A DNA stretch of 64,000 nt from Paludibaculum sp. (lineage in GTDB: Bacteria > Acidobacteriota > Terriglobia > Bryobacterales > Bryobacteraceae), in assembly GCA_029973955.1 (NCBI GenBank), contig JARKQJ010000091.1, forward strand, positions 248,001 to 312,000. Reading direction: 5' to 3'. Below are positions 1 through 64,000 of this stretch, piece by piece. The notes under the pieces were generated by a model. The model did no database searches and was not told the DNA's origin. It worked only from the letters and a program-made list of their open reading frames with translations. Position numbers and translations under genes: made by a program. Position 1 is the first letter of the stretch. Each line of letters starts with the position of its first letter.

Positions 1-1
1 C

Positions 2-169
2 CGCCTCGACGATCCCTCCTGCGCGGTCTGCGAAGTCCAGGATCGCCCCGGTTCCATCAGCCTCCCCCCGTCGCAGTGCGCCGTGGATGTCAGCGAGAAG
101 TTCTCCCCCGAGGCCGAAGCCATCATCGAGGCCGTCACCCGCGCCGTCCTGCAAAAGCTCGGCCGCTGA
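2..169 (+). CDS. C-terminal end of an unidentified protein (partial)
   Basis: An open frame of 55 codons enters from the left edge and stops at TGA. I do not recognise the protein. The visible part has two cysteines spaced Cys-x2-Cys (SCAVCEV), a short linker, and then a final amphipathic helix (EAEAIIEAVTRAVLQKLG) at the very C-terminus. That helix, alternating I/V/L with charged residues and set off by a linker, resembles the encapsulation peptides of bacterial microcompartment enzymes, but a plain C-terminal helix is equally possible. The frame ends 79 bases before the start of the dehydrogenase on the same strand, so the two could be co-transcribed. Confidence 0.55.
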   Translation, partial: RLDDPSCAVCEVQDRPGSISLPPSQCAVDVSEKFSPEAEAIIEAVTRAVLQKLGR

Positions 170-248
170 CCCCGGCCGTCAGGCGGGGGCTGTGCTCCGG
201 CGGCCCCCCCGCCCCAAACGCGCTACAATCCTCTCCCATAGGCTCCCC

Positions 249-1247
249 ATGCGCCGCTACCTCCTCGCCCTTGCCCTCACCCTCCTCCCCTGCGCCGCCC
301 AAACCCGCCGCATCCTGGTCCAGGGTTACCCCGCCGCCGAAGTGGCCCGCCTGCAGTCGAGCGCCCCGGCCGGCGTCACCATCGTCTCCGTCTCCCAATC
401 GAATCTCAAGGCCGAATTGGCCAACGCCGACGCCCTCATCGGCGCCTTGAACGCCGATCTCCTCGCCTCCGCGCCCCGCCTCAAGTGGCTCCAGACCATC
501 AGCGCCGGAGTCGACAACCTGCCTTTGGCGGAACTGCGCGCCAAGGGGGTCACTCTCACGAACTCCAAAATCATCATGGGGCCCGAGATCGCCGACCACG
601 CCTTCGCCCTTCTGCTCTCCCTTACCCGCCAGATCAATCGCGCCCTCTCCGGGCAAGCCAGCCGCAGTTGGGCCCGCGGCGGCTATGAGCCCGTCGAACT
701 CCACGGCAAGACCGCCCTCATCATCGGCGCCGGCGGCATCGGCATGCAGATCGCCCAGCGCGCCAAGGGCTTCGGCATGAAAGTCATCGCCGTCGATCCC
801 AAGGAACTCTCCATGACTCCTCTCATCGACCAGGCCGTCACCCCGGACCGCCTCGACGAGGTCCTCCCCCGCGCCGACGTCATCTTCGTCTCCGCGCCGC
901 TCACTCGCCAGAGCGAGCGCATGATCGCTGCCCGCCAGTTCGAACTCATGAAGAAGGGCGCCTACTTCATCGCCGTCTCCCGCGGCCGCCTCTACGACAC
1001 GGGCGCCCTCGTCAAAGCCCTCGACAGCAACCACCTTGCCGGCGCCGGCCTCGACGTCACGGACCCTGAGCCCCTGCCCCCCGGCCACCCCCTCTGGCAA
1101 TTCCAGAACGCCGTCATCACCCCCCATATCGCCGGCCAATCAGACCAGGTAGGAGCCCGCTCCATGGATCTGTTCCGCGAAAACATCCGCCGCTTCGCCG
1201 CCGGCCTCCCCCTCCTGAACGTCGTCGATCTCGAAAAACAGTACTAA
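249..1247 (+). CDS. Exported D-isomer-specific 2-hydroxyacid dehydrogenase
   Basis: Predicted NAD(P)-dependent D-2-hydroxyacid dehydrogenase of 332 residues, interconverting a 2-oxoacid and its D-hydroxyacid; substrate unknown. The Rossmann motif GAGGIGMQIA lies near residue 160. The catalytic Arg/Glu/His set is visible as SRG, DPEP and TPHIAG in the C-terminal half, in family order and spacing. I start at the ATG that opens MRRYLLALALTLLPCAAQ, because this is a clear signal peptide; the frame stays open 54 codons further upstream without convincing protein sequence. A secreted member is unusual, since NAD is normally cytoplasmic. The hydrophobic leader is seen; periplasmic location is inferred. 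Confidence 0.88.
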   Translation: MRRYLLALALTLLPCAAQTRRILVQGYPAAEVARLQSSAPAGVTIVSVSQSNLKAELANADALIGALNADLLASAPRLKWLQTISAGVDNLPLAELRAKGVTLTNSKIIMGPEIADHAFALLLSLTRQINRALSGQASRSWARGGYEPVELHGKTALIIGAGGIGMQIAQRAKGFGMKVIAVDPKELSMTPLIDQAVTPDRLDEVLPRADVIFVSAPLTRQSERMIAARQFELMKKGAYFIAVSRGRLYDTGALVKALDSNHLAGAGLDVTDPEPLPPGHPLWQFQNAVITPHIAGQSDQVGARSMDLFRENIRRFAAGLPLLNVVDLEKQY

Positions 1248-1374
1248 TCCCCCAACCACCCCTCTCAGCCTGGCTGCCCCGCTGAGGCGTCCTCTCCTGC
1301 CGCTACCTTCCGCAAATCAACCGTCCCCCCCACCCGCCTGCACCGCCCCCCTCCCCTAAGCGACAATAGAATCA

Positions 1375-2652
1375 ATGGGCTTAAGTACTTCTGGGATGCC
1401 ACATGTAGTCATTGTGGGCGGTGGGTTTGGTGGTTTGGCGGCGGCGCGGGCACTCAGGTCGCTCCCCGTCCGCATCACCCTGATCGACAAAACGAACCAC
1501 CACCTCTTCCAGCCTCTCCTCTACCAGGTGGCCACCGCCATGCTGATGCCGGGCCAGATCGCCGCTCCCATCCGCCAGGTCCTGCGCCACCACCGCCGCA
1601 CCACCGTCCTCCTCGGTGAGGTCACCGGCGTGGACACGCGGAACCATGCCGTGGAAATCCGCACCGGCGAGGGCAGGGAAGAACGCGTCTCCTATGATTT
1701 TCTGGTGTTGGCTACCGGAGTCCAGCACTCCTACTTCGGCAAGGACGAATACGCCCGCCACGCGCCCGGCATGAAGACCATGGCCGACGCCACCATGGTG
1801 CGCAACCGCATCCTTTCGGCCTTTGAAGAGGCCGAAGGCGAGACCGACGAAGCCCGCCGCCGCGCCGGGCTCACCTTCGTGCTGGTCGGCGGCGGACCCA
1901 CCGGCGTCGAAATGGCCGGCGCCATCGCCGAACTCTCGCGCCTCTCCATGCGCGAGGACTTCCGTCGCATCAACCCCCAGGAAACCCGCATCGTCCTCGT
2001 CGAAGCCGGCCCACGCCTCCTGCCCCCCTTCCATCCCTCGCTCTCTGAGAGCACCGCCCGCCACCTCCGCGGCATGGGCGTCGAAGTGATGACCGGCAAA
2101 CTCGTCTCCTCGATCGACGAAAACGGCTGCCGCGTGGGCGACGAATGGATCGCCAGCCGCAACGTCATCTGGACCGCCGGAGTCGCCGCCTCCCCCGCCG
2201 CCGAGTGGCTCGGCCTGTCCAAAGGCAAGGTGCGCGTCCGTTTCGATCTCAGCGCCCCCGGCCGCCCGGAAATCTTCGTCATCGGTGACGTCGCCTACTA
2301 TGAGCAGGACGGCCGGCCCCTTCCCGGCGTCGCCCAGGTGGCCATGCAGATGGGCCGCCACGTCGCCCGCGTCATCCAGGCCCGTCTGCTGAATAACGCG
2401 CCGCCACCCCCCTTCCACTACACCGACAAGGGCAACATGGCCGTCGTCGGCCGCGATTTCGCGGTCTTCGAAAACCGCCGCTTCAAGTTCAGCGGACGCG
2501 CCGCCTGGCTCGTCTGGTCGATGATCCACATCCTCTTCCTCGCCCTCCCCAATATGCGCCTCACAGTTTTCTGGCAATGGGTCTGGTCTTACTTCACCGA
2601 GCAGCGCGGCTCCCGCATCATCGTGGACCCGCGGAATTACTCAAATCCCTGA
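1375..2652 (+). CDS. ndh: Type II NADH:quinone oxidoreductase (NDH-2)
   Basis: Single-subunit, non-proton-pumping NADH dehydrogenase passing electrons from NADH through FAD to the membrane quinone. The 425 residues fit the family. Visible motifs: N-terminal FAD-binding VVIVGGGFGG, second dinucleotide motif FVLVGGGPTGVEMAG near residue 170 for NADH, the quinone-site AQVAMQ signature near residue 315, and an aromatic, hydrophobic C-terminal segment (SMIHILFLALPNMRL) that anchors these enzymes to the inner membrane. An ATG seven codons inside the first (base 1396) gives MPHVVIVGGG and is an equally good start. The 127 bases before it hold no gene. It stands alone and could work beside Complex I. 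Confidence 0.93.
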   Translation: MGLSTSGMPHVVIVGGGFGGLAAARALRSLPVRITLIDKTNHHLFQPLLYQVATAMLMPGQIAAPIRQVLRHHRRTTVLLGEVTGVDTRNHAVEIRTGEGREERVSYDFLVLATGVQHSYFGKDEYARHAPGMKTMADATMVRNRILSAFEEAEGETDEARRRAGLTFVLVGGGPTGVEMAGAIAELSRLSMREDFRRINPQETRIVLVEAGPRLLPPFHPSLSESTARHLRGMGVEVMTGKLVSSIDENGCRVGDEWIASRNVIWTAGVAASPAAEWLGLSKGKVRVRFDLSAPGRPEIFVIGDVAYYEQDGRPLPGVAQVAMQMGRHVARVIQARLLNNAPPPPFHYTDKGNMAVVGRDFAVFENRRFKFSGRAAWLVWSMIHILFLALPNMRLTVFWQWVWSYFTEQRGSRIIVDPRNYSNP

Positions 2653-2688
2653 TCTGTTCGCCGATCTGGTCTTTGAGGCCAGATCGCC

Positions 2689-3537
2689 ATGCGCATCTTC
2701 TTTCTCTTGCCGCTTCTCCTCGCCCCGCTCCGCGGAGAGGATCTCACCGTGACGACCACCTCCGAGTGGCGCCAGGCATCCGTCGGCCGGCCCTGGATGC
2801 TGCGCTTGGAAGCCAATGGCGCCACCGGGCAGTTAGCCTGGCGGATCGAGCAAGGCGCCCTGCCCCCCGGCATCCACCTCATTGACGCCTCCATGGTGAT
2901 GCTCGGCGCCCAGCCCGGCGCCGCCCTCTACGGCGCTCCCGCCGAGCCTGGCGCCTACCCCGTCCAACTCGTAGCCGTGGACGCGGACGGCCGCGAAGCA
3001 GCCGCTTGGCTGAATCTCGAAGTCTCGCTGCTCAGCCTCAAGGAGGCCGTGGCCACGGCGGAAGCCGGCCAGCCCGCCAACTGGAAACTCGAAGTGCTGG
3101 ATGGCGCGGCGCCCTTCTCAGTGAGTGCCGGAGACGAGGCCTTCCTCCCCTTGGGGCTCACACTCTTCGACGGCGTCCTCTCCGGAGAGGCCGCCATCGC
3201 TGGACGCTATGAAATCCCCGTCGCCGTCACAGACGCCGGTCAAAATCTGCTGAAGACCACCCTCGGCGTCGTCGTCTACGGCCCCGACTCTTCCTTGCCG
3301 CCTCTCTCCGTCCGGCTGCGCCGCGACGGCTGCCAGTGGGCCGTGGAGTGGACCCCCGTCCCCCACGCGATCAGTGACGAGATCGAACTCCGCACCTACG
3401 GCGGCGAAGGCGAGACCCCGCTCGAAATCGAGGTCACTCACCGTCAAACCGGCGAACGTGCCACCGGCCGCTATCCCGCCCCGGGCCCCTGCCCGTCATC
3501 CTCCCCGGCATCCTCCCACCTGTCAACGAAGCCGTGA
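2689..3537 (+). CDS. Secreted protein with putative Ig-like domains
   Basis: Protein of 282 residues opening with a signal peptide (MRIFFLLPLLLAPLRG). The body is beta-rich, with a repeated pattern typical of 'putative Ig' (He_PIG) folds: phrases such as GALPPGIHL and LPLGLTLFDGVLSGE followed by GxYxIPVAVTDA. This pattern is common in secreted acidobacterial proteins. No catalytic motif is visible. A proline/serine-rich stretch ends the protein. The gene follows ndh by 36 bases on the same strand, but functional linkage is doubtful. Its last 15 bases overlap the 3' end of the opposing DUF2264 gene. Function unknown; a surface or periplasmic binding role is a guess. Confidence 0.7.
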   Translation: MRIFFLLPLLLAPLRGEDLTVTTTSEWRQASVGRPWMLRLEANGATGQLAWRIEQGALPPGIHLIDASMVMLGAQPGAALYGAPAEPGAYPVQLVAVDADGREAAAWLNLEVSLLSLKEAVATAEAGQPANWKLEVLDGAAPFSVSAGDEAFLPLGLTLFDGVLSGEAAIAGRYEIPVAVTDAGQNLLKTTLGVVVYGPDSSLPPLSVRLRRDGCQWAVEWTPVPHAISDEIELRTYGGEGETPLEIEVTHRQTGERATGRYPAPGPCPSSSPASSHLSTKP

Positions 3538-5409
3538 GATCAGCATCCGCGCTTCATCGTCCACCTTGTCTTTCGGCAGAGCCTTCGGGCTCTGATACCG
3601 GATCGCACCCAGGTTCATGCTGCGTTCCAGCGGCGCCGTCACCACCTGCACCTTGTGCGCGTCGTAGTAGACGCTGCCCGTCCCGTCTTCGGTCTTCGAC
3701 GCCTTCCAACCGCGCACGTTGTAGACCTTCAAGTGGATCTCCGGCCAGTGCGGCTGCATCGCCTGCGGATTGATGGCGACCGGAGTCGTCGAATACGGCG
3801 AGCCGCCTTCCACTAGCTCCAGGTTCTCCAACGGACCGCCCGTCACCGTCACCAGATGCTGCCGCGATTCGAACTCGCGATGCCACCGGATCTCCGTGTG
3901 CACTGCCGCCGTCACCGCGCCCAGCGTGATCGTGTAGTCGAGCTCCACCTTCTCCGCTTCCACATTCGTGTTCGTGATCTCGCCGCGCCCGGCGATCTCG
4001 CCTGTCGCGGTGTTGCGCAGGATCAGCGTGTTGTCGAGCGTCGGCTTGTCTTTCGTGTGGTTTACGGCGAAGGGGAAGTGAGACGAGTAGACCAGCTTGT
4101 TGTACTTGTCCCGGTAGTGCGCGTCGCTGCGCGTCGAGCGGGCGTTGTAAACCCGCACCTGACCCGAACCCTTCGTCCCGGCCACCAGCAGCCCCGGTTC
4201 CGGCAGTGCGATGGCAAAGTCTGATTTTTCAATGGGAAGCGGCTCTTCGGGAGCGGTCCAGAACGGGTCGTCGTCGGGGATGGCCCAGAACGCGAAGGCC
4301 TGCATGCCCCAGTAGGGGTGGCCGCCGTCGATGTAGCTCTCGCGGATGAAAGTCGACCCCTGCGAAGTATATGATTCGCGGAGCTTTCCGGCCTGTGGGT
4401 CGAGCGCGCCGAGGTCGGCGTGAAAGAGGAGATTGCGCTGCACGATGCGCCGCAGCAGCCCCGGCGAATGGGGCCACAACTTCTGCTGATACGCCAGCAC
4501 CAGCGGGGTGAGCACGCCCCAGCGATAGATCAGCGAGCGGCCGTACAGAACGTGGCCGCCGTGTCCGGCAAAGAAGTAGGGAGTGGTCTCGAGGTAGCGC
4601 GTAAGCCGGTCTGTAAACCGTTGGCGCCATTCGGGATAGCGTGATCCGAGCAGGGCGTTCCAATAGAGGAAGTGAGACGCGAAGACCCAGGAGTTGTAGT
4701 AATCGTAGGCCTGGCCCTTGAAGCCGTCGTTGTACCAGCCGGAGTCGCCGGTGGCCATGGAATCGAGCACTTTAAGGTCGGCGAGCATGAACGGCTCGTC
4801 GCCCTGGAACTCGGGGTACGTTTCAGAGAGGCGGGTGCGGACGGCGATGTTGACGGCGGTGAACCAGGCCCAGTTGTTGCCGCGAACGGGCACTTTCGTG
4901 CACGAATCGAGCCATTTCGACACGTTTTGACGCTCTTTTTGCGTCAAAACGGGCAGGATCTGATCGCGGGCCGTCCACAGGCTCCAGGCGACGATGGAGG
5001 ACTCGACCTGGCGCTGGTTCTGCTGTTCTGGGTTCGGGAGCCAGTAGTCGGGCGAGTCGGGATCGGTCCCGTTTTTGAATGCCTTCACCAGTGCGTCGTG
5101 CGCGCCGGAGTCGGGTTGGCGCTTGCCGGCGACCCAGGCTGCCAGCGCCGGCATCATGCGCGTGACGCCGGTGGCGCTCAGACCGGACTTGGCGAGGAAG
5201 TTCTTTGTAATTGTGGCGTTAGGATATTCGACAACTGCCATCGAGGGCGACGTCTTCTGCGCGTTCGCAAGGTAGCCGTGGAGGATGTCGAGAAAGAAGT
5301 TCTCCACTAGCTTGCCGGGCGGAGGCGGGGGCGGCGGCTCGTTCTTTTTTTTGCCGCGCTGGGCGGCGGCGGTGGCGGGGAGCAGGGCGAGAAACTCTCG
5401 GCGGATCAT
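3523..5409 (-). CDS. DUF2264-type exported protein
   Basis: A 628-residue protein resembling the DUF2264 family, alpha/alpha-barrel proteins related by context to polysaccharide lyases and hydrolases acting on uronate or glycan substrates. The N-terminus MIRREFLALLPATAAAQ carries an RR-x-F-L Tat-like export signal, followed by a lysine and poly-proline linker. The central part is rich in aromatic residues (WLPNPEQQNQRQ, YDYYNSWVF, GHGGHVLYGRSL), as in alpha-barrel sugar-binding clefts, and the C-terminal part is beta-rich. I place the start at the internal ATG giving MIRREF rather than seven codons upstream. Its 3' end overlaps the convergent Ig-like gene by 15 bases. Substrate unknown. Confidence 0.8.
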   Translation of the reverse strand: MIRREFLALLPATAAAQRGKKKNEPPPPPPPGKLVENFFLDILHGYLANAQKTSPSMAVVEYPNATITKNFLAKSGLSATGVTRMMPALAAWVAGKRQPDSGAHDALVKAFKNGTDPDSPDYWLPNPEQQNQRQVESSIVAWSLWTARDQILPVLTQKERQNVSKWLDSCTKVPVRGNNWAWFTAVNIAVRTRLSETYPEFQGDEPFMLADLKVLDSMATGDSGWYNDGFKGQAYDYYNSWVFASHFLYWNALLGSRYPEWRQRFTDRLTRYLETTPYFFAGHGGHVLYGRSLIYRWGVLTPLVLAYQQKLWPHSPGLLRRIVQRNLLFHADLGALDPQAGKLRESYTSQGSTFIRESYIDGGHPYWGMQAFAFWAIPDDDPFWTAPEEPLPIEKSDFAIALPEPGLLVAGTKGSGQVRVYNARSTRSDAHYRDKYNKLVYSSHFPFAVNHTKDKPTLDNTLILRNTATGEIAGRGEITNTNVEAEKVELDYTITLGAVTAAVHTEIRWHREFESRQHLVTVTGGPLENLELVEGGSPYSTTPVAINPQAMQPHWPEIHLKVYNVRGWKASKTEDGTGSVYYDAHKVQVVTAPLERSMNLGAIRYQSPKALPKDKVDDEARMLISRLR

Positions 5410-5419
5410 GCTGCTGGCA

Positions 5420-5848
5420 TTATCTCCCAAAGGCCGGCGAGGATACGGTCAAAGTGATGGACTTTGAGAGTTTCGCCCCGCGCTTGTCCGCGATGGTGAG
5501 CGTATAGCGGGTGGTTTCGGTGGGATTCACCTGAAAGCAGCGGTTGAGGGAGGGGGTGAGTTGTTCGAACGGCGGATCGATGGTGACCGACGCGGCGTTC
5601 ATGACGGCGTAGCAGATGGAGGCAGATTCGCCGCGCTGGATGGCGGCGGGCGAGACGTAGAAGTTGATGATGCCGAGGCCTTTGGCGGGGTCCACCCAAT
5701 CGTAGGGGTTGACCGCCGCTTTCGGGGGAGCGCCGTATGTGCGCTCGCGCCAGGCGACGATGTAGGGCAGGCCGTCGAGGACGACCCAGACGAGGAAGGC
5801 GAGGAGGCAGAGACGTGCGGCGAGCAGCCAGGTCTGCCAGGGGCGCAT
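5420..5848 (-). CDS. Membrane-anchored Ig-like small protein
   Basis: A 142-residue protein with one N-terminal membrane segment (about residues 8-27, LLAARLCLLAFLVWVVL) and a predicted external beta-sandwich: INFYVSPAAIQRGESASICY, then FQVNPTETTRYTLTI and SKSITLTV, the usual strand pattern of bacterial Ig-like domains. Two cysteines, in SICY and NRCFQV, could form a disulfide. It lies 10 bases upstream of the DUF2264 gene on the same strand, so they are probably one transcript. Its start codon faces the hairpin-repeat array, which therefore occupies its promoter region. Function unknown. Confidence 0.72.
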   Translation of the reverse strand: MRPWQTWLLAARLCLLAFLVWVVLDGLPYIVAWRERTYGAPPKAAVNPYDWVDPAKGLGIINFYVSPAAIQRGESASICYAVMNAASVTIDPPFEQLTPSLNRCFQVNPTETTRYTLTIADKRGAKLSKSITLTVSSPAFGR

Positions 5849-5889
5849 GAGTCGATTGTAATCGGGTGAGTTCTTCCACGGCGATCGCG

Positions 5890-6319
5890 CCGGGGTGGCG
5901 CCGAGAGGGCGGATCGGGGGAAACGGGCTGGGACGCGTGGCCCCGAGACTTTGTCTCGGGGGAAACGGGCCGGGGGAAACGGGCCGGGGGACGTGCGCCG
6001 CGGTGGCGCCGAGACTTTGTCTCGGGGGAAACGGGCCGGGGGAAATGGGCTGGGTCGCGTGGTCCCGAGACTTTGTCTCGGGGGAAACGGGCCGGGGGAA
6101 ACGGGCTGGGACGTGTGGCCCCGAGAGTTTGTCTCGGGGGAAATGGGCCGGGGGAAATGGGCTGGGACGTGTGGCCCCGAGACTTTGTCTCGGGGGAAAC
6201 GGGCCGGGGGAAATGGGCTGGGACGTGTGGCCCCGAGACTTTGTCTCGGGGGAAACGGGCCGGGGGAAAAGGGCCGGGGGACGTGCGCCGCGGTGGCGCC
6301 GAGACTTTGTCTCGGGGGA
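5890..6319. repeat. Tandem array of seven palindromic hairpins (56-bp period)
   Basis: Seven copies of a near-perfect palindrome, GAGAC-TTT-GTCTC flanked by C and G runs, begin at 5945, 6011, 6067, 6123, 6179, 6235 and 6301. The spacings are 66, 56, 56, 56, 56 and 66 bases. The best copies form a 9-bp stem with a 3-base loop. Copy four has GAGAG in the left arm. Between palindromes lie GGGGGAAACGGGCCGGGG-type purine blocks with few differences, and the two 66-bp units share a GTGCGCCGCGGTGGCGCC insert. A degenerate eighth unit lies at the left end. All three forward frames are open through the array because of its composition; I do not treat it as coding. It separates the Ig-like gene from the aldo/keto reductase gene. 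Confidence 0.93.
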
Positions 6320-6323
6320 GGGA

Positions 6324-7448
6324 TTAGGCTAGAAGGTCCTGGGCTCGGATTAGGCGGTCCTGGACCTGGACTCCATTGGGGCATTGGATGGCGCAGTGGT
6401 GGCAGTCACCGCAGCGGGTTTGTCGGGCTGCTTCGGGAAGAGCCTGATAGTTGGCGCGGGCGAGGGCGAACTCGCCGTAGCCGTCGGCATATGTCAGGAT
6501 GCGGAGGACGTCGCTGACGGGGAGACCTTGGGGGCACTGGCCGGAGCAGGCGCCGCACATGCGGCAGTAGAGGGGGGAGATTCTTTCGAGCCAGGCGGCG
6601 AGGACCTTTGCATCGTCGGCTTTGTAGGGCTCGCGCATGGCTCGGAGATTCTCTTCGAGCTGCTCGTTGTCGCGGATGGAGGGGATGGTGGCGTGGATGA
6701 AGTCCGGGCGGAGGCTCCACTTGAGGGCGGCGAGAGCGGCGCCGGGTTTGCGGAGGGCGGCTTTGGCGCGGTCGAAGTCGTAGCTGCGGTCGAGCTTCAT
6801 GGAGCCGGCCATCACCTTCATGGCGACGCAGCCGAGGTTGGCGGCGTGGATCTGTTTGATGATGGGCTCCATCTGCGGGCCCATGGCGAAGTTCCAGGTG
6901 GTGAGAATGACGTCGATGGAGCCGGTTTTGATGGCGGCGGGGATCACTTCGGCGTGGCCGTTGTGGGTGCTGAGGCCGGCGAAGCGGATCTTACCCTGCT
7001 TTTTGGCGGACTGCTGGGCTTCGAGGAGTTCGGGGAGGATCTGGCCGGGGTGATCCTTGGCGTGCATGTACCAGATGTCGAGGTAGTCGGTCTGGAGTTC
7101 GGCCAGCGAGGTGTCGAGGTCCCGCAGCATGCCGGCTTTGGTATTGGAGATGGACTTGGAGGAGATGATGAGCTTTTTGCGGTTGGGCTTGAGGGCGTTG
7201 CCGACCATGCGCTCGTTGTTGCCGCCGGAGTAGACGCGGGCGGTGTCGAAGTGATTGATGCCGGCATCGACGGCGCGCTCGATGACGGAGGCGTCGGAGG
7301 TGACCATGCAGCCGAAGGCGACGGTAGAGACCTTGAGGCCGGTGCGGCCGAGGGTTCGATAGGCGACGGGTGGGGCCGCGGACGGGGCGGCGAGCAGGTG
7401 GGGCGCAATGGCGGCGGAAGCGAAGAACGAACGGCGGGAAACGGACAT
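6324..7448 (-). CDS. Tat-exported aldo/keto reductase with 2[4Fe-4S] ferredoxin tail
   Basis: A 374-residue fusion. Residues 1-27 form a Tat signal (SRRSFFASAAIAP). Residues 30-290 are an aldo/keto reductase barrel: YRTLGRTGLKVS, the Asp of HFDTAR, the tyrosine-containing VYSGGNNE, the Lys segment KLIISSK, and YLDIWYMH. The C-terminal part carries two cysteine sets, CRMCGACSGQCP and CGDCHHCAIQCP, each fit to hold a [4Fe-4S] cluster. Such fusions are common in Acidobacteria and Planctomycetes; the substrate is unknown. The start chosen gives the twin-arginine signal; the frame is open upstream without protein character. It follows the DUF362 gene on the same strand across a terminator-like hairpin. 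A paralogue of equal length lies on the other side. Confidence 0.9.
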   Translation of the reverse strand: MSVSRRSFFASAAIAPHLLAAPSAAPPVAYRTLGRTGLKVSTVAFGCMVTSDASVIERAVDAGINHFDTARVYSGGNNERMVGNALKPNRKKLIISSKSISNTKAGMLRDLDTSLAELQTDYLDIWYMHAKDHPGQILPELLEAQQSAKKQGKIRFAGLSTHNGHAEVIPAAIKTGSIDVILTTWNFAMGPQMEPIIKQIHAANLGCVAMKVMAGSMKLDRSYDFDRAKAALRKPGAALAALKWSLRPDFIHATIPSIRDNEQLEENLRAMREPYKADDAKVLAAWLERISPLYCRMCGACSGQCPQGLPVSDVLRILTYADGYGEFALARANYQALPEAARQTRCGDCHHCAIQCPNGVQVQDRLIRAQDLLA

Positions 7449-7462
7449 GTGGACCTCCGAAA

Positions 7463-7490
7463 GCAAAAGGCCCCGCGCGGTGGCGGGGCC
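7463..7490 (-). terminator. Rho-independent terminator after the DUF362 gene
   Basis: On the minus strand GGCCCCGC and GCGGGGCC form an 8-bp GC stem with a 6-base loop, followed by TTTTGCTT. It sits 15 bases past the DUF362 stop and just before the next minus-strand start, so it should end or attenuate the DUF362 transcript ahead of the aldo/keto reductase gene. Confidence 0.75.
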
Positions 7491-7504
7491 GTCAGGAAAG
7501 AGAG

Positions 7505-8539
7505 TTAACCGAGTTTGGGCGGCAGTTCGGTGAGGGGGCCGCGCCACTGGAGTTCGATGTCGATGTCGGTGTGCTGGCGGTATTTGTACTGGAGCCTGGC
7601 GGGATCTTCGCCGCGGACGGCGATGTTTTCGCGCTCCCAGGTGCCGACGCCGACCTTGCCGCACCAGTCGAGGTAGCCGAGATTCGCGGGATCGATGCCC
7701 ATGAGTTCGGCGCCGATGCGGTCGGCGGCGACCATGTCAGTGGAGGCGATGGCAACCTTCTGATTGACGGGGGTGCCGGAGTTGGGGCCGTTGCCCTCCA
7801 TGCCTTCCCAGCCGTCGATGACGCCGATGCCCCAATTGGGGCAGAGCTTCTGGGCGGTGAGCATGATGTCGTAGTGGGTTTGGCGGATGCCGCCGTGGTA
7901 GTTGCGCTTGTCGTTCCAGCGCTTGGCTTCGCCGCGTTTGTAGTGGAGGGGTGCGCCGAGGGCCATGTTCTTGATGTTCATGGTGGCGATGACGGTGTTG
8001 TGGGTTTTGAGGATGGCGCTGGAGATGACGAAGGCGCTGGGGTCGAGGAGGCGCTTGGCGAGGCGGGTGGGGGTGGGGTGGAGGTCGCCGTTGAGAACGT
8101 GGAGGATTTCGAATTCGGCCTCTTCGTTGAGGTCGATGAGTTTCACGTTCTGTTTCTTATGGTCGTCGATGGCCTGCTGGTATTTGAAGTTGGCGTAGCC
8201 CTCGGTGGTGTAGCCGGCGGAGGATTCGGCGATGAAGACGGGGCCCTTCCAGCGGTTGGCGAGGTAGTCGAGGATGCCGTTGAGGGCATCGACGTGAGTG
8301 GAGGCGAGCTGGCGGCCGGTGTTGACGATGTTGGGCTTGATGATGACGCTCTTCTTGCCCTTCAGCTTGGCGGCGATCTCCCTGTCTATCAGCTTGAGAG
8401 CGGAGGAGATATTGCCGCGGCGGCTCTCGCCGGTGGTGACCGCGGCCGGCATCTGGGTGGCGGCGGGGAGGGTGCGCGAAGCCAGCAGGAGGCCGGCGGA
8501 AGCGCCAAAGAAACTGCGTCGGGTAACGGAAGATGTCAT
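7505..8539 (-). CDS. DUF362 family Tat-exported protein
   Basis: A 344-residue protein starting with a Tat signal (TRRSFFGASAGLLLASRTLPAA). The body matches the DUF362 family: the SVIIKPNIVNTG segment near residue 65, HVDALNGILDYL, IDGWEGMEGNGPNSGTPV and the late ASTDMVAADRIGAELMGID. DUF362 proteins often carry or accompany ferredoxin domains; here there is no cysteine cluster, and the Fe-S domains sit in the two neighbouring reductases. The biochemical role of the family is unsettled. The gene is transcribed away from the second reductase across a 64-base divergent spacer, which suggests joint control. Function in this cassette is inferred only from position. Confidence 0.87.
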   Translation of the reverse strand: MTSSVTRRSFFGASAGLLLASRTLPAATQMPAAVTTGESRRGNISSALKLIDREIAAKLKGKKSVIIKPNIVNTGRQLASTHVDALNGILDYLANRWKGPVFIAESSAGYTTEGYANFKYQQAIDDHKKQNVKLIDLNEEAEFEILHVLNGDLHPTPTRLAKRLLDPSAFVISSAILKTHNTVIATMNIKNMALGAPLHYKRGEAKRWNDKRNYHGGIRQTHYDIMLTAQKLCPNWGIGVIDGWEGMEGNGPNSGTPVNQKVAIASTDMVAADRIGAELMGIDPANLGYLDWCGKVGVGTWERENIAVRGEDPARLQYKYRQHTDIDIELQWRGPLTELPPKLG

Positions 8540-8603
8540 TCGATACGCCTCAGTCGATATAGTATTTAAAGAGCGGTAACTCTGTAAAGGAGGTCGGTGT
8601 TAA
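8540..8603. promoter_or_regulatory. Divergent promoter region, DUF362 / reductase
   Basis: A 64-base spacer, AT-rich by local standards, between two outward-facing starts. It contains TATAGT at 8558-8563, usable as a -10 for the plus strand, and a strong ribosome-binding site AAAGGAGGT at 8586-8594, 9 bases before the ATG of the right-hand gene. No clear -35 was found by eye. Confidence 0.5.
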
Positions 8604-9728
8604 ATGGCAGGCACGAGGCGAGGATTCCTGGCCGGATCGATGGCCCTGATGGGCGCGCGGAACATGAGCGCGGCCCCGGCAATGGAGATGCCCAAGCGGA
8701 CGCTGGGCAAGACGGGGCTGAAGCCGACGGTACTGGGCTTCGGCTGCATGACAACATCGGACCCCTCGGTGATCGAGCAGGCGGCCGATGCAGGCATCAA
8801 CTGGTTTGACACGGCCCGGGGTTACCAGAACGGGAACAACGAGCGAATGGTGGGCGCGGCGTTGAAGAGCCGCCGGGACAAGTTGCACATCACGTCGAAG
8901 ACGCCGGGGCGGACGAAGGCGGACGTGATGGCGCACCTGGACACGACCCTGAAGGAACTGCAGACGGACCATATCGACGTGTGGTATCTGCATTCGCGGT
9001 CGAATCCGTCGGCGTGCCCGGATGAGTTGTTCGACGCGCAGGACGAGGCGGTGAAGGCGGGGAAGGCGCGCTTCAAGGGCGTGAGCTTCCATAGTGGCCA
9101 CAAGGAGATGCTGGAGTTCCTGATCGAGAAGAAGCGGACGGACGTGATTCTGCTGAGCTACAACTTCACGATGGCGGAGACGCTGGATCCGCTGATCGAG
9201 AAGGCGAGCGCGGCGGGCATCGGGACGGTGGCGATGAAGGTGATGGCGGGCGGCTTCCGGCAGAACAAGCCGGGCTCGCCGATGCACGAGAAGCTGTCGA
9301 AGGAAGGCACGATGGCGGCGGCGCTGAAGTGGGCGGTGAAGAAGCCGTTCATTCACACGTCGATTCCGGGCATCATGGACAGCGACCAGCTGGACGAGAA
9401 CTTCAAGGCCGTGTGCGCCGGTTACAAAGCCGAACTGGACGGCAAGTTGCTGGCCGCGCAACTGGAGCGGATCAAGCCGCTGTACTGCCGGATGTGCGGG
9501 GCGTGCACGGGGCAGTGCCCGAAGGGGCTGCCGGTGAGCGACATCATCCGCTACGTCAGCTATGCGGAAGGCTACGGCGAATTCGCCCTGGGGCGCGACC
9601 ACTTCAAGCTGCTGCCGGAAGCGCTGCAGGAAGTGCGGTGCGGCGATTGCTCGCAGTGCGCGGTGCGGTGTCCGAACGGCGTGCGGATTGCGGACCGGGT
9701 GGGCCGGGCGCAGGAGTTGTTCGCGTGA
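8604..9728 (+). CDS. Tat-exported aldo/keto reductase with 2[4Fe-4S] ferredoxin tail (second copy)
   Basis: 374 residues, the same architecture and length as the reductase on the left of the DUF362 gene. It has a Tat-type signal (TRRGFLAGSMALMGA), the barrel motifs KRTLGKTGLKPT, NWFDTARGYQNGNNE and HIDVWYLHSR, and two cysteine sets CRMCGACTGQCP and CGDCSQCAVRCP. Identity to the other copy is high in the Fe-S region and moderate elsewhere, so this is an old duplication. The start has a strong AAAGGAGGT site. Its TGA overlaps the GTG of the following DUF6599-like gene, indicating translational coupling. Likely an exported or membrane-facing redox enzyme; substrate unknown. Confidence 0.9.
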   Translation: MAGTRRGFLAGSMALMGARNMSAAPAMEMPKRTLGKTGLKPTVLGFGCMTTSDPSVIEQAADAGINWFDTARGYQNGNNERMVGAALKSRRDKLHITSKTPGRTKADVMAHLDTTLKELQTDHIDVWYLHSRSNPSACPDELFDAQDEAVKAGKARFKGVSFHSGHKEMLEFLIEKKRTDVILLSYNFTMAETLDPLIEKASAAGIGTVAMKVMAGGFRQNKPGSPMHEKLSKEGTMAAALKWAVKKPFIHTSIPGIMDSDQLDENFKAVCAGYKAELDGKLLAAQLERIKPLYCRMCGACTGQCPKGLPVSDIIRYVSYAEGYGEFALGRDHFKLLPEALQEVRCGDCSQCAVRCPNGVRIADRVGRAQELFA

Positions 9729-10546
9729 AGCCCTGGCTGTTTCTGATGACGGCGTCTGCGCTGCTGGCGCAGACGCCGGACTGCTCGATTCTGAAGGGTT
9801 CGAAGCAGGACGGCAAGCTGCGCGACTTCGATGCGGAGACGTTGTACGAGTACATGGACGGGAATTCGGAGGGGTACTTCCTTTACGGGTTCTCGAAAAT
9901 GCACGGCATCACGTGCAAGGCCGGCGATGTCACCTACATCGTGGACCTGAGCGAGTTCAAGTCCCCGGAACTGGCGTATGGGATGTTCACGGGGAATCTG
10001 GATCCGAGGGTGCCGGTGGAGAAGATCGGGGCGGGCGGCCAGGTGGTGGACCGCAAGGTGATTTTCGTGAAGGGCCAGTGGTTTGCGGAGATTGCGGCGG
10101 AGCCGGAGGGTAAGCACGGGACGGAATTGCGGGCGGCGGCGCAGGCGTGGGCCGCGAAGCTGACGGGCTCGACGGAGCCGCCGGCGCAGTTGAGCTGGTT
10201 TCCGAAGGAAGATCTGCAGCCGGGCTCGCCGCGGCTGGTGCCGCAAAGCGTGCTGGGCATGCGGATGCTGAAGCGCGGCTACCTGGCGCAGTACACGCAG
10301 GGCAAGGCGGTGGTGGTGCAGGAAGAGAACCCGGCGGCGGCGCAGGCGCTCTTTGGAAAACTGAAAGAGCGGTTTTCGCCGAATGCGGCGGCCACGATTG
10401 GGGACGAAGCGTTCACGGCGGAGGACCGCTATCTGGGGCGGGTCTGCTTTTTCCGGAAAGGCGCGCGGATCGGCGGCTGGACCAACGTTCCGGCGGGGCA
10501 GGATCCGGCGGATGTGGCGGGGAAGCTGGCGGCGGAGATTCAGTAG
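9725..10546 (+). CDS. DUF6599-like secreted protein
   Basis: A 273-residue protein with a signal peptide (VKPWLFLMTASALLAQ). The section DFDAETLYEYMDGNSEGYFLYGF followed by YIVDLSEF and AYGMFT matches what I know as DUF6599, a family common in Acidobacteria. I chose GTG at this position because it overlaps the preceding TGA (GTGA) and gives the signal peptide directly; the frame runs further left inside the reductase gene. The C-terminal half holds a second, weaker repeat of the same fold (FSPNAAATIGDEAFTAED). No enzyme motif is visible. Its last 60 bases are duplicated in the scar at about 11710-11775. Confidence 0.78.
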   Translation: MKPWLFLMTASALLAQTPDCSILKGSKQDGKLRDFDAETLYEYMDGNSEGYFLYGFSKMHGITCKAGDVTYIVDLSEFKSPELAYGMFTGNLDPRVPVEKIGAGGQVVDRKVIFVKGQWFAEIAAEPEGKHGTELRAAAQAWAAKLTGSTEPPAQLSWFPKEDLQPGSPRLVPQSVLGMRMLKRGYLAQYTQGKAVVVQEENPAAAQALFGKLKERFSPNAAATIGDEAFTAEDRYLGRVCFFRKGARIGGWTNVPAGQDPADVAGKLAAEIQ

Positions 10547-10760
10547 CTGCGAACCAGTCGAGCGAGAAGAACGCCAGTCGAGGGAACAACCGCGAGGGCC
10601 GGCTGAATTGAGGCTGCATGGTTGTGGTTGTGCGCGCAGATGGCCGTTTCGCGTTTGGCGTTTCGCGTTCATCGGGCTCGTGCCGTCGGCGTATGCACAC
10701 CCGCGACTTGGGCCGGAGATCTCATTTTGCGTCCAGCCTGGCGAGTAAGATTCGCGGGTG
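10547..10760. other. Intergenic spacer without recognised feature
   Basis: 214 bases between the convergent DUF6599-like and HEPN-like genes. I see no convincing gene. The first bases (GCTGCGAACCAG) continue the similarity to the scar on the other side of the HEPN-like gene. The segment CGTTTGGCGTTTCGCGTT is a short direct repeat of GTTTCGCGTTT. No terminator with a U-tract was found. Confidence 0.5.
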
Positions 10761-11552
10761 CTAGTCCTGGCCCCACATCAAGAGTGGCTCCTCCAGGTGG
10801 ACTTGCGTGCCGTCATAGACGCGGATGCCCTGAATCGGAGTAACGAGATTTTCCAACAACTCCTCTACACGAGGTTTCCAATCGAATCCGGCCGGGTAGA
10901 AGTCGCATAGTTCGCTGCCGTCGAGCTGTACTATCGCTATGCGGAGAGTGGCCGGATCGCTCTCCGAGGCATATTGAACGATCAAGGAGCCGCCGACTCC
11001 CAAACTGGAGCCTCCCCCGAAGCTCTTCCGGAGGGGATCGCCGTCTTGAGGCCAAGAAACGCCGGTGATGGTAAGCCAAGCCGGTACGCTCTGGCCGAGC
11101 ATGCCTAGGAAACGCCGGATCGCTTTCTCCGCCTCTTCGGCGGCGAGCTGAGCATCGGCCTTGGGGGGAAAGCGTCCGCCGCCCGCACCAAGGTGTGCAA
11201 AGGGGTGCCGCTCCTCCTGGATGAGATGCAAGTCGTCCCAGGGCGCGCGCTTATGATCGATGGGGCTCAGCGCTGGTGTGCGTTGTCCGAGCCTTCGGTT
11301 TAAGTTGCTCCAAAAGTTCGGCGACAACTTCTCGGCGGGCTTCGATGCGTCCAAGCCGAGGGCCAGATGACACGCCAATTCGAAGCAGGCCCAAGCGGTC
11401 TGAATGGTCCATCGCGCGGAAAGGCCCTCCATCCAACGGTCGCGGCTTTCGAGTGCCATGTGCCGCGACAAGAGCAGATCTCCCCATGCATGAAATAGCG
11501 GCACAAGCCGGGCTTCGCCGGGATTACTCAATCGAAGATAAGGCAACCGCAT
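10761..11552 (-). CDS. Solitary HEPN-like protein
   Basis: A 263-residue protein of no family I can name with certainty. An N-terminal helical half (WTIQTAWACFELACHLALGL, residues 48-67) is followed by RHPFAH at residues 115-120, which fits the R-x4-6-H signature of HEPN ribonuclease-type domains. The second half is beta-rich (GGSLIVQYASES, TLRIAIVQLDG). The start chosen is the ATG giving MRLPYLRLSNPGE; the frame stays open upstream into a pseudogene scar. HEPN proteins often serve in toxin-antitoxin and antiviral systems, usually with an MNT or other partner; none is adjacent. The codon choice is less extreme than in the neighbours and the gene is flanked by related remnants, so it may have been inserted. 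Confidence 0.6.
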   Translation of the reverse strand: MRLPYLRLSNPGEARLVPLFHAWGDLLLSRHMALESRDRWMEGLSARWTIQTAWACFELACHLALGLDASKPAEKLSPNFWSNLNRRLGQRTPALSPIDHKRAPWDDLHLIQEERHPFAHLGAGGGRFPPKADAQLAAEEAEKAIRRFLGMLGQSVPAWLTITGVSWPQDGDPLRKSFGGGSSLGVGGSLIVQYASESDPATLRIAIVQLDGSELCDFYPAGFDWKPRVEELLENLVTPIQGIRVYDGTQVHLEEPLLMWGQD

Positions 11553-11573
11553 GCCATCAATTGTATTTGCCAG

Positions 11574-11775
11574 GCGAGGGGCGACGGATGCGGGGAGTAT
11601 CGACGGAGTGCTGACGCTGGACGTGCCGTGGACACCGCTGGCGCGGGTGGAGGTGCTGAGTGGGGCATTCCGCGCGTCGTTGATTCCGCTGGGGCGCAGC
11701 CGGGCAGTCCGGCGGGGCGGGATGCGGCGGTAGTGGCGGGGAAGCTGGCGGCCGCGATTCAGTCGTTTCGAAACA
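11574..11775 (+). pseudogene. Chimeric scar: TIGR03437 tail fused to DUF6599 tail
   Basis: Non-coding remnant. Its first 160 bases resemble the end of the TIGR03437 gene downstream (15095-15300): GACGGAGTGCTGACGCTGGACGT and GGGGCGCAGCCGGGCAGTCC have near-identical counterparts in the same order, with one segment lost between two CCGGCGGG copies. Its last 65 bases resemble the end of the DUF6599-like gene (10491-10556), sharing GTGGCGGGGAAGCTGGCGG and GATTCAGT. The junction falls in a shared GGCGG/GTGG stretch. No intact frame remains. It marks a past recombination or deletion between related genes. Confidence 0.75.
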
Positions 11776-11877
11776 AACAAAAATCACCATCGATTTTACG
11801 GTAGACAGGCGGAGACAATCCTGGAATAATCGACGTGTCTCAAAAAGAGGCCAGTGTCCGCAATTAAAGGATTGTTC

Positions 11878-14800
11878 ATGTTTACCCTATTTGCATTCAC
11901 CATTTTGAGTGTAATTGCGACTTCAGTGGCGCCGGATCGTGGCGTGAGAGTCCCTAAACGGGTGGAAGAGCCGGGTAAGCGAGAAAACGGACGAGAGGCG
12001 GCGAGGCGGGCCGAGTCGCGCTCGGCGGCGGCGGCGGCGCTGGGGCGGTCGGGCGGTGGTACGCGGAGCGCGATTACCCAGTTGGGCGGTTACCTGGGCG
12101 GATCGTCGAAAGACGTGGTGACGTCGATGGCCCGGGATGCGGCGGGGAACCTGATACTGGCGGGTTACACGAGTTCGCCGGAGATGACGGCGGCCGGCGG
12201 GGCGGTTTCGCAGGTGGGGGGAAACGCCTTTGTGCAGAAGCTGAATCCGAGCGGCTCGACGCTGTTGTGGCGGGCGCTGCTGGGCGGCTCAAAAGAGGAT
12301 CGAATCGATGGAGTGGCGGTGGACAGCGCGGGGGCGGTATATGTAGCGGGCTACACGACCTCGCCAGATCTGCCGACGACGGCGGAGGCGTTCCAGAAGC
12401 TGCCTCGGGGTGGCATGGATGGATTCGCGGGTAAGCTGAGCGCGGACGGCAAGACGCTGGAGTATCTGACTTACGTGGGGACGGCGGAATCGGACTGGCT
12501 GAACGCGATCTCGGTGGACGGGCAGGGGCAGGCGGTAGTGACGGGTTGGACCGGATCGAAGAGTTTCCCGGTTCCATCCAATTTGAGCAAGAGCGCGTTT
12601 ACGTCGGGGCCGGGGATGGTGCTGCTGCGGCTGGACGCGGCGGGCAAGGTCTTGAAACAGGGCACGGTGGTCTCGGGCAATAACGATGTGGAAGGCATGA
12701 AGGTGGTGGCACTGGCGGACGGTTCAGTGGTGGTGGCGGCGGACGCATTGGCGACGGACCTGCCGGTGACCAACGGCTGGCAGAAGACGCACGGCAGCGC
12801 GGGGCTGTGGAAGAGCGCGAACCTGGGGCTGGACTGGAAGCCGAACGCGAACGGGATGAGGGGGTTGGAAGCGCGGGACATCGTGATCGATCCCAAGCAG
12901 CCATTGGTGCTGTACGCGGCGACGGGCCGCGGGGTATTTAAGACGGTGGATGGCGGGGCGACCTGGAAGGAAGCGAACGCGGGGCTGGCGTCGACGGACG
13001 TGACGAAACTGGCGATCGATCCCACGAATCCGTCGCAGTTGTATGTGGCGTCCTACGCGGGGCCGGTGTTCCGGAGCGCGGATGGGGCGGCGAGCTGGCA
13101 GCCCACGGGCGGGGGACCGGGGCGCAACCCGTACTGGCTGGGAGTGGATCCGAGGGATTCCAAGACTGTGTACGTGCTGACGCTGGGCAGCGGCATCTAC
13201 AAGAGCGTGGACAGCGGGGTGACCTGGAAGGAGGCGAACGCGGGGCTGTCCGATGCGCTGATGGTCGGCATGGCGATCCATCCGACGACGCCCAATCTTC
13301 TGTTCGCGGTGGGAATTGGCGGGTTCTTTCGGAGCGAGGATGGGGGGATGAACTGGATCAAGATGCCTGGGCTGCCGGCGGACGATATCTTCCTCAGCCT
13401 GAGCATCGATCCGAAGGACTCCAAGGTGATGTGGGCGGCCTCCTACTACGACATGGCGTACAAGACCACGGATGGAGGAGCGACCTGGAGGATTGTGAAG
13501 AGCGGCATCAATGGGATGGCCACGGTCTATGACGTGAAGGCGCATCCCCAGCAGGCGGACCTGGTGTTCGCGGCGACCGACTACGGGTTGTATCGTTCGA
13601 CGAACGGCGGGGCGAGCTGGACGCAGCCGGGCCAGGACTTGTACGGACTGGGGACGCGCGTGGTGTGTCCCGATCCCATGACGACGGGGGTGGTGTACGC
13701 CGGCAGCGGGCTACTGCGGGACGGCTACGTGATGGTGTTAGACAAGGACTTCATGACGGTAAAGCTGGCGACATATCTGGGCGGCGGACGCGACGAAGGA
13801 GTGAAGGCCCTGGCGGTGGATGCCGCTGGGGATATTTATGTGGCGGGTTCGACCGAATCAGAAGATTTTCCGGTGACGCCGGAGGCGATGCAGCAGCAGG
13901 TGGCGGGCAGCTACGACGCGTACCTGGTACACCTGGACCGGCAAGGCAAAACGGCGAAGTACTCGACGCTGGCAGGGGGGCGGCAGTATGACGCGCCGTT
14001 CGGCCTATCGATCGGCGCGGACGGCGGCGTGTGGCTGGCGGGGGATACCGACAGCACGGATTTCCCGATGACGGGAGGCGCGCCGGCGGTGGTGGCTGGC
14101 GGCATGGGAGACCTGTTTGCAGCGCGGGTGGGCACGGCGGGGCCGCGGTACTTCCTGAGCACGGTGGTGGGCGGGACGGGTTACGAATCGTCGTACAGCG
14201 CGCTGGCCGCCACGGACGGAGTGTGGGTGGCCGGATCGACATCGTCGAGGGATCTGGCCGGCGGAATGGCGGGCCTGTCGTCGAGTTACGGCGGAGGCAC
14301 TTCGGACGGCTTCCTGCTGAAGGTGGGCGGGTTGTCGGCGTCGCTGCGACTGGAGAGCGGCAGCGTGAACCTGGAAGTGTTGTTGGACGGCAGCGAGCCG
14401 GTGGCGGTGAAGAAGGTGAAGGCCACGAGTCCGGCGGGGCAACTGCCGCTGCAGGTGAAGGTGACGGAAGGGGCGGCGTGGTTGAAGGTGGAGGCGGTGG
14501 GCGAGGATCTGGTGGTGACCGGCAATGCGGCCGGGCTGCCGGTTGGGGAGTACAAGGGCGGGTTTGAAGTGTCGTCGCCGGCGGCTGGAGTGGCGGCGAT
14601 GCAGGTGACGGTGACGCTGGTGGTGAAGGCGAGCACGCCGCCGGTATTGGCCGCGGACGGGGTGCTGCACGGCGCGCAACTGATCACGGGTCCGATTGCG
14701 CCGGGTTTGGTGATCCGGTTGCGCGGCGAGGGGCTGGCGTTCGGCGAGAGGAGGACGGCTGAGGCGGGGGCGAACCTGCCGCTGACGCTGGGTGGGACGA

Positions 14801-15351
14801 AGGTACTGATCAACGGCCTGCCGGCGGCGATCGAGTGGGTGTCGGAGAAAGAGATCTCGGCGATTGCGCCGTTCGGGCTGCAAGGCGCGTCGGCCGCCGA
14901 GGTGGTGGTGGAGCGCGGCGGGCTGGCGAGCGCGCCTGTGAGTGTGGCTGTGGCGCCGACCGCGCCGGGGCTGTTCACGGCCGATGGCAGCGGCGGCGGC
15001 CAGGCGCTGGCGAAGAACGAAGACGGGACGGTGAACTCGGCGGAGAATCCGGCCGAGCGGGGCCGTCCGGTGGTGCTGACGGCGACGGGGGGCGGGGCGA
15101 CGGATCCGGCGAGCCTCGATGGAGTGCTGGCGCTGGACGTGCTGCCGGCGCCGCTGGCGCAGGTGGAGGTGCTGATTGGCGGTATTCCGTGCGACGTCTA
15201 TTACGCCGGGGCGCAGCCGGGCAGTCCGGCGGGCTACCTGGAGTTGAACTTGAAAGTGCCGGAGGACGCGCCGGCGGGGCCGGACGTGGCGGTAGTGGTG
15301 AAGATCGGCGGCGTGGAGAGCACGCGAGGGGTGACCATCGCCTTGAAATGA
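11878..15351 (+). CDS. Giant secreted beta-propeller protein with TIGR03437 domain
   Basis: About 1157 residues. N-terminal hydrophobic segment MFTLFAFTILSVIATSV, then an Arg/Ala-rich linker. Residues about 70-300 hold SBBP-type beta-propeller repeats (YLGGSSKDVVTSMARDAAGN, VAVDSAGAVYVAGYT). Residues about 310-590 hold seven or so BNR/sortilin-like repeats with the signature GGATWKEANAGL. Further SBBP repeats follow, then a beta domain and a C-terminal Solibacter TIGR03437 domain (about 920-1157). I favour the ATG preceded by AAAGGA six bases upstream; a GTG eight codons earlier (11854) is the alternative. It should be secreted or surface-bound, possibly in adhesion or glycan binding. Nothing catalytic is seen. 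Confidence 0.85.
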   Translation: MFTLFAFTILSVIATSVAPDRGVRVPKRVEEPGKRENGREAARRAESRSAAAAALGRSGGGTRSAITQLGGYLGGSSKDVVTSMARDAAGNLILAGYTSSPEMTAAGGAVSQVGGNAFVQKLNPSGSTLLWRALLGGSKEDRIDGVAVDSAGAVYVAGYTTSPDLPTTAEAFQKLPRGGMDGFAGKLSADGKTLEYLTYVGTAESDWLNAISVDGQGQAVVTGWTGSKSFPVPSNLSKSAFTSGPGMVLLRLDAAGKVLKQGTVVSGNNDVEGMKVVALADGSVVVAADALATDLPVTNGWQKTHGSAGLWKSANLGLDWKPNANGMRGLEARDIVIDPKQPLVLYAATGRGVFKTVDGGATWKEANAGLASTDVTKLAIDPTNPSQLYVASYAGPVFRSADGAASWQPTGGGPGRNPYWLGVDPRDSKTVYVLTLGSGIYKSVDSGVTWKEANAGLSDALMVGMAIHPTTPNLLFAVGIGGFFRSEDGGMNWIKMPGLPADDIFLSLSIDPKDSKVMWAASYYDMAYKTTDGGATWRIVKSGINGMATVYDVKAHPQQADLVFAATDYGLYRSTNGGASWTQPGQDLYGLGTRVVCPDPMTTGVVYAGSGLLRDGYVMVLDKDFMTVKLATYLGGGRDEGVKALAVDAAGDIYVAGSTESEDFPVTPEAMQQQVAGSYDAYLVHLDRQGKTAKYSTLAGGRQYDAPFGLSIGADGGVWLAGDTDSTDFPMTGGAPAVVAGGMGDLFAARVGTAGPRYFLSTVVGGTGYESSYSALAATDGVWVAGSTSSRDLAGGMAGLSSSYGGGTSDGFLLKVGGLSASLRLESGSVNLEVLLDGSEPVAVKKVKATSPAGQLPLQVKVTEGAAWLKVEAVGEDLVVTGNAAGLPVGEYKGGFEVSSPAAGVAAMQVTVTLVVKASTPPVLAADGVLHGAQLITGPIAPGLVIRLRGEGLAFGERRTAEAGANLPLTLGGTKVLINGLPAAIEWVSEKEISAIAPFGLQGASAAEVVVERGGLASAPVSVAVAPTAPGLFTADGSGGGQALAKNEDGTVNSAENPAERGRPVVLTATGGGATDPASLDGVLALDVLPAPLAQVEVLIGGIPCDVYYAGAQPGSPAGYLELNLKVPEDAPAGPDVAVVVKIGGVESTRGVTIALK

Positions 15352-15369
15352 GGCGGTTATACTGATTCT

Positions 15370-15831
15370 GTGACCTTTCCCAGACTTGTACTTCCCTTGG
15401 CGCTCGTCCTGCTGGCGGGCTGCTCGAAGAATATTCAGAATAACGACGCCGTGAAGGCAGGGGTGGTGAAACACCTGACCGAAAAGGCCGGGCTGAATAT
15501 GTCCGCCATGGACATTGAAATCACGTCCGTCACCTTCAAGGACAACGAAGCGGAGGCCACGGTCGGCTTCAAGCCGAAGAACGGCGGCGCGCCTTCGGGC
15601 ATGTCGATGAAGTACACGCTGGAGAAGAAAGACGGCCAGTGGGTGGGGAAGAAGAAGGCCGACAGCGGGATGGGCCATGGAATGGCGATGCCCGGCGGGA
15701 TGCCCGGCGGGATGCCTGGTGGGGCGGCCGCTCCGGCGGCGCCGGCGACCGAGATGCCGGCGGACCATCCGCCGATGGGCGCCATGAAGGGTGGGATGGG
15801 CGCAGGAAAGGCCGCGGAGCCGAAGAAGTGA
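15370..15831 (+). CDS. Lipoprotein with Met/Gly-rich tail
   Basis: A 153-residue lipoprotein: the signal ends in the lipobox LLAGC (Cys18). Residues 25-95 form a small alpha/beta domain (VKHLTEKAGLNMSAMDIEIT, ATVGFKPKNGG, KYTLEKKDGQWV). The rest is low-complexity, with GMGHGMAMPGG and repeated GGMPGGMPGG, ending in lysines. Met and His in such tails can bind copper, but this is only an analogy. It starts at GTG 18 bases after the beta-propeller gene. Its stop overlaps the GTG of the flavoprotein gene, so the two are translationally coupled. Probably attached to a membrane on the periplasmic side. Family not recognised. Confidence 0.75.
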   Translation: MTFPRLVLPLALVLLAGCSKNIQNNDAVKAGVVKHLTEKAGLNMSAMDIEITSVTFKDNEAEATVGFKPKNGGAPSGMSMKYTLEKKDGQWVGKKKADSGMGHGMAMPGGMPGGMPGGAAAPAAPATEMPADHPPMGAMKGGMGAGKAAEPKK

Positions 15832-17018
15832 GCTTGCAGCGGGTGGCGGTCCTGGGGGGAGGACCGGCCGGGTCCATGGCCGCCGCGAGGCTTGCCTCAG
15901 CCGGGGTGGAGACTGTCCTGTTGGACGAGAAGCTGGCGTGGGAGAAGCCCTGCGGCGGGGGCATCACCTACAAGGCGTACAAGCAGTATCCGTTCCTGGT
16001 GGAGAACTCCACGCCGAAGCGGGCCGTGCGGGAGGCGACGCTTTCCGAGCCGAAGGGCGGCTCCGTGACGATGCCATTGAGGCATCCGCTGCTGGTGTAC
16101 TCGCGGCTGGATCTGAACCGGATGCTGCTGGAGCGCGCCGAGCACGCGGGCGTGCGGCTGGAGAAGGAGCGCGTGACCGGACTGGAGCGCGCGGACGAGA
16201 AGTGGCGGGTGCAGACGCGGAGCGGGGTGATCGACGCCGACTACGTGGTGGTGGCGATGGGGGCGCGGAATACGCTGCGCAACGTGGGCACGGAGTGGTC
16301 CGCCAGCGACACGATGTGCGCAATGGGCTACTTTGTGCCGGGAGAGCGGGAGCGGATCGACATCCAGTTCTTCCCGAACTTCGAGGGCTATATCTGGGTG
16401 TTCCCGCGGTGCGGGCATCTGTCGGTGGGCATCTGCGGGAAGGGCGAATCGTCGCAGAAGGTCAAAGAGCGGCTGCACCGCTACATGCAAGAACACGGGA
16501 TTCCGCTGGAAGGGGCGACGTTCTACGGGCACCTGATTCCGGCGCTGGAGCGGATGTCGTGGCAGAGGAACCGGGTGTGCGGGCCGGGTTGGGTGGCGGC
16601 AGGCGATGCGGCGGGTCTGGTGGATCCGGTGACGGGCGAGGGGTTGTACTACGCGATCCGGTCAGGAGACCTGGCGGCGGAGGCGGTGCTGAGCGAGCGG
16701 CATGGATTGAGTGACCGGCACAACGAGTACAGGGCGGCGATCGACCGGGAGTTCACGGCCGATTTGAGCTTTGGGGCGGGGCTGGCCAAGCGGTTCTTCG
16801 TGCAGCAGTTGATGTTTTCGAGCGTGCCGGCGCGGATGATCGAGCTGATGCGGCACAGTCCGCGGATGCGGGAGATCGTGCAGGACCTGTTCGCCGGGAC
16901 GCAAGGGTACCTGGATTTGAAGGACCGGATTTTGAACAACCTGAACGGGACGATGCGGGAGATTGTGATGGGCGGCATGTTGGGACACAAGGTAGTGAAA
17001 GAGGGCCGGAGTTCATGA
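15828..17018 (+). CDS. Geranylgeranyl-reductase-family FAD oxidoreductase
   Basis: A 396-residue flavoprotein of the geranylgeranyl reductase/FixC-like family, whose members reduce isoprenoid double bonds in quinone, carotenoid or lipid side chains. Motifs: FAD-binding [14 protein letters not shown] at the N-terminus, CGGGITYKA soon after, [14 protein letters not shown], and the late [22 protein letters not shown] start overlaps the lipoprotein stop (GTGA); the frame is open further left but only as low-complexity sequence. Its own stop overlaps the hemL start (ATGA). Coupling to hemL suggests, but does not prove, a role near tetrapyrrole or isoprenoid quinone synthesis. Confidence 0.88.
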
Positions 17019-18274
17019 AGACCGAGAAGAGCGCGGCGCTGCTGGAGCGCGCACAAGGGATTATTCCGGGCGGCGTGAATTCGCCGGTGCGGGCGTTTCG
17101 CGGAGTGGGGGGCGTGCCGCGGTTCATCGAGCGGGGCGAAGGGTGCAGGATGTTCGACGCGGACGGGAACGCGTATATCGATTACGTGGGCTCGTGGGGG
17201 CCGCTGATTCTGGGGCACCGGTTTCCGGCGGTGATGGAGGCGATCCGGGGGGTGCTGGAAGTTGGCACGAGTTTTGGGGCGCCGACGGAGCAGGAGATCG
17301 AGCTGGCGGAGGAGATCCGGGCGGCGGTGCCGTCGATGGAGATGGTGCGGCTGGTGAACTCGGGGACCGAGGCGACGATGAGCGCGCTGAGGGTGGCGCG
17401 CGGATTCACGGGCCGGACGCTGACGGTGAAGTTCGAGGGCTGTTATCACGGGCACGTGGATTCGCTGCTGGTGAAGGCGGGCAGCGGGATGGCCACGCTG
17501 GGGATCGCCGATACGGCCGGGGTGCCGGAAGAGTTTGCGCGGACGACGATGGCGCTGCCGTACAACTCGGTGGAGGCGCTGGAGGCAGCGTTCGGGGCGC
17601 ATGGAGACGAGATTGCGGCGGTGATCATCGAGCCGGTGGTGGGCAACATGGGTTGCGTGCCGCCGCTGCCGGGTTATCACGAGGCGCTGCGGGCGCTGTG
17701 CACGAAGCACGGGGCGCTGCTGATCTTCGACGAAGTCATGACGGGCTTCCGGGTGAGCTTCGGCGGGGCGCAGGCGCTGTACGGGATCCAGCCGGATCTT
17801 TCGACGTTCGGGAAAGTGATTGGCGGCGGTCTGCCGATTGCGGCCTATGGCGGGCGGTCGGACGTGATGCGGAAAGTGGCTCCGGTGGGGAACGTGTATC
17901 AGGCGGGGACGCTATCGGGCAATCCGTTGGCCGTGGCGGCCGGGCTGGCGATGCTGCGGCATTTGAAGGCGCATCCTGAGGTGTACACCCAGATCGACGC
18001 GGCGGCGGCGCGGATCTGTGCGGCGGCACCGGAGGGCGTGACGGTGAACCGGGTGGGGTCGATGTTCACGTTCTTCTTCGGGACAGGCGCAGTGAAGGAT
18101 TGGGATACGGCGAAGGTGGCGGACACGGCGAGGTTCAAGGCGTTCTTCCACCACATGCTGGAGCAGGGCGTGTACCTGCCGCCGTCGCAGTTTGAGGCGG
18201 CGTTCGTAGGGGCGGCGCACGATGAGGCGGCAGTGGGGGCGACGGAGGCGGCGATCGCTTCTTTCGCGGGTTGA
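17015..18274 (+). CDS. hemL: Glutamate-1-semialdehyde 2,1-aminomutase
   Basis: PLP enzyme converting glutamate-1-semialdehyde to 5-aminolevulinate, the last step of the C5 route to haem and other tetrapyrroles, in the cytoplasm. The 419 residues are the normal length. Visible: [10 protein letters not shown] at the start, [33 protein letters not shown], the PLP-contact [10 protein letters not shown], and the Schiff-base lysine in [12 protein letters not shown]. The ATGA overlap with the flavoprotein gene makes it the last of a three-gene coupled run. No other haem gene is in the window. Confidence 0.96.
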
Positions 18275-18316
18275 TCCTGCTTCTCGGGGGCGGTTGATTG
18301 TGCGGCGGGCGGAAGA

Positions 18317-18634
18317 TCAGCGAACCGAATCTTCGGCAATTGAATCAGCTCCGAAAATCGTACGGATCAGCGAGATGCCGGCAGCGCTTCGCCTGGCGGG
18401 GTCGGTTTCTTTCAAAAAGCCCTGATATGCGGATTGGAGTTCCAGCCGGGCGGCCGCCTCGGCTTGCAGACCCTTCTCGGCCAGGCTCACCAAGGCCTTG
18501 CTGACGGTGACGTCCCGTTCCTTGGCGATGCGCCGGACTTCCTTGGCCAACGAATGCGGCATGGTCACGCTTTGTCGCACACTGAGCCGCTTGGCACGGC
18601 GTGCGGGTTTTGGGGTGATCTTTGCGTGAGGCAT
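18317..18634 (-). CDS. Orphan ribbon-helix-helix (CopG-like) protein
   Basis: A 105-residue basic protein. Residues about 20-70 (RLSVRQSVTMPHSLAKEVRR, DVTVSKALVSLAEKGL) read as a beta-strand followed by two helices, the ribbon-helix-helix DNA-binding pattern of CopG/Arc-type antitoxins and small repressors. The N-terminus is Lys/Arg-rich. No toxin gene lies beside it: the next minus-strand gene is a membrane protein and the plus-strand neighbour is hemL. It may be a lone antitoxin, a remnant, or a self-standing regulator. Confidence 0.65.
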   Translation of the reverse strand: MPHAKITPKPARRAKRLSVRQSVTMPHSLAKEVRRIAKERDVTVSKALVSLAEKGLQAEAAARLELQSAYQGFLKETDPARRSAAGISLIRTIFGADSIAEDSVR

Positions 18635-18695
18635 ATCTTCGATCTATCAGGTGCGCCATTGAGGTGCAGTTCCGGCAAGCCGGTTGAAATTTGAG

Positions 18696-19238
18696 TCAAT
18701 CGCCGAGCTGACGGGCGGCGATGCGGCGGTGGATTTCGCGGCCGGAGTAGAGGGAGAGGGCTAGGAAGAGGGCCATGGTGGACCAGACGAGGAGCTGGCC
18801 GCGGAGGGGGTCGGCGGTGGCGGCCGGGCCGACGGCGCCGTTGCCGAGGACGGTGCGGACGATGAGGTGGACTTCGGTGGAGCCGCGGCCTTCCATGCGG
18901 TTGTCGAGGACGATGAGGTAGTGGTCGGGGTCCTTGGGTTTGTGAGAGAACGCGCCGCGGCGGCCGAAGGGGGTGGAGGCTTCGACGTCGTGGGCCTCTC
19001 CGCGCAGCCAGCGTTCGGCGTCTTCGGCCTTGACGAGCACGGCGCGGACACTGGAGCCGCCCTCGACGATTTCGAAGGAACAGACGATGCGGGCGGGCTC
19101 TTCGGGGAGAGAAAGATCGAGGGTGCGGAAACGGCCGGCGCCGACGATGACGGTGTCGTCGTAGTAGGTGGTGATGCGCGGAGCCTCCCCGGCGGGAGTG
19201 GCGGAAGCGACCAGGAAGGCGAGGAGAGCGGCGATCAT
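18696..19238 (-). CDS. Exported protein with C-terminal membrane segment
   Basis: A 180-residue protein not assigned to a family. It has a short signal sequence (MIAALLAFLVASATPAGEA), a beta-rich domain (DDTVIVGAGRFRTLDLSL, SFEIVEGGSSVRAVLV, STEVHLIVRTVLG) and one C-terminal membrane helix (LLVWSTMALFLALSLY), so it looks like a type I membrane protein with a periplasmic domain. The layout recalls GOLD/emp24-like domains, without proof. Its ATG overlaps the TGA of the amidohydrolase gene upstream (ATGA), so the two are co-translated. Confidence 0.65.
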   Translation of the reverse strand: MIAALLAFLVASATPAGEAPRITTYYDDTVIVGAGRFRTLDLSLPEEPARIVCSFEIVEGGSSVRAVLVKAEDAERWLRGEAHDVEASTPFGRRGAFSHKPKDPDHYLIVLDNRMEGRGSTEVHLIVRTVLGNGAVGPAATADPLRGQLLVWSTMALFLALSLYSGREIHRRIAARQLGD

Positions 19239-20878
19239 TGGAACTGGTAGACGAGCTTCCCGCCGAGGAACGTCATGCGGACCTTGGCGGCGAGGACGTC
19301 GCGCGGGGCAACCGTCATGATATCGCGGTCGAGGACGAGGAAGTCGGCGAGCTTGCCGGGTTCGAGGGAGCCTTTGATCTTCTCTTCGAAGGCGGCGTAG
19401 GCGCCGGAGAGGGTCCAGGATTCGAGGGCTTCGGCGCGGGTCATGCGCTGATCGGGCGTCCAGCCCTCGGGGGGCCGGCCCTGGGTGTCCTGGCGGGTGA
19501 AGGAGGCGTAGAGGCCGAGCATGGGGTTGGGCTCTTCGACGGGGAAGTCACTGCCGTTGGCGACGGGGATGCCGAGGTTGAGGAAGCGGCGCCAGGCGTA
19601 GGCGCCGGCGATGCGGTCGGGTCCGATGCGCTGGTCGATCCAGCGCATGTCGGAGGTGGCGTGGGTGGCCTGCATGGCGGGGAGGACGGAGTAGTCCTTG
19701 AAGAGCTGGAAGTCAGGGAGCGAGATGATCTGGGCGTGTTCGATGCGGAAGCGCTTGTCGTTCGTGCCTTTCAAAGCGCTCTTGTAAGCGTCGAGGACGG
19801 TGCGATTGGCGCGGTCGCCGATGGCGTGGGTGCAGACCTGGAAACCGGCCTGGACGGCTTCGACGGCCACCTTTTCGATGCGCTCCATGGGAGTGATGAG
19901 GAGGCCGGTATTGGTTTTGTCGTCGGAGTAGGGCTGCCAAAGGGCGGCGCCGCGGGAGCCGAGGGCGCCGTCGGCGAAGAGCTTGATGGCGCGGACGGTG
20001 AGCTTGTCGCCGGTTTCGGGGCCCTTCCTGAGATATTCGCGCCAGAGTGGCCCGTCGCCGCCGATCATGGCCCAGATGCGGATGGGGAGTTTGTCTTCGG
20101 CGATCAGCTCGCGATAGGCGCGGAGGTCTTCGGCGGAGACGCCGGCGTCGTGGACGCCGGTGAGGCCGAGACGGGCGCATTCGCGGGCGGCGAGTTCGAG
20201 CTGACGTTTGATCTGGGCGAAGGTGGGCGGGGGGACTTTGGAGCGGACGAGGCCCTGGGCGGTGTCGATGAGGATGCCGGTGGCCTTGCCGGTGGAATCG
20301 CGCAGGATCTTGCCGCCGTGCGGATCGGGGGTGGAGTCGTTGACGCCGGCGAGCGAGAGGGCGCGGGAGTTGACCCAGCCGGCGTGGCCGTCGACGCGGG
20401 AGAGGAAGACGGGGTGGTCTGGGGCGGCGCGGTCGAGGTCGGCGGCGGTGGGGAACTGGCCGCCCCAGTTGGTCTGATCCCAGTTGCGGGCGGTGATCCA
20501 CTGGCCTTTGGGAGTGTTGGCGGCCTGCTCTTTGACGTAGGCGGCGATGGCGGCGACGGTGGCGACGTGGCGGAGATCGCGGGATTCGAGAAGAGCGCCA
20601 AGGCCGCGCATGTGCGCGTGAGAGTCGATGAGGCCGGGGATGATGGTGGCGCCGTGGACATCGATCTGCTGCGTGGAGGGACCGGCGTAAGAAGAGAGAT
20701 CGCCGCCGAGGGCGAGGATTCGACCGGAGCGCACGGCGAGGGAAGTGGCGGAGGGAGCGCCTTTGTTGACAGTGTAAATTCTGGCGTTCCTGAGGATGAG
20801 ATCTGCCGGTTGGGCGGAGAGTTGCGCGGAAAGGGGCCAAGCCAGGGCAAGTCCAAGCAAGGCTACAATAGGCAGCAT
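19235..20878 (-). CDS. Exported amidohydrolase (YtcJ-like, amidohydrolase_3)
   Basis: A metal-dependent amidohydrolase of 547 residues with a signal peptide (MLPIVALLGLALAWPLSAQ). Motifs: PADLILRNARIYTVN at the front, metal-binding DSHAHMRG near residue 85, the catalytic-Lys region AIKLFADGALGSRGA near 330, THAIGDRAN, RIEHAQII, and GSDFPVEEPNP near 465. It ends with the usual GSLEPGKLADFLVLD. These enzymes hydrolyse amide or ester-like bonds in varied substrates; the specific one is unknown. The chosen ATG overlaps the divergent start of the MauE/DoxX gene in a single CATG. Confidence 0.88.
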   Translation of the reverse strand: MLPIVALLGLALAWPLSAQLSAQPADLILRNARIYTVNKGAPSATSLAVRSGRILALGGDLSSYAGPSTQQIDVHGATIIPGLIDSHAHMRGLGALLESRDLRHVATVAAIAAYVKEQAANTPKGQWITARNWDQTNWGGQFPTAADLDRAAPDHPVFLSRVDGHAGWVNSRALSLAGVNDSTPDPHGGKILRDSTGKATGILIDTAQGLVRSKVPPPTFAQIKRQLELAARECARLGLTGVHDAGVSAEDLRAYRELIAEDKLPIRIWAMIGGDGPLWREYLRKGPETGDKLTVRAIKLFADGALGSRGAALWQPYSDDKTNTGLLITPMERIEKVAVEAVQAGFQVCTHAIGDRANRTVLDAYKSALKGTNDKRFRIEHAQIISLPDFQLFKDYSVLPAMQATHATSDMRWIDQRIGPDRIAGAYAWRRFLNLGIPVANGSDFPVEEPNPMLGLYASFTRQDTQGRPPEGWTPDQRMTRAEALESWTLSGAYAAFEEKIKGSLEPGKLADFLVLDRDIMTVAPRDVLAAKVRMTFLGGKLVYQFQ

Positions 20879-21800
20879 GGAAGACAGTATGGCACACGGC
20901 CCCGCCGTGGCCGCCCCGAAGGAAATCGAGGGCTGGCGAATGTGGGTCGGGACGGCGAGCGCGGTGGTACTTGGAGTGCTCTTCGTGGTGGCCGGGATCT
21001 GGAAGCTGAGCGATCCGGTGTCGACGGAGGCTCGGATGGTGCAGGCGCTGGTGCCGCCGGCGCTGGCGTTGGCGGTGGCATTAACTGCCGGGATCGTGGA
21101 GACGTGGTCCGGGGTGCTGTTGATGGTGCCACGGTGGCGGAAGTGGGGGGCGTGGTTCTGCGGCGTGATGCTGCTGGTGTTCATGGTCTACTTCGCAGTG
21201 TTTTACCAGCGGTTGGCGGGGGCGGATTGCAGTTGCTTCCCGTGGCTGAAGCGCGTGGTGGGGCCTGGGTTCTTTATCGGCGATGCGGCGATGCTGGTTC
21301 TGGCGGTACTGGCGTGGATCTGGTCGAAACAGCCGGAGAGCTGGAAGCAGGCGTTGGTGGCGCTGGGTGCGATTGTGGTTTCGGCGGGCGCGCTGTATGG
21401 AGTTTCGCTGACGCGGCAGAACGTGGTGAAGGCGCCGGCGCAGATTTCGGTGGACGGCAAGGTGTATTCGCTCCAGCAGGGGCGGACTTTCATCTACTTC
21501 TTCGATCCCGAGTGCATGCACTGCTTCGAGGGTGCGAAGAACATGTCGGAGTACAAGTGGAAGGACGTGAAGGTGGTGGTGGTGCCGACGCGGCAGCCTC
21601 AGTGGACCATTGGATTCCTGAGAGACACGGGGCTGAAGGCCGGCGTGTCGTTTGACCAGAAGACGCTGCGGGACGTGTTCCAGTTCACCGATCCGCCGTA
21701 CGGCGTGGCGATTGAGAACGGAAGGCTGGTGAAGCCGTTCGCGTTCTTCGACTCGAAGGAGCCGGCGGAGACGCTGAGGGGGCTGGCCTGGGTGGAGTAG
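20877..21800 (+). CDS. MauE/DoxX-type membrane redox protein with thioredoxin-like domain
   Basis: About 307 residues. The first half has four membrane segments in the MauE/DoxX pattern (TASAVVLGVLFVVAGIWKLS, ALAVALTAGIVETWSGVLLM, WFCGVMLLVFMVYFAVFY, FFIGDAAMLVLAVLAWIW), with Cys-Ser-Cys (ADCSCFPW) in the third loop. The second half is a periplasmic thioredoxin-like domain with FFDPECMHC (Cys213-x2-Cys216). The likely role is electron transfer for disulfide chemistry across the inner membrane. A start four codons later (20889, MAHGPA) is possible and would avoid the start-codon overlap with the divergent amidohydrolase. Partner substrate unknown. Confidence 0.82.
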   Translation: MEDSMAHGPAVAAPKEIEGWRMWVGTASAVVLGVLFVVAGIWKLSDPVSTEARMVQALVPPALALAVALTAGIVETWSGVLLMVPRWRKWGAWFCGVMLLVFMVYFAVFYQRLAGADCSCFPWLKRVVGPGFFIGDAAMLVLAVLAWIWSKQPESWKQALVALGAIVVSAGALYGVSLTRQNVVKAPAQISVDGKVYSLQQGRTFIYFFDPECMHCFEGAKNMSEYKWKDVKVVVVPTRQPQWTIGFLRDTGLKAGVSFDQKTLRDVFQFTDPPYGVAIENGRLVKPFAFFDSKEPAETLRGLAWVE

Positions 21801-21804
21801 CGCG

Positions 21805-24024
21805 CTAGTTCAACGGCGATAAGCGCAGGACGCGCACGGAGCGCGGGGCCAGAGTGAAGTGGGTGCCGGAGGTGGCTCCCGTTTCCAGATCGGTGGCGCG
21901 CCACGTTGTGCCGTCGCGCCAATTGAGAGTGACTTCCTTGGCGGCGGTGTCGTGGTTGAAGGCGAAGACGAGCCTTTCTCGGCCGGATTCGAGCCAGCGG
22001 ACTTCGGCGCCGCCCTGGGCATCGAGAGGCGGCGTGATGCCGGCCCAAGCGAGGAGCGAGGTGAACCAGCGGGCTGCGTCGGGCGTGGGCGTGGAGTGAT
22101 AGGCGGCGCTGGGGTAGGAGCCGACGAGGAGGGTCTTGCCCTGGCCGAAGGTGGATTCGACGGCGGCGGGTGAGTTGTCTTCAAAGCGGCCGGCCACGGC
22201 GCCGCGGGAGACTTCGAACGACTCCTGGAACCAGCGCGCCGGGACGGTGGCGCCAGAAGAGAAGGCGATGCGGGTGCGGCCCTGGGGCGCGGTTTCGATG
22301 GCGGCTTCGCGGGCGCCGAAGACCTCGTGGAGGCCGAGTCCGGGGATGATGCCGGCGGCGCGGCCGTGCTCGTCGTTCCAGCCGGGGCGGGCTTCGGAGA
22401 CGAGATGGCCGCCGTTTTGAACGTAGGCGCGGAGGACGGGCGCGGCGGCGGAGGGCATCATGAGCGGGTAAGGGAAGTAGAGGAGCTTGTACTGCTTGAG
22501 AGATTCGGCGGTGATGGTGTCGATGTGGACGAAGTCGAGGGGGACGTTGAGGGGCCAGAGGGCTTTGTAGATGCCGAGGAGCGAGTCGCGCTCGATGCCG
22601 GCGACTTCGCCTTGCGGGCCACCGTAGGCGGCCTGGCGCTGGCGGCCGCCGACGAAGTGGGCGAGGGGGTTGTAGATGACGGCGACTTCGGCGCGCGGGG
22701 GGCGTGCGTCGAGGAAGAGTTTCTGATGGGTGTCCACGGTGTGGGCGACGGCGCCGGCGGTGCGGGAGCGCGCGGTAAGCGTGCCGTCGAGCTGGATCAT
22801 GCCGAAGCCGCCGGACTCGTAGCCGGTGCTCATGGGGTAGAACGCGTAAAAGTGAACACCCTTGGCGCCGCGGGCGAGAGCGGACCAGGCCCAGATGCTG
22901 AGGTCCTGCGGAGTGACGGTGGGGCTGACGTTGACGGCGATGGTGCCGAAGCCGGATTGGAGTTCTCCGATCACGAAGCCGTTGCGGCCATCGGCGAAGC
23001 CGAAGCTGCGGGTGAAGTCGAGCAGGGCGCCGCGCCAGAGGGGATCGCGGTCGACGAAGGCGGAGTGTTTGGGGTAGAAGGAAGTTCCGTAGTAGTCGAC
23101 CTGGCGGGCCATGGTCCAGTCGTCGGACTGGCCTTCCCAATAGTGCGGCGAGGCGAAGAGGCCGACGCCGGCGGCGTGGGAGGTGGAGAGGGCCTGAGGC
23201 GCGCCGGCCTTGACGGCTTCATGGCGCTCGCGGAGGTCCTCGCCGAGTTTGGTGACGATGAAGGCCTTCCAGTCGATGTAGTCGGTGTAAGAGAGGATGG
23301 TGGAGAGGCGGTTGGGCTCGACTTCGTTCCAGGATTCGAAGCGGCGGTACCAGGCGCGGTTGAGGGCGTCGAGGGTGCCGTATTTGTTCTTGAGCCAGGC
23401 GCGGAAGCGGGCCTTGGTGTTGGCGCAGAAGCAGAACTCGGGGTTCTGAATGAACGTGGGATTAGCCCAGTTGATGACGTGGGGCTCGCTCCAAAGGTCG
23501 AAGCCGAGGAAGGCCTTGCTGCGGGCGAGGTGAGCGGCGAGGGCGCGGTAGAAGGCGTTGTCGGCGGCGCGGACGCGGGCGTGGTCGCGGCAGTAGCCGG
23601 GGGAGGATTCGGGCTGGATGGCCTGGCCGCCCGAGGAGACGAAGAGCGAGTCGGGGTACTGGCGGCCGACCCAGGGCGGGGCGGAGTCCATGTAGACCTG
23701 GACGAAGACGCGGAGGCCTTCCTCTTCGGCGAGGGCGAGGAGGACGTCGAGAGTGTCGAAATTGTACTGGCCGGGGCGAGGCTCGCCCGTGGCCCAGTCG
23801 ATCCAGCAGCGGAGGGTATTGAAGCCGAGGGACTTGATCTTGCGGACGTCCTGGCGCCAGAGTTCCTTCTTGGTGAGCGGATCGGACTCCAGCATGGGCG
23901 CGCGGGCCTGGCCGCCTCCATACCAGACGGAGACTGGGAAGAAGGGCTGCTGGGCGCGGGCCAGGAAGGAGAAGCAGAGGAGGAGGGCGGCGGCGATCAG
24001 GGTTTGACGTGGAAGAGTGCGCAT
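21805..24024 (-). CDS. GH42-type beta-galactosidase-like glycoside hydrolase
   Basis: A 739-residue secreted enzyme resembling GH42/GHA-type beta-galactosidases. Signal peptide MRTLPRQTLIAAALLLCFSFLARAQ, then a TIM barrel beginning FPVSVWYGGGQ. The candidate acid/base Glu is in DLWSEPHVINW and the candidate nucleophile Glu in GFVIGELQSG. A GATase-like trimerisation domain follows (AEVAVIYNPLAHF, KLLYFPYPLMM, NGGHLVSEARPGW), then a C-terminal beta domain (ERLVFAFNHDTAAKEVTLNW). The family cleaves beta-galactosides or related bonds. Its 5' end overlaps the preceding orphan domain gene by 28 bases, and the frame is open further upstream, so the start is chosen for the signal peptide. Confidence 0.87.
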   Translation of the reverse strand: MRTLPRQTLIAAALLLCFSFLARAQQPFFPVSVWYGGGQARAPMLESDPLTKKELWRQDVRKIKSLGFNTLRCWIDWATGEPRPGQYNFDTLDVLLALAEEEGLRVFVQVYMDSAPPWVGRQYPDSLFVSSGGQAIQPESSPGYCRDHARVRAADNAFYRALAAHLARSKAFLGFDLWSEPHVINWANPTFIQNPEFCFCANTKARFRAWLKNKYGTLDALNRAWYRRFESWNEVEPNRLSTILSYTDYIDWKAFIVTKLGEDLRERHEAVKAGAPQALSTSHAAGVGLFASPHYWEGQSDDWTMARQVDYYGTSFYPKHSAFVDRDPLWRGALLDFTRSFGFADGRNGFVIGELQSGFGTIAVNVSPTVTPQDLSIWAWSALARGAKGVHFYAFYPMSTGYESGGFGMIQLDGTLTARSRTAGAVAHTVDTHQKLFLDARPPRAEVAVIYNPLAHFVGGRQRQAAYGGPQGEVAGIERDSLLGIYKALWPLNVPLDFVHIDTITAESLKQYKLLYFPYPLMMPSAAAPVLRAYVQNGGHLVSEARPGWNDEHGRAAGIIPGLGLHEVFGAREAAIETAPQGRTRIAFSSGATVPARWFQESFEVSRGAVAGRFEDNSPAAVESTFGQGKTLLVGSYPSAAYHSTPTPDAARWFTSLLAWAGITPPLDAQGGAEVRWLESGRERLVFAFNHDTAAKEVTLNWRDGTTWRATDLETGATSGTHFTLAPRSVRVLRLSPLN

Positions 24025-24446
24025 TGGCCGGGTTCGAGGCGGTGGGCGAAGCCGCCGTGGATTTTGCCCAGGTTTTCGCGGCGCAGGACGTCGCGCACGC
24101 GGGGTGATTCGCCGCGTTGCTTGAGGATGCCCAGTTCGTTCCAGACGATGTCGGGGGCGACGGGGTGATCGGCGAGGTTCATGACGGCGACGGTGTATTC
24201 GCCGCCTTTGAGCGGGCGGAGCCAGAGTTCGGAGTGAACGTCCTTGTAGACGCGGCGGCCGGGCTGGGTGGAGCGTTCCTGGAGGGCGGTAACCTCGACG
24301 TCGAGGGTGCCGGGCTTGGGGCCGGAGCCGACGGCCCACTGGGTGAGGGCGCACGTGTCAATGGCTGTGCTTCGGGCGGCTGTGCTTTGGGCGGATGCGC
24401 CTTGGGCCAGCCAGAGGAATGAAGCGAGCACCCACGAAGCCGTCAC
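23997..24446 (-). CDS. Stand-alone alpha-galactosidase C-terminal-like domain, exported
   Basis: A 149-residue protein: a signal peptide (ASWVLASFLWLAQGASAQ) followed by about 100 residues that read like the C-terminal beta-sandwich of GH27 alpha-galactosidases (KDVHSELWLRPLKGGEYTVA, NLADHPVAPDIVWNELG, VRDVLRRENLGKIHGGFA, LEPGQCALFHV). The catalytic barrel is absent. The GTG start overlaps the stop of the DAHP synthase gene (GTGA), and the 3' end overlaps the GH42 start by 28 bases, so it is tightly coupled on both sides. It may be a truncated enzyme relic or a free accessory domain for the GH42 enzyme. Confidence 0.68.
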   Translation of the reverse strand: MTASWVLASFLWLAQGASAQSTAARSTAIDTCALTQWAVGSGPKPGTLDVEVTALQERSTQPGRRVYKDVHSELWLRPLKGGEYTVAVMNLADHPVAPDIVWNELGILKQRGESPRVRDVLRRENLGKIHGGFAHRLEPGQCALFHVKP

Positions 24447-25819
24447 GGCTTCATCATACCGGAGCGGGGGGTGGCGCTTGAGGAGCGGGAGAGCTTGCGC
24501 GCGGTGAGCAGGGCGAGTTCGAGGGATTGCTCGTAATTGAGGCGCGGATCGACCTCGGACTTGTAGGCGATGTGGAGGTCGTCGTCGCTGAGGCCGCGAG
24601 CGCCGCCGGTGCATTCGGTGACGTTCTCGCCGGTGAGTTCGATATGGATGCCGCCGAGGATGGAACCGCAGGCGGCATGAACGTCGAAGGCGCGGCTGAG
24701 TTCGGATTCGATGTCGTCGAAGCCGCGGGTCTTGATGCCGCTGGAGGTGGTGCGGGTGTTGCCGTGCATGGGATCGCAGATCCACAGGACGTTGCGGCCG
24801 TGCTCGCGGATGGCGCGGAGGAGGGGCGGAAGCTGGGATTCGATCTTTTCGGCGCCGAAGCGGTGGATGAGGACGAGGCGGCCGGGTTCGTTGGCGGGGT
24901 TGAGGATCTCGCAGAGGCGCAGGAGTTGGCCGGGCGAGTGGGCGGCGCCGGTCTTGACGCCGATGGGGTTGGCGATGCCGCGCATGTACTCGACATGGGC
25001 GCCATCGGGCGCAGCGGTGCGGATGCCGATCCAGGGGAAGTGGGTGGAGAGATTGAAGAAGCCGGGGCGGTGGGGGACGCGGCGGGTTTGCGCCTGTTCG
25101 TACGGCAGGAGGAGGGCTTCGTGGGAGGTGAAGAAGTCGATGCGGTCACTGCCGCCGGCGGAGGTGCCGAGGATGTTCTCCATGAAGCGGAGGCTGTCGG
25201 TGATGGAGTGGACGAGGCGGCGGTACTCTTCGGCCTTGGGGGATTGGAGGGTCCAGTCGAGGTCGAAGTACTCGGGGTGGTGGAGGTCGGCGAAGCCGCC
25301 TTTGACGAGGGCGCGGATGAAGTTGAGGGTGAGGGCGGCGCGTTGGTAGCCGCGGAGCATGCGCTGGGGATCGGGGATGCGGGCTTCGAGGGCGGGCTCG
25401 GTGGAGTTGATGAGGTCGCCGCGGTAGGCGGGGAGGCGGAGGCCGTTGACGAGTTCGAAGTCAGAAGAGCGGGGCTTGGCGTACTGGCCGGCGAAACGGC
25501 CGACGCGCACGACGGGTTGCTTGGAGCCCTGGACGAGCACGAGGCTCATCTGGATGAGGATCTTGAGCTGGTTTGCGATGTGCGGGGAAGTGCATTCGGC
25601 GAAGCGTTCAGCGCAGTCGCCGGCCTGCAGGACGAAGCACTGGCCGGCCTCGGCGCGGGCAAACTGCTGGCGAAGGGAGGCGACCTCCCAACTGGTGACG
25701 AGCGGGGGGAGTTCGGCGAGTTCGGCGCGGGCGGATTCGAGGGCGGCTGCGTCCGGATACGACGGCTGCTGCAGCGCGGTGCACTGCTGCCAGGAGCCGG
25801 GAGTCCATTCGATAGCCAT
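24443..25819 (-). CDS. Class II 3-deoxy-7-phosphoheptulonate (DAHP) synthase
   Basis: First enzyme of the shikimate pathway: condenses phosphoenolpyruvate and erythrose-4-phosphate. The 458 residues and motifs are those of the class II (plant/mycobacterial) type: GQCFVLQAGDCAERFAEC, VVRVGRFAGQYAKPRSS, NFIRALVKGGFADLHHPE, TSHEALLLPYEQA, FNLSTHFPWIG, HRFGAEKI and the metal-site CDPMHGNT, with ECTGGARGL near the end. I start at MAIEWTPGSW; six extra upstream codons are possible. It leads a minus-strand run with two carbohydrate-related genes, an odd pairing for an aromatic-biosynthesis enzyme. It faces the patatin gene across 35 bases. Confidence 0.95.
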   Translation of the reverse strand: MAIEWTPGSWQQCTALQQPSYPDAAALESARAELAELPPLVTSWEVASLRQQFARAEAGQCFVLQAGDCAERFAECTSPHIANQLKILIQMSLVLVQGSKQPVVRVGRFAGQYAKPRSSDFELVNGLRLPAYRGDLINSTEPALEARIPDPQRMLRGYQRAALTLNFIRALVKGGFADLHHPEYFDLDWTLQSPKAEEYRRLVHSITDSLRFMENILGTSAGGSDRIDFFTSHEALLLPYEQAQTRRVPHRPGFFNLSTHFPWIGIRTAAPDGAHVEYMRGIANPIGVKTGAAHSPGQLLRLCEILNPANEPGRLVLIHRFGAEKIESQLPPLLRAIREHGRNVLWICDPMHGNTRTTSSGIKTRGFDDIESELSRAFDVHAACGSILGGIHIELTGENVTECTGGARGLSDDDLHIAYKSEVDPRLNYEQSLELALLTARKLSRSSSATPRSGMMKP

Positions 25820-25854
25820 GGAATAACAGGGTAACATGATGCGATAATCCTGCT

Positions 25855-28041
25855 ATGCCGAAAGCCCTGGTCTATGCTCTTGCGCTGGCTATAACGGGTA
25901 GTTTCTCAGTTCCGGCCCAGGAGCAGAACTCACCGAGGAAGCGGCTGAAGATCGGGGTGGCGCTCTCGGGAGGCAGCGCGCTTGGGCTGGCGCACATCGG
26001 GGTGCTGAAGTGGTTCGAAGAGCACCGGATTCCGATCGACTACATTGCGGGCACGAGCATGGGCAGCCTGGTGGGCGGGCTGTACGCCACGGGGCACGAG
26101 TCCAAGGAGATCGAGGAGTTCGTCAGCACCATCGACTGGAAAGGCGTGCTGACGCCAGGCGTGGCTTTCCGCCAGATGGCCTACCGGCGGAAGGAGGATG
26201 CGCGCGAGTTTCCGTCGACCATCGAGTTTGGGTTGAAGAATGGCCTGAAACTGCCGACGGGACTATCGGCGGGGCACCAGGTGGGGCTGGTGATCAGCCG
26301 TTTTGCGGCGCAGTACAACGAGTTGAAGGGATTTGACGACCTGCCGACGCCGTTCCGCTGTGTGGCGACGGATCTGAACAAGGGCCAGGAGGTGGTCTTT
26401 TCGAACGGCCCTCTGGTGGAGGCGATGCGCTCCTCGATGTCGCTGCCTGCGTTCTTCGCACCGGTGAAGAAGGACGGGATGTTGCTGGTGGACGGCGGCG
26501 TGCTCAACAACATTCCGGTGGATGTCGTGCGCGCCATGGGCGCGGACGTGGTGATCGCGGTGGCGCTGGAGAAGCCGCCGGAGGAGAGCAAGTACACGTC
26601 GATGCTGGGCGTGGCGGGGCGTTCGATTTCGGTGATGATCACGGCCAACGAGCGAATCAGCCTGGGCAAGGCGGATCTGATCATCATGCCGGATCTGAAA
26701 GGTCTGGGCGGAGCGGACTACCTGAGGTGGCAGGAGTTTGTCGAGCGGGGTATCGGCGGGGCGCAGGCCAAGTCCGCGATGCTGGAGCGGTTTGCCGTGT
26801 CCGAGCAGGAGTATGGAGAGATTCTGCGGGCACGCAAGGCCAAGCGGCGGCCGGAGACGGTGAAGCCGGAGGTGATCGAAGTGAAGGGCGACATGGCGCC
26901 CAACCGCAAGGCCGCACTGATCGCCTCACTGGGCGCGGATCCGAAAGACCCGCTGCCGAAGGAGGCGATCGAAAACGAGTTGACCAAGGTGACCGGCATG
27001 GGGCGTTATGACTCGGCGCTCTACTCCTACATTCAGCGCGATGGAAAGGAGGGGATCCAGGTGATCCCGCACGAGAAGGAGCATGGTCCGCCGTTCATGA
27101 AGCTGGGCATACTGCTGGACGCTTCGCGGCAGGAGGGGTTCCGCTTCGGCATCGGCGCACGCTTCACCTTCCTGGATCTCGGCGGCCCGGCTTCAGAGTG
27201 GCGGACGGAGATGTCGATCGGACAGATCAACCGTATCGGCAGCGAGTATTACTACCGCATCAAGGGCGGCAAGTGGTTTGTGGCGCCGCGGATGTATTAC
27301 TGGGAAGATAGCCATCCCTATTATGTCGGCGACGAACAGGTGAGCGACTACAAGACCAGCAAGGCAGGCGGAGCCGTTGATCTGGGCTATGCGTTCGGCC
27401 GCTTCCAGGAGTTGCGCCTGGGCTACTCGCTGAATCACGAGAAGGTGGCGGTGACGTCGGGGCAGGCGGCGTTCGGTCAGATCTCGGGGCGATCGAGCGA
27501 CGTGCACCTGCAGTGGGCCTATGAGGGGCAGGACAGTCCACTGGTGCCGCGGCACGGTGTGCGAGTGACGACGGCGGGGTCCTGGCTGATGGACTACCCC
27601 GGCGTAAACAAGGGTGTTCCGCTGGGAGAGGCGACGTTCAGCTACGCGCGGCCGTTCAACAAGAAGTATTCGATGATCGCGGATCTGGCGGGCGGCGCCA
27701 CGGCGGCGGAGGAGTCCCTACACGTGCGGTTCAGCATGGGCGGGGTAGGGCGCTTGGATGCGCTGGGCCGCGGCCGTCTGTATGGCGACAAGTATTACTA
27801 CGGCGGCATGCACGTGCTGCGCGCGCTGGCTTCGGACTCGCTTTCGACGTTCGGCCGCTTTTACCTGTTCGCCGCCGGCGAATCCGGCAATGCCTGGTAT
27901 CCGGGCCGCAGCGCGAAGCCGCGCTACAGCGGCTCCATGGGCCTGATGGGCGAGACGATGCTGGGCGTGGTCTACTTCGGCGGCGGCATCGGCGACCAGG
28001 GAGACATGCGCTTCTTCTTCCGCCTGGGCCGCGTTTTCTGA
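25855..28041 (+). CDS. Patatin-like phospholipase fused to outer-membrane beta-barrel (type Vd-like)
   Basis: A 728-residue protein. Signal peptide MPKALVYALALAITGSFSVPAQ, then a patatin domain (residues 30-315): oxyanion GGSALG, nucleophile Ser68 in GTSMG, and catalytic Asp213 in VDGG. A POTRA-like stretch follows (PEVIEVKGDMAPNRKAAL, about 340-400). From about 410 it is alternating, aromatic-rich beta-strands ending in FFFRLGRVF; a terminal Phe is typical of BamA-assembled barrels. The order patatin-POTRA-BamA-like barrel is that of PlpD-type Vd autotransporters. The likely role is a phospholipase A displayed outside or kept at the outer membrane. Confidence 0.88.
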   Translation: MPKALVYALALAITGSFSVPAQEQNSPRKRLKIGVALSGGSALGLAHIGVLKWFEEHRIPIDYIAGTSMGSLVGGLYATGHESKEIEEFVSTIDWKGVLTPGVAFRQMAYRRKEDAREFPSTIEFGLKNGLKLPTGLSAGHQVGLVISRFAAQYNELKGFDDLPTPFRCVATDLNKGQEVVFSNGPLVEAMRSSMSLPAFFAPVKKDGMLLVDGGVLNNIPVDVVRAMGADVVIAVALEKPPEESKYTSMLGVAGRSISVMITANERISLGKADLIIMPDLKGLGGADYLRWQEFVERGIGGAQAKSAMLERFAVSEQEYGEILRARKAKRRPETVKPEVIEVKGDMAPNRKAALIASLGADPKDPLPKEAIENELTKVTGMGRYDSALYSYIQRDGKEGIQVIPHEKEHGPPFMKLGILLDASRQEGFRFGIGARFTFLDLGGPASEWRTEMSIGQINRIGSEYYYRIKGGKWFVAPRMYYWEDSHPYYVGDEQVSDYKTSKAGGAVDLGYAFGRFQELRLGYSLNHEKVAVTSGQAAFGQISGRSSDVHLQWAYEGQDSPLVPRHGVRVTTAGSWLMDYPGVNKGVPLGEATFSYARPFNKKYSMIADLAGGATAAEESLHVRFSMGGVGRLDALGRGRLYGDKYYYGGMHVLRALASDSLSTFGRFYLFAAGESGNAWYPGRSAKPRYSGSMGLMGETMLGVVYFGGGIGDQGDMRFFFRLGRVF

Positions 28042-28433
28042 TTCCCATCCACCGCTACCGCCAACCGGCTTGAGCCTGGGCACGCTCCAGGTGTGCCGGC
28101 CGGGCCGGTGAAATCGTGCCATAGTAGCTGGCAACAAAAGTTCCTCGCACTTTGTTCCATTACCAGAACGCCGCTTCGCGCCGGAGAGTCCTATGTGCTT
28201 AGGCCGGGGATCTGGTACCAGGCCGCGCGCCGGGTACCAAGTTGGTACCAATTCCAGGCAATTTCCAGGGCGGAATCGGGTTTGCCAGCCGGCGGGGCGC
28301 GGCAAGTCACATAACTTTGGTCGTCTCGGCGCGTTCAGATTGGACTCCTAACTTGAGAACACGCCGCCGGTAGAAGGCCACCTCCAAGGGCCACTGCCAG
28401 GCGGGGAGGAACCAATACTTAGGAGCAAATATC
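28042..28433. promoter_or_regulatory. Long 5' region of the PEP-CTERM gene
   Basis: 392 bases without a gene. It contains three GGTACC sites at 28214, 28233 and 28244. The outer two sit in 10-bp palindromes (CTGGTACCAG and TTGGTACCAA) centred exactly 30 bp apart. The ribosome-binding site AGGAG at 28421-28425 precedes the GTG start by 8 bases. CCTGG/CCAGG around 28075-28092 is a short hairpin without U-tract after the patatin gene. I found no sigma-54 site of the TGGCAC-N5-TTGC type, although PEP-CTERM genes are often so controlled. Confidence 0.5.
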
Positions 28434-29216
28434 GTGCCTCGCATCAAGATTCTCGTTCTCGCCGCCATCGCCATCCTGACGGTGGTTAGTGTCGCAACCG
28501 CAGCCCCCATCCCGCTGAGTGCCACAGGTACCGCGAAGACCATCACCATCAGCGCGCATCCTGACGCGGTCGGCTATACAGGAGTGAGCGGCACAGGCGG
28601 CAGATTCACCGGATCCATCCTCTCCAATGGCACTACCTATCTGGGTGTCGATTTCTGGTGCGTGGACATGGAGAACTCCATCAGCGTGCCCACCACCTAC
28701 ACCGGCAACGTGATCGCACTGAACAACTGGAGCAGCACCACCAAGAACTATGTGGAGAAGGCCAACGTCACCGGCGCCGGTTGGACGTGGGGCGGGCTCA
28801 CCCTGTCCGGCCTTCAGCGCTACCAGGCGGCCGCTTACCTGCTGGACACCGCTCTGGCCGGCGGCGGGCTGACCACCGAGTATCAGGGCGCCATCTGGTC
28901 CCTGCTCGACATCAGCGGAACGAATCCCAACCTCAACCTGATCGACACCGCTTCTTCCACCGACGCCTACAGCCTGCGCCAGCTCGCAGCCAACTTCGTC
29001 ACCAACGCCGCCAACTCCACCTACGACTACAACAAGTGGGCCGTGGTCAGCGGCATCGCCTCCGGCTCCGGAAGCCTGTACTGCGACCCCAACGTGCAGA
29101 CCTTCCTGGTTCAGATCAGCAACGGTGGCGGCCAGGTCCCCGAACCCTCCACCTACGCGATGATGGGCGCCGGCCTCGTCGGCCTGGCTTTCCTCTCGCG
29201 CCGCAAGAAAGCGTAA
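28434..29216 (+). CDS. PEP-CTERM protein with possible thioester domain
   Basis: A 260-residue exported protein. N-terminal signal (ILVLAAIAILTVVSVATAA). The C-terminus has the exosortase sorting signal VPEPSTYAMMGAGLVGLAFL followed by SRRKKA: PEP motif, hydrophobic segment and basic tail. The middle has FWCVD (Cys76) and EYQGAIW (Gln151), with a YQAAAYLLDTALAGG helix between, the arrangement of Cys-Gln thioester (TQXA-type) adhesin domains. The protein should be cut and anchored by an exosortase encoded elsewhere. GTG start with AGGAG at good distance. A strong terminator follows. Confidence 0.9.
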   Translation: MPRIKILVLAAIAILTVVSVATAAPIPLSATGTAKTITISAHPDAVGYTGVSGTGGRFTGSILSNGTTYLGVDFWCVDMENSISVPTTYTGNVIALNNWSSTTKNYVEKANVTGAGWTWGGLTLSGLQRYQAAAYLLDTALAGGGLTTEYQGAIWSLLDISGTNPNLNLIDTASSTDAYSLRQLAANFVTNAANSTYDYNKWAVVSGIASGSGSLYCDPNVQTFLVQISNGGGQVPEPSTYAMMGAGLVGLAFLSRRKKA

Positions 29217-29240
29217 CCCTACTTCCAAAAGCAGGGCACG

Positions 29241-29272
29241 AAAAAAGCCGCCCCTGGCGAGGGGCGGCTTTT
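29241..29272. terminator. Bidirectional terminator between convergent genes
   Basis: AAAAAA precedes GCCGCCCC, a TGGCGA loop and GGGGCGGC, followed by TTTT. This 8-bp GC stem has a U-tract on both strands and serves the PEP-CTERM gene and the opposing oxidoreductase gene. Confidence 0.88.
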
Positions 29273-29292
29273 GTGCGTTTGCGGAGCCCTTT

Positions 29293-30618
29293 CTAGATGA
29301 TCACTTCGTTCACCGGATCCCACTTCACCTTCCTCTCCTTGAAGAAAGACTCCACGCTCATGACGATCGCCACCGCCTCTTCCCACGCCCGCTGCATGCC
29401 GCAGCGCGGTTTGTCCTCGCCCCGGATGGAGTCGATCCAGTTCCGCATGTGACTGGTGGTTTCGTTGTCGCCTTTCTTCCATTGATATTCGGGCTCGGCC
29501 AGGAAATTGGCCATCTCCGGATCGAAGCCGGCGGCCTCCGCCTTCCTGCGCGCGGCGGCCAGCTTGGCCTGGGCCTCGGGCTTCCATTCGGCGGTATAGA
29601 GCCGGCAAGAGCGCTCAGCCACTTCGATGGACGCCTCGCGGCCCAGGATGTAAGTGTTGGTGCCGTGGTGGCGGTTGTGGAAGGTGCAGGCGAAGGTGAC
29701 GTTCATCTGCTGCTTGGGGTATTCGAAGAGCACGTGCCACTGGTCCGGCACTTCGCGGTCCTTCTTCCAGTAGTAGAGTCCGCCCATCGTCTGGACGGCA
29801 GCCGGAATGCCCATGCCGCAGATCATGTTGACGCCGTCCCACTGGTGGCTCATGAGGTCGCCCGCGATGCCGGTGCCGTACTCCCACCAGCAGCGCCAGC
29901 GGAAGAAGCGCTCGGGATCGAAGTTCACCTTGACGTTGGAGTTGTTCTGGAAGCGCTCCCAGTCGACGGACTGCGGCGTGGCGTCGGTGGGCAGTACCTG
30001 GTTGTCGTAGCGGGTGTAGAACTGCCACTCGGGCCAGGCGCTGGTGCGGTCGATGTAGGTGCGGACCAGGGCCGTCTGGCCGCAGACGCCGCTACGGAAC
30101 AGTTCGCGGGCCTTGAGGAAGGCGGGCACCGAGTTCTGATGGTGGCCGAGCTGCAGCGTGACGCCGTTCTCGGTGACGGCCTTGCGGATGGCCTTGGCCT
30201 CCTCCAGCGTGCGGCAGATGCCCTTTTCCACATAGACGTGCTTCTTCATCTGCGCCGCGCGGACAGCCATGGTGGCGTGCCAGAAGTCCGGCGTGGCGAT
30301 GACCACCGCGTCCACGTCTTTCGACGCCACGGCCTTCTCCCAATCCTTGGTCACCTCGGCCTTCTTGTTGAAAGCCGCCTTCTGGGCTCGCGCGATGTTG
30401 GAATCGTACAGGTCGCAGATGATGCCGATCTCGGTGTTCGGGCACTCCTGCATCTGCTCGAGGAGGTAGATGCCTCGCGTGCCCACCCCCACCATCGCCA
30501 GGCGAAGCTTGTCATTGGGGTTTCTTTGGGCCAGCAAGGCCGGGGCTGAGCCCAGCGCGGCGCCCAACGCGGAGGTCGATTTCAGAAAACTGCGGCGGCC
30601 AAGAGGATCAGTGCTCAT
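29293..30618 (-). CDS. Tat-exported Gfo/Idh/MocA oxidoreductase
   Basis: A 441-residue NAD(P)-dependent oxidoreductase with a Tat signal (GRRSFLKSTSALGAALGSAPALLAQ). The Rossmann fold starts LAMVGVGTRG near residue 40. Family motifs include DAVVIATPDFWHA and VYVEKGICRTLEEA, where the usual EKP is EKG, then LQLGHHQNS. The C-terminal half has the alpha/beta domain with many Trp residues (RWRCWWEYGTGIAGDLMSHQWD) including the expected GD-x3-H. Exported members are frequent in Acidobacteria and Planctomycetes and probably act on sugars or glycosides, as GH109-like enzymes do. The ATG giving MSTDPLGRR is chosen over one nine codons earlier. Confidence 0.9.
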   Translation of the reverse strand: MSTDPLGRRSFLKSTSALGAALGSAPALLAQRNPNDKLRLAMVGVGTRGIYLLEQMQECPNTEIGIICDLYDSNIARAQKAAFNKKAEVTKDWEKAVASKDVDAVVIATPDFWHATMAVRAAQMKKHVYVEKGICRTLEEAKAIRKAVTENGVTLQLGHHQNSVPAFLKARELFRSGVCGQTALVRTYIDRTSAWPEWQFYTRYDNQVLPTDATPQSVDWERFQNNSNVKVNFDPERFFRWRCWWEYGTGIAGDLMSHQWDGVNMICGMGIPAAVQTMGGLYYWKKDREVPDQWHVLFEYPKQQMNVTFACTFHNRHHGTNTYILGREASIEVAERSCRLYTAEWKPEAQAKLAAARRKAEAAGFDPEMANFLAEPEYQWKKGDNETTSHMRNWIDSIRGEDKPRCGMQRAWEEAVAIVMSVESFFKERKVKWDPVNEVII

Positions 30619-30811
30619 GATGTCCGCCATTCTATACCTGGGCAAAGACGAGGTCGGGTGATTTGACCCCTTGGTATGGATTGGCCGTCCGGCTGGACTG
30701 GGCCATATCCCCCATGCAAAAATGGACTCTTCGGTCTGAAACGCTGAAGCTGGGGCACTTCTTCCAATCTGTACGTTGGAACCAGAATTGCGAGCATCCC
30801 AGGAGCGAACC

Positions 30812-30880
30812 GTGAAAGCGAAGGCCGAACCGAAGGCCGAAGTTGCGGCCGAAGACCGAAGTTCAGGCCGAAGTCCGTAG
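30812..30880 (+). CDS. Possible 22-residue leader peptide
   Basis: A small frame opening with GTG and ending TAG 19 bases before the acyl-CoA dehydrogenase start. AGGAG lies 6 bases upstream of the GTG, which is good spacing. The peptide would read MKAKAEPKAEVAAEDRSSGR plus two residues. The DNA is a short degenerate repeat of (AA)GGCCGAA, so the frame could be a chance product of the repeat. No terminator or run of a single regulated amino-acid codon is seen. If translated, it may couple or regulate the operon that follows. Confidence 0.3.
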   Translation: MKAKAEPKAEVAAEDRSSGRSP

Positions 30881-30899
30881 TTCAGGAAGGAGACAGCCG

Positions 30900-33122
30900 A
30901 TGCCGGCTCCCACGACCACCAGCCAGCGAGAACACCTGAGAACCCTCCCGGGTGACGACATCCGACAGCTCTTGTGGCGCTTCGCGGACCGTTACGACCT
31001 GCAGATGGTGGTGCAGAGCGCCCGCGCCGTGGCCCGCGGGCCGGTGGCCCGGCTGGTGGCGCAGGGCGGACGGCTGACGCACGACTGGACCCCCGAAAAG
31101 AACGCCCTGCTGGCCGAATACGACGCCGCGGGCATCACGTCGTCTTTCATGGAGCCCGAAGAGGGCGGGTACCTGGAGGGGCCGAAGAATCTGGCCCTGT
31201 CGCTGATCGCGTTTGAGATCGCCTGGGTGGACGCCGGCGCCGCTACTGGTTCCATGGCCACCCATCTGGGCCTGGCGCCGATCCACGAGCGCGGCACACC
31301 GGAGCAGCGGGCGCACTACATGAGCCTGTGCGTACCCGCGCCGGGCGTGGAGCCGAAGCGCGCGGCCTTTGCGCTGACTGAGCCGATTCCTTATGTCGGC
31401 GTGGAGACCGGCCTGCTTTCGGGCAAGGTGCGGATCGCCGAATGGAACGACGGCGAAGAGCCGATGCTGGAAGTGAACAAGCGCGGGCGGTTCATCACGG
31501 GCATGGGCTTCGCCAACATCGTCTCGGCCGCGGTGGAGTCTGACGATCCGCGGCTGCACGGCACCATGATGGTGATTCTGGAAGAGGGCGACCCCGGCGT
31601 GTTCGATCGCGGCACGCCCACCAAGAAGCTGGTGCACCAGCTCTCGTCCACCAACGATCCGGTGTTTCAGTTGAAGGTGCCGGCCTCGCGCATCATCGGC
31701 GGCTACAAGGTGGTGGATGGCAGGATCGTTCCGAACTACGATCATGGCGCCATCATTGAAGCCGTATTCCGCCGCACCCGAGTGACGGTGGGCCTGATCA
31801 CGGCGGCCAAGCTGTTGAGCGCCGTAGAGCCGCTGATCCGCTATCACCGCGACCGCTTCCGCGGCTCCGGCGCCGGCGCGCCGGGTTCGCCCCGTTACGA
31901 ATTGGGCCTGCAGCAGAAGGAAGACGTGACGCACCGCCTGCTGGACGTCTGGTCAGTGGGTGAGGCGTGCGCCAGCCTGGGCTTCAGCGCCGCGCGCATC
32001 TTCGACGAACTCGACCCGATCGAGAAAGCGAAAGACCGCGTGATGGCCGAGCAGGGCATCACCGGCGGCATGTCGATGGTGAAGGCGCTGCGGAAGCGCA
32101 GCGTGGAGGCGATCGAGTTTCTCGAGCAGCAGTCCCGCAGCGAGGCGTTGCGCAACAAGGCGCGCTTTGCCGCCCTGGAAGCCGATCCGGTGGTGCAGTA
32201 CCTGGTGCTGGACGCCCAGGCTAACGTGCTCTGCCCGGCCACGAAGCTGTGGAACACGGGCGTGGGTTCCCGCTATATGCGTGAGGCCGTGAGCCTGATG
32301 GGCGGCTACGGCATTACCGAGGACTGCCCCGGCTTCCTCGGCCACAAGTGGATCGACACGCAGCTCGAAGCCACCTACGAAGGGCCGGAGGCAGTGCAGC
32401 GCCGGCAGCTTTCGCTCACGATGACCAGCGAGGTCTTCCTGGCCCAGTTCCGCACCTGGATTCACGACATGCGCCGAGTGGCGGCGGCGGAGCCGGGCAC
32501 GGGCGCCTGCACGCTGGCCTCCGCCATGCACCTCTGGGTGTGGACGCTGGAACACCTGCAGCAGGCCAAGGACGCCAACGGGCAGAAGCTCTACCAATCG
32601 AACCGCCAGGGCGTGACGTTCCCGATGGCCGACGCGCTGTGCTGGCTGCTGGCCTCCCGCGCCCAGATCCTGGATGTGGAGGCGCTGCGCCGCGATGGCG
32701 AGGGTGTCGTGCAGGAAGGCTTCCAGGGTACGGTGGACTTCCTCACCGACCTCTGCCACATTCAGGCCTCGCGCGCCGCCGGTGAAGTCGCCCGCATCTG
32801 CTCGGAGCTGGTATTCGGCTACATGCGGCATCCTTCCTGGGACAACGCCAAGGAGTGCGACTCCTGCTTCCAGGAAGAGGAGCTGCAGCAGATCGAGAGC
32901 CTGATCCCCGGCGCCTCGGGCTACACTTCGGATTACATTCTGGAAAACGGCGCGCACGCCACCAAGGCCGGCCCGTGCGTTCGCGCTCCGGGTTTGGCGG
33001 ATTTCGCCAAGCTCCGCTCCAAGCTCGACGGCTGCCTGTCGGGCGCACTGCTGGCCAAGGACCGCGCGGCCGAATCGATGCAGAAGGTGATGATCCCGGC
33101 CGCGCTCGACTATCCGCAATAA
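30900..33122 (+). CDS. Large acyl-CoA dehydrogenase-like flavoprotein
   Basis: A 740-residue member of the acyl-CoA dehydrogenase superfamily; ordinary members have about 380-600 residues. N-terminal helical part, then EIAWVDAGAATGSMATHLGL, a beta-domain with AAFALTEPIPYVGVETGL, the FAD-contact helices (FRRTRVTVGLITAAKLLSAV) and YMREAVSLMGGYGITEDCP near residue 470. A C-terminal extension of about 170 residues contains CDSCFQEEELQQIESLIPG. AAGGAG stands 7 bases before the ATG. It heads a run with ETF-quinone oxidoreductase and both ETF subunits, so electrons from its CoA-ester substrate should pass to the quinone pool. Substrate unknown. Confidence 0.88.
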   Translation: MPAPTTTSQREHLRTLPGDDIRQLLWRFADRYDLQMVVQSARAVARGPVARLVAQGGRLTHDWTPEKNALLAEYDAAGITSSFMEPEEGGYLEGPKNLALSLIAFEIAWVDAGAATGSMATHLGLAPIHERGTPEQRAHYMSLCVPAPGVEPKRAAFALTEPIPYVGVETGLLSGKVRIAEWNDGEEPMLEVNKRGRFITGMGFANIVSAAVESDDPRLHGTMMVILEEGDPGVFDRGTPTKKLVHQLSSTNDPVFQLKVPASRIIGGYKVVDGRIVPNYDHGAIIEAVFRRTRVTVGLITAAKLLSAVEPLIRYHRDRFRGSGAGAPGSPRYELGLQQKEDVTHRLLDVWSVGEACASLGFSAARIFDELDPIEKAKDRVMAEQGITGGMSMVKALRKRSVEAIEFLEQQSRSEALRNKARFAALEADPVVQYLVLDAQANVLCPATKLWNTGVGSRYMREAVSLMGGYGITEDCPGFLGHKWIDTQLEATYEGPEAVQRRQLSLTMTSEVFLAQFRTWIHDMRRVAAAEPGTGACTLASAMHLWVWTLEHLQQAKDANGQKLYQSNRQGVTFPMADALCWLLASRAQILDVEALRRDGEGVVQEGFQGTVDFLTDLCHIQASRAAGEVARICSELVFGYMRHPSWDNAKECDSCFQEEELQQIESLIPGASGYTSDYILENGAHATKAGPCVRAPGLADFAKLRSKLDGCLSGALLAKDRAAESMQKVMIPAALDYPQ

Positions 33123-33131
33123 AACGCCCTC

Positions 33132-34931
33132 ATGAACCCGGAAACGACCCCTCCAATCGACGCCAGGCCGCTCGACGCCGACATCGTCTGTGCCGGCTTC
33201 GGGCCCGCCATGGGCGGATTCCTCACCACGCTCACGAGCGGGCTGCAGCAGATCAGTGAAACGCCCATCGAGAGCCGCGCCATACCCGGCCTGCCCCCGC
33301 AGGTGATCTGCTACGAACGCGCCGACGACATCGCCTTCGGCGTCTCCGGCGTAGTCACCCGGGCGCGCGCCATCAAAGCCTCTTTCCCGGAGCTGAATCC
33401 GGAAGAGATCCCCATGTCGACGCGGGTGACGGAGGAGAAGCTCGTCTATCTGCTCGATCCGCACGGGGCGTCGCGCCGGCCGGCGCTGATGAAACTGGGC
33501 GACCAGGTGTTCCGCGCCGTCAGCGGCCTGCTGCGGCTGGAACACGACGGTTTCGAGCTGCCCTATTGCCCCGATTTTCTGCATAAGAAAGACGGGTTCA
33601 TCTTCTCGCTGGGCCAGTTCAATCAATGGGTGGGCCAGCAGGTGATGATGTCGGGCATGGCCCAGATCTGGCCCTCGACGCCCGTTTCCGCGCCGCTGAT
33701 GGAAGACGGCAAGGTGGCGGGCGTGGTGCTGGCCGCCGACGGCACCGAGGTGCGCGCCTCGCTCACCGTGGTGGGCGATGGCCCGGTGGGCCAGGTGAGC
33801 CGGAAGCTGGATGAGCAGCTCGGAATGCCGGAGGGCCACCGCCGCGACGAGTGGGCCGTGGGCATGAAGATGGTGGTGGAACTGCCCGAGCAGTGCGAGC
33901 TGCCCGAAGGGCTGGTGTTCCACACCATCGGCTACCCCGAGCCAGAGATCTTCGGCTTCTTCTACGTGCATCCGGGGCGCGTGGCCAGCGTCGGCATCTT
34001 CGTGCCGTCGTGGCTGGAGAGCCCGGTGCGCACGGCCTACCGTTACCTGCAGCATTTCGTCCAGCACCCGTACCTATGGCGCTATCTGAAGGGCGGGCGG
34101 ATGCGGAGCTGGGGTGCGAAATCTCTGCTCGAATCCGGCCGCCGCGGCGAGCCGCACCTGGTGGGCGACGGCTTTGCGCGGATCGGTGAGAACTCGGGTT
34201 CCACCAACGTGCTCACCGGCTCCGGCGTTGACGAGGCGTGGCTCACGGGCACGCAGCTGGCCGAGGCGGTGCTCGAGATCTACCGCGAAGGGCTGCCGTT
34301 CACGAAGGAGAATCTGGAAGCGAAGTACGTGGCGCGGCGGCGGGCGTCCTGGCTGGAGCAGGAGTCGAAGGTGGCCGAGAATGCGCGCAACGGCTTCCAG
34401 CGCGGCGTGCTGCAGGGGTTCCTGGGCATGGGGTTGGCCGGGCTCACCGGCGGATCGTTCTTCATGCCGCGGCCGAAGCACGATAAAGAGCCGCGCAAGC
34501 CTGAAGAGTTTTATGTCGGCCGGCTGTCGCGCTCAGAGATTGAACGCGCCAAGGCCCGCGCCGAGCGCGAAGGAGAGCCGCTGCACGACCAGTTGATGGA
34601 CCTGTGCGGCTGGCCGGCGATCGAGTTTGACGGCCAACTGCTGGTTTCGCACCAGGATGCCCTGCTGATGGGCGGCAAGGTGCAGGCCAGTGGAGATTTC
34701 CCCAACCACGTCGTATTCAGGCAGGGGCAGGTGTGCCGCACCTGCGAAACCCATCTGTGCGTGGAGATCTGTTCGGGCGAAGCGATTCACGTCGCGGCCG
34801 AAGATCCCGCCGGCGTGCCCGGCTTCGACCGGGAGAAGTGCGTCCACTGCGGGGCGTGCCTCTGGAACTGTCCCGCAGCCAACATTGAATTTGCCGCCGC
34901 ACCGGGCGGCCTCCACTCCGCGGAGAATTAG
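33132..34931 (+). CDS. ETF-quinone oxidoreductase (FixC/FixX-like fusion)
   Basis: A 599-residue flavo-iron-sulfur protein that should move electrons from ETF to membrane quinone. FAD-binding CAGFGPAMGG near residue 20 and GDGPVGQVSRKL at about 215 (a second FAD contact). YPEPEIFGFFYVHPGRVASVG and GENSGSTNVLTGSGVDEAW follow the family order. A hydrophobic segment GVLQGFLGMGLAGLTGG may dip into the membrane. The C-terminus has a ferredoxin-like part with Cys570/573/576/580 (CVHCGACLWNC) and a second cysteine set, Cys535/538/543/547. Classical ETF-QO holds one [4Fe-4S] cluster, so two are possible here. It is nine bases after the dehydrogenase gene. Confidence 0.88.
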   Translation: MNPETTPPIDARPLDADIVCAGFGPAMGGFLTTLTSGLQQISETPIESRAIPGLPPQVICYERADDIAFGVSGVVTRARAIKASFPELNPEEIPMSTRVTEEKLVYLLDPHGASRRPALMKLGDQVFRAVSGLLRLEHDGFELPYCPDFLHKKDGFIFSLGQFNQWVGQQVMMSGMAQIWPSTPVSAPLMEDGKVAGVVLAADGTEVRASLTVVGDGPVGQVSRKLDEQLGMPEGHRRDEWAVGMKMVVELPEQCELPEGLVFHTIGYPEPEIFGFFYVHPGRVASVGIFVPSWLESPVRTAYRYLQHFVQHPYLWRYLKGGRMRSWGAKSLLESGRRGEPHLVGDGFARIGENSGSTNVLTGSGVDEAWLTGTQLAEAVLEIYREGLPFTKENLEAKYVARRRASWLEQESKVAENARNGFQRGVLQGFLGMGLAGLTGGSFFMPRPKHDKEPRKPEEFYVGRLSRSEIERAKARAEREGEPLHDQLMDLCGWPAIEFDGQLLVSHQDALLMGGKVQASGDFPNHVVFRQGQVCRTCETHLCVEICSGEAIHVAAEDPAGVPGFDREKCVHCGACLWNCPAANIEFAAAPGGLHSAEN

Positions 34932-34943
34932 AAAGAGCTTCCT

Positions 34944-35741
34944 ATGCCGTACCAGATTGTCGTCTGCGGCGGGCTGGCGCCCGATCCGCTGCAAACCCTC
35001 GAGCCGGTCACCACACCCACTGGGCCGGCGCTGAAGAATGAGATGATGCTTCCGGCTGTCTTCGACCCCTGGGCCGCGCATGCGCTCTATGAAGCTGCGA
35101 ACCTGGCCAAACAGCACGCCGGCTCGACCATCAAAGTGGTGAGCCTGGCGCCCAAGGCCAAGCTGCAGCAGGTGATGATGACCGTGGCGCAGAAGGTGCC
35201 GTTTGAGCTGGTTCCCCTGGACGGACCCATCGGCGGCTTCACGGATTCAGCCAGCGTGGCCTCCACCCTGGCGGAGGCGATCGCCGCCATTCCGGGTCTC
35301 GACCAATCCCAGTTGCTGGTGTTCGGCGGGTGGGAATCCGCCACGCGCGGCGCCGGCGCGGTGATGCAGATGGTGGGCGAGAAGCTGGGCATCACGGAAC
35401 AATTCCTGGCCGTGGACGAGCTGCAGATCGACGGTGGCGCGCTGGTGATCAAGGAGCGCATCGAAGGCGGCCGGCATCAGGTGTCGCGCTGCTCGGCTCC
35501 GCCAGCCGTGCTGGCCTGGGCCACCGGCAGTCTGCCCGAGCCGGCCAATCATCCCCAGACCGGCATGGCCAACATGCGCGCCATGATGCCGGCGCTGCAG
35601 AAGGCCAAACCCGCCGCTTTGACCACCGCGATTTCGTATGCGGAAGTGGCGCTGCCGGCCGTGACGCGCGAAACGCGCATCGTGAAGGACGTTCCCGCGG
35701 CGGAGATCGCGCGCGAGATCGCCGAATGGATCAAGCAGTAG
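34944..35741 (+). CDS. etfB: Electron transfer flavoprotein beta subunit
   Basis: A 265-residue ETF beta (FixA-type) subunit, AMP-binding partner of ETF alpha, accepting electrons from the dehydrogenase in this operon. Visible: YQIVVCGGLAPDP, the helix DPWAAHALYEAANLAKQH, VVSLAPKAKLQQVMMTVAQK, FGGWESATRGAGAVMQMVGEKLGI and MRAMMPALQKAKP, which corresponds to the ETF-beta signature region. It is twelve bases after the ETF-QO gene and eleven before etfA. Compared with common EtfB, the GxQ/DxD nucleotide region is diverged (GGWESATRGAGAVM replaces GKQAIDGD-type sequence). Confidence 0.88.
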   Translation: MPYQIVVCGGLAPDPLQTLEPVTTPTGPALKNEMMLPAVFDPWAAHALYEAANLAKQHAGSTIKVVSLAPKAKLQQVMMTVAQKVPFELVPLDGPIGGFTDSASVASTLAEAIAAIPGLDQSQLLVFGGWESATRGAGAVMQMVGEKLGITEQFLAVDELQIDGGALVIKERIEGGRHQVSRCSAPPAVLAWATGSLPEPANHPQTGMANMRAMMPALQKAKPAALTTAISYAEVALPAVTRETRIVKDVPAAEIAREIAEWIKQ

Positions 35742-35752
35742 GGAGTCGCGAT

Positions 35753-36736
35753 ATGGAAAAAGTTCTTGTCTTGCTGCACACGATGGAAGGCGCGCTGCCG
35801 GCCGCGGCTCTGGAGACGCTGGGGTTGGCGCAGTCGCTCGGCGCCGCGTATGACGTAGCGGTAGTGGGCGCGGGCGCCGCGGCCGCGGCGCAGTCGGTGT
35901 CCGGCGGAGCGGCGCAGGTGTTCGCGGTAGAGGGCGATGCGTTTGCGCAGTCCCGTTATGCCACCGACGCCGCGGCGGCTCAGGCTCTGATTCAGGCTTC
36001 CGGCGTGGAGGTGGTTCTCGCCCCCGGCACCATGCGCTTCGCGCGGGCGCTGCCCGGCGTGGCCGCGCGGCTGAACGGCGCGGTGGAGGCGCATGTGGTG
36101 GGGTTGGACAGTTCCCTGAACGTGCGCCGCTGGTACTACCGCCAGCGCATGGAAGCAACGCTGACCCGCACGACGCGGCCGTGGATCATCTTGGTGGAAC
36201 CGGGCTCGAACGCCGTCGCCGCTCCGCAGGCCGGCGCCGCCGCGCAGGCGGTGGATGTCAAGGTGGAGACGCGGACTGAGGTCACCGGCGTGGTTTCGCC
36301 GCCCGCAGATCAGCAGACCATTCGTCCCGATGCCGCGCTGCTGCTGGTGGCTGGCGCCGGTTGGACGAAGAAGCAGAAGGACGGCGCCACTCATACCGAC
36401 GAGGCCGGCAGCCTGATTCTGAACTTCGTGCAGCGGACGCAGTCTTCGCTGGGCTCGTCGAAGTCCCTGGTGGATCTTTCCGGGGAAGGCCAGGCCGTGC
36501 TGCCGTTCCTGACGCACCTGCATCAGGTGGGGCAGACCGGTTCCACGCCGCGGCACAAGAGAGGACTGGCCACCTGCTGCCACGGCGAAGAGCCGCACGT
36601 GGTGGGCTGGCGGTTCATCAATGAGCGCCGGGCGGTGAATCTGGATGCCGCCTGCGGCTGGGCGCGCGGCAAGGCAGACGTGCTGTATGTTGCCGACGCC
36701 TTCGAGGTGATGCGCGAACTCGAAAAGCTGATCTAG
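35753..36736 (+). CDS. etfA: Electron transfer flavoprotein alpha subunit, atypical FAD site
   Basis: A 327-residue ETF alpha (FixB-type) subunit. The N-terminal domain (EKVLVLLHTMEGALPAAALE, AYDVAVVGAG) fits ETF alpha. The C-terminal FAD domain has LLLVAGAGWTKKQ and VGQTGSTPRHKRGL. At the place of the family signature (usually ISGAIQHLAGM) it reads ATCCHGEEPHVVGW, keeping only the final His. It ends VADAFEVMRELEKLI, as EtfA does. The start at this ATG gives MEKVLVLL; the frame is open far upstream inside etfB without protein character. Together with etfB it should carry electrons to the ETF-QO encoded upstream, but the altered loop may change FAD handling or partner choice. Confidence 0.87.
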   Translation: MEKVLVLLHTMEGALPAAALETLGLAQSLGAAYDVAVVGAGAAAAAQSVSGGAAQVFAVEGDAFAQSRYATDAAAAQALIQASGVEVVLAPGTMRFARALPGVAARLNGAVEAHVVGLDSSLNVRRWYYRQRMEATLTRTTRPWIILVEPGSNAVAAPQAGAAAQAVDVKVETRTEVTGVVSPPADQQTIRPDAALLLVAGAGWTKKQKDGATHTDEAGSLILNFVQRTQSSLGSSKSLVDLSGEGQAVLPFLTHLHQVGQTGSTPRHKRGLATCCHGEEPHVVGWRFINERRAVNLDAACGWARGKADVLYVADAFEVMRELEKLI

Positions 36737-36743
36737 GCCGCGG

Positions 36744-37637
36744 CTAGCTCCACGCCTGCAGCTTTCGCTCGATCTCCGCGCGCAGGGCTTCGGGGTCCGG
36801 GTTGAGCCGGGCGCCGAAGCTCGCGGGCAACTCCTGCCGCCAGGCTTCCAGGCTGGATTGGGCTTTGCTGGGCGCCCCGTTGACGGGTAGGGCGGCGGGC
36901 AGCACGGCGTAGCCCAGAAGGTCAGCGAGGCGATCCGCGGCGCGCACCAGGTGCACGAGGCGGAAAGGCTCTTCCAGTTTCTCGTCGTGATGGTGGGCGA
37001 CGGCCTCTTCGACGCCCGCCGGCATGCCCATGCCTCCCACAATCCAGCGTCCCGCCTGGCAGTGGTCGATGTCGAAGAGTGTGCGTTCGGTGGTCATCAG
37101 GTCGCGGCTGTGTCCGCCGGAGAGCGTGATGACGTTGGTGTAAGCTTCCGGGTACTTCACCAGCAGGGCCAGACGGCCGATGTCGCGCAGGAGCCCCGCG
37201 GTGTACGCTTCCCCGGGGTCCAGGCCGCAGGCAGCGGCCAGCGTTTCGGCCAGCAGCGCTCCGGCCAGGGTGTTACGCCAGCACACCAGCAGCGCCTTGC
37301 GGCGCAGCACGGGCGCGATGTAGTCGCCCATGGCGCGCGTCAGTGCGATGGCTTTCACCTTCTCCAGGCCCACCACGATGACGGCGTGCGGGATGGAGGT
37401 GACCTGCCGCTGGAGGGCGAACAGGGGCGAGTTGGCGATCTGCAGCACGCGCGCCGAGAAGACCGGCTCGGCGGCGATGAAGCGGCTCACCTGGTCCACG
37501 TGGATCCGCTCGTCGCTCAACATGTTGAGCAGCTTGATGGCGACGGGGGAAAACGGCGGCAGATTCTCCAGCGCCCACGGCGGTGTGTCGGGATGGTCCG
37601 GCGGCGTGGCCGGTTTCGGCTCCAGAACCTGTGGCAT
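36744..37637 (-). CDS. HDOD-domain protein
   Basis: A 297-residue HDOD protein (an HD-related, usually non-catalytic signalling domain). Residues about 25-215 show the HDOD pattern: NLPPFSPVAIKLLNMLSDE, VDQVSRFIAAEPVFSARVLQIANSPLF, IPHAVIVVGLEKVKAIALT, EAYTAGLLRDIGRLALLVKYP and AVAHHHDEKLEEPF. The usual metal pair is only partly kept. HDOD proteins act in signalling, motility and competence regulation. The ATG chosen has AGGAG 10 bases ahead; a longer form would overlap the divergent gene. It ends 7 bases after the convergent etfA stop. No signalling partner is adjacent. Confidence 0.87.
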   Translation of the reverse strand: MPQVLEPKPATPPDHPDTPPWALENLPPFSPVAIKLLNMLSDERIHVDQVSRFIAAEPVFSARVLQIANSPLFALQRQVTSIPHAVIVVGLEKVKAIALTRAMGDYIAPVLRRKALLVCWRNTLAGALLAETLAAACGLDPGEAYTAGLLRDIGRLALLVKYPEAYTNVITLSGGHSRDLMTTERTLFDIDHCQAGRWIVGGMGMPAGVEEAVAHHHDEKLEEPFRLVHLVRAADRLADLLGYAVLPAALPVNGAPSKAQSSLEAWRQELPASFGARLNPDPEALRAEIERKLQAWS

Positions 37638-37725
37638 GGCGGCTTGACTCCTCGATTGGCTCACGCGGCGCTTCCGGCGCCGGGGCGCCGCGCTGCCACC
37701 CTCATCGGCCGCCGCGCCGCGCCGT

Positions 37726-38739
37726 GTGAGTGAATCTTCAATCCGGTACATTGAAAGAAGCTTGCTCGCCGTCTTCACCCTGCTGTGGCTGCTCGCTCCG
37801 GACGCGCCGCCGGCCGACGCCGACCGGGACCGCTTGCCGGACGAGTTCGAAGACCGCATCCTGCAGGTGTTCCGTCCCAAATTTCACGTCAGCCGGACGG
37901 ACTGCGACGTGCTCCCCTCCGAATTCGAGCCCGGGACCAGGGCCCCCAAGTCAGTCGCCCGCAACGGAGCCATCTATGGGCAGGTGTTCCCTGTGACATT
38001 CAGCGGCCGCCCGGGGGCGTTTCTCGAGGTCCATTTCCTCCATCTCTGGAAGCAGGACTGCGGCCGCGCCGGCCACGCGCTGGACGCCGAGCATGTCTCG
38101 GCGCTGCTCACCGCTCCCGCGCTCGATGCGCCGGTGCACGACTGGAAGGCCGTCTACTGGTACGCCGCCGCGCACGAGGGTACGTTGTGCGACGCCGGCA
38201 ACGGCGCGCGCGCCGAAGCTCTGGACGCCGAGCGGAAAGGGCCGCACGTGTGGATCTCGCACGGCAAGCACGCCTCCTATCTGACGCTGGATCTCTGCAA
38301 GGTGCGCGGCTGCGGAGGCGATCTGTGCCGCGACATGGTGCTGGCGCCGGAGGGGCCGCTGATCAATCTCGGCGAGTGGGACCATCCGCGCAACGGCGCT
38401 ACCTGGGTGCGCGGCGGAGCCTGGAATATGAGGCCCAAGTTCCAGTCCGATTTCACGCCCGAATTGATGGCGATGTTCGACGTCCTCGGCCCGCAGGGCG
38501 CCGGCAGCGTGAATGCGTCTCTCAAACCCGTCAAGGCCGTGATGATGGCCGGAGGCGAGGCGGCGGGCGGCGTTCAGACGGCGGGGCAGCAGACGGACCA
38601 GGCGCTGCACAAGGCGGACCGGCACGCCACCAGCGCCGTGGACAAGGCGGCCAGCAGCACGGGCAGCGCGCTCTCGCGGGCGCTGCGCAGCACGGGGCGG
38701 TCGATTAAGAAGGCCGCCGAAGCCGCGGGCGTGAAGTAG
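37726..38739 (+). CDS. Secreted protein, possibly Vps62-like
   Basis: A 337-residue protein, not firmly assigned. A short N-terminal hydrophobic segment (RSLLAVFTLLWLLAPDAPPA) precedes a domain with FEDRILQVFRPKFHVSRTD, YGQVFPVTFSG and GPHVWISHGKHASYLTLD. The His-rich HGKHASY box and its setting recall Vps62-related and NPP1-like domains; this is a weak match. Six cysteines in the mid-section suggest disulfides. The last 90 residues are low-complexity Ala/Gly/Ser with amphipathic helices (KADRHATSAVDKAASSTGSAL). It begins at GTG and lies head-to-head with the HDOD gene. Confidence 0.6.
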   Translation: MSESSIRYIERSLLAVFTLLWLLAPDAPPADADRDRLPDEFEDRILQVFRPKFHVSRTDCDVLPSEFEPGTRAPKSVARNGAIYGQVFPVTFSGRPGAFLEVHFLHLWKQDCGRAGHALDAEHVSALLTAPALDAPVHDWKAVYWYAAAHEGTLCDAGNGARAEALDAERKGPHVWISHGKHASYLTLDLCKVRGCGGDLCRDMVLAPEGPLINLGEWDHPRNGATWVRGGAWNMRPKFQSDFTPELMAMFDVLGPQGAGSVNASLKPVKAVMMAGGEAAGGVQTAGQQTDQALHKADRHATSAVDKAASSTGSALSRALRSTGRSIKKAAEAAGVK

Positions 38740-38800
38740 GCTCGCCGCGGGCGTTGAAACTGCCGGAAACATTTTTCCGCGGTTGCCGTCTTACTGGGTG

Positions 38801-38901
38801 AAGAGAGTCGTTGAGCGAACGATACAGGCGGCGGCCTCGCCGCCACCTGATCTCTTTTGTTGGTGGGCGGGCACAATCTCCTCCGGTGCCCGCCCTTTTT
38901 T
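38801..38901 (+). ncRNA. Structured leader with three-way junction and terminator before tryptophanase
   Basis: By eye the transcript folds into a closing stem AAGAGAG (38801-38807) with CTCTTTT (38852-38858). Inside are a TCGTT-GAGCG-AACGA hairpin (38808-38822) and a longer hairpin, CAGG with CCTG continued by GGCGGC with GCCGCC (38825-38849). Seven bases after the closing stem comes a perfect 10-bp terminator hairpin and six Ts. This aptamer-plus-terminator layout is that of a riboswitch or attenuator. It matches no class I know. The region could instead be only a terminator for the gene upstream. Confidence 0.45.
38865..38901 (+). terminator. Intrinsic terminator 50 bases upstream of tryptophanase gene
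   Basis: GGGCGGGCAC and GTGCCCGCCC form a perfect 10-bp stem with an 11-base loop, followed directly by TTTTTT. It is 125 bases past the previous stop and 50 bases before the next start, so it may act as an attenuator for the following gene. Two TGG codons in one frame overlap its left arm. Confidence 0.85.
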
Positions 38902-38951
38902 GTGTCCAGCCGGACTGCCGCCGTCGGCGGTAAACTCAAAGCCGTCCAGCC

Positions 38952-40298
38952 ATGCGCACAATCATCGAGCCCTTCCGCATCAAATCCGTCGAACCGCTCC
39001 GCCGCACCACGCCCGCGCAGCGCGAGGAGGTGCTGGCCCGGGCCGGCTACAACCTGTTTCTGATCGAGGCCGTGGATATTCTGATCGACCTGCTCACCGA
39101 TTCCGGCACGTCCGCCATGTCGACAGAGCAATGGGCGGCGATGATGCGTGGCGACGAATCCTATGCCGGCAGCGAGTCCTACTTCCGGTTGAAGCGCGCC
39201 GTGGAGGATCTCACCGGATTCCGCCATGTGATCCCCACGCACCAGGGCCGGGCGGCGGAGCGCATCCTGTTCGCCTGCCTCTGCCGCGAGGGCGAGGTGG
39301 TGCCCAACAACACGCACTTCGATACGACGCGCGCCAACATCGAATTCACCCGGGCCACGGCGCTGGACCTGCCCATGCCGGAGGCCGCCGACACGCAGAG
39401 CCGGTTGCCGTTCAAGGGCGGCATGGACGTGGAGGCGCTGGAGCGGCTGGTGGCCGAGCGCGGAGCCGGCCGGATTCCGCTCATCATGCTCACCGTCACC
39501 AACAACTCCGGCGGCGGGCAGCCCGTCTCCATGGCCAACATCGAGGCCGTCAGCGGCGTGGCTCGGCGCCACGGGATTCCTTTCTATCTCGACGCATGCC
39601 GGTTCGCCGAGAACGCCTGGTTCATCAAGCAGCGCGAAGAGGGCTACCAGAACTGGTCGCCGAGGGAGATCGCGAGCAAGATGTTCTCGCTGGCCGACGG
39701 CTGCACGTTCTCCGCCAAGAAAGACGCCTTCGCCAACATCGGCGGACTGCTCTGCACCAACGACGACGTGCTGGCCCGCCAGGAGAAAGACCTGCTGATT
39801 CTCACCGAGGGCTTCCCCACTTACGGCGGACTGGCCGGACGGGACCTCGACGCCATCGCCGTGGGGCTGGAGGAGGTGCTGCAGCCGGACTATCTCGAGT
39901 ACCGCATCGCCAGCACCGGCTACCTCGGCCGCCACATTGCAGACCGCGGCGTGCCCATCGTGGAGCCCCCCGGCGGCCACGCGATTTACATTGACGCCGG
40001 GCGCATGCTCCCGCACATCCCCAAGCACCAGTTTCCGGCGCAGTCCCTGGCCGTGGAGCTTTACCGTCACGCCGGCATCCGCAGCGTGGAGATCGGATCG
40101 GTGATGTTCGGCGAACACGCGCGCAACGAACTGCTGCGCCTGGCCATCCCGAGACGCGTCTACACGCAGAGCCACATCGACTATGTGGTGGAGGCGATTC
40201 TCGAGGTGAACGAGCGCAAGAATGAGCTGAAAGGCTACGAAATCACGCGACAACCGGAGTTCCTGAGGCACTTCTCCTGCGAATTCCGGCCGCTGTAG
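38952..40298 (+). CDS. tnaA: Tryptophanase (tryptophan indole-lyase)
   Basis: A PLP enzyme splitting L-tryptophan into indole, pyruvate and ammonia. The 448 residues follow the tryptophanase/tyrosine phenol-lyase family throughout: IEPFRIKSVEPLRRTT, DLLTDSGTSAMS, IPTHQGRAAE, DACRFAENAWFIKQRE, the PLP lysine in FSAKKD (Lys256/257), LTEGFPTYGGLAGRDL and GGHAIYIDAGRMLPHIP. Two residues that separate the subfamilies are of tryptophanase type: Asp124 in HFDTT, where tyrosine phenol-lyase has Thr, and His440 in LRHFS, where it has Phe. No permease follows. A structured leader with terminator precedes it. Confidence 0.9.
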   Translation: MRTIIEPFRIKSVEPLRRTTPAQREEVLARAGYNLFLIEAVDILIDLLTDSGTSAMSTEQWAAMMRGDESYAGSESYFRLKRAVEDLTGFRHVIPTHQGRAAERILFACLCREGEVVPNNTHFDTTRANIEFTRATALDLPMPEAADTQSRLPFKGGMDVEALERLVAERGAGRIPLIMLTVTNNSGGGQPVSMANIEAVSGVARRHGIPFYLDACRFAENAWFIKQREEGYQNWSPREIASKMFSLADGCTFSAKKDAFANIGGLLCTNDDVLARQEKDLLILTEGFPTYGGLAGRDLDAIAVGLEEVLQPDYLEYRIASTGYLGRHIADRGVPIVEPPGGHAIYIDAGRMLPHIPKHQFPAQSLAVELYRHAGIRSVEIGSVMFGEHARNELLRLAIPRRVYTQSHIDYVVEAILEVNERKNELKGYEITRQPEFLRHFSCEFRPL

Positions 40299-40323
40299 AT
40301 TTCACGCGGCAGGCAGGGCAAAG

Positions 40324-40356
40324 TCCGTACGATTATTGTAGAGTTACTGGTACGGA
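40324..40356 (+). promoter_or_regulatory. Inverted repeat over the astacin ribosome-binding site
   Basis: TCCGTAC at 40324-40330 and GTACGGA at 40350-40356 form a 7-bp inverted repeat with a 19-base loop. The right arm includes the GGAG ribosome-binding site that lies 5 bases before the ATG. In RNA it could hide the site; in DNA it could be an operator. Confidence 0.45.
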
Positions 40357-40362
40357 GATCCG

Positions 40363-42801
40363 ATGTCTAGCTGTCGAGTTGTCATCCTCGCTTGCGCGTT
40401 CGTTTTTCTCTCCTGGGGTCGTGAAAGGCCGGGTGGGCTGCAGGCCGGCACCTGGAACGGCCAGGCGATTCAGTATAAAGTCCGCAATGGATGGGCGGTT
40501 GTGGAAGGCGATATCCTGCTGGCGCCAGTACACGAAGTGGCGCTGAATCCGGAGGCGAAAGATGGCGGCGGCCGCACCGCATCGGCCGTCGCTTCGCAAC
40601 TGCTTCTGTGGGACGGGGGCGTGATTCCCTACGTGATCGAATCTGGATTCCCCTTGCCGGCGCGCGTTCACGATGCCATCCGGCACTGGGAGGAGAAGAC
40701 CCCCATTCGTTTTGTGGAACGAACGAATGAGGTGAATTACGTGACGTTCGAATGGGGGTTTGACGGCTGCTATTCCACCATTGGAAATCGTGGGCCGGGT
40801 TCGGTGGTGAGTCTGGCTCTGGGCTGCGGGACGAAGGAAACAGTGCATGAAATCGGGCACGTGGTGGGGTTGTTCCACACACAATCCAGAATCGACCGGG
40901 ATCGTTATGTCCGCGTGAGATACGACAATGTGGACCGCCTGTACTGGGCGCAGTATTCGCAGCACATCACCGATGGCAGGGACTTAGGTCCCTACGATTA
41001 CGGTTCCATCATGCACTATCCCACCTGGGGATTCAGTTCGAATGGGGCGCCGACCATGCAGACCGTTCCAGCCGGCATTCCCGTGGGTGAGGCGGACGCG
41101 CTCAGTGCGCTGGATATTCGCGCCGTGCATGTCCTATACGGCAAGGCATTCGAAAAATGCGTCATCAGCTCGACTCCGGCGGGGCTGAAGATCGTGATTG
41201 ACGGCAGCGAGGCGGTGACGCCCGCGGAGTTTCCTTGCAGTGACGGCGAGAGCCATACGGTTGGCGCCGTCCAGCAACAGGGAGACGGCGCCAACGGCCG
41301 GAAGTTTGAGTTCGCGAACTGGTCGGACGGCGGAGAGCGGGAGCACACCTTCACCGTCAGCGCGGAGCAGCGCGTGCTGGACGCGCGCTTCCGGCAGCGC
41401 GTGAAGGTGTCGGCGGTGAATCTCTCAGGAGCCGGCGTGCGGCAGGGGCGGTTTGTGTTCGAGCCCCAGTCGGAAGACGGGTTCTATGTGCCAGGGACGC
41501 GGGTGCGCATTCAGGCCCTGGCCGAAGAAGGAACGCAGTTTCTGGACTGGAAGCAGATGGAGCAGGGGGTAGACGTCTTCTCCTGGGACCTGTACGGCGC
41601 CTCGCCGAATCCGCTGGCTTTGATCGTGGGCGAGGATCCGGTGGAACTGACGGGCCGCTTTACGGAGGGGCCGGTGACGGAGATTGTGGCGGATTCGCCG
41701 AGCATGTATCTGAGTGTGGATGGCAAGTACTCGGCGACGCCCGCGCGCTTCGTCTGGAAACCGGGCAGCACCCACATGGTGGCGGCGTTGTGGGGCTCTG
41801 ACTACACGGGTGCGCGCGACTACGAATTCAGGCTCTGGCAAACCCCGAACGGCACTTCGGATCAAAGCAGTCTGCCATGGCTGGCCGGAGATCAACCCGC
41901 ACAGCTGCGAGTGGCGACGGACACCTGGTTCTATCTCGATGCGGCGGTGGATTATTACATCTCCGGCGGCACTCGGCCCAGCGCGTATGACTTCAAGTTC
42001 TCGCCCGATGAGGATTTCGGCTATTTCCTGGCTGGGTCCGAAGTGCAGGTGACGGCGCCCTCGAACTCGATGTGGAAGCTGGCCAACTGGTATGGCGACG
42101 GCGCCGGGAAGGATTCCACGCTCAGCCTACGGATGGACGAGCCGAAGGTCGTGATCGGCAACTTCCTCTCGTTTGGCTATCTGAACCCGGGGGCGATCGT
42201 GAACGATGCCACCCGGCAGCCGGACGTGCTGGTGCCGGGCGAGCGGGTGCGCATTCACTGGCAGGGCATGAATCCGGAGGCTCCGGTGGCCGCTCCGGAG
42301 AGCGAGCCGTTGCCCACGAGCCTGGGCGGCGTGGAGGTGCGTTTCAACAACAGGGAGAAATGCGGCCTGCTCTCGGTGAGCAAGGAGGAAGTGGTGTGTG
42401 TCGTGCCGGAGACGATTCGAGGCGAGCAGAAGGTCTCCGTCCAGGTGGTGAATGGGCGGCTGGGAACCACTTCGGTTGACCTGGGTGTGCTGTCGAGGAG
42501 CCCCGGCATCTACACAGTGGATGGCAGCGGACACGGCTTGGCCCTGGAAGGCGCCGTGCGGGCGGGCGAGCTGGTGGAACTGACCGCTACGGGCCTCAGC
42601 GAGGGCCTCAACACTCTGGTGAGCCTGGGTGAAGCGGAACTGAACGCTGAGGGCGTGAATCGTGTGGAAGGCCGGCCGGGCGTGTGGCGCGTGACCTTCC
42701 GCGTCCCGGATGGAGTGCCTGCCGGCACCGCGCCAGTGTTCCTGATCTGCGACAGGCGCGCGTCGCAGCCGGGCGTGACGCTGCGAGTGCAAAGCAACTG
42801 A
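40363..42801 (+). CDS. Secreted astacin-like zinc metalloprotease with TIGR03437 domain
   Basis: An 812-residue protein. After a hydrophobic N-terminus (CRVVILACAFVFLSW) comes an astacin (M12A) domain, about residues 60-260. It has the zinc motif HEIGHVVGLFH (His162, Glu163, His166, His172), the SRIDRDRYVRV box and the Met-turn SIMHYPTWG (Met217). Next are beta-repeat segments with GGEREHTFTVSAEQRVLDA-type phrases, like bacterial InlB-B repeats (about 265-590). The end (about 600-812) is a TIGR03437 domain (LNPGAIVNDATRQPD, PGIYTVDGSGHGLAL). It should be an exported endopeptidase with a surface or binding tail. Confidence 0.9.
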   Translation: MSSCRVVILACAFVFLSWGRERPGGLQAGTWNGQAIQYKVRNGWAVVEGDILLAPVHEVALNPEAKDGGGRTASAVASQLLLWDGGVIPYVIESGFPLPARVHDAIRHWEEKTPIRFVERTNEVNYVTFEWGFDGCYSTIGNRGPGSVVSLALGCGTKETVHEIGHVVGLFHTQSRIDRDRYVRVRYDNVDRLYWAQYSQHITDGRDLGPYDYGSIMHYPTWGFSSNGAPTMQTVPAGIPVGEADALSALDIRAVHVLYGKAFEKCVISSTPAGLKIVIDGSEAVTPAEFPCSDGESHTVGAVQQQGDGANGRKFEFANWSDGGEREHTFTVSAEQRVLDARFRQRVKVSAVNLSGAGVRQGRFVFEPQSEDGFYVPGTRVRIQALAEEGTQFLDWKQMEQGVDVFSWDLYGASPNPLALIVGEDPVELTGRFTEGPVTEIVADSPSMYLSVDGKYSATPARFVWKPGSTHMVAALWGSDYTGARDYEFRLWQTPNGTSDQSSLPWLAGDQPAQLRVATDTWFYLDAAVDYYISGGTRPSAYDFKFSPDEDFGYFLAGSEVQVTAPSNSMWKLANWYGDGAGKDSTLSLRMDEPKVVIGNFLSFGYLNPGAIVNDATRQPDVLVPGERVRIHWQGMNPEAPVAAPESEPLPTSLGGVEVRFNNREKCGLLSVSKEEVVCVVPETIRGEQKVSVQVVNGRLGTTSVDLGVLSRSPGIYTVDGSGHGLALEGAVRAGELVELTATGLSEGLNTLVSLGEAELNAEGVNRVEGRPGVWRVTFRVPDGVPAGTAPVFLICDRRASQPGVTLRVQSN

Positions 42802-42810
42802 GCGCGCCGG

Positions 42811-43257
42811 CTATTTGGCGACCAGAGCGGCCAGACCCAGAATCAGAAGGACGCCACCGAGGATGAGGGGTAGGATGCCCTCGGTCTTGCCCGGGATGAG
42901 CACGGACTCGTGCGGTTTCGCGGGGTTGTAGTACACGAAACAGGGCGTATCCGCCGGGAAACCGGCGATCACGGCCTGGGCTTTCTGCTGGTTCTGATAG
43001 CCGTGGTTGGCCACGGTGATGCGAGTGCCCTGGTATACCTGCCCGCCGGCCTGGTACTGGTAGCGGACTTCGGGGGTGAAGGTCCAGGAATCGGGGCTGT
43101 CGTTGTCTCCGCGGCTGTAGTCGCTCCGGACGGCTGAGTGAAACACCCAACCTTGGACACAGGGCCAGTTAGCCGCGGCTTTGGATCTGCGGTATAGCGA
43201 CAGTCCCCAGAAGAAGAACGGAGCGCCCAAGACTATGGCGCCGGCAGCCTCTTTCAT
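42811..43257 (-). CDS. DUF3592-type membrane protein
   Basis: A 148-residue protein with an N-terminal membrane helix (GAIVLGAPFFFWGLSLYRR), an extracytoplasmic beta domain (WVFHSAVRSDYSRG, FTPEVRYQYQAGGQVYQGTRI, FPADTPCFVYYNPAKPHESVLIPG) and a C-terminal helix (LPLILGGVLLILGLAALV). The phrase VYYNPAKPHESVL is the DUF3592 hallmark. Function unknown. Its stop is 9 bases from the convergent astacin stop. Confidence 0.85.
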   Translation of the reverse strand: MKEAAGAIVLGAPFFFWGLSLYRRSKAAANWPCVQGWVFHSAVRSDYSRGDNDSPDSWTFTPEVRYQYQAGGQVYQGTRITVANHGYQNQQKAQAVIAGFPADTPCFVYYNPAKPHESVLIPGKTEGILPLILGGVLLILGLAALVAK

Positions 43258-43293
43258 TGCATTCCTCCAGAGAGGGGCAACCTGACTTGTGGC

Positions 43294-43322
43294 TTGCTCC
43301 CGCTCCTAGATTGGAGTATAGG
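43294..43322 (+). promoter_or_regulatory. Sigma-70-like promoter
   Basis: TTGCTC (43294-43299) and TATAGG (43317-43322) are separated by 17 bases and stand 28 bases before the ATG of the next secreted-protein gene. A GGAAGG ribosome-binding site lies between. Found by eye. Confidence 0.45.
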
Positions 43323-43350
43323 AGATTCAGGTCCGGTGAGGGAAGGCTTT

Positions 43351-44067
43351 ATGTGCCATACGTTTGCAATCTTTGCGCTGGCAGGCCTGGCGGCCTCCGG
43401 CGCGGCGGCCGACGCGAAGAAGGAGCCGGTGCCGGGGCAGCGGACGGCGATTCTGATCGACGGCAAGTTCCGCTTCGTGCCCGGTTCCTGGGCCCGTTAC
43501 AGCGTGTTGGACAAGGTAAAGCAGGAGCGCTATGAACTCACCTTCGCCATTCTGGACACCAAGAAACAGGGGGGCAAGCCGTACCGGTGGATGGAGATCG
43601 ACGCGCGGCTGGAGAAACAGCCGCGCGTGGTGACCCGGTTGCTGGTGGAAGAGACGGCCGAAGGGCCGGGGGCGATGGCCGATGTGATTGTGCAGGTGCA
43701 GGGCATGACAGCATTCCGGGTGCCGAAGAAGTTCTATAAGAATCAGAAGGATGCGGCAGTGGCTCCGGCGGCGGAGGCGTTTGTGCGAAAGGAGGTGGAG
43801 CAGCGCAGCGTGCAGGTGGCGGGGCGGCAAGTGGCGGCGATTCTGGTGGAGGCGGAGGACAGGCAAGGGAAGGTGATCCGGGCGGTAGTGAGTGAGGAGT
43901 GCGCGCCGATCGGGGTGGTGTCGGCGGAGTCCGATGAGCTGCGGATGATGTTGACAGACTTTGGGTTAGGGGCAAAGACGGGGGTGCAGGGTCCGGTGTT
44001 GAACTTCTATTTGTGGCTGATGGAGCAGATAGCGGGGGCGAGCGAGTCTGGGGGTGGCGGCAAGTGA
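43351..44067 (+). CDS. Secreted protein of unknown function
   Basis: A 238-residue protein with a signal peptide (CHTFAIFALAGLAASGAAA). The mature part is a mixed alpha/beta domain (KFRFVPGSWARYSVLD, RYELTFAILDTKKQGGKPYRWMEI, RVVTRLLVEE, GRQVAAILVEAEDRQG) with a predicted C-terminal helix and a Gly-rich end. No catalytic motif is visible. I start at MCHTF rather than 19 codons upstream because of the GGAAGG site and the signal peptide. It ends about 117 bases before clpB; no terminator is obvious between them. Confidence 0.72.
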   Translation: MCHTFAIFALAGLAASGAAADAKKEPVPGQRTAILIDGKFRFVPGSWARYSVLDKVKQERYELTFAILDTKKQGGKPYRWMEIDARLEKQPRVVTRLLVEETAEGPGAMADVIVQVQGMTAFRVPKKFYKNQKDAAVAPAAEAFVRKEVEQRSVQVAGRQVAAILVEAEDRQGKVIRAVVSEECAPIGVVSAESDELRMMLTDFGLGAKTGVQGPVLNFYLWLMEQIAGASESGGGGK

Positions 44068-44138
44068 AAGAAAAGGTGGGAGAAATAAAAGTCTGATAAT
44101 GGTGAACTCAGATAATCGCATACACATTTGCTCACTTG

Positions 44139-44147
44139 TGGTATAGT
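44139..44147 (+). promoter_or_regulatory. Extended -10 element before clpB
   Basis: TGGTATAGT is an extended -10 (TG-n-TATAGT) about 37 bases before the clpB ATG. No good -35 at the right distance and no CIRCE operator (the HrcA target common before heat-shock genes) was found by eye. Confidence 0.35.
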
Positions 44148-44183
44148 GGTCTTGCGAACCACCTTGCGTGGGGGGAATACGTT

Positions 44184-46733
44184 ATGGATCTGAATCGATA
44201 TACCGAGAAGGCACAGGAAGCACTCAAAGACGCGCAGCTTCTCGCCGCCCGTCTGTCGCATCAGCAGGTGGACAACGAGCACCTGCTTTTGACGCTGCTG
44301 GAGCAGCAGGAGGGCGTGGCGCCGACCATTCTGTTGAAGGCCGATGTGGACGCCGAGCGGCTGCACCGGCGTTTAATGGGCGAACTGGAAAAGCTGCCGA
44401 AGGTGACCGTCTCCGGCGGCTCTTCGGGGATGTATCTGACGCAGAGGCTGGCGGCGGTGTTGGGCAATGCCGAGCAGGCGGCGAAAAAGTGGAAGGACGA
44501 TTTCGTTTCCGTAGAGCATCTGCTGGAGGCGTTGCGGGCGGGCAACGGCGTGGCCGGGCAGTTGTTGAAGGAGTGCGGCCTCACCAGAGAGCGGCTGGAG
44601 CAGGCCACCAAGGATGTGCGCGGCAGCCAGCGGGTGACGACGCAGAATCCGGAGGCCACCTACCAGGCGCTGGAAAACTATGGCCGGGATTTGACGGTGA
44701 TGGCGGCCGCCGGCAAGCTGGATCCGGTGATCGGACGGGACGAGGAGATCCGGCGCATTATCCAGGTGCTGTCGCGCCGAACGAAGAACAATCCGGTGCT
44801 GATCGGCGAGCCGGGCGTGGGCAAGACGGCGATCGCCGAAGGGCTGGCGCAGCGCATTGTGCGCGGCGACGTGCCGGAGGGGTTGAAGTCGAAGAAGGTG
44901 GTGGCGCTCGACATGGGGGCGCTGATCGCGGGCGCGAAGTTCCGCGGCGAGTTCGAAGAGCGGCTGAAGGCGGTGCTCAAGGAAGTGTCGTCCAGCGAGG
45001 GGCAGATCATTCTGTTCATCGATGAGCTGCACACGGTGGTGGGCGCGGGCAAGGCCGAAGGCGCCATGGACGCGGGGAACCTGCTGAAGCCGATGCTGGC
45101 GCGCGGCGAGCTGCACTGCGTCGGCGCCACGACGCTGGACGAATATCGCAAGTACATCGAGAAAGACGCCGCGCTGGAGCGGCGGTTTCAGCCCGTGGTT
45201 GTCGATCAGCCGACGGTGGAAGACACCATCTCGATCCTGCGCGGGCTGCGGGAACGCTACGAAGTGCACCACGGCGTGCGCATCAAGGACGGCGCGCTGG
45301 TGGCCGCGGCCGTGCTTTCCAACCGCTACATCACGGACCGCTTCCTGCCCGACAAAGCCATCGACCTGGTGGACGAAGCGGCGGCGCGGCTGCGTACCGA
45401 AATCGATTCGCTGCCGGCTGAGCTGGACGAGAAACTGCGGCGCAAGCTGCAGCTCGAGATCGAACGCGAGGCGCTGAAGAAGGAGACCGACGAAGCATCG
45501 CGGGAGCGGCTTTCGAAGCTCGAGGAAGAGCTCGATTCGCTGATCAAAGAGACGGCAGGGCTGCAGAGCCGCTGGCAGGCGGAGAAGGACTCCGTGCAGA
45601 AGCTGCGGTCGCTGCGCGAGAAGGTGGAGTCCACCAAGCTTGAGATCGAGCAGGCTGAGCGGGCCTACGATCTGAACCGGGTGGCGGAGCTGAAGTTCGG
45701 CCGGCTGATCTCGCTGGAAAGGGAGATTTTCGAGGAAGAGAAGCGGCTCAAGGGCGAAGAATCGAAAGACCGCCTGTTGAAGGAAGAGGTGGACGAGGAG
45801 GACATCGCCGAGGTGGTGGCGCGCTGGACGTCGATTCCGGTGACGAAACTGCTGGAGGGAGAGCTGCATAAGCTGCTCCATCTGGCCTCGCAACTGCACC
45901 GCCGCGTGGTGGGGCAGGACGAAGCCGTGAAGGTGGTGAGCGAGGCCGTGCAGCGGGCGCGCGCCGGGCTCAACGATCCGAACCGGCCCATCGGCAGCTT
46001 CCTGTTCCTTGGCCCGACTGGCGTGGGCAAGACGGAGCTGGCGCGGGCGCTGGCCGAGACTCTGTTCGACGACGAAAAGGCTCTGATCCGCGTGGACATG
46101 AGCGAGTATCAGGAGAAGCACACGGTGGCGCGGCTGTTCGGCGCGCCTCCGGGCTATGTGGGCTTCGAAGAGGGCGGCCAGTTGACGGAAGCCGTGCGGC
46201 GGCGGCCCTACTCGGTGGTGCTGTTCGATGAGGTTGAAAAAGCCCACGCCGATGTGTTCAACGTACTGCTGCAGGTGCTGGATGACGGGCGGCTCACCGA
46301 CGGCCAGGGCCGCACGGTGGACTTCCGCAATACGATCCTGATCATGACGTCGAACCTCCCGCCGGCGCAGTTGCGCAGCATGTTCCGGCCGGAGTTTCTG
46401 AACCGCATCGATGAGACGGTGGTGTTCCACGCGCTGGCGCACGAGCATCTGCGGCGGATTGTGGACATCCAGCTCGACCGGCTGCGGAAGCGGCTGGAAG
46501 AGCGCCACATCACGATGGAAGTGACCGACGAAGCGCGCGACCACCTGATTCTTGCCGGCTACGAGCCGGACTATGGGGCGCGTCCGCTGAAGCGGGCCAT
46601 CCAGCGCGAACTGGAGACTTTGATCGCGCGGATGATTTTGGAGGGTAAGGTCCGCGATGGGCAGCACCTGCGGGTGTCAGCGTCGCGCGGGGCCCTGGTG
46701 GTGGAAGAGGCCCAGGCCGGCAGCTCGCAGTGA
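44184..46733 (+). CDS. clpB: ATP-dependent disaggregase ClpB
   Basis: Hsp100 chaperone that pulls proteins out of aggregates together with DnaK. 849 residues: Clp N-domain (1-145, [18 protein letters not shown]), first AAA+ domain with GEPGVGKT, the long coiled-coil middle domain (about 400-520), and second AAA+ domain with GPTGVGKT and LFDEVEKAH. In the second AAA domain the stretch between MTSNLP and [11 protein letters not shown] is about 19 residues shorter than in E. coli ClpB. The internal ATG giving [10 protein letters not shown] is the family start. Lon follows 55 bases later. Confidence 0.96.
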
Positions 46734-46788
46734 GAGCCGCCGGCGGAGCACCACGAACGCGAAGAAGGAACAGGGAAACGAACAACAC

Positions 46789-49152
46789 ATGGAAGAACAA
46801 CAGAAAACCTTGAAACTGCCGGTGCTGCCGCTGAAAAACGTGGTGCTGTTTCCGAAGCTGGTGCTGCCGTTGTCGGTGGGGCGCGACGCCTCGCGGGCGG
46901 CGGTGGAGGCGGCCATCAAGCAGCACGACGGCGAACTGATCCTGGTGTCGCAGCGCAGCCCGGAGGTGGACGTGCCGGGGGCGGACGATCTGTATAACTT
47001 CGGCACGCACGCCAGGGTGCGGAAGGTGTTGCGGACCTCGGCGAATCTGATCGAGATCGTGGTATCTGGCCTGGAGCGCGTGGGCATTCTCACGGTTCAT
47101 CAGGAGGGCGAGTACCTGCAGGCTGAGGCGCAGGCGATGCCGCTGGTCCACGATCACTCGACCGAAGAGAAGGCGCTGCAGGCGGCGCTGTTTGAGCTGG
47201 CGAGCAAGGCAATCGAAAAGGTGAATCCGCAGGCGGCCGAACAGATCTCGGCGCTGCTCAATTCGGCCGACGATCCGCAGCAGGTGATGTGGCTGCTGGC
47301 CACGGCTTTCAACCTGGATATGGCGCAGATGCAGAACCTGCTGGGGGCCGCCTCGCTGAAAGAGGCCTTCCAGTTGGCGGTGAACTACCTCTCCGAGGAA
47401 GCGCGCGTCCTGGAAGTGCGGCAGAAGATCGTCAGCGACGCGCAGGAGGAGATGACGAAGGAGCAGCGCGAGTATGTGCTGCGGCGGCAGATGAAGGCCA
47501 TCCAGCAGGAACTGGGCGAGGACGATCCGGCCAAGGCCGAGACCGACGATCTGAGAAAGCGCTTAGCGGAAACGGTGCTGCCGGACGAGGCGCGCAAGGA
47601 GGCCGAACGCGAGTTCAAACGGTTCGAGCGGCTGCCGGACCAGTCGCCGGAACGGCACGTGATCCGGACCTGGCTGGACCTGGTGCTGGAGTTGCCGTGG
47701 AAGAAGACGACAGAGGACAACCTGGACATCGCGCGGGCGCGGCAGGTGTTGAACGAAGACCACTACGGGCTGGAGGACGTGAAGGAGCGGATCCTCGAGC
47801 ATCTCGGCGTTCTGCAGCGGAATCCAGGGGCAAAAGCGCCGATCTTGTGCTTTGTAGGGCCTCCGGGCGTGGGCAAGACGTCGCTGGGGCAGTCGATTGC
47901 GCGTGCGCTGGGGCGCAAGTTCGAACGGATGAGCCTGGGCGGGCTGCATGACGAGAGCGAACTGCGCGGGCACCGGCGGACCTACATCGGCGCCATGGCG
48001 GGCAGGCTGATTCAATCGATGCGGCGGGCCGGGGCGCAGAACCCGGTGATGATGCTCGATGAAGTGGACAAGCTGGGGCGCGATTTCCGCGGCGATCCGG
48101 CCTCGGCGCTGCTGGAAGTGCTGGACCCGGCGCAGAACTCGACGTTCCGCGATAACTACCTGGACCTGCCTTTCGACCTGTCGAAGGTGATGTTCATCAC
48201 GACGGCGAACAGCCTGGACACGCTGCCGCAGCCGCTGCTGGACCGCATGGAAGTGATCCGGCTGTCGGGCTACAGCGAGGAAGAGAAGGTCGCCATCGCG
48301 AACCGCTATCTGATTCCGCGGCAGCTCAGCGAGACGGGGTTGAGTGTGGAACTGGTGCGGTTCTCGGACGAAGGGCTGCGCAAGCTGATCGGGTCGTACA
48401 CGCGCGAGGCCGGGCTGCGCAACCTGGAAAGGAACATCGCGAGCCTGTGCCGGAAGTCGGCGCTGAAGTTTGCCGAAGGGCGGACGGAGCCGATCGATCT
48501 GGCGCCCGAGATGATTGTGGAGATGCTGGGGCCGGAGATCTTCCTGCCGGAGAGCGCGCGGGAGAACCTGCCACCAGGCGTATCGACGGGACTGGCGTGG
48601 ACGCCTTCGGGCGGAGATGTGCTCTACATCGAAGCCACGCTGCTGCCGAAAGGGAAGGGGTTGACGCTCACCGGACAGTTGGGCGACGTGATGCAGGAGT
48701 CGGCCAAGGCGGCGCAGAGCTATCTGTGGGCGCACGCCGGCGATTATGGGCTGAACACGGAGATGTTCGCCGACTTCGGCGTACACATCCACGTGCCTTC
48801 CGGAGCGATTCCGAAGGATGGGCCTTCGGCCGGCATCACGCTGGCGGTGGCGCTGGCCTCGCTCTACTCGAAGAAGGTGGCGCGGCCGGATACGGCCATG
48901 ACGGGCGAGATCACGCTGACCGGCCGGGTGCTGCCGATCGGCGGCGTGAAGGAGAAAGTGCTGGCGGCCCGGCGCGCGGGCATGAAGCGGGTGATCCTGC
49001 CGAAGGCCAACGCGAAGGACCTGCGGGACCTGCCGAAGAACGTCCAGGAGGAGATGGAGTTCCACTTCGCCGAGCGGATCGATGAGGTGTTCCTGGTGGC
49101 GGTGCCGGGCCTCGTGCCTGAGTCGGCGCCGGAACCGGCAAAGCAGGGTTAA
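46789..49152 (+). CDS. lon: ATP-dependent protease Lon
   Basis: Cytoplasmic ATP-dependent serine protease degrading misfolded and regulatory proteins. 787 residues, normal for LonA: N-domain LPVLPLKNVVLFPKLVLPL, coiled-coil EYVLRRQMKAIQQELGE, AAA+ domain with GPPGVGKTSLGQSIA and DEVDKLGRDFRGDP, and the protease domain with catalytic Ser680 in KDGPSAG and Lys721 in GGVKEK. The ATG giving MEEQQKTLKL is chosen; the frame reaches back into clpB without Lon similarity. It probably shares a transcript with clpB; a terminator follows. Confidence 0.97.
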   Translation: MEEQQKTLKLPVLPLKNVVLFPKLVLPLSVGRDASRAAVEAAIKQHDGELILVSQRSPEVDVPGADDLYNFGTHARVRKVLRTSANLIEIVVSGLERVGILTVHQEGEYLQAEAQAMPLVHDHSTEEKALQAALFELASKAIEKVNPQAAEQISALLNSADDPQQVMWLLATAFNLDMAQMQNLLGAASLKEAFQLAVNYLSEEARVLEVRQKIVSDAQEEMTKEQREYVLRRQMKAIQQELGEDDPAKAETDDLRKRLAETVLPDEARKEAEREFKRFERLPDQSPERHVIRTWLDLVLELPWKKTTEDNLDIARARQVLNEDHYGLEDVKERILEHLGVLQRNPGAKAPILCFVGPPGVGKTSLGQSIARALGRKFERMSLGGLHDESELRGHRRTYIGAMAGRLIQSMRRAGAQNPVMMLDEVDKLGRDFRGDPASALLEVLDPAQNSTFRDNYLDLPFDLSKVMFITTANSLDTLPQPLLDRMEVIRLSGYSEEEKVAIANRYLIPRQLSETGLSVELVRFSDEGLRKLIGSYTREAGLRNLERNIASLCRKSALKFAEGRTEPIDLAPEMIVEMLGPEIFLPESARENLPPGVSTGLAWTPSGGDVLYIEATLLPKGKGLTLTGQLGDVMQESAKAAQSYLWAHAGDYGLNTEMFADFGVHIHVPSGAIPKDGPSAGITLAVALASLYSKKVARPDTAMTGEITLTGRVLPIGGVKEKVLAARRAGMKRVILPKANAKDLRDLPKNVQEEMEFHFAERIDEVFLVAVPGLVPESAPEPAKQG

Positions 49153-49170
49153 GTCAGCGACGATCGAGCA

Positions 49171-49206
49171 AGAGGCCGTCTCCCGCAGTTGCGGGGGCGG
49201 CCTTTT
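49171..49206 (+). terminator. Rho-independent terminator after lon
   Basis: AGGCCG pairs with CGGCCT and, inside it, CCCGC pairs with GCGGG across an AGTT loop; TTTT follows. It lies 18 bases after the lon stop and separates the quality-control genes from the PadR unit. Confidence 0.85.
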
Positions 49207-49282
49207 CGCGTCTTTCAAGGCAGTTTTGTTACATAGAAGTTTGAGGTATTGTGATAGGCTACATATCGTAAGGAGTTAGGTA

Positions 49283-49612
49283 ATGGGCAACACGAAGCCG
49301 GACCTGATGCAGGGCACGCTGGACCTGCTGGTGCTGAAGACGCTGGGGCAGGGGGCGCAACACGGGTATGGGATTGCGCAGAAGATTCTGGTTTCGTCGA
49401 GGCAGACGATCGAGGTGCAGCAGGGGTCGTTGTACCCGGCGCTGCACCGGCTGGAGAAGAAGGGTCTGGTGAAGAGCGAGTGGAAGCCGTCGGAGGCGGG
49501 GCGGATGGCGCGGGTGTACTCGTTGACGAAAGCGGGCAGGGAGCGGCTGGCGGAGGAGATCGAGCAATGGAACCGGTACTCGGCGGCGATCGGGTGGGTG
49601 ATCGAGGGCTGA
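49283..49612 (+). CDS. PadR-family transcriptional regulator
   Basis: A 109-residue winged-helix regulator of the PadR family: TLDLLVLKTLGQGAQHGYGIAQKI, then EVQQGSLYPALHRLEKKGLVKSEW (recognition helix and wing) and RVYSLTKAGRERL. PadR proteins usually repress their neighbours and their own gene until a ligand binds. It sits 4 bases before the ADOP permease gene, the standard acidobacterial arrangement. AAGGAG precedes the ATG. Upstream, TACATA occurs twice exactly 30 bases apart (49230 and 49260), which could be operator half-sites. Confidence 0.93.
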   Translation: MGNTKPDLMQGTLDLLVLKTLGQGAQHGYGIAQKILVSSRQTIEVQQGSLYPALHRLEKKGLVKSEWKPSEAGRMARVYSLTKAGRERLAEEIEQWNRYSAAIGWVIEG

Positions 49613-49616
49613 TGCG

Positions 49617-52295
49617 ATGAAGTGGCCCTGGAACCGCGCGGAAGACGAGCTGGAGATGGAGGTGCGCCACCACATCGAGACGCTGGCGGACGCCTATGAG
49701 CGGCAAGGGATGCAGCGGGCAGAGGCGCTGGCGGCGGCGCGGAAGGAGTTCGGGCCGATGGACACCTACAAGGAAGAGTGCCGGGACGAGCGGCGGTGGC
49801 GGCCGGTGGAAGAGATCCTGCGGGACGTGCGGTTCGGCTGGAGGATGCTGAAGCGGACGCCGGCGGTGACGGCGACGGCGCTGCTATCGCTGGCGCTGGG
49901 CATTGGGGCGACGTCGGCGATTGTGACGCTGGCCGACGTGCTGTTGTGGCGGACGGTGGGGGTGCCGCAGCCGGAACAGTTGTCGGAGGTGATGTGGGAG
50001 GCGGCGGGATTCACGGATTTGAGCAACCGGTCGATGGGCGGCAATTTCCGGGACGGCGCGTTGCACGTGGCGGACTTCTTCAGCGCGCAGTCCGTGGAGG
50101 CTTTGCGCGCGGCGGCGGGGCAGGATGCGGCAGTGACGGCGCAGAGCGGCAGTGCGTTGACGAGCGTGAGTTTCGATGGGCGGCTGGCGATGGTGGAACT
50201 GCGTGGGGTGGCGGGCGACTTCTTCGAAGTACTGCGGTTGCGGCCGGCGCTGGGCCGGGTGCTGGGCAGGGAGGACGACGATGAGGCGGCGCCGCGCGTG
50301 GTGGTGTTGAGTCACCGCTTCTGGAGCGAGCGGATGGGGCGGGCGCCGGACGTAGTGGGCCGGACGCTCAAGATCAACAACCACAACTATGAAGTGGCGG
50401 GTGTGCTGCCGCGAGAGTTTGGCGGGATCACGGCCGGGGACACGGTGGAGCTGTACACGACGGTGCGGCAGAGTCCGGGCTATCTGGACCGGGACTCCGG
50501 CCTGCGGGAGTGCGCGCAGGATGCGATGTGCTGGTGGATGCATCCGCTGTTGCGGAAGGCTCCGGGGGTGCCTGAGGAGCGGCTGAAGGCGGCACTCGAT
50601 GGGGCGTTCGCGGGGAGTTGGGGCAAGCGGCCAGGGACGGATTCGGCGACGCCACACATCCGCCTGACGGAGGCGAGCCGCGGATTGGGGGAGATCCGGA
50701 GGGAGTTTGGGAAGCCGTTGAGCGTGCTGCTGGGGCTGGTGGCGATGGTGCTGCTGGCGGCGTGCGCGAATCTGGCGAATCTGTTGCTGGCGCGCAGCGT
50801 GAGCCGGGAGAAGGAGGTGGCGCTGCGGGTTTCGCTGGGTGGCGGGCGGGCGCGGCTGGTGCGGCAGTTCTTCACGGAGAGCGTGATGCTGGCTGTGTTG
50901 GGCGGGCTGATCAGCGTGCCGGTGTCGATGGGGATCATCTCAGCGCTGGCGCACCTGGTGACGGACCACGGATCGACGATGGTGATTTCGGCGGCCCCGG
51001 ATGCGCGGACCCTGGCGGGGGCGGCTGTGTTGACGCTGGTGACGCTGCTGCTGTTCGGGATCTATCCGGCGTGGCGCGCGGTGGGCGTGGATGCGGCGCC
51101 GGCGCTGAAGGGGCAGGGCCCCGGGTCCGGAGGGCATCGGAAGACGTGGGCGCCGGCGCGCCTGCTGGTGCTGGCACAGGTTTCGGTGGGCGTGGTGCTG
51201 ATGACGTCAGCGGTGTTGTTTGCGGGGAACCTGTGGGAGATCGTGCATCGCGAAGCGGGGCTGGAGCGGGGCAACGTGGTGATGTTCGGCGTGCGGCCGG
51301 GCGAACTCGGGTACCGGGACGCGGAGTTGCGGGCGTTCTATCAGAAGCTGGAGCGGCGGTTGGCGGAGACCCCGGGCGTGCAGCATGTGGGCCTTTCGGT
51401 GACGAGGCCGATGTCGCGCGGGGGATGGTGGGATCGGGCGAGGGTAGGGGAAGGGAAGGCGATGCAGTCGGCGGTGCATCATGTGACACCGGGATTCCTG
51501 GACTCGCTGCGGATCCCTGTAGTGGCGGGCCGCATGATGTCGCGGGGGGAGGTGGAGAGCGGGGCGAAGGTGGCGGTGGTGAGTGAGGAGTTCGCGGCGA
51601 AGTTGGGACTGGCGGAGCCCTTGGGCGTGCGATTCGCCGTGGGGCGCAACGGAACGGATCGTTACGAGATTGTCGGGGTGGCGCGCAATGCGCAATACGC
51701 GGACATGAAGCGTTCGGTGGCGGTGATGTACCGGCCGTTCGACTACGAGCAAGGGACGGCGACGGTGGTGCTGGGGACCGCGGCAGCGCCGGTGAGCGTG
51801 TTGCCGGGGGTGCGGGCGGCGGTGCGGGAGGTGAACCGGGATCTGCCGCTGGTGGAGGTCTACACGATGGAAGAACAGATCTCGCGAACGCTCGAGCGGG
51901 AGCGGCTGTTTGCGTGGTTGTGCGGTGGGTTTGGGGTGCTGGCGCTGATGCTGTGCGTGGTGGGATTGTATGGCCTGCTGGCCCATGCGACGGCGCGCCG
52001 GACGAAGGAGATTGGGGTAAGGATCGCGTTGGGGCCGTCGCGGGAGGGGATTCTGTGGACGACGTTGAAGGGGGGCTTGGGGCTGGCGCTGGGGGGATTG
52101 GCGCTGGGCGTGCCACCGGCGGTTTGGGCGATGAAGGTGGCGATTCGCGAGGAACTGGTGGGGGCGGGGCCATTTCCGCATGGGGCTTTGATCGCGGCGA
52201 TTGGGACGGTGCTGCTCTGTTCGGTGGCGGCGGCGCTGCTGCCGGCGGTGCGGGCCGCCTCGGTGGATCCGGTAATCGCTTTGCGGTCTGAGTGA
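49617..52295 (+). CDS. ADOP family ABC-type permease (MacB/FtsX-like)
   Basis: An 892-residue membrane protein of the acidobacterial duplicated orphan permease type. It has an N-terminal cytoplasmic helical part (EDELEMEVRHHIETLADAYE), then two repeats of one MacB-type periplasmic domain plus membrane segments. TM helices are near residues 80-100 (TATALLSLALGIGATSAIVT), 365-390, 420-445, 470-490, 510-530, and three at the end (PHGALIAAIGTVLLCSVAAALL). The characteristic ANLANLLLARSVSREKEVALRVSLGGGR and TKEIGVRIALGPSR are present. No ATPase gene is adjacent, hence 'orphan'. The transported substrate is unknown. Confidence 0.93.
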   Translation: MKWPWNRAEDELEMEVRHHIETLADAYERQGMQRAEALAAARKEFGPMDTYKEECRDERRWRPVEEILRDVRFGWRMLKRTPAVTATALLSLALGIGATSAIVTLADVLLWRTVGVPQPEQLSEVMWEAAGFTDLSNRSMGGNFRDGALHVADFFSAQSVEALRAAAGQDAAVTAQSGSALTSVSFDGRLAMVELRGVAGDFFEVLRLRPALGRVLGREDDDEAAPRVVVLSHRFWSERMGRAPDVVGRTLKINNHNYEVAGVLPREFGGITAGDTVELYTTVRQSPGYLDRDSGLRECAQDAMCWWMHPLLRKAPGVPEERLKAALDGAFAGSWGKRPGTDSATPHIRLTEASRGLGEIRREFGKPLSVLLGLVAMVLLAACANLANLLLARSVSREKEVALRVSLGGGRARLVRQFFTESVMLAVLGGLISVPVSMGIISALAHLVTDHGSTMVISAAPDARTLAGAAVLTLVTLLLFGIYPAWRAVGVDAAPALKGQGPGSGGHRKTWAPARLLVLAQVSVGVVLMTSAVLFAGNLWEIVHREAGLERGNVVMFGVRPGELGYRDAELRAFYQKLERRLAETPGVQHVGLSVTRPMSRGGWWDRARVGEGKAMQSAVHHVTPGFLDSLRIPVVAGRMMSRGEVESGAKVAVVSEEFAAKLGLAEPLGVRFAVGRNGTDRYEIVGVARNAQYADMKRSVAVMYRPFDYEQGTATVVLGTAAAPVSVLPGVRAAVREVNRDLPLVEVYTMEEQISRTLERERLFAWLCGGFGVLALMLCVVGLYGLLAHATARRTKEIGVRIALGPSREGILWTTLKGGLGLALGGLALGVPPAVWAMKVAIREELVGAGPFPHGALIAAIGTVLLCSVAAALLPAVRAASVDPVIALRSE

Positions 52296-52323
52296 GGCAC
52301 GGCGGAAGCCGGGGCGCGATGAC

Positions 52324-53526
52324 TCAAAGCGCGGCGGCGGCGGCGACGGCAGCGAGGGTCATGCCGAGGACTTCGCTGTCACCCAGGTTGTACTCGAAGA
52401 GGCCGGTGACCAGGACTCCGATGACCACCGCCACGCCGGCGCGGAGGAACCACGCGGCGGGGTCGTGCGGGGCGTGGAGCAGGCGGGCGAGCCAGTCCTT
52501 TGCGGTGAGCAGGAAGAAGAAGATGACGGCGATGGCGGCGGGGATGCCGCGCTCGGCGGCGTAGTGGATATAGATGTTGTGGAGGTGGCCGTAGTAGCCT
52601 TCGGGCAACTGCTGGGGCAGGTCGGCGGGGATGTAGTCCTTGACGTGCGGGCCGACGCGCTCCAGGCCGAGGCCGAGGAGCGGATGGGCCTTGATCATCT
52701 CGACACCGGTGCGGAAGGTGTAGACGCGGTGCATGTTGGAATCGTGCTCGCCGTGCGGTTTGACGAAGGACGTGACGCGCTCGCGGAGGGACGCCGGGCC
52801 CACGGCCACGGCGGTCAAGGCGACAACGGGCACCAGCGCGACGGTCCAGCGCTTCCAGCCCCAAAGCAGGTACAGCACGGCGACTCCGGTGGCGATCCAG
52901 ACGCCGCGCGTCCAGGCGAGCAACAGCGCCAGGCCGACGATGGGCAGGCAGAGCAGCAGAGCGAAGCGCATACGGCGTTCGGGCTTGCCGTAGAGCAAGA
53001 GGGCGAGGCCGGCGAGCAGGACGATCATCATCTGGCCGCTAAAGGTCATCCAGTGGCTGTTGAAGCCGGTGATGCGGTCGCCCACGTAGGACAAGTAGAA
53101 GTTCTTGCCCTGCTCGGCCGCGCGTTGGTATTTCGCGCCAAACTGCCAGATGCCGCGGAGGGCGGAGGCAGTGCCCCCGGCCAGCCAGGCGGCGGTGAGC
53201 CAGCGCGGATGGTCGGGCGAGCGAAAAGTGGAGCAGATCGCCACCAGCATCAGCCAGACGTAGAACTTGCGGATCTGCGGCAGACCGGCGGCTGGCTGGT
53301 CACTGAACGCCAAAGCGAGGAGAGAAAGAGAGGCGAAGACGGCGAGCCACGGCCAATGTTTGGGAGCCCGCCACTCGACCCTGGCGAGGAGCATGGCGGC
53401 GAGTGCGGCGCCGAGCAGGATCTGAGAGGCGGCGATGGAAACGGCAGCGGCTGCTCCGGCGCCGAGGGCGCACCAGAAGGCGGCCTGCTGGAAGCGCTCT
53501 CTGCCGTCTGAAAGGGCCGGTTTCAT
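52324..53526 (-). CDS. O-antigen ligase-like membrane protein
   Basis: A 400-residue polytopic membrane protein with about ten hydrophobic segments, e.g. AVSIAASQILLGAALAAMLL, MMIVLLAGLALLLYG, LLLCLPIVGLALLLAW and VAVVIGVLVTGLFEYNLGD. The signature of the Wzy_C/WaaL family is visible: HRVYTFRTGVEMIKAHPLLGLGLERVGP, and then GHLHNIYIHYAAERGIPA in the large periplasmic loop. Such proteins join polysaccharide to lipid A core or polymerise repeat units at the periplasmic face. No LPS genes are adjacent. The ATG giving MKPALSDGRE is preferred to one eight codons earlier. Confidence 0.87.
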   Translation of the reverse strand: MKPALSDGRERFQQAAFWCALGAGAAAAVSIAASQILLGAALAAMLLARVEWRAPKHWPWLAVFASLSLLALAFSDQPAAGLPQIRKFYVWLMLVAICSTFRSPDHPRWLTAAWLAGGTASALRGIWQFGAKYQRAAEQGKNFYLSYVGDRITGFNSHWMTFSGQMMIVLLAGLALLLYGKPERRMRFALLLCLPIVGLALLLAWTRGVWIATGVAVLYLLWGWKRWTVALVPVVALTAVAVGPASLRERVTSFVKPHGEHDSNMHRVYTFRTGVEMIKAHPLLGLGLERVGPHVKDYIPADLPQQLPEGYYGHLHNIYIHYAAERGIPAAIAVIFFFLLTAKDWLARLLHAPHDPAAWFLRAGVAVVIGVLVTGLFEYNLGDSEVLGMTLAAVAAAAAL

Positions 53527-53572
53527 CCCCAGTGGTCCAGTGTGACACAATACCGGACAGGAGAGTGGCCCG

Positions 53573-54052
53573 TTGCAGATCTACCTGCTTCGTCATGGGA
53601 TTGCGGAAGACGCCCTGCTCGGGAAGCGAGACGCCGAACGGGCTCTCACGCTGGACGGAAAGAAGAAACTGAGGGGAGTGCTGCGCCGGGCCAAGGAAGC
53701 GGGCGTCTCTCCGAGTGTCATCCTTTCCAGTCCCTATTTGAGGGCAATGGAGACGTCTGAGATCGTGCGTTCCGTGCTCGCGCCGCACGCCCATATCCTG
53801 CGATGCCAACAGTTGGTGCCTTCGGCGCGTCCGGAAGACGCCTGGGAGGAGATCCGGTTGCACCGCGACCAGGCGCAGGTACTGTGCTCCAGCCACGAGC
53901 CGCTTTGTTCTTTCCTGGCCGGGTATCTGCTGCGCAGTCCGAACCTGGAGATCGACTTCAAGAAGGGTGCGTTGTTGCGGGTGGACGTGGAGAACGCGGC
54001 GGTCCACCCACGCGGCATTCTCAGGTGGATGCTGGCTCCGAAGCTGGCCTGA
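53573..54052 (+). CDS. sixA: Phosphohistidine phosphatase SixA
   Basis: A 159-residue histidine-phosphatase superfamily protein: LLRHGIAED with catalytic Arg7-His8-Gly9, ERALTLDGKKKLRGV, ILSSPYLRAMETSEIV, and the second His in CSSHEPL. SixA removes phosphate from histidine residues in phosphorelay or PTS-related proteins. The start is TTG with AGGAGAG eight bases upstream, between the divergent O-antigen ligase gene and this frame. Its last 32 bases overlap the 3' end of the convergent nucleotidyltransferase gene. Confidence 0.87.
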   Translation: MQIYLLRHGIAEDALLGKRDAERALTLDGKKKLRGVLRRAKEAGVSPSVILSSPYLRAMETSEIVRSVLAPHAHILRCQQLVPSARPEDAWEEIRLHRDQAQVLCSSHEPLCSFLAGYLLRSPNLEIDFKKGALLRVDVENAAVHPRGILRWMLAPKLA

Positions 54053-55376
54053 GCATCTCCTGCCTGGCGAAGTGGAGGGCGGCATCGCGATCGGCGAGGC
54101 GGCCTTCGAGTTGCTCGGTTTCGACGGCGTGCAGGACGGTGGCGAAACGCGGGCCGGGGCGGAAGCCCATCTGAATGAGATCCCGGCCGGTGATGAGCGG
54201 GCGCGGACGCAGGGCCTCGGGCGGGATGGCACGCAGGCGTTCGCGGACGGCGTGGTAGTTGGTGAGCGGGCGCAGGCCGCCCAGCAGGTCGAGGCGGTGG
54301 AGTTCGAGCAGTTCGTCGAACCTGGGCTGGCGGGAAAAGCGTTTGAAAGTGGCATCCGTCATCTGAGGCGCGTCTTTGAAGCGCATGTGTTGCGCGGTCA
54401 TCCAGGAGACGGTGTCGACGATTTCCGAGGGGTAGCGAAGGCGGGTGAGGATCTGGCGGGCGAGCTCGGCGCCGACGCGTTCGTGGCCGCTGAAGCGGAT
54501 GCGGTCTTCGTGCGTTTGAGTAAGCGGTTTGCCGACGTCGTGCAGTAGCGCGCCCAGGGCCAGTTCGAGCGATGAATGCCCGAGTTGCTCCAATAGTCCG
54601 AGCGTGTGCAGCCACACGTCGCCTTCGGGGTGGAATTCGGGCGGCTGCTGGACTCCCTTCATGCGGTCCACTTCGGGCAGGATCCGGGAGAGCAGGCCGG
54701 TTTGGTCGAGCAGTTCGAAGCCGCGGCGGGCGCCGCCCTCGGTGAGGATGCGCGAAAGCTCGTCGCGGATGCGTTCGGGCGAGATCCGGGTGATCCCTGA
54801 TGCGCAGCGCTGGATGGCGGCGAACGTCTCGCTTTCAATTGCAAAGCCGAGGCGGGCGGCGAAACGCACGGCGCGGAGCAGGCGGAGGTAGTCTTCGGCG
54901 AATCGCTGCGCGGGATCGCCGATGGCGCGGATGAGGCGGCGGTCCAGGTCGGCTTGGCCGCCGACGAGGTCTGTGATCTCTCCGGTGAAGGGGTCCTCGA
55001 GGAGAGCGTTAATGGTGAAGTCGCGGCGGCTGAGGTCGAGCTGGACGTCCTTCTCGAAGCTGACTTCAGTAGGGTGGCGGCCGTCGTCGTAGGCGCGTTC
55101 GGAGCGGTAGGTGGCGATCTGGATCTCTTCGCCATCGCGGCGGAGAAGGATGACTCCGAAATGCGCGCCGACTTCGAGTGCGCCGGGAAAGAGCCGCAGG
55201 AGTTCGGGAGGCGTTGCGTCGGTGGTGAGGTCGCGGTCGTGCACATCGAGGCCGAGAAGCCTGTCGCGCACGCAGCCGCCCACCAGGTGGACCTGGTAGC
55301 CCGCCCGGCGCAGGATTTCGGCCGCATGGCGGGCCAACGCGCCGCCGGACTGCCCTTGATGGCTCACAACCTCCAT
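54021..55376 (-). CDS. cca: tRNA nucleotidyltransferase / poly(A) polymerase family, with HD domain
   Basis: A 451-residue class II nucleotidyltransferase that adds CCA, or part of it, to tRNA 3' ends, or A-tails to RNA. Head domain HLVGGCVRDRLLGLDVHDRDLTTDA with the Asp-x-Asp metal site, then SRRDFTINALLEDP, the tRNA-binding RFAEDYLRLLRAVRFAARLGF and GITRISPERIRDEL. An HD domain follows (LGALLHDVGKPLTQ), as in CCA enzymes with phosphatase activity. The only tRNA in this window encodes its own CCA. The ATG giving MEVVSHQGQ is preferred over a longer upstream reading that enters the divergent transporter gene. Confidence 0.9.
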   Translation of the reverse strand: MEVVSHQGQSGGALARHAAEILRRAGYQVHLVGGCVRDRLLGLDVHDRDLTTDATPPELLRLFPGALEVGAHFGVILLRRDGEEIQIATYRSERAYDDGRHPTEVSFEKDVQLDLSRRDFTINALLEDPFTGEITDLVGGQADLDRRLIRAIGDPAQRFAEDYLRLLRAVRFAARLGFAIESETFAAIQRCASGITRISPERIRDELSRILTEGGARRGFELLDQTGLLSRILPEVDRMKGVQQPPEFHPEGDVWLHTLGLLEQLGHSSLELALGALLHDVGKPLTQTHEDRIRFSGHERVGAELARQILTRLRYPSEIVDTVSWMTAQHMRFKDAPQMTDATFKRFSRQPRFDELLELHRLDLLGGLRPLTNYHAVRERLRAIPPEALRPRPLITGRDLIQMGFRPGPRFATVLHAVETEQLEGRLADRDAALHFARQEMLRPASEPAST

Positions 55377-55401
55377 GCAATCATCGTAGGATAGCTGCGA
55401 A

Positions 55402-57645
55402 ATGGAAGACTCCAGTACAGCCTCACCAAACCTGCAGGGCCGGTCGCCATCCAACGCCAAGGTCGTCGTCGCCACCACCGTTGCCCTCTCGTTCATCTCT
55501 TTCTGGCGCGGGGCTTCCATTGTCCTGAGCGATCTGGCATCGACGATGTTCTATGTCGGCGGCATTGCGGAGCAGGCCATCGGCAAGTCCGCGCCGTGGT
55601 TTGTGCTGGCGGTGCTGCTGTTCGGTTTTGCCATCCGCTCCATCTACCTGGAAAGCTGCGGCATGTTCGTGCGCGGCGGCGTGTACGTGGTGGTGCGCGA
55701 TTCGATGGGGCCGCGCATGGCCAAGCTCAGCGTCTCCGCGCTGGTAGTGGACTACATCCTCACTGGGCCGATCTCATCGGTTTCCGCGGGGCAGTATCTG
55801 GGGCGCCTGATCAACGAATTGTTTGAATTCATCCATCTGGAATACCACCTGGATCCGAACCTCTTCGCGATGTTTTTCGGCGTTTCGGTGACCTGCTACT
55901 TCTGGAGGCAGAACATCAAAGGTATTCATGAGTCGTCGTCGAAGGCGCTGCGGATCATGCAGGTGACCACGGTGATGGTGTTCCTGCTTCTGATCTGGTG
56001 CCCGGTGACGCTGCTGGTGCAGAAGAAGTTCGCGCTGCCACCGCTGCCGACGCTGCCGGTTCTGAAGTTCGATTCCACCTCGCTGGGCTGGCTGGAAGGG
56101 ACCTTCTGGCCCACCATCTGGCCGGCGGCGCTGGTGATCGGCTTCGGACACACGCTGCTGGCCATGAGCGGGTTTGAGACGCTGGCGCAGGTGTACCGCG
56201 AGATCGCCTACCCGAAGATGAAGAACCTGAAGATCACGGCCAACATCGTGTGCACCTACGCGCTGCTGGCGACGGGCCTGGTCTCGTTCTACGCCGTGAT
56301 GATCATCCCGGATTCGGAGCGCTCGAAATACTACGACAACCTGATCGGCGGTCTGTCGATGAGCCTGGCGGGGCCGGAGATTCTCAAGCTGGGCTTCCAC
56401 ATCTTTGTGGTGATCGTGGGCGCGATGATCCTTTCCGGCGCGGTGAACACGTCGATCATCGGCGCCAACGGCATTCTGAACCGGGTGGCGGAGGACGGCG
56501 TGCTGACGCCGTGGTTCCGCAAGCCGCAGAAGCGTTTCGGCACCACTTCGAGGCTGATTTCGCTGATCGCCATCGCGCAGTTGCTCACGATCATCGCCTC
56601 GCGCGGCGACGTCTATCTGCTGGGCGAAGCCTATGCGTTCGGCGTCGTGTGGAGCTTCGCGCTGAAAGGGCTGGGCGTGCTGGCGCTGCGCTTCCAGCGG
56701 CACGATCAGGAGTACAAGTTCCCGGTCAATATACGGCTGGGCAAGCTGGAGATCCCGGTGGGGCTGGCCGTGACCACGCTGATGCTGCTGATGGTGGCCA
56801 TCGCCAACCTGCTGACGAAGAAGGTGGCGACGGTTTACGGCGTCAGTCTGACCATAGTGCTGTTTCTGGTGTTTACGCTTTCTGAGCGATGGAATGCGCG
56901 CGCACGGAAGTCCGCCGAGAAAGGCCACGTGCTGGAAGAGTTCAATCTCGAGCATCAGCCGGAGGTGGACGATGCGAACGTGCACGCGCGTCCGGGGTGC
57001 GTGCTGGTGGCCATCCGCGACTTCAACAATATGGACCACCTGAAGCGCGTGCTGGAGAAGACCAACCTGCGCCGCCACGACATCGTGGTGATGACGGTGC
57101 GGCCGGTGACGGGCTCGGCGGGCGAGTACGATTTGAGTGACTCCCAGCTCTTTTCCGATTACGAGCAGGAGCTATTTACGCGCGTGGTGGCGCTGGCGGA
57201 AAAAGAGGGCAAGCCGGTGGAACTGCTGGTGGTGCCTTCCAACGACGCTTTCATCGCCCTGGTGCAGACCGCTCAGAACCTGAAGGCCTCAAAGCTGGTG
57301 ACGGGCGTGTCGCGGGCGATGAGCAGCGACGAACTGGCGCGGCGTATCGGCCTGGCCTGGGAGAAACTGCCGGAACCGCGGCAGGCGTTTTCACTGGAGA
57401 TCATCGCGCCGGACCGGCCGCCGTCCTACGTGAATCTGGGGCCGCACCCGCCGCGGCTGTGGCCTGAAGACGTAGACCGGCTGCACGATATCTGGCTGCG
57501 GCTGACCGCGTCGGAAGGATTCGGGTCGAATCTGCACCACAGGGACGTGGTCGGAGCGGCACTGCGCGCGCTGGAGCGCGACCTGGAATCGCCGCGCCGC
57601 GCACAGGTGCTGGACGAGATTCGCAAGCAGACACCGAAGAGCTGA
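55402..57645 (+). CDS. APC-superfamily transporter with large cytoplasmic C-terminal domain
   Basis: A 747-residue amino-acid/polyamine-type transporter. About twelve membrane segments occupy residues 25-500, beginning VVVATTVALSFISFWRGASI; the APC-like GGVYVVVRDSMGP and FGHTLLAMSGFETLAQVYREIA follow. The last 230 residues are soluble, with GCVLVAIRDFNNMDHLKRVL, DIVVMTVRPV and SKLVTGVSRAMSSDELARRIG, a nucleotide-binding-like alpha/beta pattern as in universal stress domains fused to some APC transporters. Starts 25 bases from the divergent cca gene. Substrate unknown. Confidence 0.88.
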   Translation: MEDSSTASPNLQGRSPSNAKVVVATTVALSFISFWRGASIVLSDLASTMFYVGGIAEQAIGKSAPWFVLAVLLFGFAIRSIYLESCGMFVRGGVYVVVRDSMGPRMAKLSVSALVVDYILTGPISSVSAGQYLGRLINELFEFIHLEYHLDPNLFAMFFGVSVTCYFWRQNIKGIHESSSKALRIMQVTTVMVFLLLIWCPVTLLVQKKFALPPLPTLPVLKFDSTSLGWLEGTFWPTIWPAALVIGFGHTLLAMSGFETLAQVYREIAYPKMKNLKITANIVCTYALLATGLVSFYAVMIIPDSERSKYYDNLIGGLSMSLAGPEILKLGFHIFVVIVGAMILSGAVNTSIIGANGILNRVAEDGVLTPWFRKPQKRFGTTSRLISLIAIAQLLTIIASRGDVYLLGEAYAFGVVWSFALKGLGVLALRFQRHDQEYKFPVNIRLGKLEIPVGLAVTTLMLLMVAIANLLTKKVATVYGVSLTIVLFLVFTLSERWNARARKSAEKGHVLEEFNLEHQPEVDDANVHARPGCVLVAIRDFNNMDHLKRVLEKTNLRRHDIVVMTVRPVTGSAGEYDLSDSQLFSDYEQELFTRVVALAEKEGKPVELLVVPSNDAFIALVQTAQNLKASKLVTGVSRAMSSDELARRIGLAWEKLPEPRQAFSLEIIAPDRPPSYVNLGPHPPRLWPEDVDRLHDIWLRLTASEGFGSNLHHRDVVGAALRALERDLESPRRAQVLDEIRKQTPKS

Positions 57646-57650
57646 CGAGG

Positions 57651-57914
57651 CTACTTCTTCTTCGCGCTGCCCTTCTGCTCTTCTTCGGCTGCGCCGGGAA
57701 TCCCACTCAAGACGGTATTGAAGAGCTCCGCTTTCTTGAGGTCGCGCTTGGAGGGAGGAGCTTCGCCCTTGCGGTACGGCCCCTCGTTGTAACAGGTGCG
57801 GCATCGTACCTTCGCCGGCTCACCCTCCACCAGCGACAGAATGGAGTGGTTGGTCAGGCGCTTGCACTTGATGCAGTAGTCGTCCACATCATCGCCTAGG
57901 CGCAGTTGGAACAT
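57651..57914 (-). CDS. Small zinc-ribbon protein
   Basis: An 87-residue protein with two Cys pairs, CIKC (residues 14-17) and CRTC (38-41), separated by 20 residues, fit for one zinc ribbon. The tail is Lys/Glu-rich (PPSKRDLKKAEL, EEEQKGSAKKK). Starts MFQLRLGDDVDD. Zinc ribbons of this kind bind nucleic acid or protein; no specific family is recognised. Convergent with the transporter gene, 5 bases apart. Confidence 0.75.
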   Translation of the reverse strand: MFQLRLGDDVDDYCIKCKRLTNHSILSLVEGEPAKVRCRTCYNEGPYRKGEAPPSKRDLKKAELFNTVLSGIPGAAEEEQKGSAKKK

Positions 57915-58006
57915 GGAGATCTCCCAGCCCGAGACTAACATTGATGGGGTGCCGCACTCAATGGCCTTTTCATTGACGGCCGCCCAGGCGGTTACCATAG
58001 GAGTGC

Positions 58007-59002
58007 ATGCTGCGCGGCAAGTGGATCCTGATCTGCGGCGTTCTTCTGATCGCGGTGGCCGGAGCCGGCTCCATCCTGTGGATCCGGCGGCAGGCGCCTC
58101 CGCCGAAGCCGGTCCAGAAGCAGGCGGTGGAACTGCCGAAGGGCGCCGAAGTGACGCTCACCGGCAGAATTCAGGCGGCCGACGTGATTCACCTGGACGC
58201 TCCGCTGGACGGCGTATTGGAAGAGTTGCCGGTGAAGAACGGCGACGAAGTGTACGAAGGGCAGATTCTGGCGCGCATCGCCAACGCGGTGCTGCAGGAA
58301 AACGAGAAGGAAACGCTGCTGGAGACCGAGCGGGCCCAGTCGAAAATCTCGTCGCTGGAGGCGGAGTTGACGGCGGCGCGGCTGGAAGATTCGCGTCTTT
58401 CGGCGGAGCTGTCGCGCGCGCGCGCCGAAAGTACCCGCACTGAGCGGGTATATCAGCGGCAGGAGATGCTGAACCGCGAGGGCGCCACGCCGCGGTTGAG
58501 TTATGAGAAGGCGCAGAAGGACTACGGCACCGCCAAAGACGAACTGGAACATGCGCAATCCTCGGCCGGCGCAGCGCAGGATCGCATTCAACGCATCCTG
58601 AAAGAGATCGAGCTCGGCAAGAAGGCGCTGGCCGAGAAGGAAGCGGCGCACGAGGCTGCGAAGTCAGAACTGGCGGCGGCCTCGATCCTCGCGCCGGCCG
58701 ACGGCTTGATCGTCGCCATCAGGAAAGCGGAGGGGGAGGAAGTGCAGCGATCGCAGGGGCCGTTGATCGACCTCGCGACGGATCTGAGCCATCTGCAGAT
58801 CGTGGTGGATGCGCCGCCGGCCTACACAAAACGTCTGGTGCAGGGCAAAGTGGTTTCGATCGTCATGGCCGAGCTGCCGGGCAGCGGATTGCAGGCCGAG
58901 ATTACCAGCGTGGAGCCGGAGCGATTCGTGGTGGATTTCTCCAGCCCCACGCCGTTGGTGAAGCCCGGCATGTCAGCGGCCATCCGGGTGAAGCTGGACT
59001 AA
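58007..59002 (+). CDS. HlyD-like periplasmic adaptor protein
   Basis: A 331-residue membrane-fusion-type protein. One N-terminal membrane segment (ILICGVLLIAVAGAGSILW), a biotinyl-lipoyl half-motif (VIHLDAPLDGVLEELPVKNGDEVYEGQ), a long coiled coil (about 100-225), the second lipoyl half (ASILAPADGLIVAIRKAEGEEV), and a beta-barrel end (PGMSAAIRVKLD). Such proteins link inner-membrane pumps to outer-membrane channels. No ABC transporter, RND pump or TolC gene is beside it, so its partners must be encoded elsewhere. Confidence 0.85.
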   Translation: MLRGKWILICGVLLIAVAGAGSILWIRRQAPPPKPVQKQAVELPKGAEVTLTGRIQAADVIHLDAPLDGVLEELPVKNGDEVYEGQILARIANAVLQENEKETLLETERAQSKISSLEAELTAARLEDSRLSAELSRARAESTRTERVYQRQEMLNREGATPRLSYEKAQKDYGTAKDELEHAQSSAGAAQDRIQRILKEIELGKKALAEKEAAHEAAKSELAAASILAPADGLIVAIRKAEGEEVQRSQGPLIDLATDLSHLQIVVDAPPAYTKRLVQGKVVSIVMAELPGSGLQAEITSVEPERFVVDFSSPTPLVKPGMSAAIRVKLD

Positions 59003-59442
59003 CGGCCGGCGCGGGCTTCGATGACGACGCGCTCCGGCGCTCGGGCGGCGCGGTAGAGGGCGGCGTTTTCATCCTTGGACTTGGGAAGTTCGGCGCCGAG
59101 GTTCATGCCCGCGCGCCACACCTGCTTGAGGAAGTAGCGGTCGCCGTAGCGCTGGAAGATCAGGCGGCTCTCCTCCGCCGGCTGGCCGCCGCCGGCGACG
59201 AAGACGGTGGCGGTGGCGTGCGCGCCGCGGGGCTCCTGCGAACTGACGACGATCGCGCCGAGATTGAAGGGGCGGATGTTGTACTTCCCGGCAGGGAGTT
59301 CGGCTGAGCCTACCTGGAAGGCGAACGGGATGTCTGCCTTCAGCTCATAAGCAGGGCCTTGGGCGGGCACGGATGGCGCGAGCACCAGGGCGAGTGCCAG
59401 TGCACCCAGCGGCGCCGCCCAGCGGATCGTATTGTGCAACAT
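58999..59442 (-). CDS. Secreted acidobacterial-type small protein
   Basis: A 147-residue protein with a signal peptide (WAAPLGALALALVLAPSVPAQ). The mature part contains KADIPFAFQVGSAELPAGKY and GAIVVSSQEPRG, then LIFQRYGDRYFLKQVW, a pattern I associate with a family of small exported proteins abundant in Acidobacteria. Function unknown. A GAAAGGA-type ribosome-binding site precedes the ATG chosen (MLHNTIRW). Its stop overlaps the adaptor gene's stop by four bases. Confidence 0.75.
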   Translation of the reverse strand: MLHNTIRWAAPLGALALALVLAPSVPAQGPAYELKADIPFAFQVGSAELPAGKYNIRPFNLGAIVVSSQEPRGAHATATVFVAGGGQPAEESRLIFQRYGDRYFLKQVWRAGMNLGAELPKSKDENAALYRAARAPERVVIEARAGR

Positions 59443-59513
59443 TGTGTTTTCCTTTCGAGGACGCACACCGGCCGTAGCGGTGGGCGGGTTGAGATCAATG
59501 TGCGCGGCCGCGC

Positions 59514-59738
59514 CTAGCGGACCGTGAAGAGAATCAGTTCATCCTGCGGTTGGCGAACCTGCTGTGCCCGGCGCCGTTCGCGCGCGGCGGGCCGGGTTTC
59601 CTTCTTGGCGGGTGTAGCGAACGCCGGGCCGGCGGAGGTCTCCTGCTTCAACAACTCCGCGGCGCAGACGTCTTTGGGGGCCGGCATCATGGCGGCCAGC
59701 CACACGAATCCTACGGTGATCCATACGAATGGCTTCAT
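59514..59738 (-). CDS. Small exported basic protein
   Basis: A 74-residue protein starting with a signal-like segment (KPFVWITVGFVWLAAMMPAP), one cysteine (VCAAE), and a basic, Arg/Gln-rich tail (RPAARERRRAQQVRQPQDE). A GGAG site precedes the ATG. It is followed 71 bases later by another small secreted-protein gene on the same strand. No family recognised; could be spurious, though the signal peptide supports it. Confidence 0.5.
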   Translation of the reverse strand: MKPFVWITVGFVWLAAMMPAPKDVCAAELLKQETSAGPAFATPAKKETRPAARERRRAQQVRQPQDELILFTVR

Positions 59739-59917
59739 CAGAGTCTCCAGGTGTCCGGTTCCGTTCGGGCTGTCTTCACCCGGCCGGATGTCCCTCTGTC
59801 AGGTAAAGACGTTCCCGGCGGCGTTTCGTTCATGCCGCAAAGGTAACAATCCATGCGCCTGCGCTTCGCCCGCCGGGCGGTACCATAGGATTGGATCTCA
59901 ATTAGGAGCCCGACATC

Positions 59918-61432
59918 ATGGAATTCCTCCTGCAGAGCCTGATCGAACTCATCACGCAAACTTCTACCAACCTGCCCCCCGACGTGCGCGCCGCCATGGC
60001 CGGCGCATTGGAACGGGAGAAGCCGGGGACGCAGTCCCACCAGGCGCTCTCCATCATGGCCAGCAACACGGACATGGCCTACGAGGACGAAGGTCCCATC
60101 TGCCAGGACACCGGCATGCCGACGTTCTTCGTGCATACGCCCGTGGGCGTGAACCAGATGGCGATCGCAAAGACGATTCGCGAAGCGGTGGCCGAGGCGA
60201 CGAAGCGCGGCAAGCTGCGGCCGAACTCGGTGGATTCGCTCACCGGCGCCAACACCGGCAACAATCTCGGCGTGGAGACGCCCGTCATTCACTTCGAACA
60301 GCACGAGAGCGACGAGATCGAAGTGAAACTGGTGCTGAAAGGCGGGGGCTGCGAGAACAAGAACATTCAGTACTCGCTGCCATGCGAACTGGAGCACCTG
60401 GGCAAGGCCGGCCGCGACCTGGCCGGCGTGAAGAAGTGCCTGCTGCACGCCGTGTGGCAGGCGCAGGGCCAGGGCTGCGCGCCGGGCGCGCTGGGCGTCT
60501 GTATTGGATCGGACCGCGCGCACGGCTACTCGCTGGCCAAGAGCCAGCTCTTCCGTACGCTGGACGACACGAATCCGATTCCCGAACTGGCGAAACTGGA
60601 AGCCGAGATCCTGGCCGAGGCCAACACGCTCGGCATCGGCGCCATGGGCCTGGGCGGCGGCGTGGCGCTGATCGGCTGCAAGATCACCGCGGCCAACCGG
60701 CTGCCGGCGTCGTTCTTCGTCTCGGTGGCCTACGATTGCTGGGCCTTCCGGCGGCTGGGCGTGAAGCTGGATGCCACCAGCGGCGCCATCACGGGCTGGT
60801 TGTACCGGGATCCGTCGAGGCCGGTGGAGAAGCTGGCCAAGGAGAGCGGCTTCCCGCTGAGCGGCCGCGAGATTGTGCTGGAGCCGCCGCTGTCGGCCGA
60901 GCAGATGCGCGCGCTGAAGGTGGGGGACGTCGTGCTGATCCGCGGCGAGATGTACACGGGCCGCGACGCGCTGCACGCCTACCTGATGAACAACGAGCCG
61001 CCGGTGGACCTGAACGGCGCGGTGCTTTATCACTGCGGGCCGGTGATGCTGAAGGAAGGCGATGAGTGGTTTGTCAAAGCCGCCGGGCCGACGACGTCGT
61101 CGCGCGAGGAGCCTTATCAGGCCGAAGTGCTGCGCCGCTACGGCGTGAAGGCCGTGGTGGGCAAAGGCGGCATGGGTAAGAAGACGCTGGCCGGACTGCA
61201 GGAGTGCGGCGCCGTCTACTTGCACGGCGTGGGCGGCGCGGCGCAGTTCTACGCGCGCTCGGTGAAGAAGGTGCTGGGCGTCCACCTGATGGAGTTCGGC
61301 ATCCCGGAAGCCATGTGGCACCTGAAAGTGCAGGACTTCATGGCCATCGTCACCATGGACGCGCACGGCAACTCGCTGCACGCCGATGTCGAGAAGGCCA
61401 CCGGCGACGTGCTGGAGACACTGAAGCCGTAA
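59918..61432 (+). CDS. fum: Class I (iron-sulfur) fumarate hydratase
   Basis: Fumarase interconverting fumarate and malate in the TCA cycle with a labile [4Fe-4S] cluster. 504 residues with the alpha part first (PICQDTGMPTFFV with a cluster Cys, RPNSVDSLTGANTGNN, GGGCENKNIQYSLPCEL) and the beta part second (LPLSGREIVLEPPLSAEQMRAL, LIRGEMYTGRDALHAYL, AAGPTTSSREEPYQ, GVGGAAQFYA). The iron-bound cysteines expected in GGGCENK and LGVCIGSDRA are present. Not the class II, iron-free type. A hairpin stands between it and tRNA-Phe. Confidence 0.94.
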   Translation: MEFLLQSLIELITQTSTNLPPDVRAAMAGALEREKPGTQSHQALSIMASNTDMAYEDEGPICQDTGMPTFFVHTPVGVNQMAIAKTIREAVAEATKRGKLRPNSVDSLTGANTGNNLGVETPVIHFEQHESDEIEVKLVLKGGGCENKNIQYSLPCELEHLGKAGRDLAGVKKCLLHAVWQAQGQGCAPGALGVCIGSDRAHGYSLAKSQLFRTLDDTNPIPELAKLEAEILAEANTLGIGAMGLGGGVALIGCKITAANRLPASFFVSVAYDCWAFRRLGVKLDATSGAITGWLYRDPSRPVEKLAKESGFPLSGREIVLEPPLSAEQMRALKVGDVVLIRGEMYTGRDALHAYLMNNEPPVDLNGAVLYHCGPVMLKEGDEWFVKAAGPTTSSREEPYQAEVLRRYGVKAVVGKGGMGKKTLAGLQECGAVYLHGVGGAAQFYARSVKKVLGVHLMEFGIPEAMWHLKVQDFMAIVTMDAHGNSLHADVEKATGDVLETLKP

Positions 61433-61459
61433 CTGAGAAACGTTCGAGTGAGCAAACTT

Positions 61460-61486
61460 GAGGCGCGCGTGGCGCATGCGCGCCTC
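61460..61486 (+). terminator. Hairpin between fumarase and tRNA-Phe
   Basis: GAGGCGCGC and GCGCGCCTC form a perfect 9-bp stem with a 9-base loop, 27 bases after the fumarase stop. Only GATTTG follows, so termination may be partial. Confidence 0.6.
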
Positions 61487-61513
61487 GATTTGCTAAACTG
61501 GTTTTCAGCCGAT

Positions 61514-61589
61514 GGCCAGGTAGCTCAGTTGGTAGAGCGCGGCCCTGAAAAGGCCGGCGTCGGCGGTTCAAGTCCGTCCCTGGCCACCA
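61514..61589 (+). tRNA. tRNA-Phe (anticodon GAA)
   Basis: A complete 76-base cloverleaf: acceptor GGCCAGG pairs with CCTGGCC, D-arm GCTC/GAGC, anticodon stem CGGCC/GGCCG with loop CTGAAAA (anticodon GAA), T-arm GGCGG-TTCAAGT-CCGTC, discriminator A, and an encoded CCA. Its 3' two-thirds is overlapped on the other strand by the serine recombinase frame, which stops within the D-arm region. The tRNA is intact. Confidence 0.97.
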
Positions 61590-63234
61590 GCCGCATTACG
61601 CACTTTTCTTCCCCGCCCAATTCCATCTCTCCCGACACCCTGTAAACAGGTTTGCCCTCGCGCTCCACGGGCGTGAGCACGAGCTGCGGGATGTGCTTCT
61701 GTAGGGCCGCACGTGCGACCAGCACGTTGTCGCCGACCAGTTGGGCCTTCAGCGTCAACAGCGTCTTTGTGACGTGCTGCCGGACCTGCTGGTCGGTGAT
61801 CTTCAAGTCCATCGGGCGGTAAGCCGCGATCTGGGCCTCGACGGCCTGACGTTCGGCGTCCACGGCTTTGAGCTTGGTCAAGAGGGCCTCCATGCCGTCG
61901 GTGGTGGCGATGGCGGTGGTCAGGCGATCTATCTGGATCTGGAGATCGTCCCGGTGGCGCTTCAAACTGTCCAGCGTTGTTACGGCTCCCTTCTGCTCCA
62001 TCTCCGCGATCCGCCGTGCCACCCCATCGCGTACCCGGGTGATCACTTCATCCAGCATTTCGGGCTGGAAGAGTCGTTGTTCGAGGGCGGCAAAGAGTTG
62101 CTCCTCCAGGCGATCCTGGCGAATGTATAGCTTGTTCTCGCAGCTGCCCCGGTAGCGGTGGCAGGGGCAGCCGTATTTCACGTAGCCCCGCTTGCCGCCG
62201 CCGCTGACGATCACCATGTTCGAGCCGCAAAAGGAACACTTCAGGATGCCGCTGAACAAGTAGTGCTTGCTGCTCTCCGTTCGGCTCTGTCCTCCCAGGC
62301 GGTGGATTCCGGAAGCGTTCACCCTGTCGTTCCGCTGCCGCACAGCATCCCATTGCTCGTCAGTAACGATGCGCCAGGCCGGGACCTCGTGCCGCACCAG
62401 ATCATAGGCTTCCCTCTTCCTGCTGGTTTTCTTGCCCGTTTCCGGATTGCGTATCTTTTTGGTGCGATTCCACTCGAACACACCCCGGTACCGCTCGTTC
62501 TTCAACATCTCCCTTATGGCTGTCGGGCACCACCCTCTGTATTCCCTATTCCGTGGTGGCTGGGGCGATCTCACCCCCTCGGCGTTGAGGAGTTTGGCGA
62601 TGGCAGCGAGGCCCAGACCTGAGGCGCTGAGGTCGAACATACGCCGGACGACGGCTGCCTCCGCCTCGATGATTTCGAGCCGAACGCCGAGTACCGCCGG
62701 ACGTCCGTACTTGGCTGTTCTCGTGGGGTCCTCGATAGGTACATTGCGGTAGCCGTAGATCCTGCCGCCGGGGTTGAATCCCTCCAGAACTCTTCCCTCC
62801 TGGCCCCGGTGGACCTTATCAGCCAGCCCATCCAGGTACTGTTCATCGAAAATCCCCATGACCGCCAAGGCCATCTTCGACGACTTCTGGCTGGTGTCGA
62901 TCCCGTTGGCTGCAACGCTGACCTCAACGCCGTAGAACTGGAGGGTCTTTACCAACCTAGACGAGTCGGCGTAATCACGAGCAAGGCGGGAGGTGTCGTC
63001 CACCAGAAGCCTGTCGAAGGGGCGTGGTTTCCGCTTAGCTGCCTGAATGAGCGCATCCATCTGTTCCCGCCCAACGAGACTCGCACCGGACACTGCCTTG
63101 TCGGCGAGGACAAACTGGTCTACAACCTCCCACCCCTGCCGCTCGGCATACAGGCGGCACCGCCGTTCCTGGTCCTCGATGGACGATGCCCGTTGTAGGT
63201 CTGAGCTGTACCGTGTGTAGATTGCACAACGCAT
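61525..63234 (-). CDS. Large serine recombinase ending inside tRNA-Phe
   Basis: A 569-residue serine integrase/resolvase. N-terminal catalytic domain: AIYTRYSSDLQRASSIEDQ with nucleophile Ser10, DDTSRLARD, then a Recombinase domain (GLAAIAKLLNAEGVR, MLKNERYRGVFEWN). A zinc ribbon follows (LKCSFCGSNMVIV, then CPCHRYRGSCENK), then a coiled coil (about 430-500). AGGAGGG is 9 bases before the chosen ATG; the frame is open 24 codons further but lacks such a site. The last 21 codons (GLEPPTPAFSGPRSTN at the end) lie on the antisense of tRNA-Phe. It should catalyse integration and excision of the element to its right. Confidence 0.93.
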   Translation of the reverse strand: MRCAIYTRYSSDLQRASSIEDQERRCRLYAERQGWEVVDQFVLADKAVSGASLVGREQMDALIQAAKRKPRPFDRLLVDDTSRLARDYADSSRLVKTLQFYGVEVSVAANGIDTSQKSSKMALAVMGIFDEQYLDGLADKVHRGQEGRVLEGFNPGGRIYGYRNVPIEDPTRTAKYGRPAVLGVRLEIIEAEAAVVRRMFDLSASGLGLAAIAKLLNAEGVRSPQPPRNREYRGWCPTAIREMLKNERYRGVFEWNRTKKIRNPETGKKTSRKREAYDLVRHEVPAWRIVTDEQWDAVRQRNDRVNASGIHRLGGQSRTESSKHYLFSGILKCSFCGSNMVIVSGGGKRGYVKYGCPCHRYRGSCENKLYIRQDRLEEQLFAALEQRLFQPEMLDEVITRVRDGVARRIAEMEQKGAVTTLDSLKRHRDDLQIQIDRLTTAIATTDGMEALLTKLKAVDAERQAVEAQIAAYRPMDLKITDQQVRQHVTKTLLTLKAQLVGDNVLVARAALQKHIPQLVLTPVEREGKPVYRVSGEMELGGEEKCVMRLVARDGLEPPTPAFSGPRSTN

Positions 63235-64000
63235 ATCTGCTATCCCTCCTGGCTCCCTGCCATCAACTCCTGGACCAGCTTGTCCACCATGCGGGGCACC
63301 AGCCAATCACAGATCAGCCCTTTCAGATGAACGTCTCCGAACACGTCATCGGCGAGTTCCAGCCCCGGGCCGGGTCTGTTCTGCTCTTTCCGGGACTTCC
63401 GGCTGGGGGCCGATTCGTCCGGAAGCGTAGCATAGGCCGACTGGGCCGGGAGTACTATGCCCCCGACGGCAGCCTCCGGTGAGCCTTGGACCGCCTCCAC
63501 GCCCTTCTTCCGACTCCCCCGCATCGCGGCCAGCCCGGGATCGAGCCTCACCTCCACAACACGCTCCAGGGGCACCGTTACGGCTTCTTGGATCGATACC
63601 GGCGGGCGGGCCTTCTCCGGCGGCTCCGCAGCCTCCGCCTGGGGCGCTGCTAGGGTGAGGCCCAGGACGGCGGCCAGGACCGCCATCGGAAGGTGGCGGC
63701 CCCACAGATCGAAGAGCTTTGGGTGCCACGATAGGCTCGGCCAGCCCCAGCCCAGCCGCATCGATCCGCCGACGTCGTACTTGCTGGAGGAGGCCGAGAA
63801 CACCCCCTCGCCCCAGAGTGGAGGTGGAGGGGTGAGGAATGCGGTTACCTGCCCCTGGACGGCTTCAGGGAGGAGGTGATCGGCGGTGAGGCTGTGGGCG
63901 TTCATGGGAGTGGCCTCCGGCTACCCTGGTCTCCTGCCAGCCAAAAGATCGCCAAGGTGTTACTTCTCCAAGCGTATGTGGGCTGTTGAGCGGTTAAACG
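61590..64000 (-). mobile_element. Integrated element at tRNA-Phe (left part only)
   Basis: The segment from the 3' end of tRNA-Phe to the window edge carries a serine recombinase abutting the tRNA and one unknown gene, both reading toward the tRNA. Its + strand is C-rich, unlike the G-rich DNA to the left. The far end is outside the window, so neither the second attachment site nor the cargo is visible. Integration at the tRNA is inferred from the recombinase position. Confidence 0.65.
63240..63905 (-). CDS. Unknown protein of the integrated element
   Basis: A 221-residue frame, five bases upstream of the recombinase start, so probably co-transcribed with it. GGAGG lies 8 bases before the ATG. 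Residues 70-95 contain a signal- or membrane-like stretch (MAVLAAVLGLTLAAPQAEA), so the true start could be internal. The rest is charged and ends HLKGLICDWLVPRMVDKLVQ. The early PPPPLWGEG phrase is typical of translated intergenic repeats, so the first 40 residues may be non-coding. On the same strand, another frame comes in from the right edge and its TGA would overlap this ATG (ATGA). No family recognised. Confidence 0.5.
   Translation of the reverse strand: MNAHSLTADHLLPEAVQGQVTAFLTPPPPLWGEGVFSASSSKYDVGGSMRLGWGWPSLSWHPKLFDLWGRHLPMAVLAAVLGLTLAAPQAEAAEPPEKARPPVSIQEAVTVPLERVVEVRLDPGLAAMRGSRKKGVEAVQGSPEAAVGGIVLPAQSAYATLPDESAPSRKSRKEQNRPGPGLELADDVFGDVHLKGLICDWLVPRMVDKLVQELMAGSQEG

Follow-up and report, generated by a model that had tools for sequence, protein, structure and literature searches.

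Integration at a tRNA-Phe gene would exchange the C-terminal tail of a large serine recombinase

Why does the gene for a serine recombinase end inside a tRNA gene, and does the end of the protein depend on whether the DNA that carries the gene is integrated? The question arises at one end of a 64,000 nt stretch of DNA from Paludibaculum sp. (GenBank assembly GCA_029973955.1, contig JARKQJ010000091.1, positions 248,001 to 312,000; the whole stretch is termed the window). An earlier note on this DNA had proposed that the recombinase frame reads into an antisense tRNA-Phe, stops in its D-arm and thereby gains approximately 21 tRNA-derived residues. This description proved accurate. The recombinase coding sequence and the tRNA gene overlap by 65 nt, the stop codon at 61525 falls in the D-arm, and the final 20 residues (VARDGLEPPTPAFSGPRSTN) plus the stop are antisense tRNA-Phe, giving the enzyme in its integrated state the tail ...KCVMRLVARDGLEPPTPAFSGPRSTN. 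This tRNA-Phe (gaa) is the sole tRNA called by ARAGORN in the whole window. The features of the locus are collected in Table 1.

Table 1. Positions in the window of the recombinase gene, the tRNA gene and the attachment site features.
Feature	Position	Strand	Basis or note
tRNA-Phe (gaa), intact, integration target	61514-61589	+	ARAGORN
Large serine recombinase (Resolvase + Recombinase + zinc ribbon), 569 aa	61525-63234	-	frame, Pfam, PHROG
Tail coded by the tRNA up to the predicted crossover, host side: final 17 residues DGLEPPTPAFSGPRSTN + stop	61525-61578	-	
16-bp att core GCTGGTGGCCAGGGAC (minus strand)	61576-61591	-	second copy at G000:C229:3943-3958
Inferred central dinucleotide GG (minus strand), centre of rebuilt attP	61578-61579		arm symmetry, hand-counted
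Left attP arm GAAAAGTGCGTAATGC, 16 bp, encodes the residues immediately before the core	61593-61608	-	perfect inverted copy at G000:C229:3916-3931
Left part of integrated element	61590-64000, onward 8583 bases to contig end (L003)		far end is C229:1-3958
ORF 5' of recombinase, 221 aa, patchily similar to the corresponding region of G005	63240-63905	-	

The protein carries the Pfam domains PF00239, PF07508 and PF13408, each above the cut-off, and matches the integrase family phrog_95 with an E value of 2e-89. Serine recombinases share the catalytic motif YxRxS, and nine aligned sequences, that of the window recombinase among them, all have the R, S, S, D and Q of YTRYSSDLQ. All three domains finish by residue 384 of 569, and any change of tail is confined to approximately the last 20 residues. 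Because the same arrangement and the same tail are present in two other genomes of the genus (G003 and G005), and because the body of the recombinase is under purifying selection (dN/dS 0.13-0.18), the overlap is more than a chance event. Pfam and PHROG searches with the 221-aa ORF on the 5' side of the recombinase gave no match.

Similar overlaps recur among more distant relatives. Homologues of the recombinase were found in 14 of 257 order-level genomes, and eight of these 14 loci end in an antisense tRNA called by ARAGORN (five Phe and three Met, with one identical pair of tails among the Met loci). Two additional loci have tRNA-coded tails that ARAGORN does not call (one is interrupted by Ns and one is partial), one reads into a degenerate tRNA-Met, and the other three are cut, partial or without a tRNA. 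A sample of the phylum gave matches in 17 of 396 genomes, with the window's genome counted. Among 18 further loci from this sample, three overlap an antisense tRNA (Phe, Met and Glu) and two adjoin a tRNA-Glu with extra copies of its 3' end; the script used for this sample took the longest frame, which at some loci is not the recombinase, and its misses are not firm.

A genome from another family (G199), whose recombinase is 50% identical to that of the window, carries both ends of its element on one contig, 40.3 kb apart, with a 17-bp core. Here the recombinase frame reads into and beyond an antisense tRNA-Phe. At the far end, 17 bp of the tRNA 3' end are repeated and GCATTACAC comes next, mirroring GTGTAATGC beside the tRNA junction. 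The attP of this element has 9-bp arms and a 28-bp spacer (counted by eye), a spacer the same as that of the window's element. A typical large serine integrase attP spans approximately 40-60 bp, with a short core and inverted arms.

The geometry of the G199 element provided the clue for a search with arm plus core in the window's own genome (G000), G003 and G005. The single match lies at C229:3925-3955 in G000; the far ends of the G003 and G005 elements were not found by this search. At the C229 junction, a 16-bp copy of the tRNA 3' end stands beside a perfect 16-bp inverted arm. In the earlier note, the serine recombinase was taken to mark one end of an integrated element, for which a repeat of the tRNA 3' end was to be the sign. 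The repeat exists, and with its matching core and inverted arm it bears this view out, on a separate contig and not within 11 kb on the same one. Neither those 11 kb nor 40 kb of G003 hold a long repeat of the tRNA 3' end, because these elements have a short core and far ends situated outside the contigs concerned. The rebuilt attP of the window's element has 16-bp arms and a 28-bp spacer (hand-counted), is centred on the tRNA acceptor end and falls within the recombinase coding sequence.

Joining the two junctions in silico yields a different C-terminus for the recombinase. The rebuilt free tail of the window's enzyme is ...VARDSPAQHYALFRIPLEDIYLDPRLDLRMM, which ends in RLDLRMM, and on integration ...VARDSPAQHY...RMM is exchanged for ...VARDGLEPPTPAFSGPRSTN. 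The corresponding free tail rebuilt for G199 is ...VARDGFVQHYTPLRVPLNGLVLHPAA. The suggestion in the earlier note that the tail may differ between integrated and excised states is thereby upheld, both by this joining and by the attP-coded tails of two sequenced phage isolates described below. A candidate conservation of the attP-coded tail as one sequence was rejected: the window's element and G199 share QHY..R(I/V)PL, which is partly arm-derived, and other members differ.

These comparisons lead us to a mechanism that we hold with considerable confidence to be the best explanation of the locus. The element would integrate by means of its own large serine recombinase, using as attP an inverted-repeat site that spans the 3' end of the recombinase gene and whose core is an antisense copy of the tRNA-Phe acceptor (3') end. 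When this site recombined with the host gene, tRNA-Phe would be restored, and the same junction would fuse the recombinase gene to the antisense tRNA, which would supply its last 17-20 codons and stop. The original 3' end of the gene would be moved to the opposite end of the element, and excision would bring the original tail back. Across the family the exchange may often strip a C-terminal degradation tag and leave a longer-lived enzyme in the lysogen, although the window's own element shows no sign of such a tag. Within this explanation, the tail swap in the window's element and its family is well supported by the sequences. The crossover would most probably fall at the centre of attP, in which case the final ~11 nt of the tRNA (61579-61589) would be element-derived, and the element would be active now or would have been so formerly.

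Viral contigs searched with the window protein as the single query gave no close relatives. Four scans of IMG/VR, three of them represented by the best 80 of 154, 359 and 313 confirmed stretches, gave at least 255 loci, which reduce by identity of the last 120 residues to 194 distinct tails among the matches listed. Antisense tRNA encodes 125 of these 194 listed tails, 44 as called by ARAGORN (Met 36, Gly 4, Phe 2, Glu 1 and Ser 1) and 81 as recognized by an antisense T-arm motif. Among the listed matches, 43 of the 44 ARAGORN-class tails end within the tRNA and one (L249) ends 189 nt beyond it; all 81 motif-class tails hold the T-arm motif, and 62 of these are on records that end at the stop. 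Another 31 listed tails contain the core without an ARAGORN-called tRNA. Five of them, first classed as 'core only', hold tRNA sequence or a short tail of tRNA type and were excluded from both counts, leaving 26 attP-like tails. The remaining listed tails comprise 27 others, as well as eight that are cut and three that are short, which were dropped.

Both ends, with core and arms, were found in nine of the 55 viral prophages tried. Under a rule that was set post hoc, eight of the accepted far ends have the full 9/9 core and one (L166) has 8/9 with a high palindrome score. For the other 46 prophages no far end was found: four have no recognizable near core, 20 gave no candidate and 22 gave low-scoring candidates only. 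Many attP-like tails lie on metagenomic contigs, some of which may be tandem prophages. As terminal repeats were absent from the 10 attP-like records tested, we do not claim that these contigs are circles and rely on isolated phages instead.

Two family queries (E <= 1e-40) retrieved four phage records that represent three distinct phages. In Rhizobium phage RR1-A and Microcystis phage Mae-JY30, a contiguous attP lies within the end of the recombinase gene, with perfect inverted arms of 8 bp and 13 bp, respectively (by eye). The tail of RR1-A ends in ..GRFVA (..VVAGERFEQSPQIILGRFVA) and that of Mae-JY30 in ..GVIAA (..VVAEVRSNPSPPFRFGVIAA). The RR1-A enzyme is 87.9% identical over 527 aa to the enzyme of prophage L356, whose tRNA-coded tail ends in MVAGEGLEPPTRGL (VAGEGLEPPTRGL). 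The DNAs of this pair are nearly identical for ~30 bases through the core and divergent thereafter, and free and integrated forms of the gene end can thus be read side by side in relatives of the window's element. By eye, the gene end of the third related isolate, Mae-JY29, lacks an attP of this kind.

The serine integrases of this type form a large, widespread family, and the tail that is lost often appears degron-like; the earlier note had raised neither point. Among the matches listed, 16 of 26 attP-like viral tails end in Ala and eight end in Ala-Ala, versus 53 and 14 among 333 background ORFs of these records (Fisher, p 8e-7 for A and 4e-5 for AA; these ORFs were chosen by length and not by a gene caller). 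None of the 125 listed tRNA-coded tails ends in Ala. Other frames of the same DNA give Ala ends in 0/47 and 3/46 cases, with Ala-Ala in none, and read-through to the next stop gives 5/38, again with no Ala-Ala; the frame controls and the background ORFs derive from 53 records, the sets of 26 and 27 combined. When the two isolates are added to the 26 attP-like tails, 18/28 end in Ala and 9/28 in Ala-Ala, and weighting by clusters of 50% identity gives 10.7 and 6.5 of 17. The 27 tails of the other non-tRNA class, which were kept apart, include 11 that end in Ala and five in Ala-Ala. Furthermore, the rebuilt tails of integrated elements, a set nearly independent of the attP-like one (L300 and L127 have one tail in common), end in Ala in five of 11 cases (p 0.02) and in Ala-Ala in four (p 8e-4).

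This enrichment suggests an ssrA-like degradation tag that integration removes. More specifically, it may be that in a widespread clade of phage and element serine integrases the enzyme of the free genome carries an attP-coded ssrA-like degron that restricts it once infection has taken place, and that integration replaces this degron with a tRNA-coded end, stop codon included, to give the lysogen a longer-lived enzyme for excision. We propose this only tentatively, at somewhat less than even odds. Such a stability switch may operate in part of the family only, and under this reading the swap would hold for the window's element and the degron only for part of the clade.

There is nearly an even chance that the tail swap is real and yet neutral, with attP lying in the gene end because a compact module is readily transferred, and with neither tail of any consequence. 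The rebuilt tail of the window's own recombinase lacks an Ala end, as do 10 of the 28 family attP tails and six of the 11 rebuilt ones. In addition, the tRNA-coded tails are read in several frames (106, 8 and 11 of 125, the last group being 'third frame or other', as classed by regex), which argues that function does not constrain the tRNA-coded sequence as such. Against neutrality, Ala and Ala-Ala ends recur in unalignable tails of diverged enzymes, as the cluster weighting indicates, and again among the rebuilt tails, whereas Ala ends are rare in the other frames of the same DNA and none of those is Ala-Ala. It is improbable that the Ala-rich ends arise from base composition or from the arm sequence rather than from selection. 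Background ORFs on the same records do end in Ala and Ala-Ala at the rates given above, but the other frames, the read-through products and the tRNA-tailed enzymes do not share the enrichment seen in the attP-like tails.

The swap reconstructed for the window's element depends on the pairing of contigs C186 and C229. The element was not seen as a free circle and nothing bridges the gap between these contigs, so the evidence for their pairing comes from arms, core and flank. Past the junction, C229 matches the sequence that directly follows the empty tRNA-Phe of a same-genus genome, G008, in three blocks (82%, 77% and 85%), with ~7.2 kb of C229 separating the far end from the first of these matches. 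The two contigs do not overlap and contamination of this metagenome-assembled genome is estimated at 6%, so that C229:3943-3958 might be the end of a different, related element. Such a mispairing is very unlikely, however, given that the genome has one recombinase match (E <= 1e-40) and one full tRNA-Phe match, that the 16-bp arm is perfect, that the 28-bp geometry is that of G199, and that the flank agrees with G008.

Paired in this way, the element measures at least ~14.9 kb. The GC content changes from 0.63-0.68 ahead of the tRNA to mostly 0.52-0.62 beyond position 64000, and among the cargo genes (L003:172-7755) are those for a D5-type primase/helicase, a DUF4238 protein and a phospholipase C-like protein of the zinc-dependent kind. 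A gene for a small resolvase-type recombinase of 208 aa (L178:3056-3682) lies immediately within the far end of the element; a stretch 75% similar to it is located near the tRNA-Phe of another genome, G019.

Same-genus genomes with and without the insert were compared, as the earlier note had advised. Two of the eight other genomes (G003 and G005) carry a recombinase 81% and 83% identical to that of the window at the same tRNA, and the tails of these close homologues are the same as the window's. Five of the eight (G001, G002, G006, G007 and G008) have tRNA-Phe followed by other sequence, which tells against the core-chromosome gene that the earlier note had named as grounds for refutation. 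In G004, contig C30 ends at the exact last base of tRNA-Phe (L008:1767), possibly because integrated and empty copies were mixed in the sample. Similarity among the three carriers ends shortly past the recombinase, and their cargo therefore differs. That the recombinase is an old, fixed chromosomal gene beside tRNA-Phe and belongs to no mobile element, which its presence at the same tRNA in three of nine same-genus genomes with divergence similar to that of neighbouring sequence might suggest, is largely refuted and extremely improbable in view of the five genomes without it, the early end of homology among carriers, the far junction and the relatives in viral contigs and phages. Among public relatives of the recombinase, the nearest comes from a metagenome-assembled genome of the Bryobacterales, an order of the phylum Acidobacteriota, and a scan of genome contigs with the window recombinase matched the G005 contig only. 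A different sequence, common to G001 and G019 (L009 and L017; ~74% over 91 bases), follows tRNA-Phe in those two genomes, and the site thus seems to be used by other elements too.

The enzymes phiC31, Bxb1 and A118 are large serine integrases, and the window's recombinase shares with enzymes of this type the order of Resolvase, Recombinase and zinc ribbon domains, the short core and the inverted-arm attP. It differs in that the family of the window's element has the 3' end of a tRNA gene as attB and an attP within its own 3' coding end. Integration-dependent immunity in phage BPs and its relatives was reportedly set out by Broussard in 2013. According to the portions of that literature that we could consult, attP in these mycobacteriophages lies within a phage gene and the site is a host tRNA gene, the virion form of the protein bears an ssrA-like tag (..LAA), and integration removes it; an Ala-Ala end is thus characteristic of the tags in the known systems of this kind. 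The gene exchanged there is the repressor, the integrase is of the tyrosine type and its own tag is not described in those portions as exchanged, whereas here the enzyme is a serine integrase and attP lies in the integrase gene itself.

Recombination sites within an integrase gene that is changed by integration have been described, in the excerpts available, for archaeal 'suicidal' tyrosine integrases of the SSV type and termed exclusively archaeal. Those integrases are split and inactivated, whereas in the window's recombinase, which is neither split nor deprived of essential parts, the change is limited to a short tail C-terminal to the catalytic and zinc-ribbon domains. Nor is the locus a tRNA island of the tyrosine-integrase kind, as the enzyme at the junction is a serine recombinase. 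The earlier note had called a serine recombinase at a tRNA gene less usual; it is unusual, yet has a precedent in Paracoccus phage vB_PamS_Pami6 (2019), for which the accessible text gives a serine recombinase and tRNA-Met as attB. That text, on which this comparison by description rests, mentions neither an overlap of gene end and tRNA nor a changing tail. From similarly partial sources, a paper on Variovorax includes one serine entry at tRNA-Arg, and the Islander work (2014) states that use of tRNA genes by serine integrases was not known. The words 'tRNA' and 'degron' are absent from the main text of a 2022 survey of large serine recombinases, and open-licence literature, as sampled by best-ranked titles, abstract openings and passages, contained no report of a serine integrase with an exchanged tail.

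Serine integrases are tools of genome engineering and have been described, in the passages seen, as not using tRNA genes; the present elements are a large family that does. Since the att sites of this family are tied to tRNA ends and to a fixed place in the gene, they should be predictable from sequence. The exchange would represent a second form of integration-controlled protein tail, acting on the integrase itself, and would offer a connection, open to direct testing, between integrase turnover and the state of integration. It also accounts for the many recombinases in the searched collections that end in tRNA-like peptides such as VAGAGFEPATFRL.

Some insertion sites carry additional copies of attachment sequences. 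In G199, a second complete attP-like site (GTAATGCTGAT, 20 bp, ATCAGCATTAC) is present in the recombinase tail just before the tRNA junction (L051:3190-3290), as a largely lost tandem insertion would be expected to leave behind. In the L127 prophage (L127/L200), the sequence ahead of the far end is also found at the end of the L300 recombinase gene, which suggests tandem prophages at one tRNA-Met. Finally, at L060:1150-1330 and L065:1144-1275 the 3' ends of tRNA-Glu are repeated once more beside the recombinase gene ends, and these duplications resemble scars of repeated insertion.
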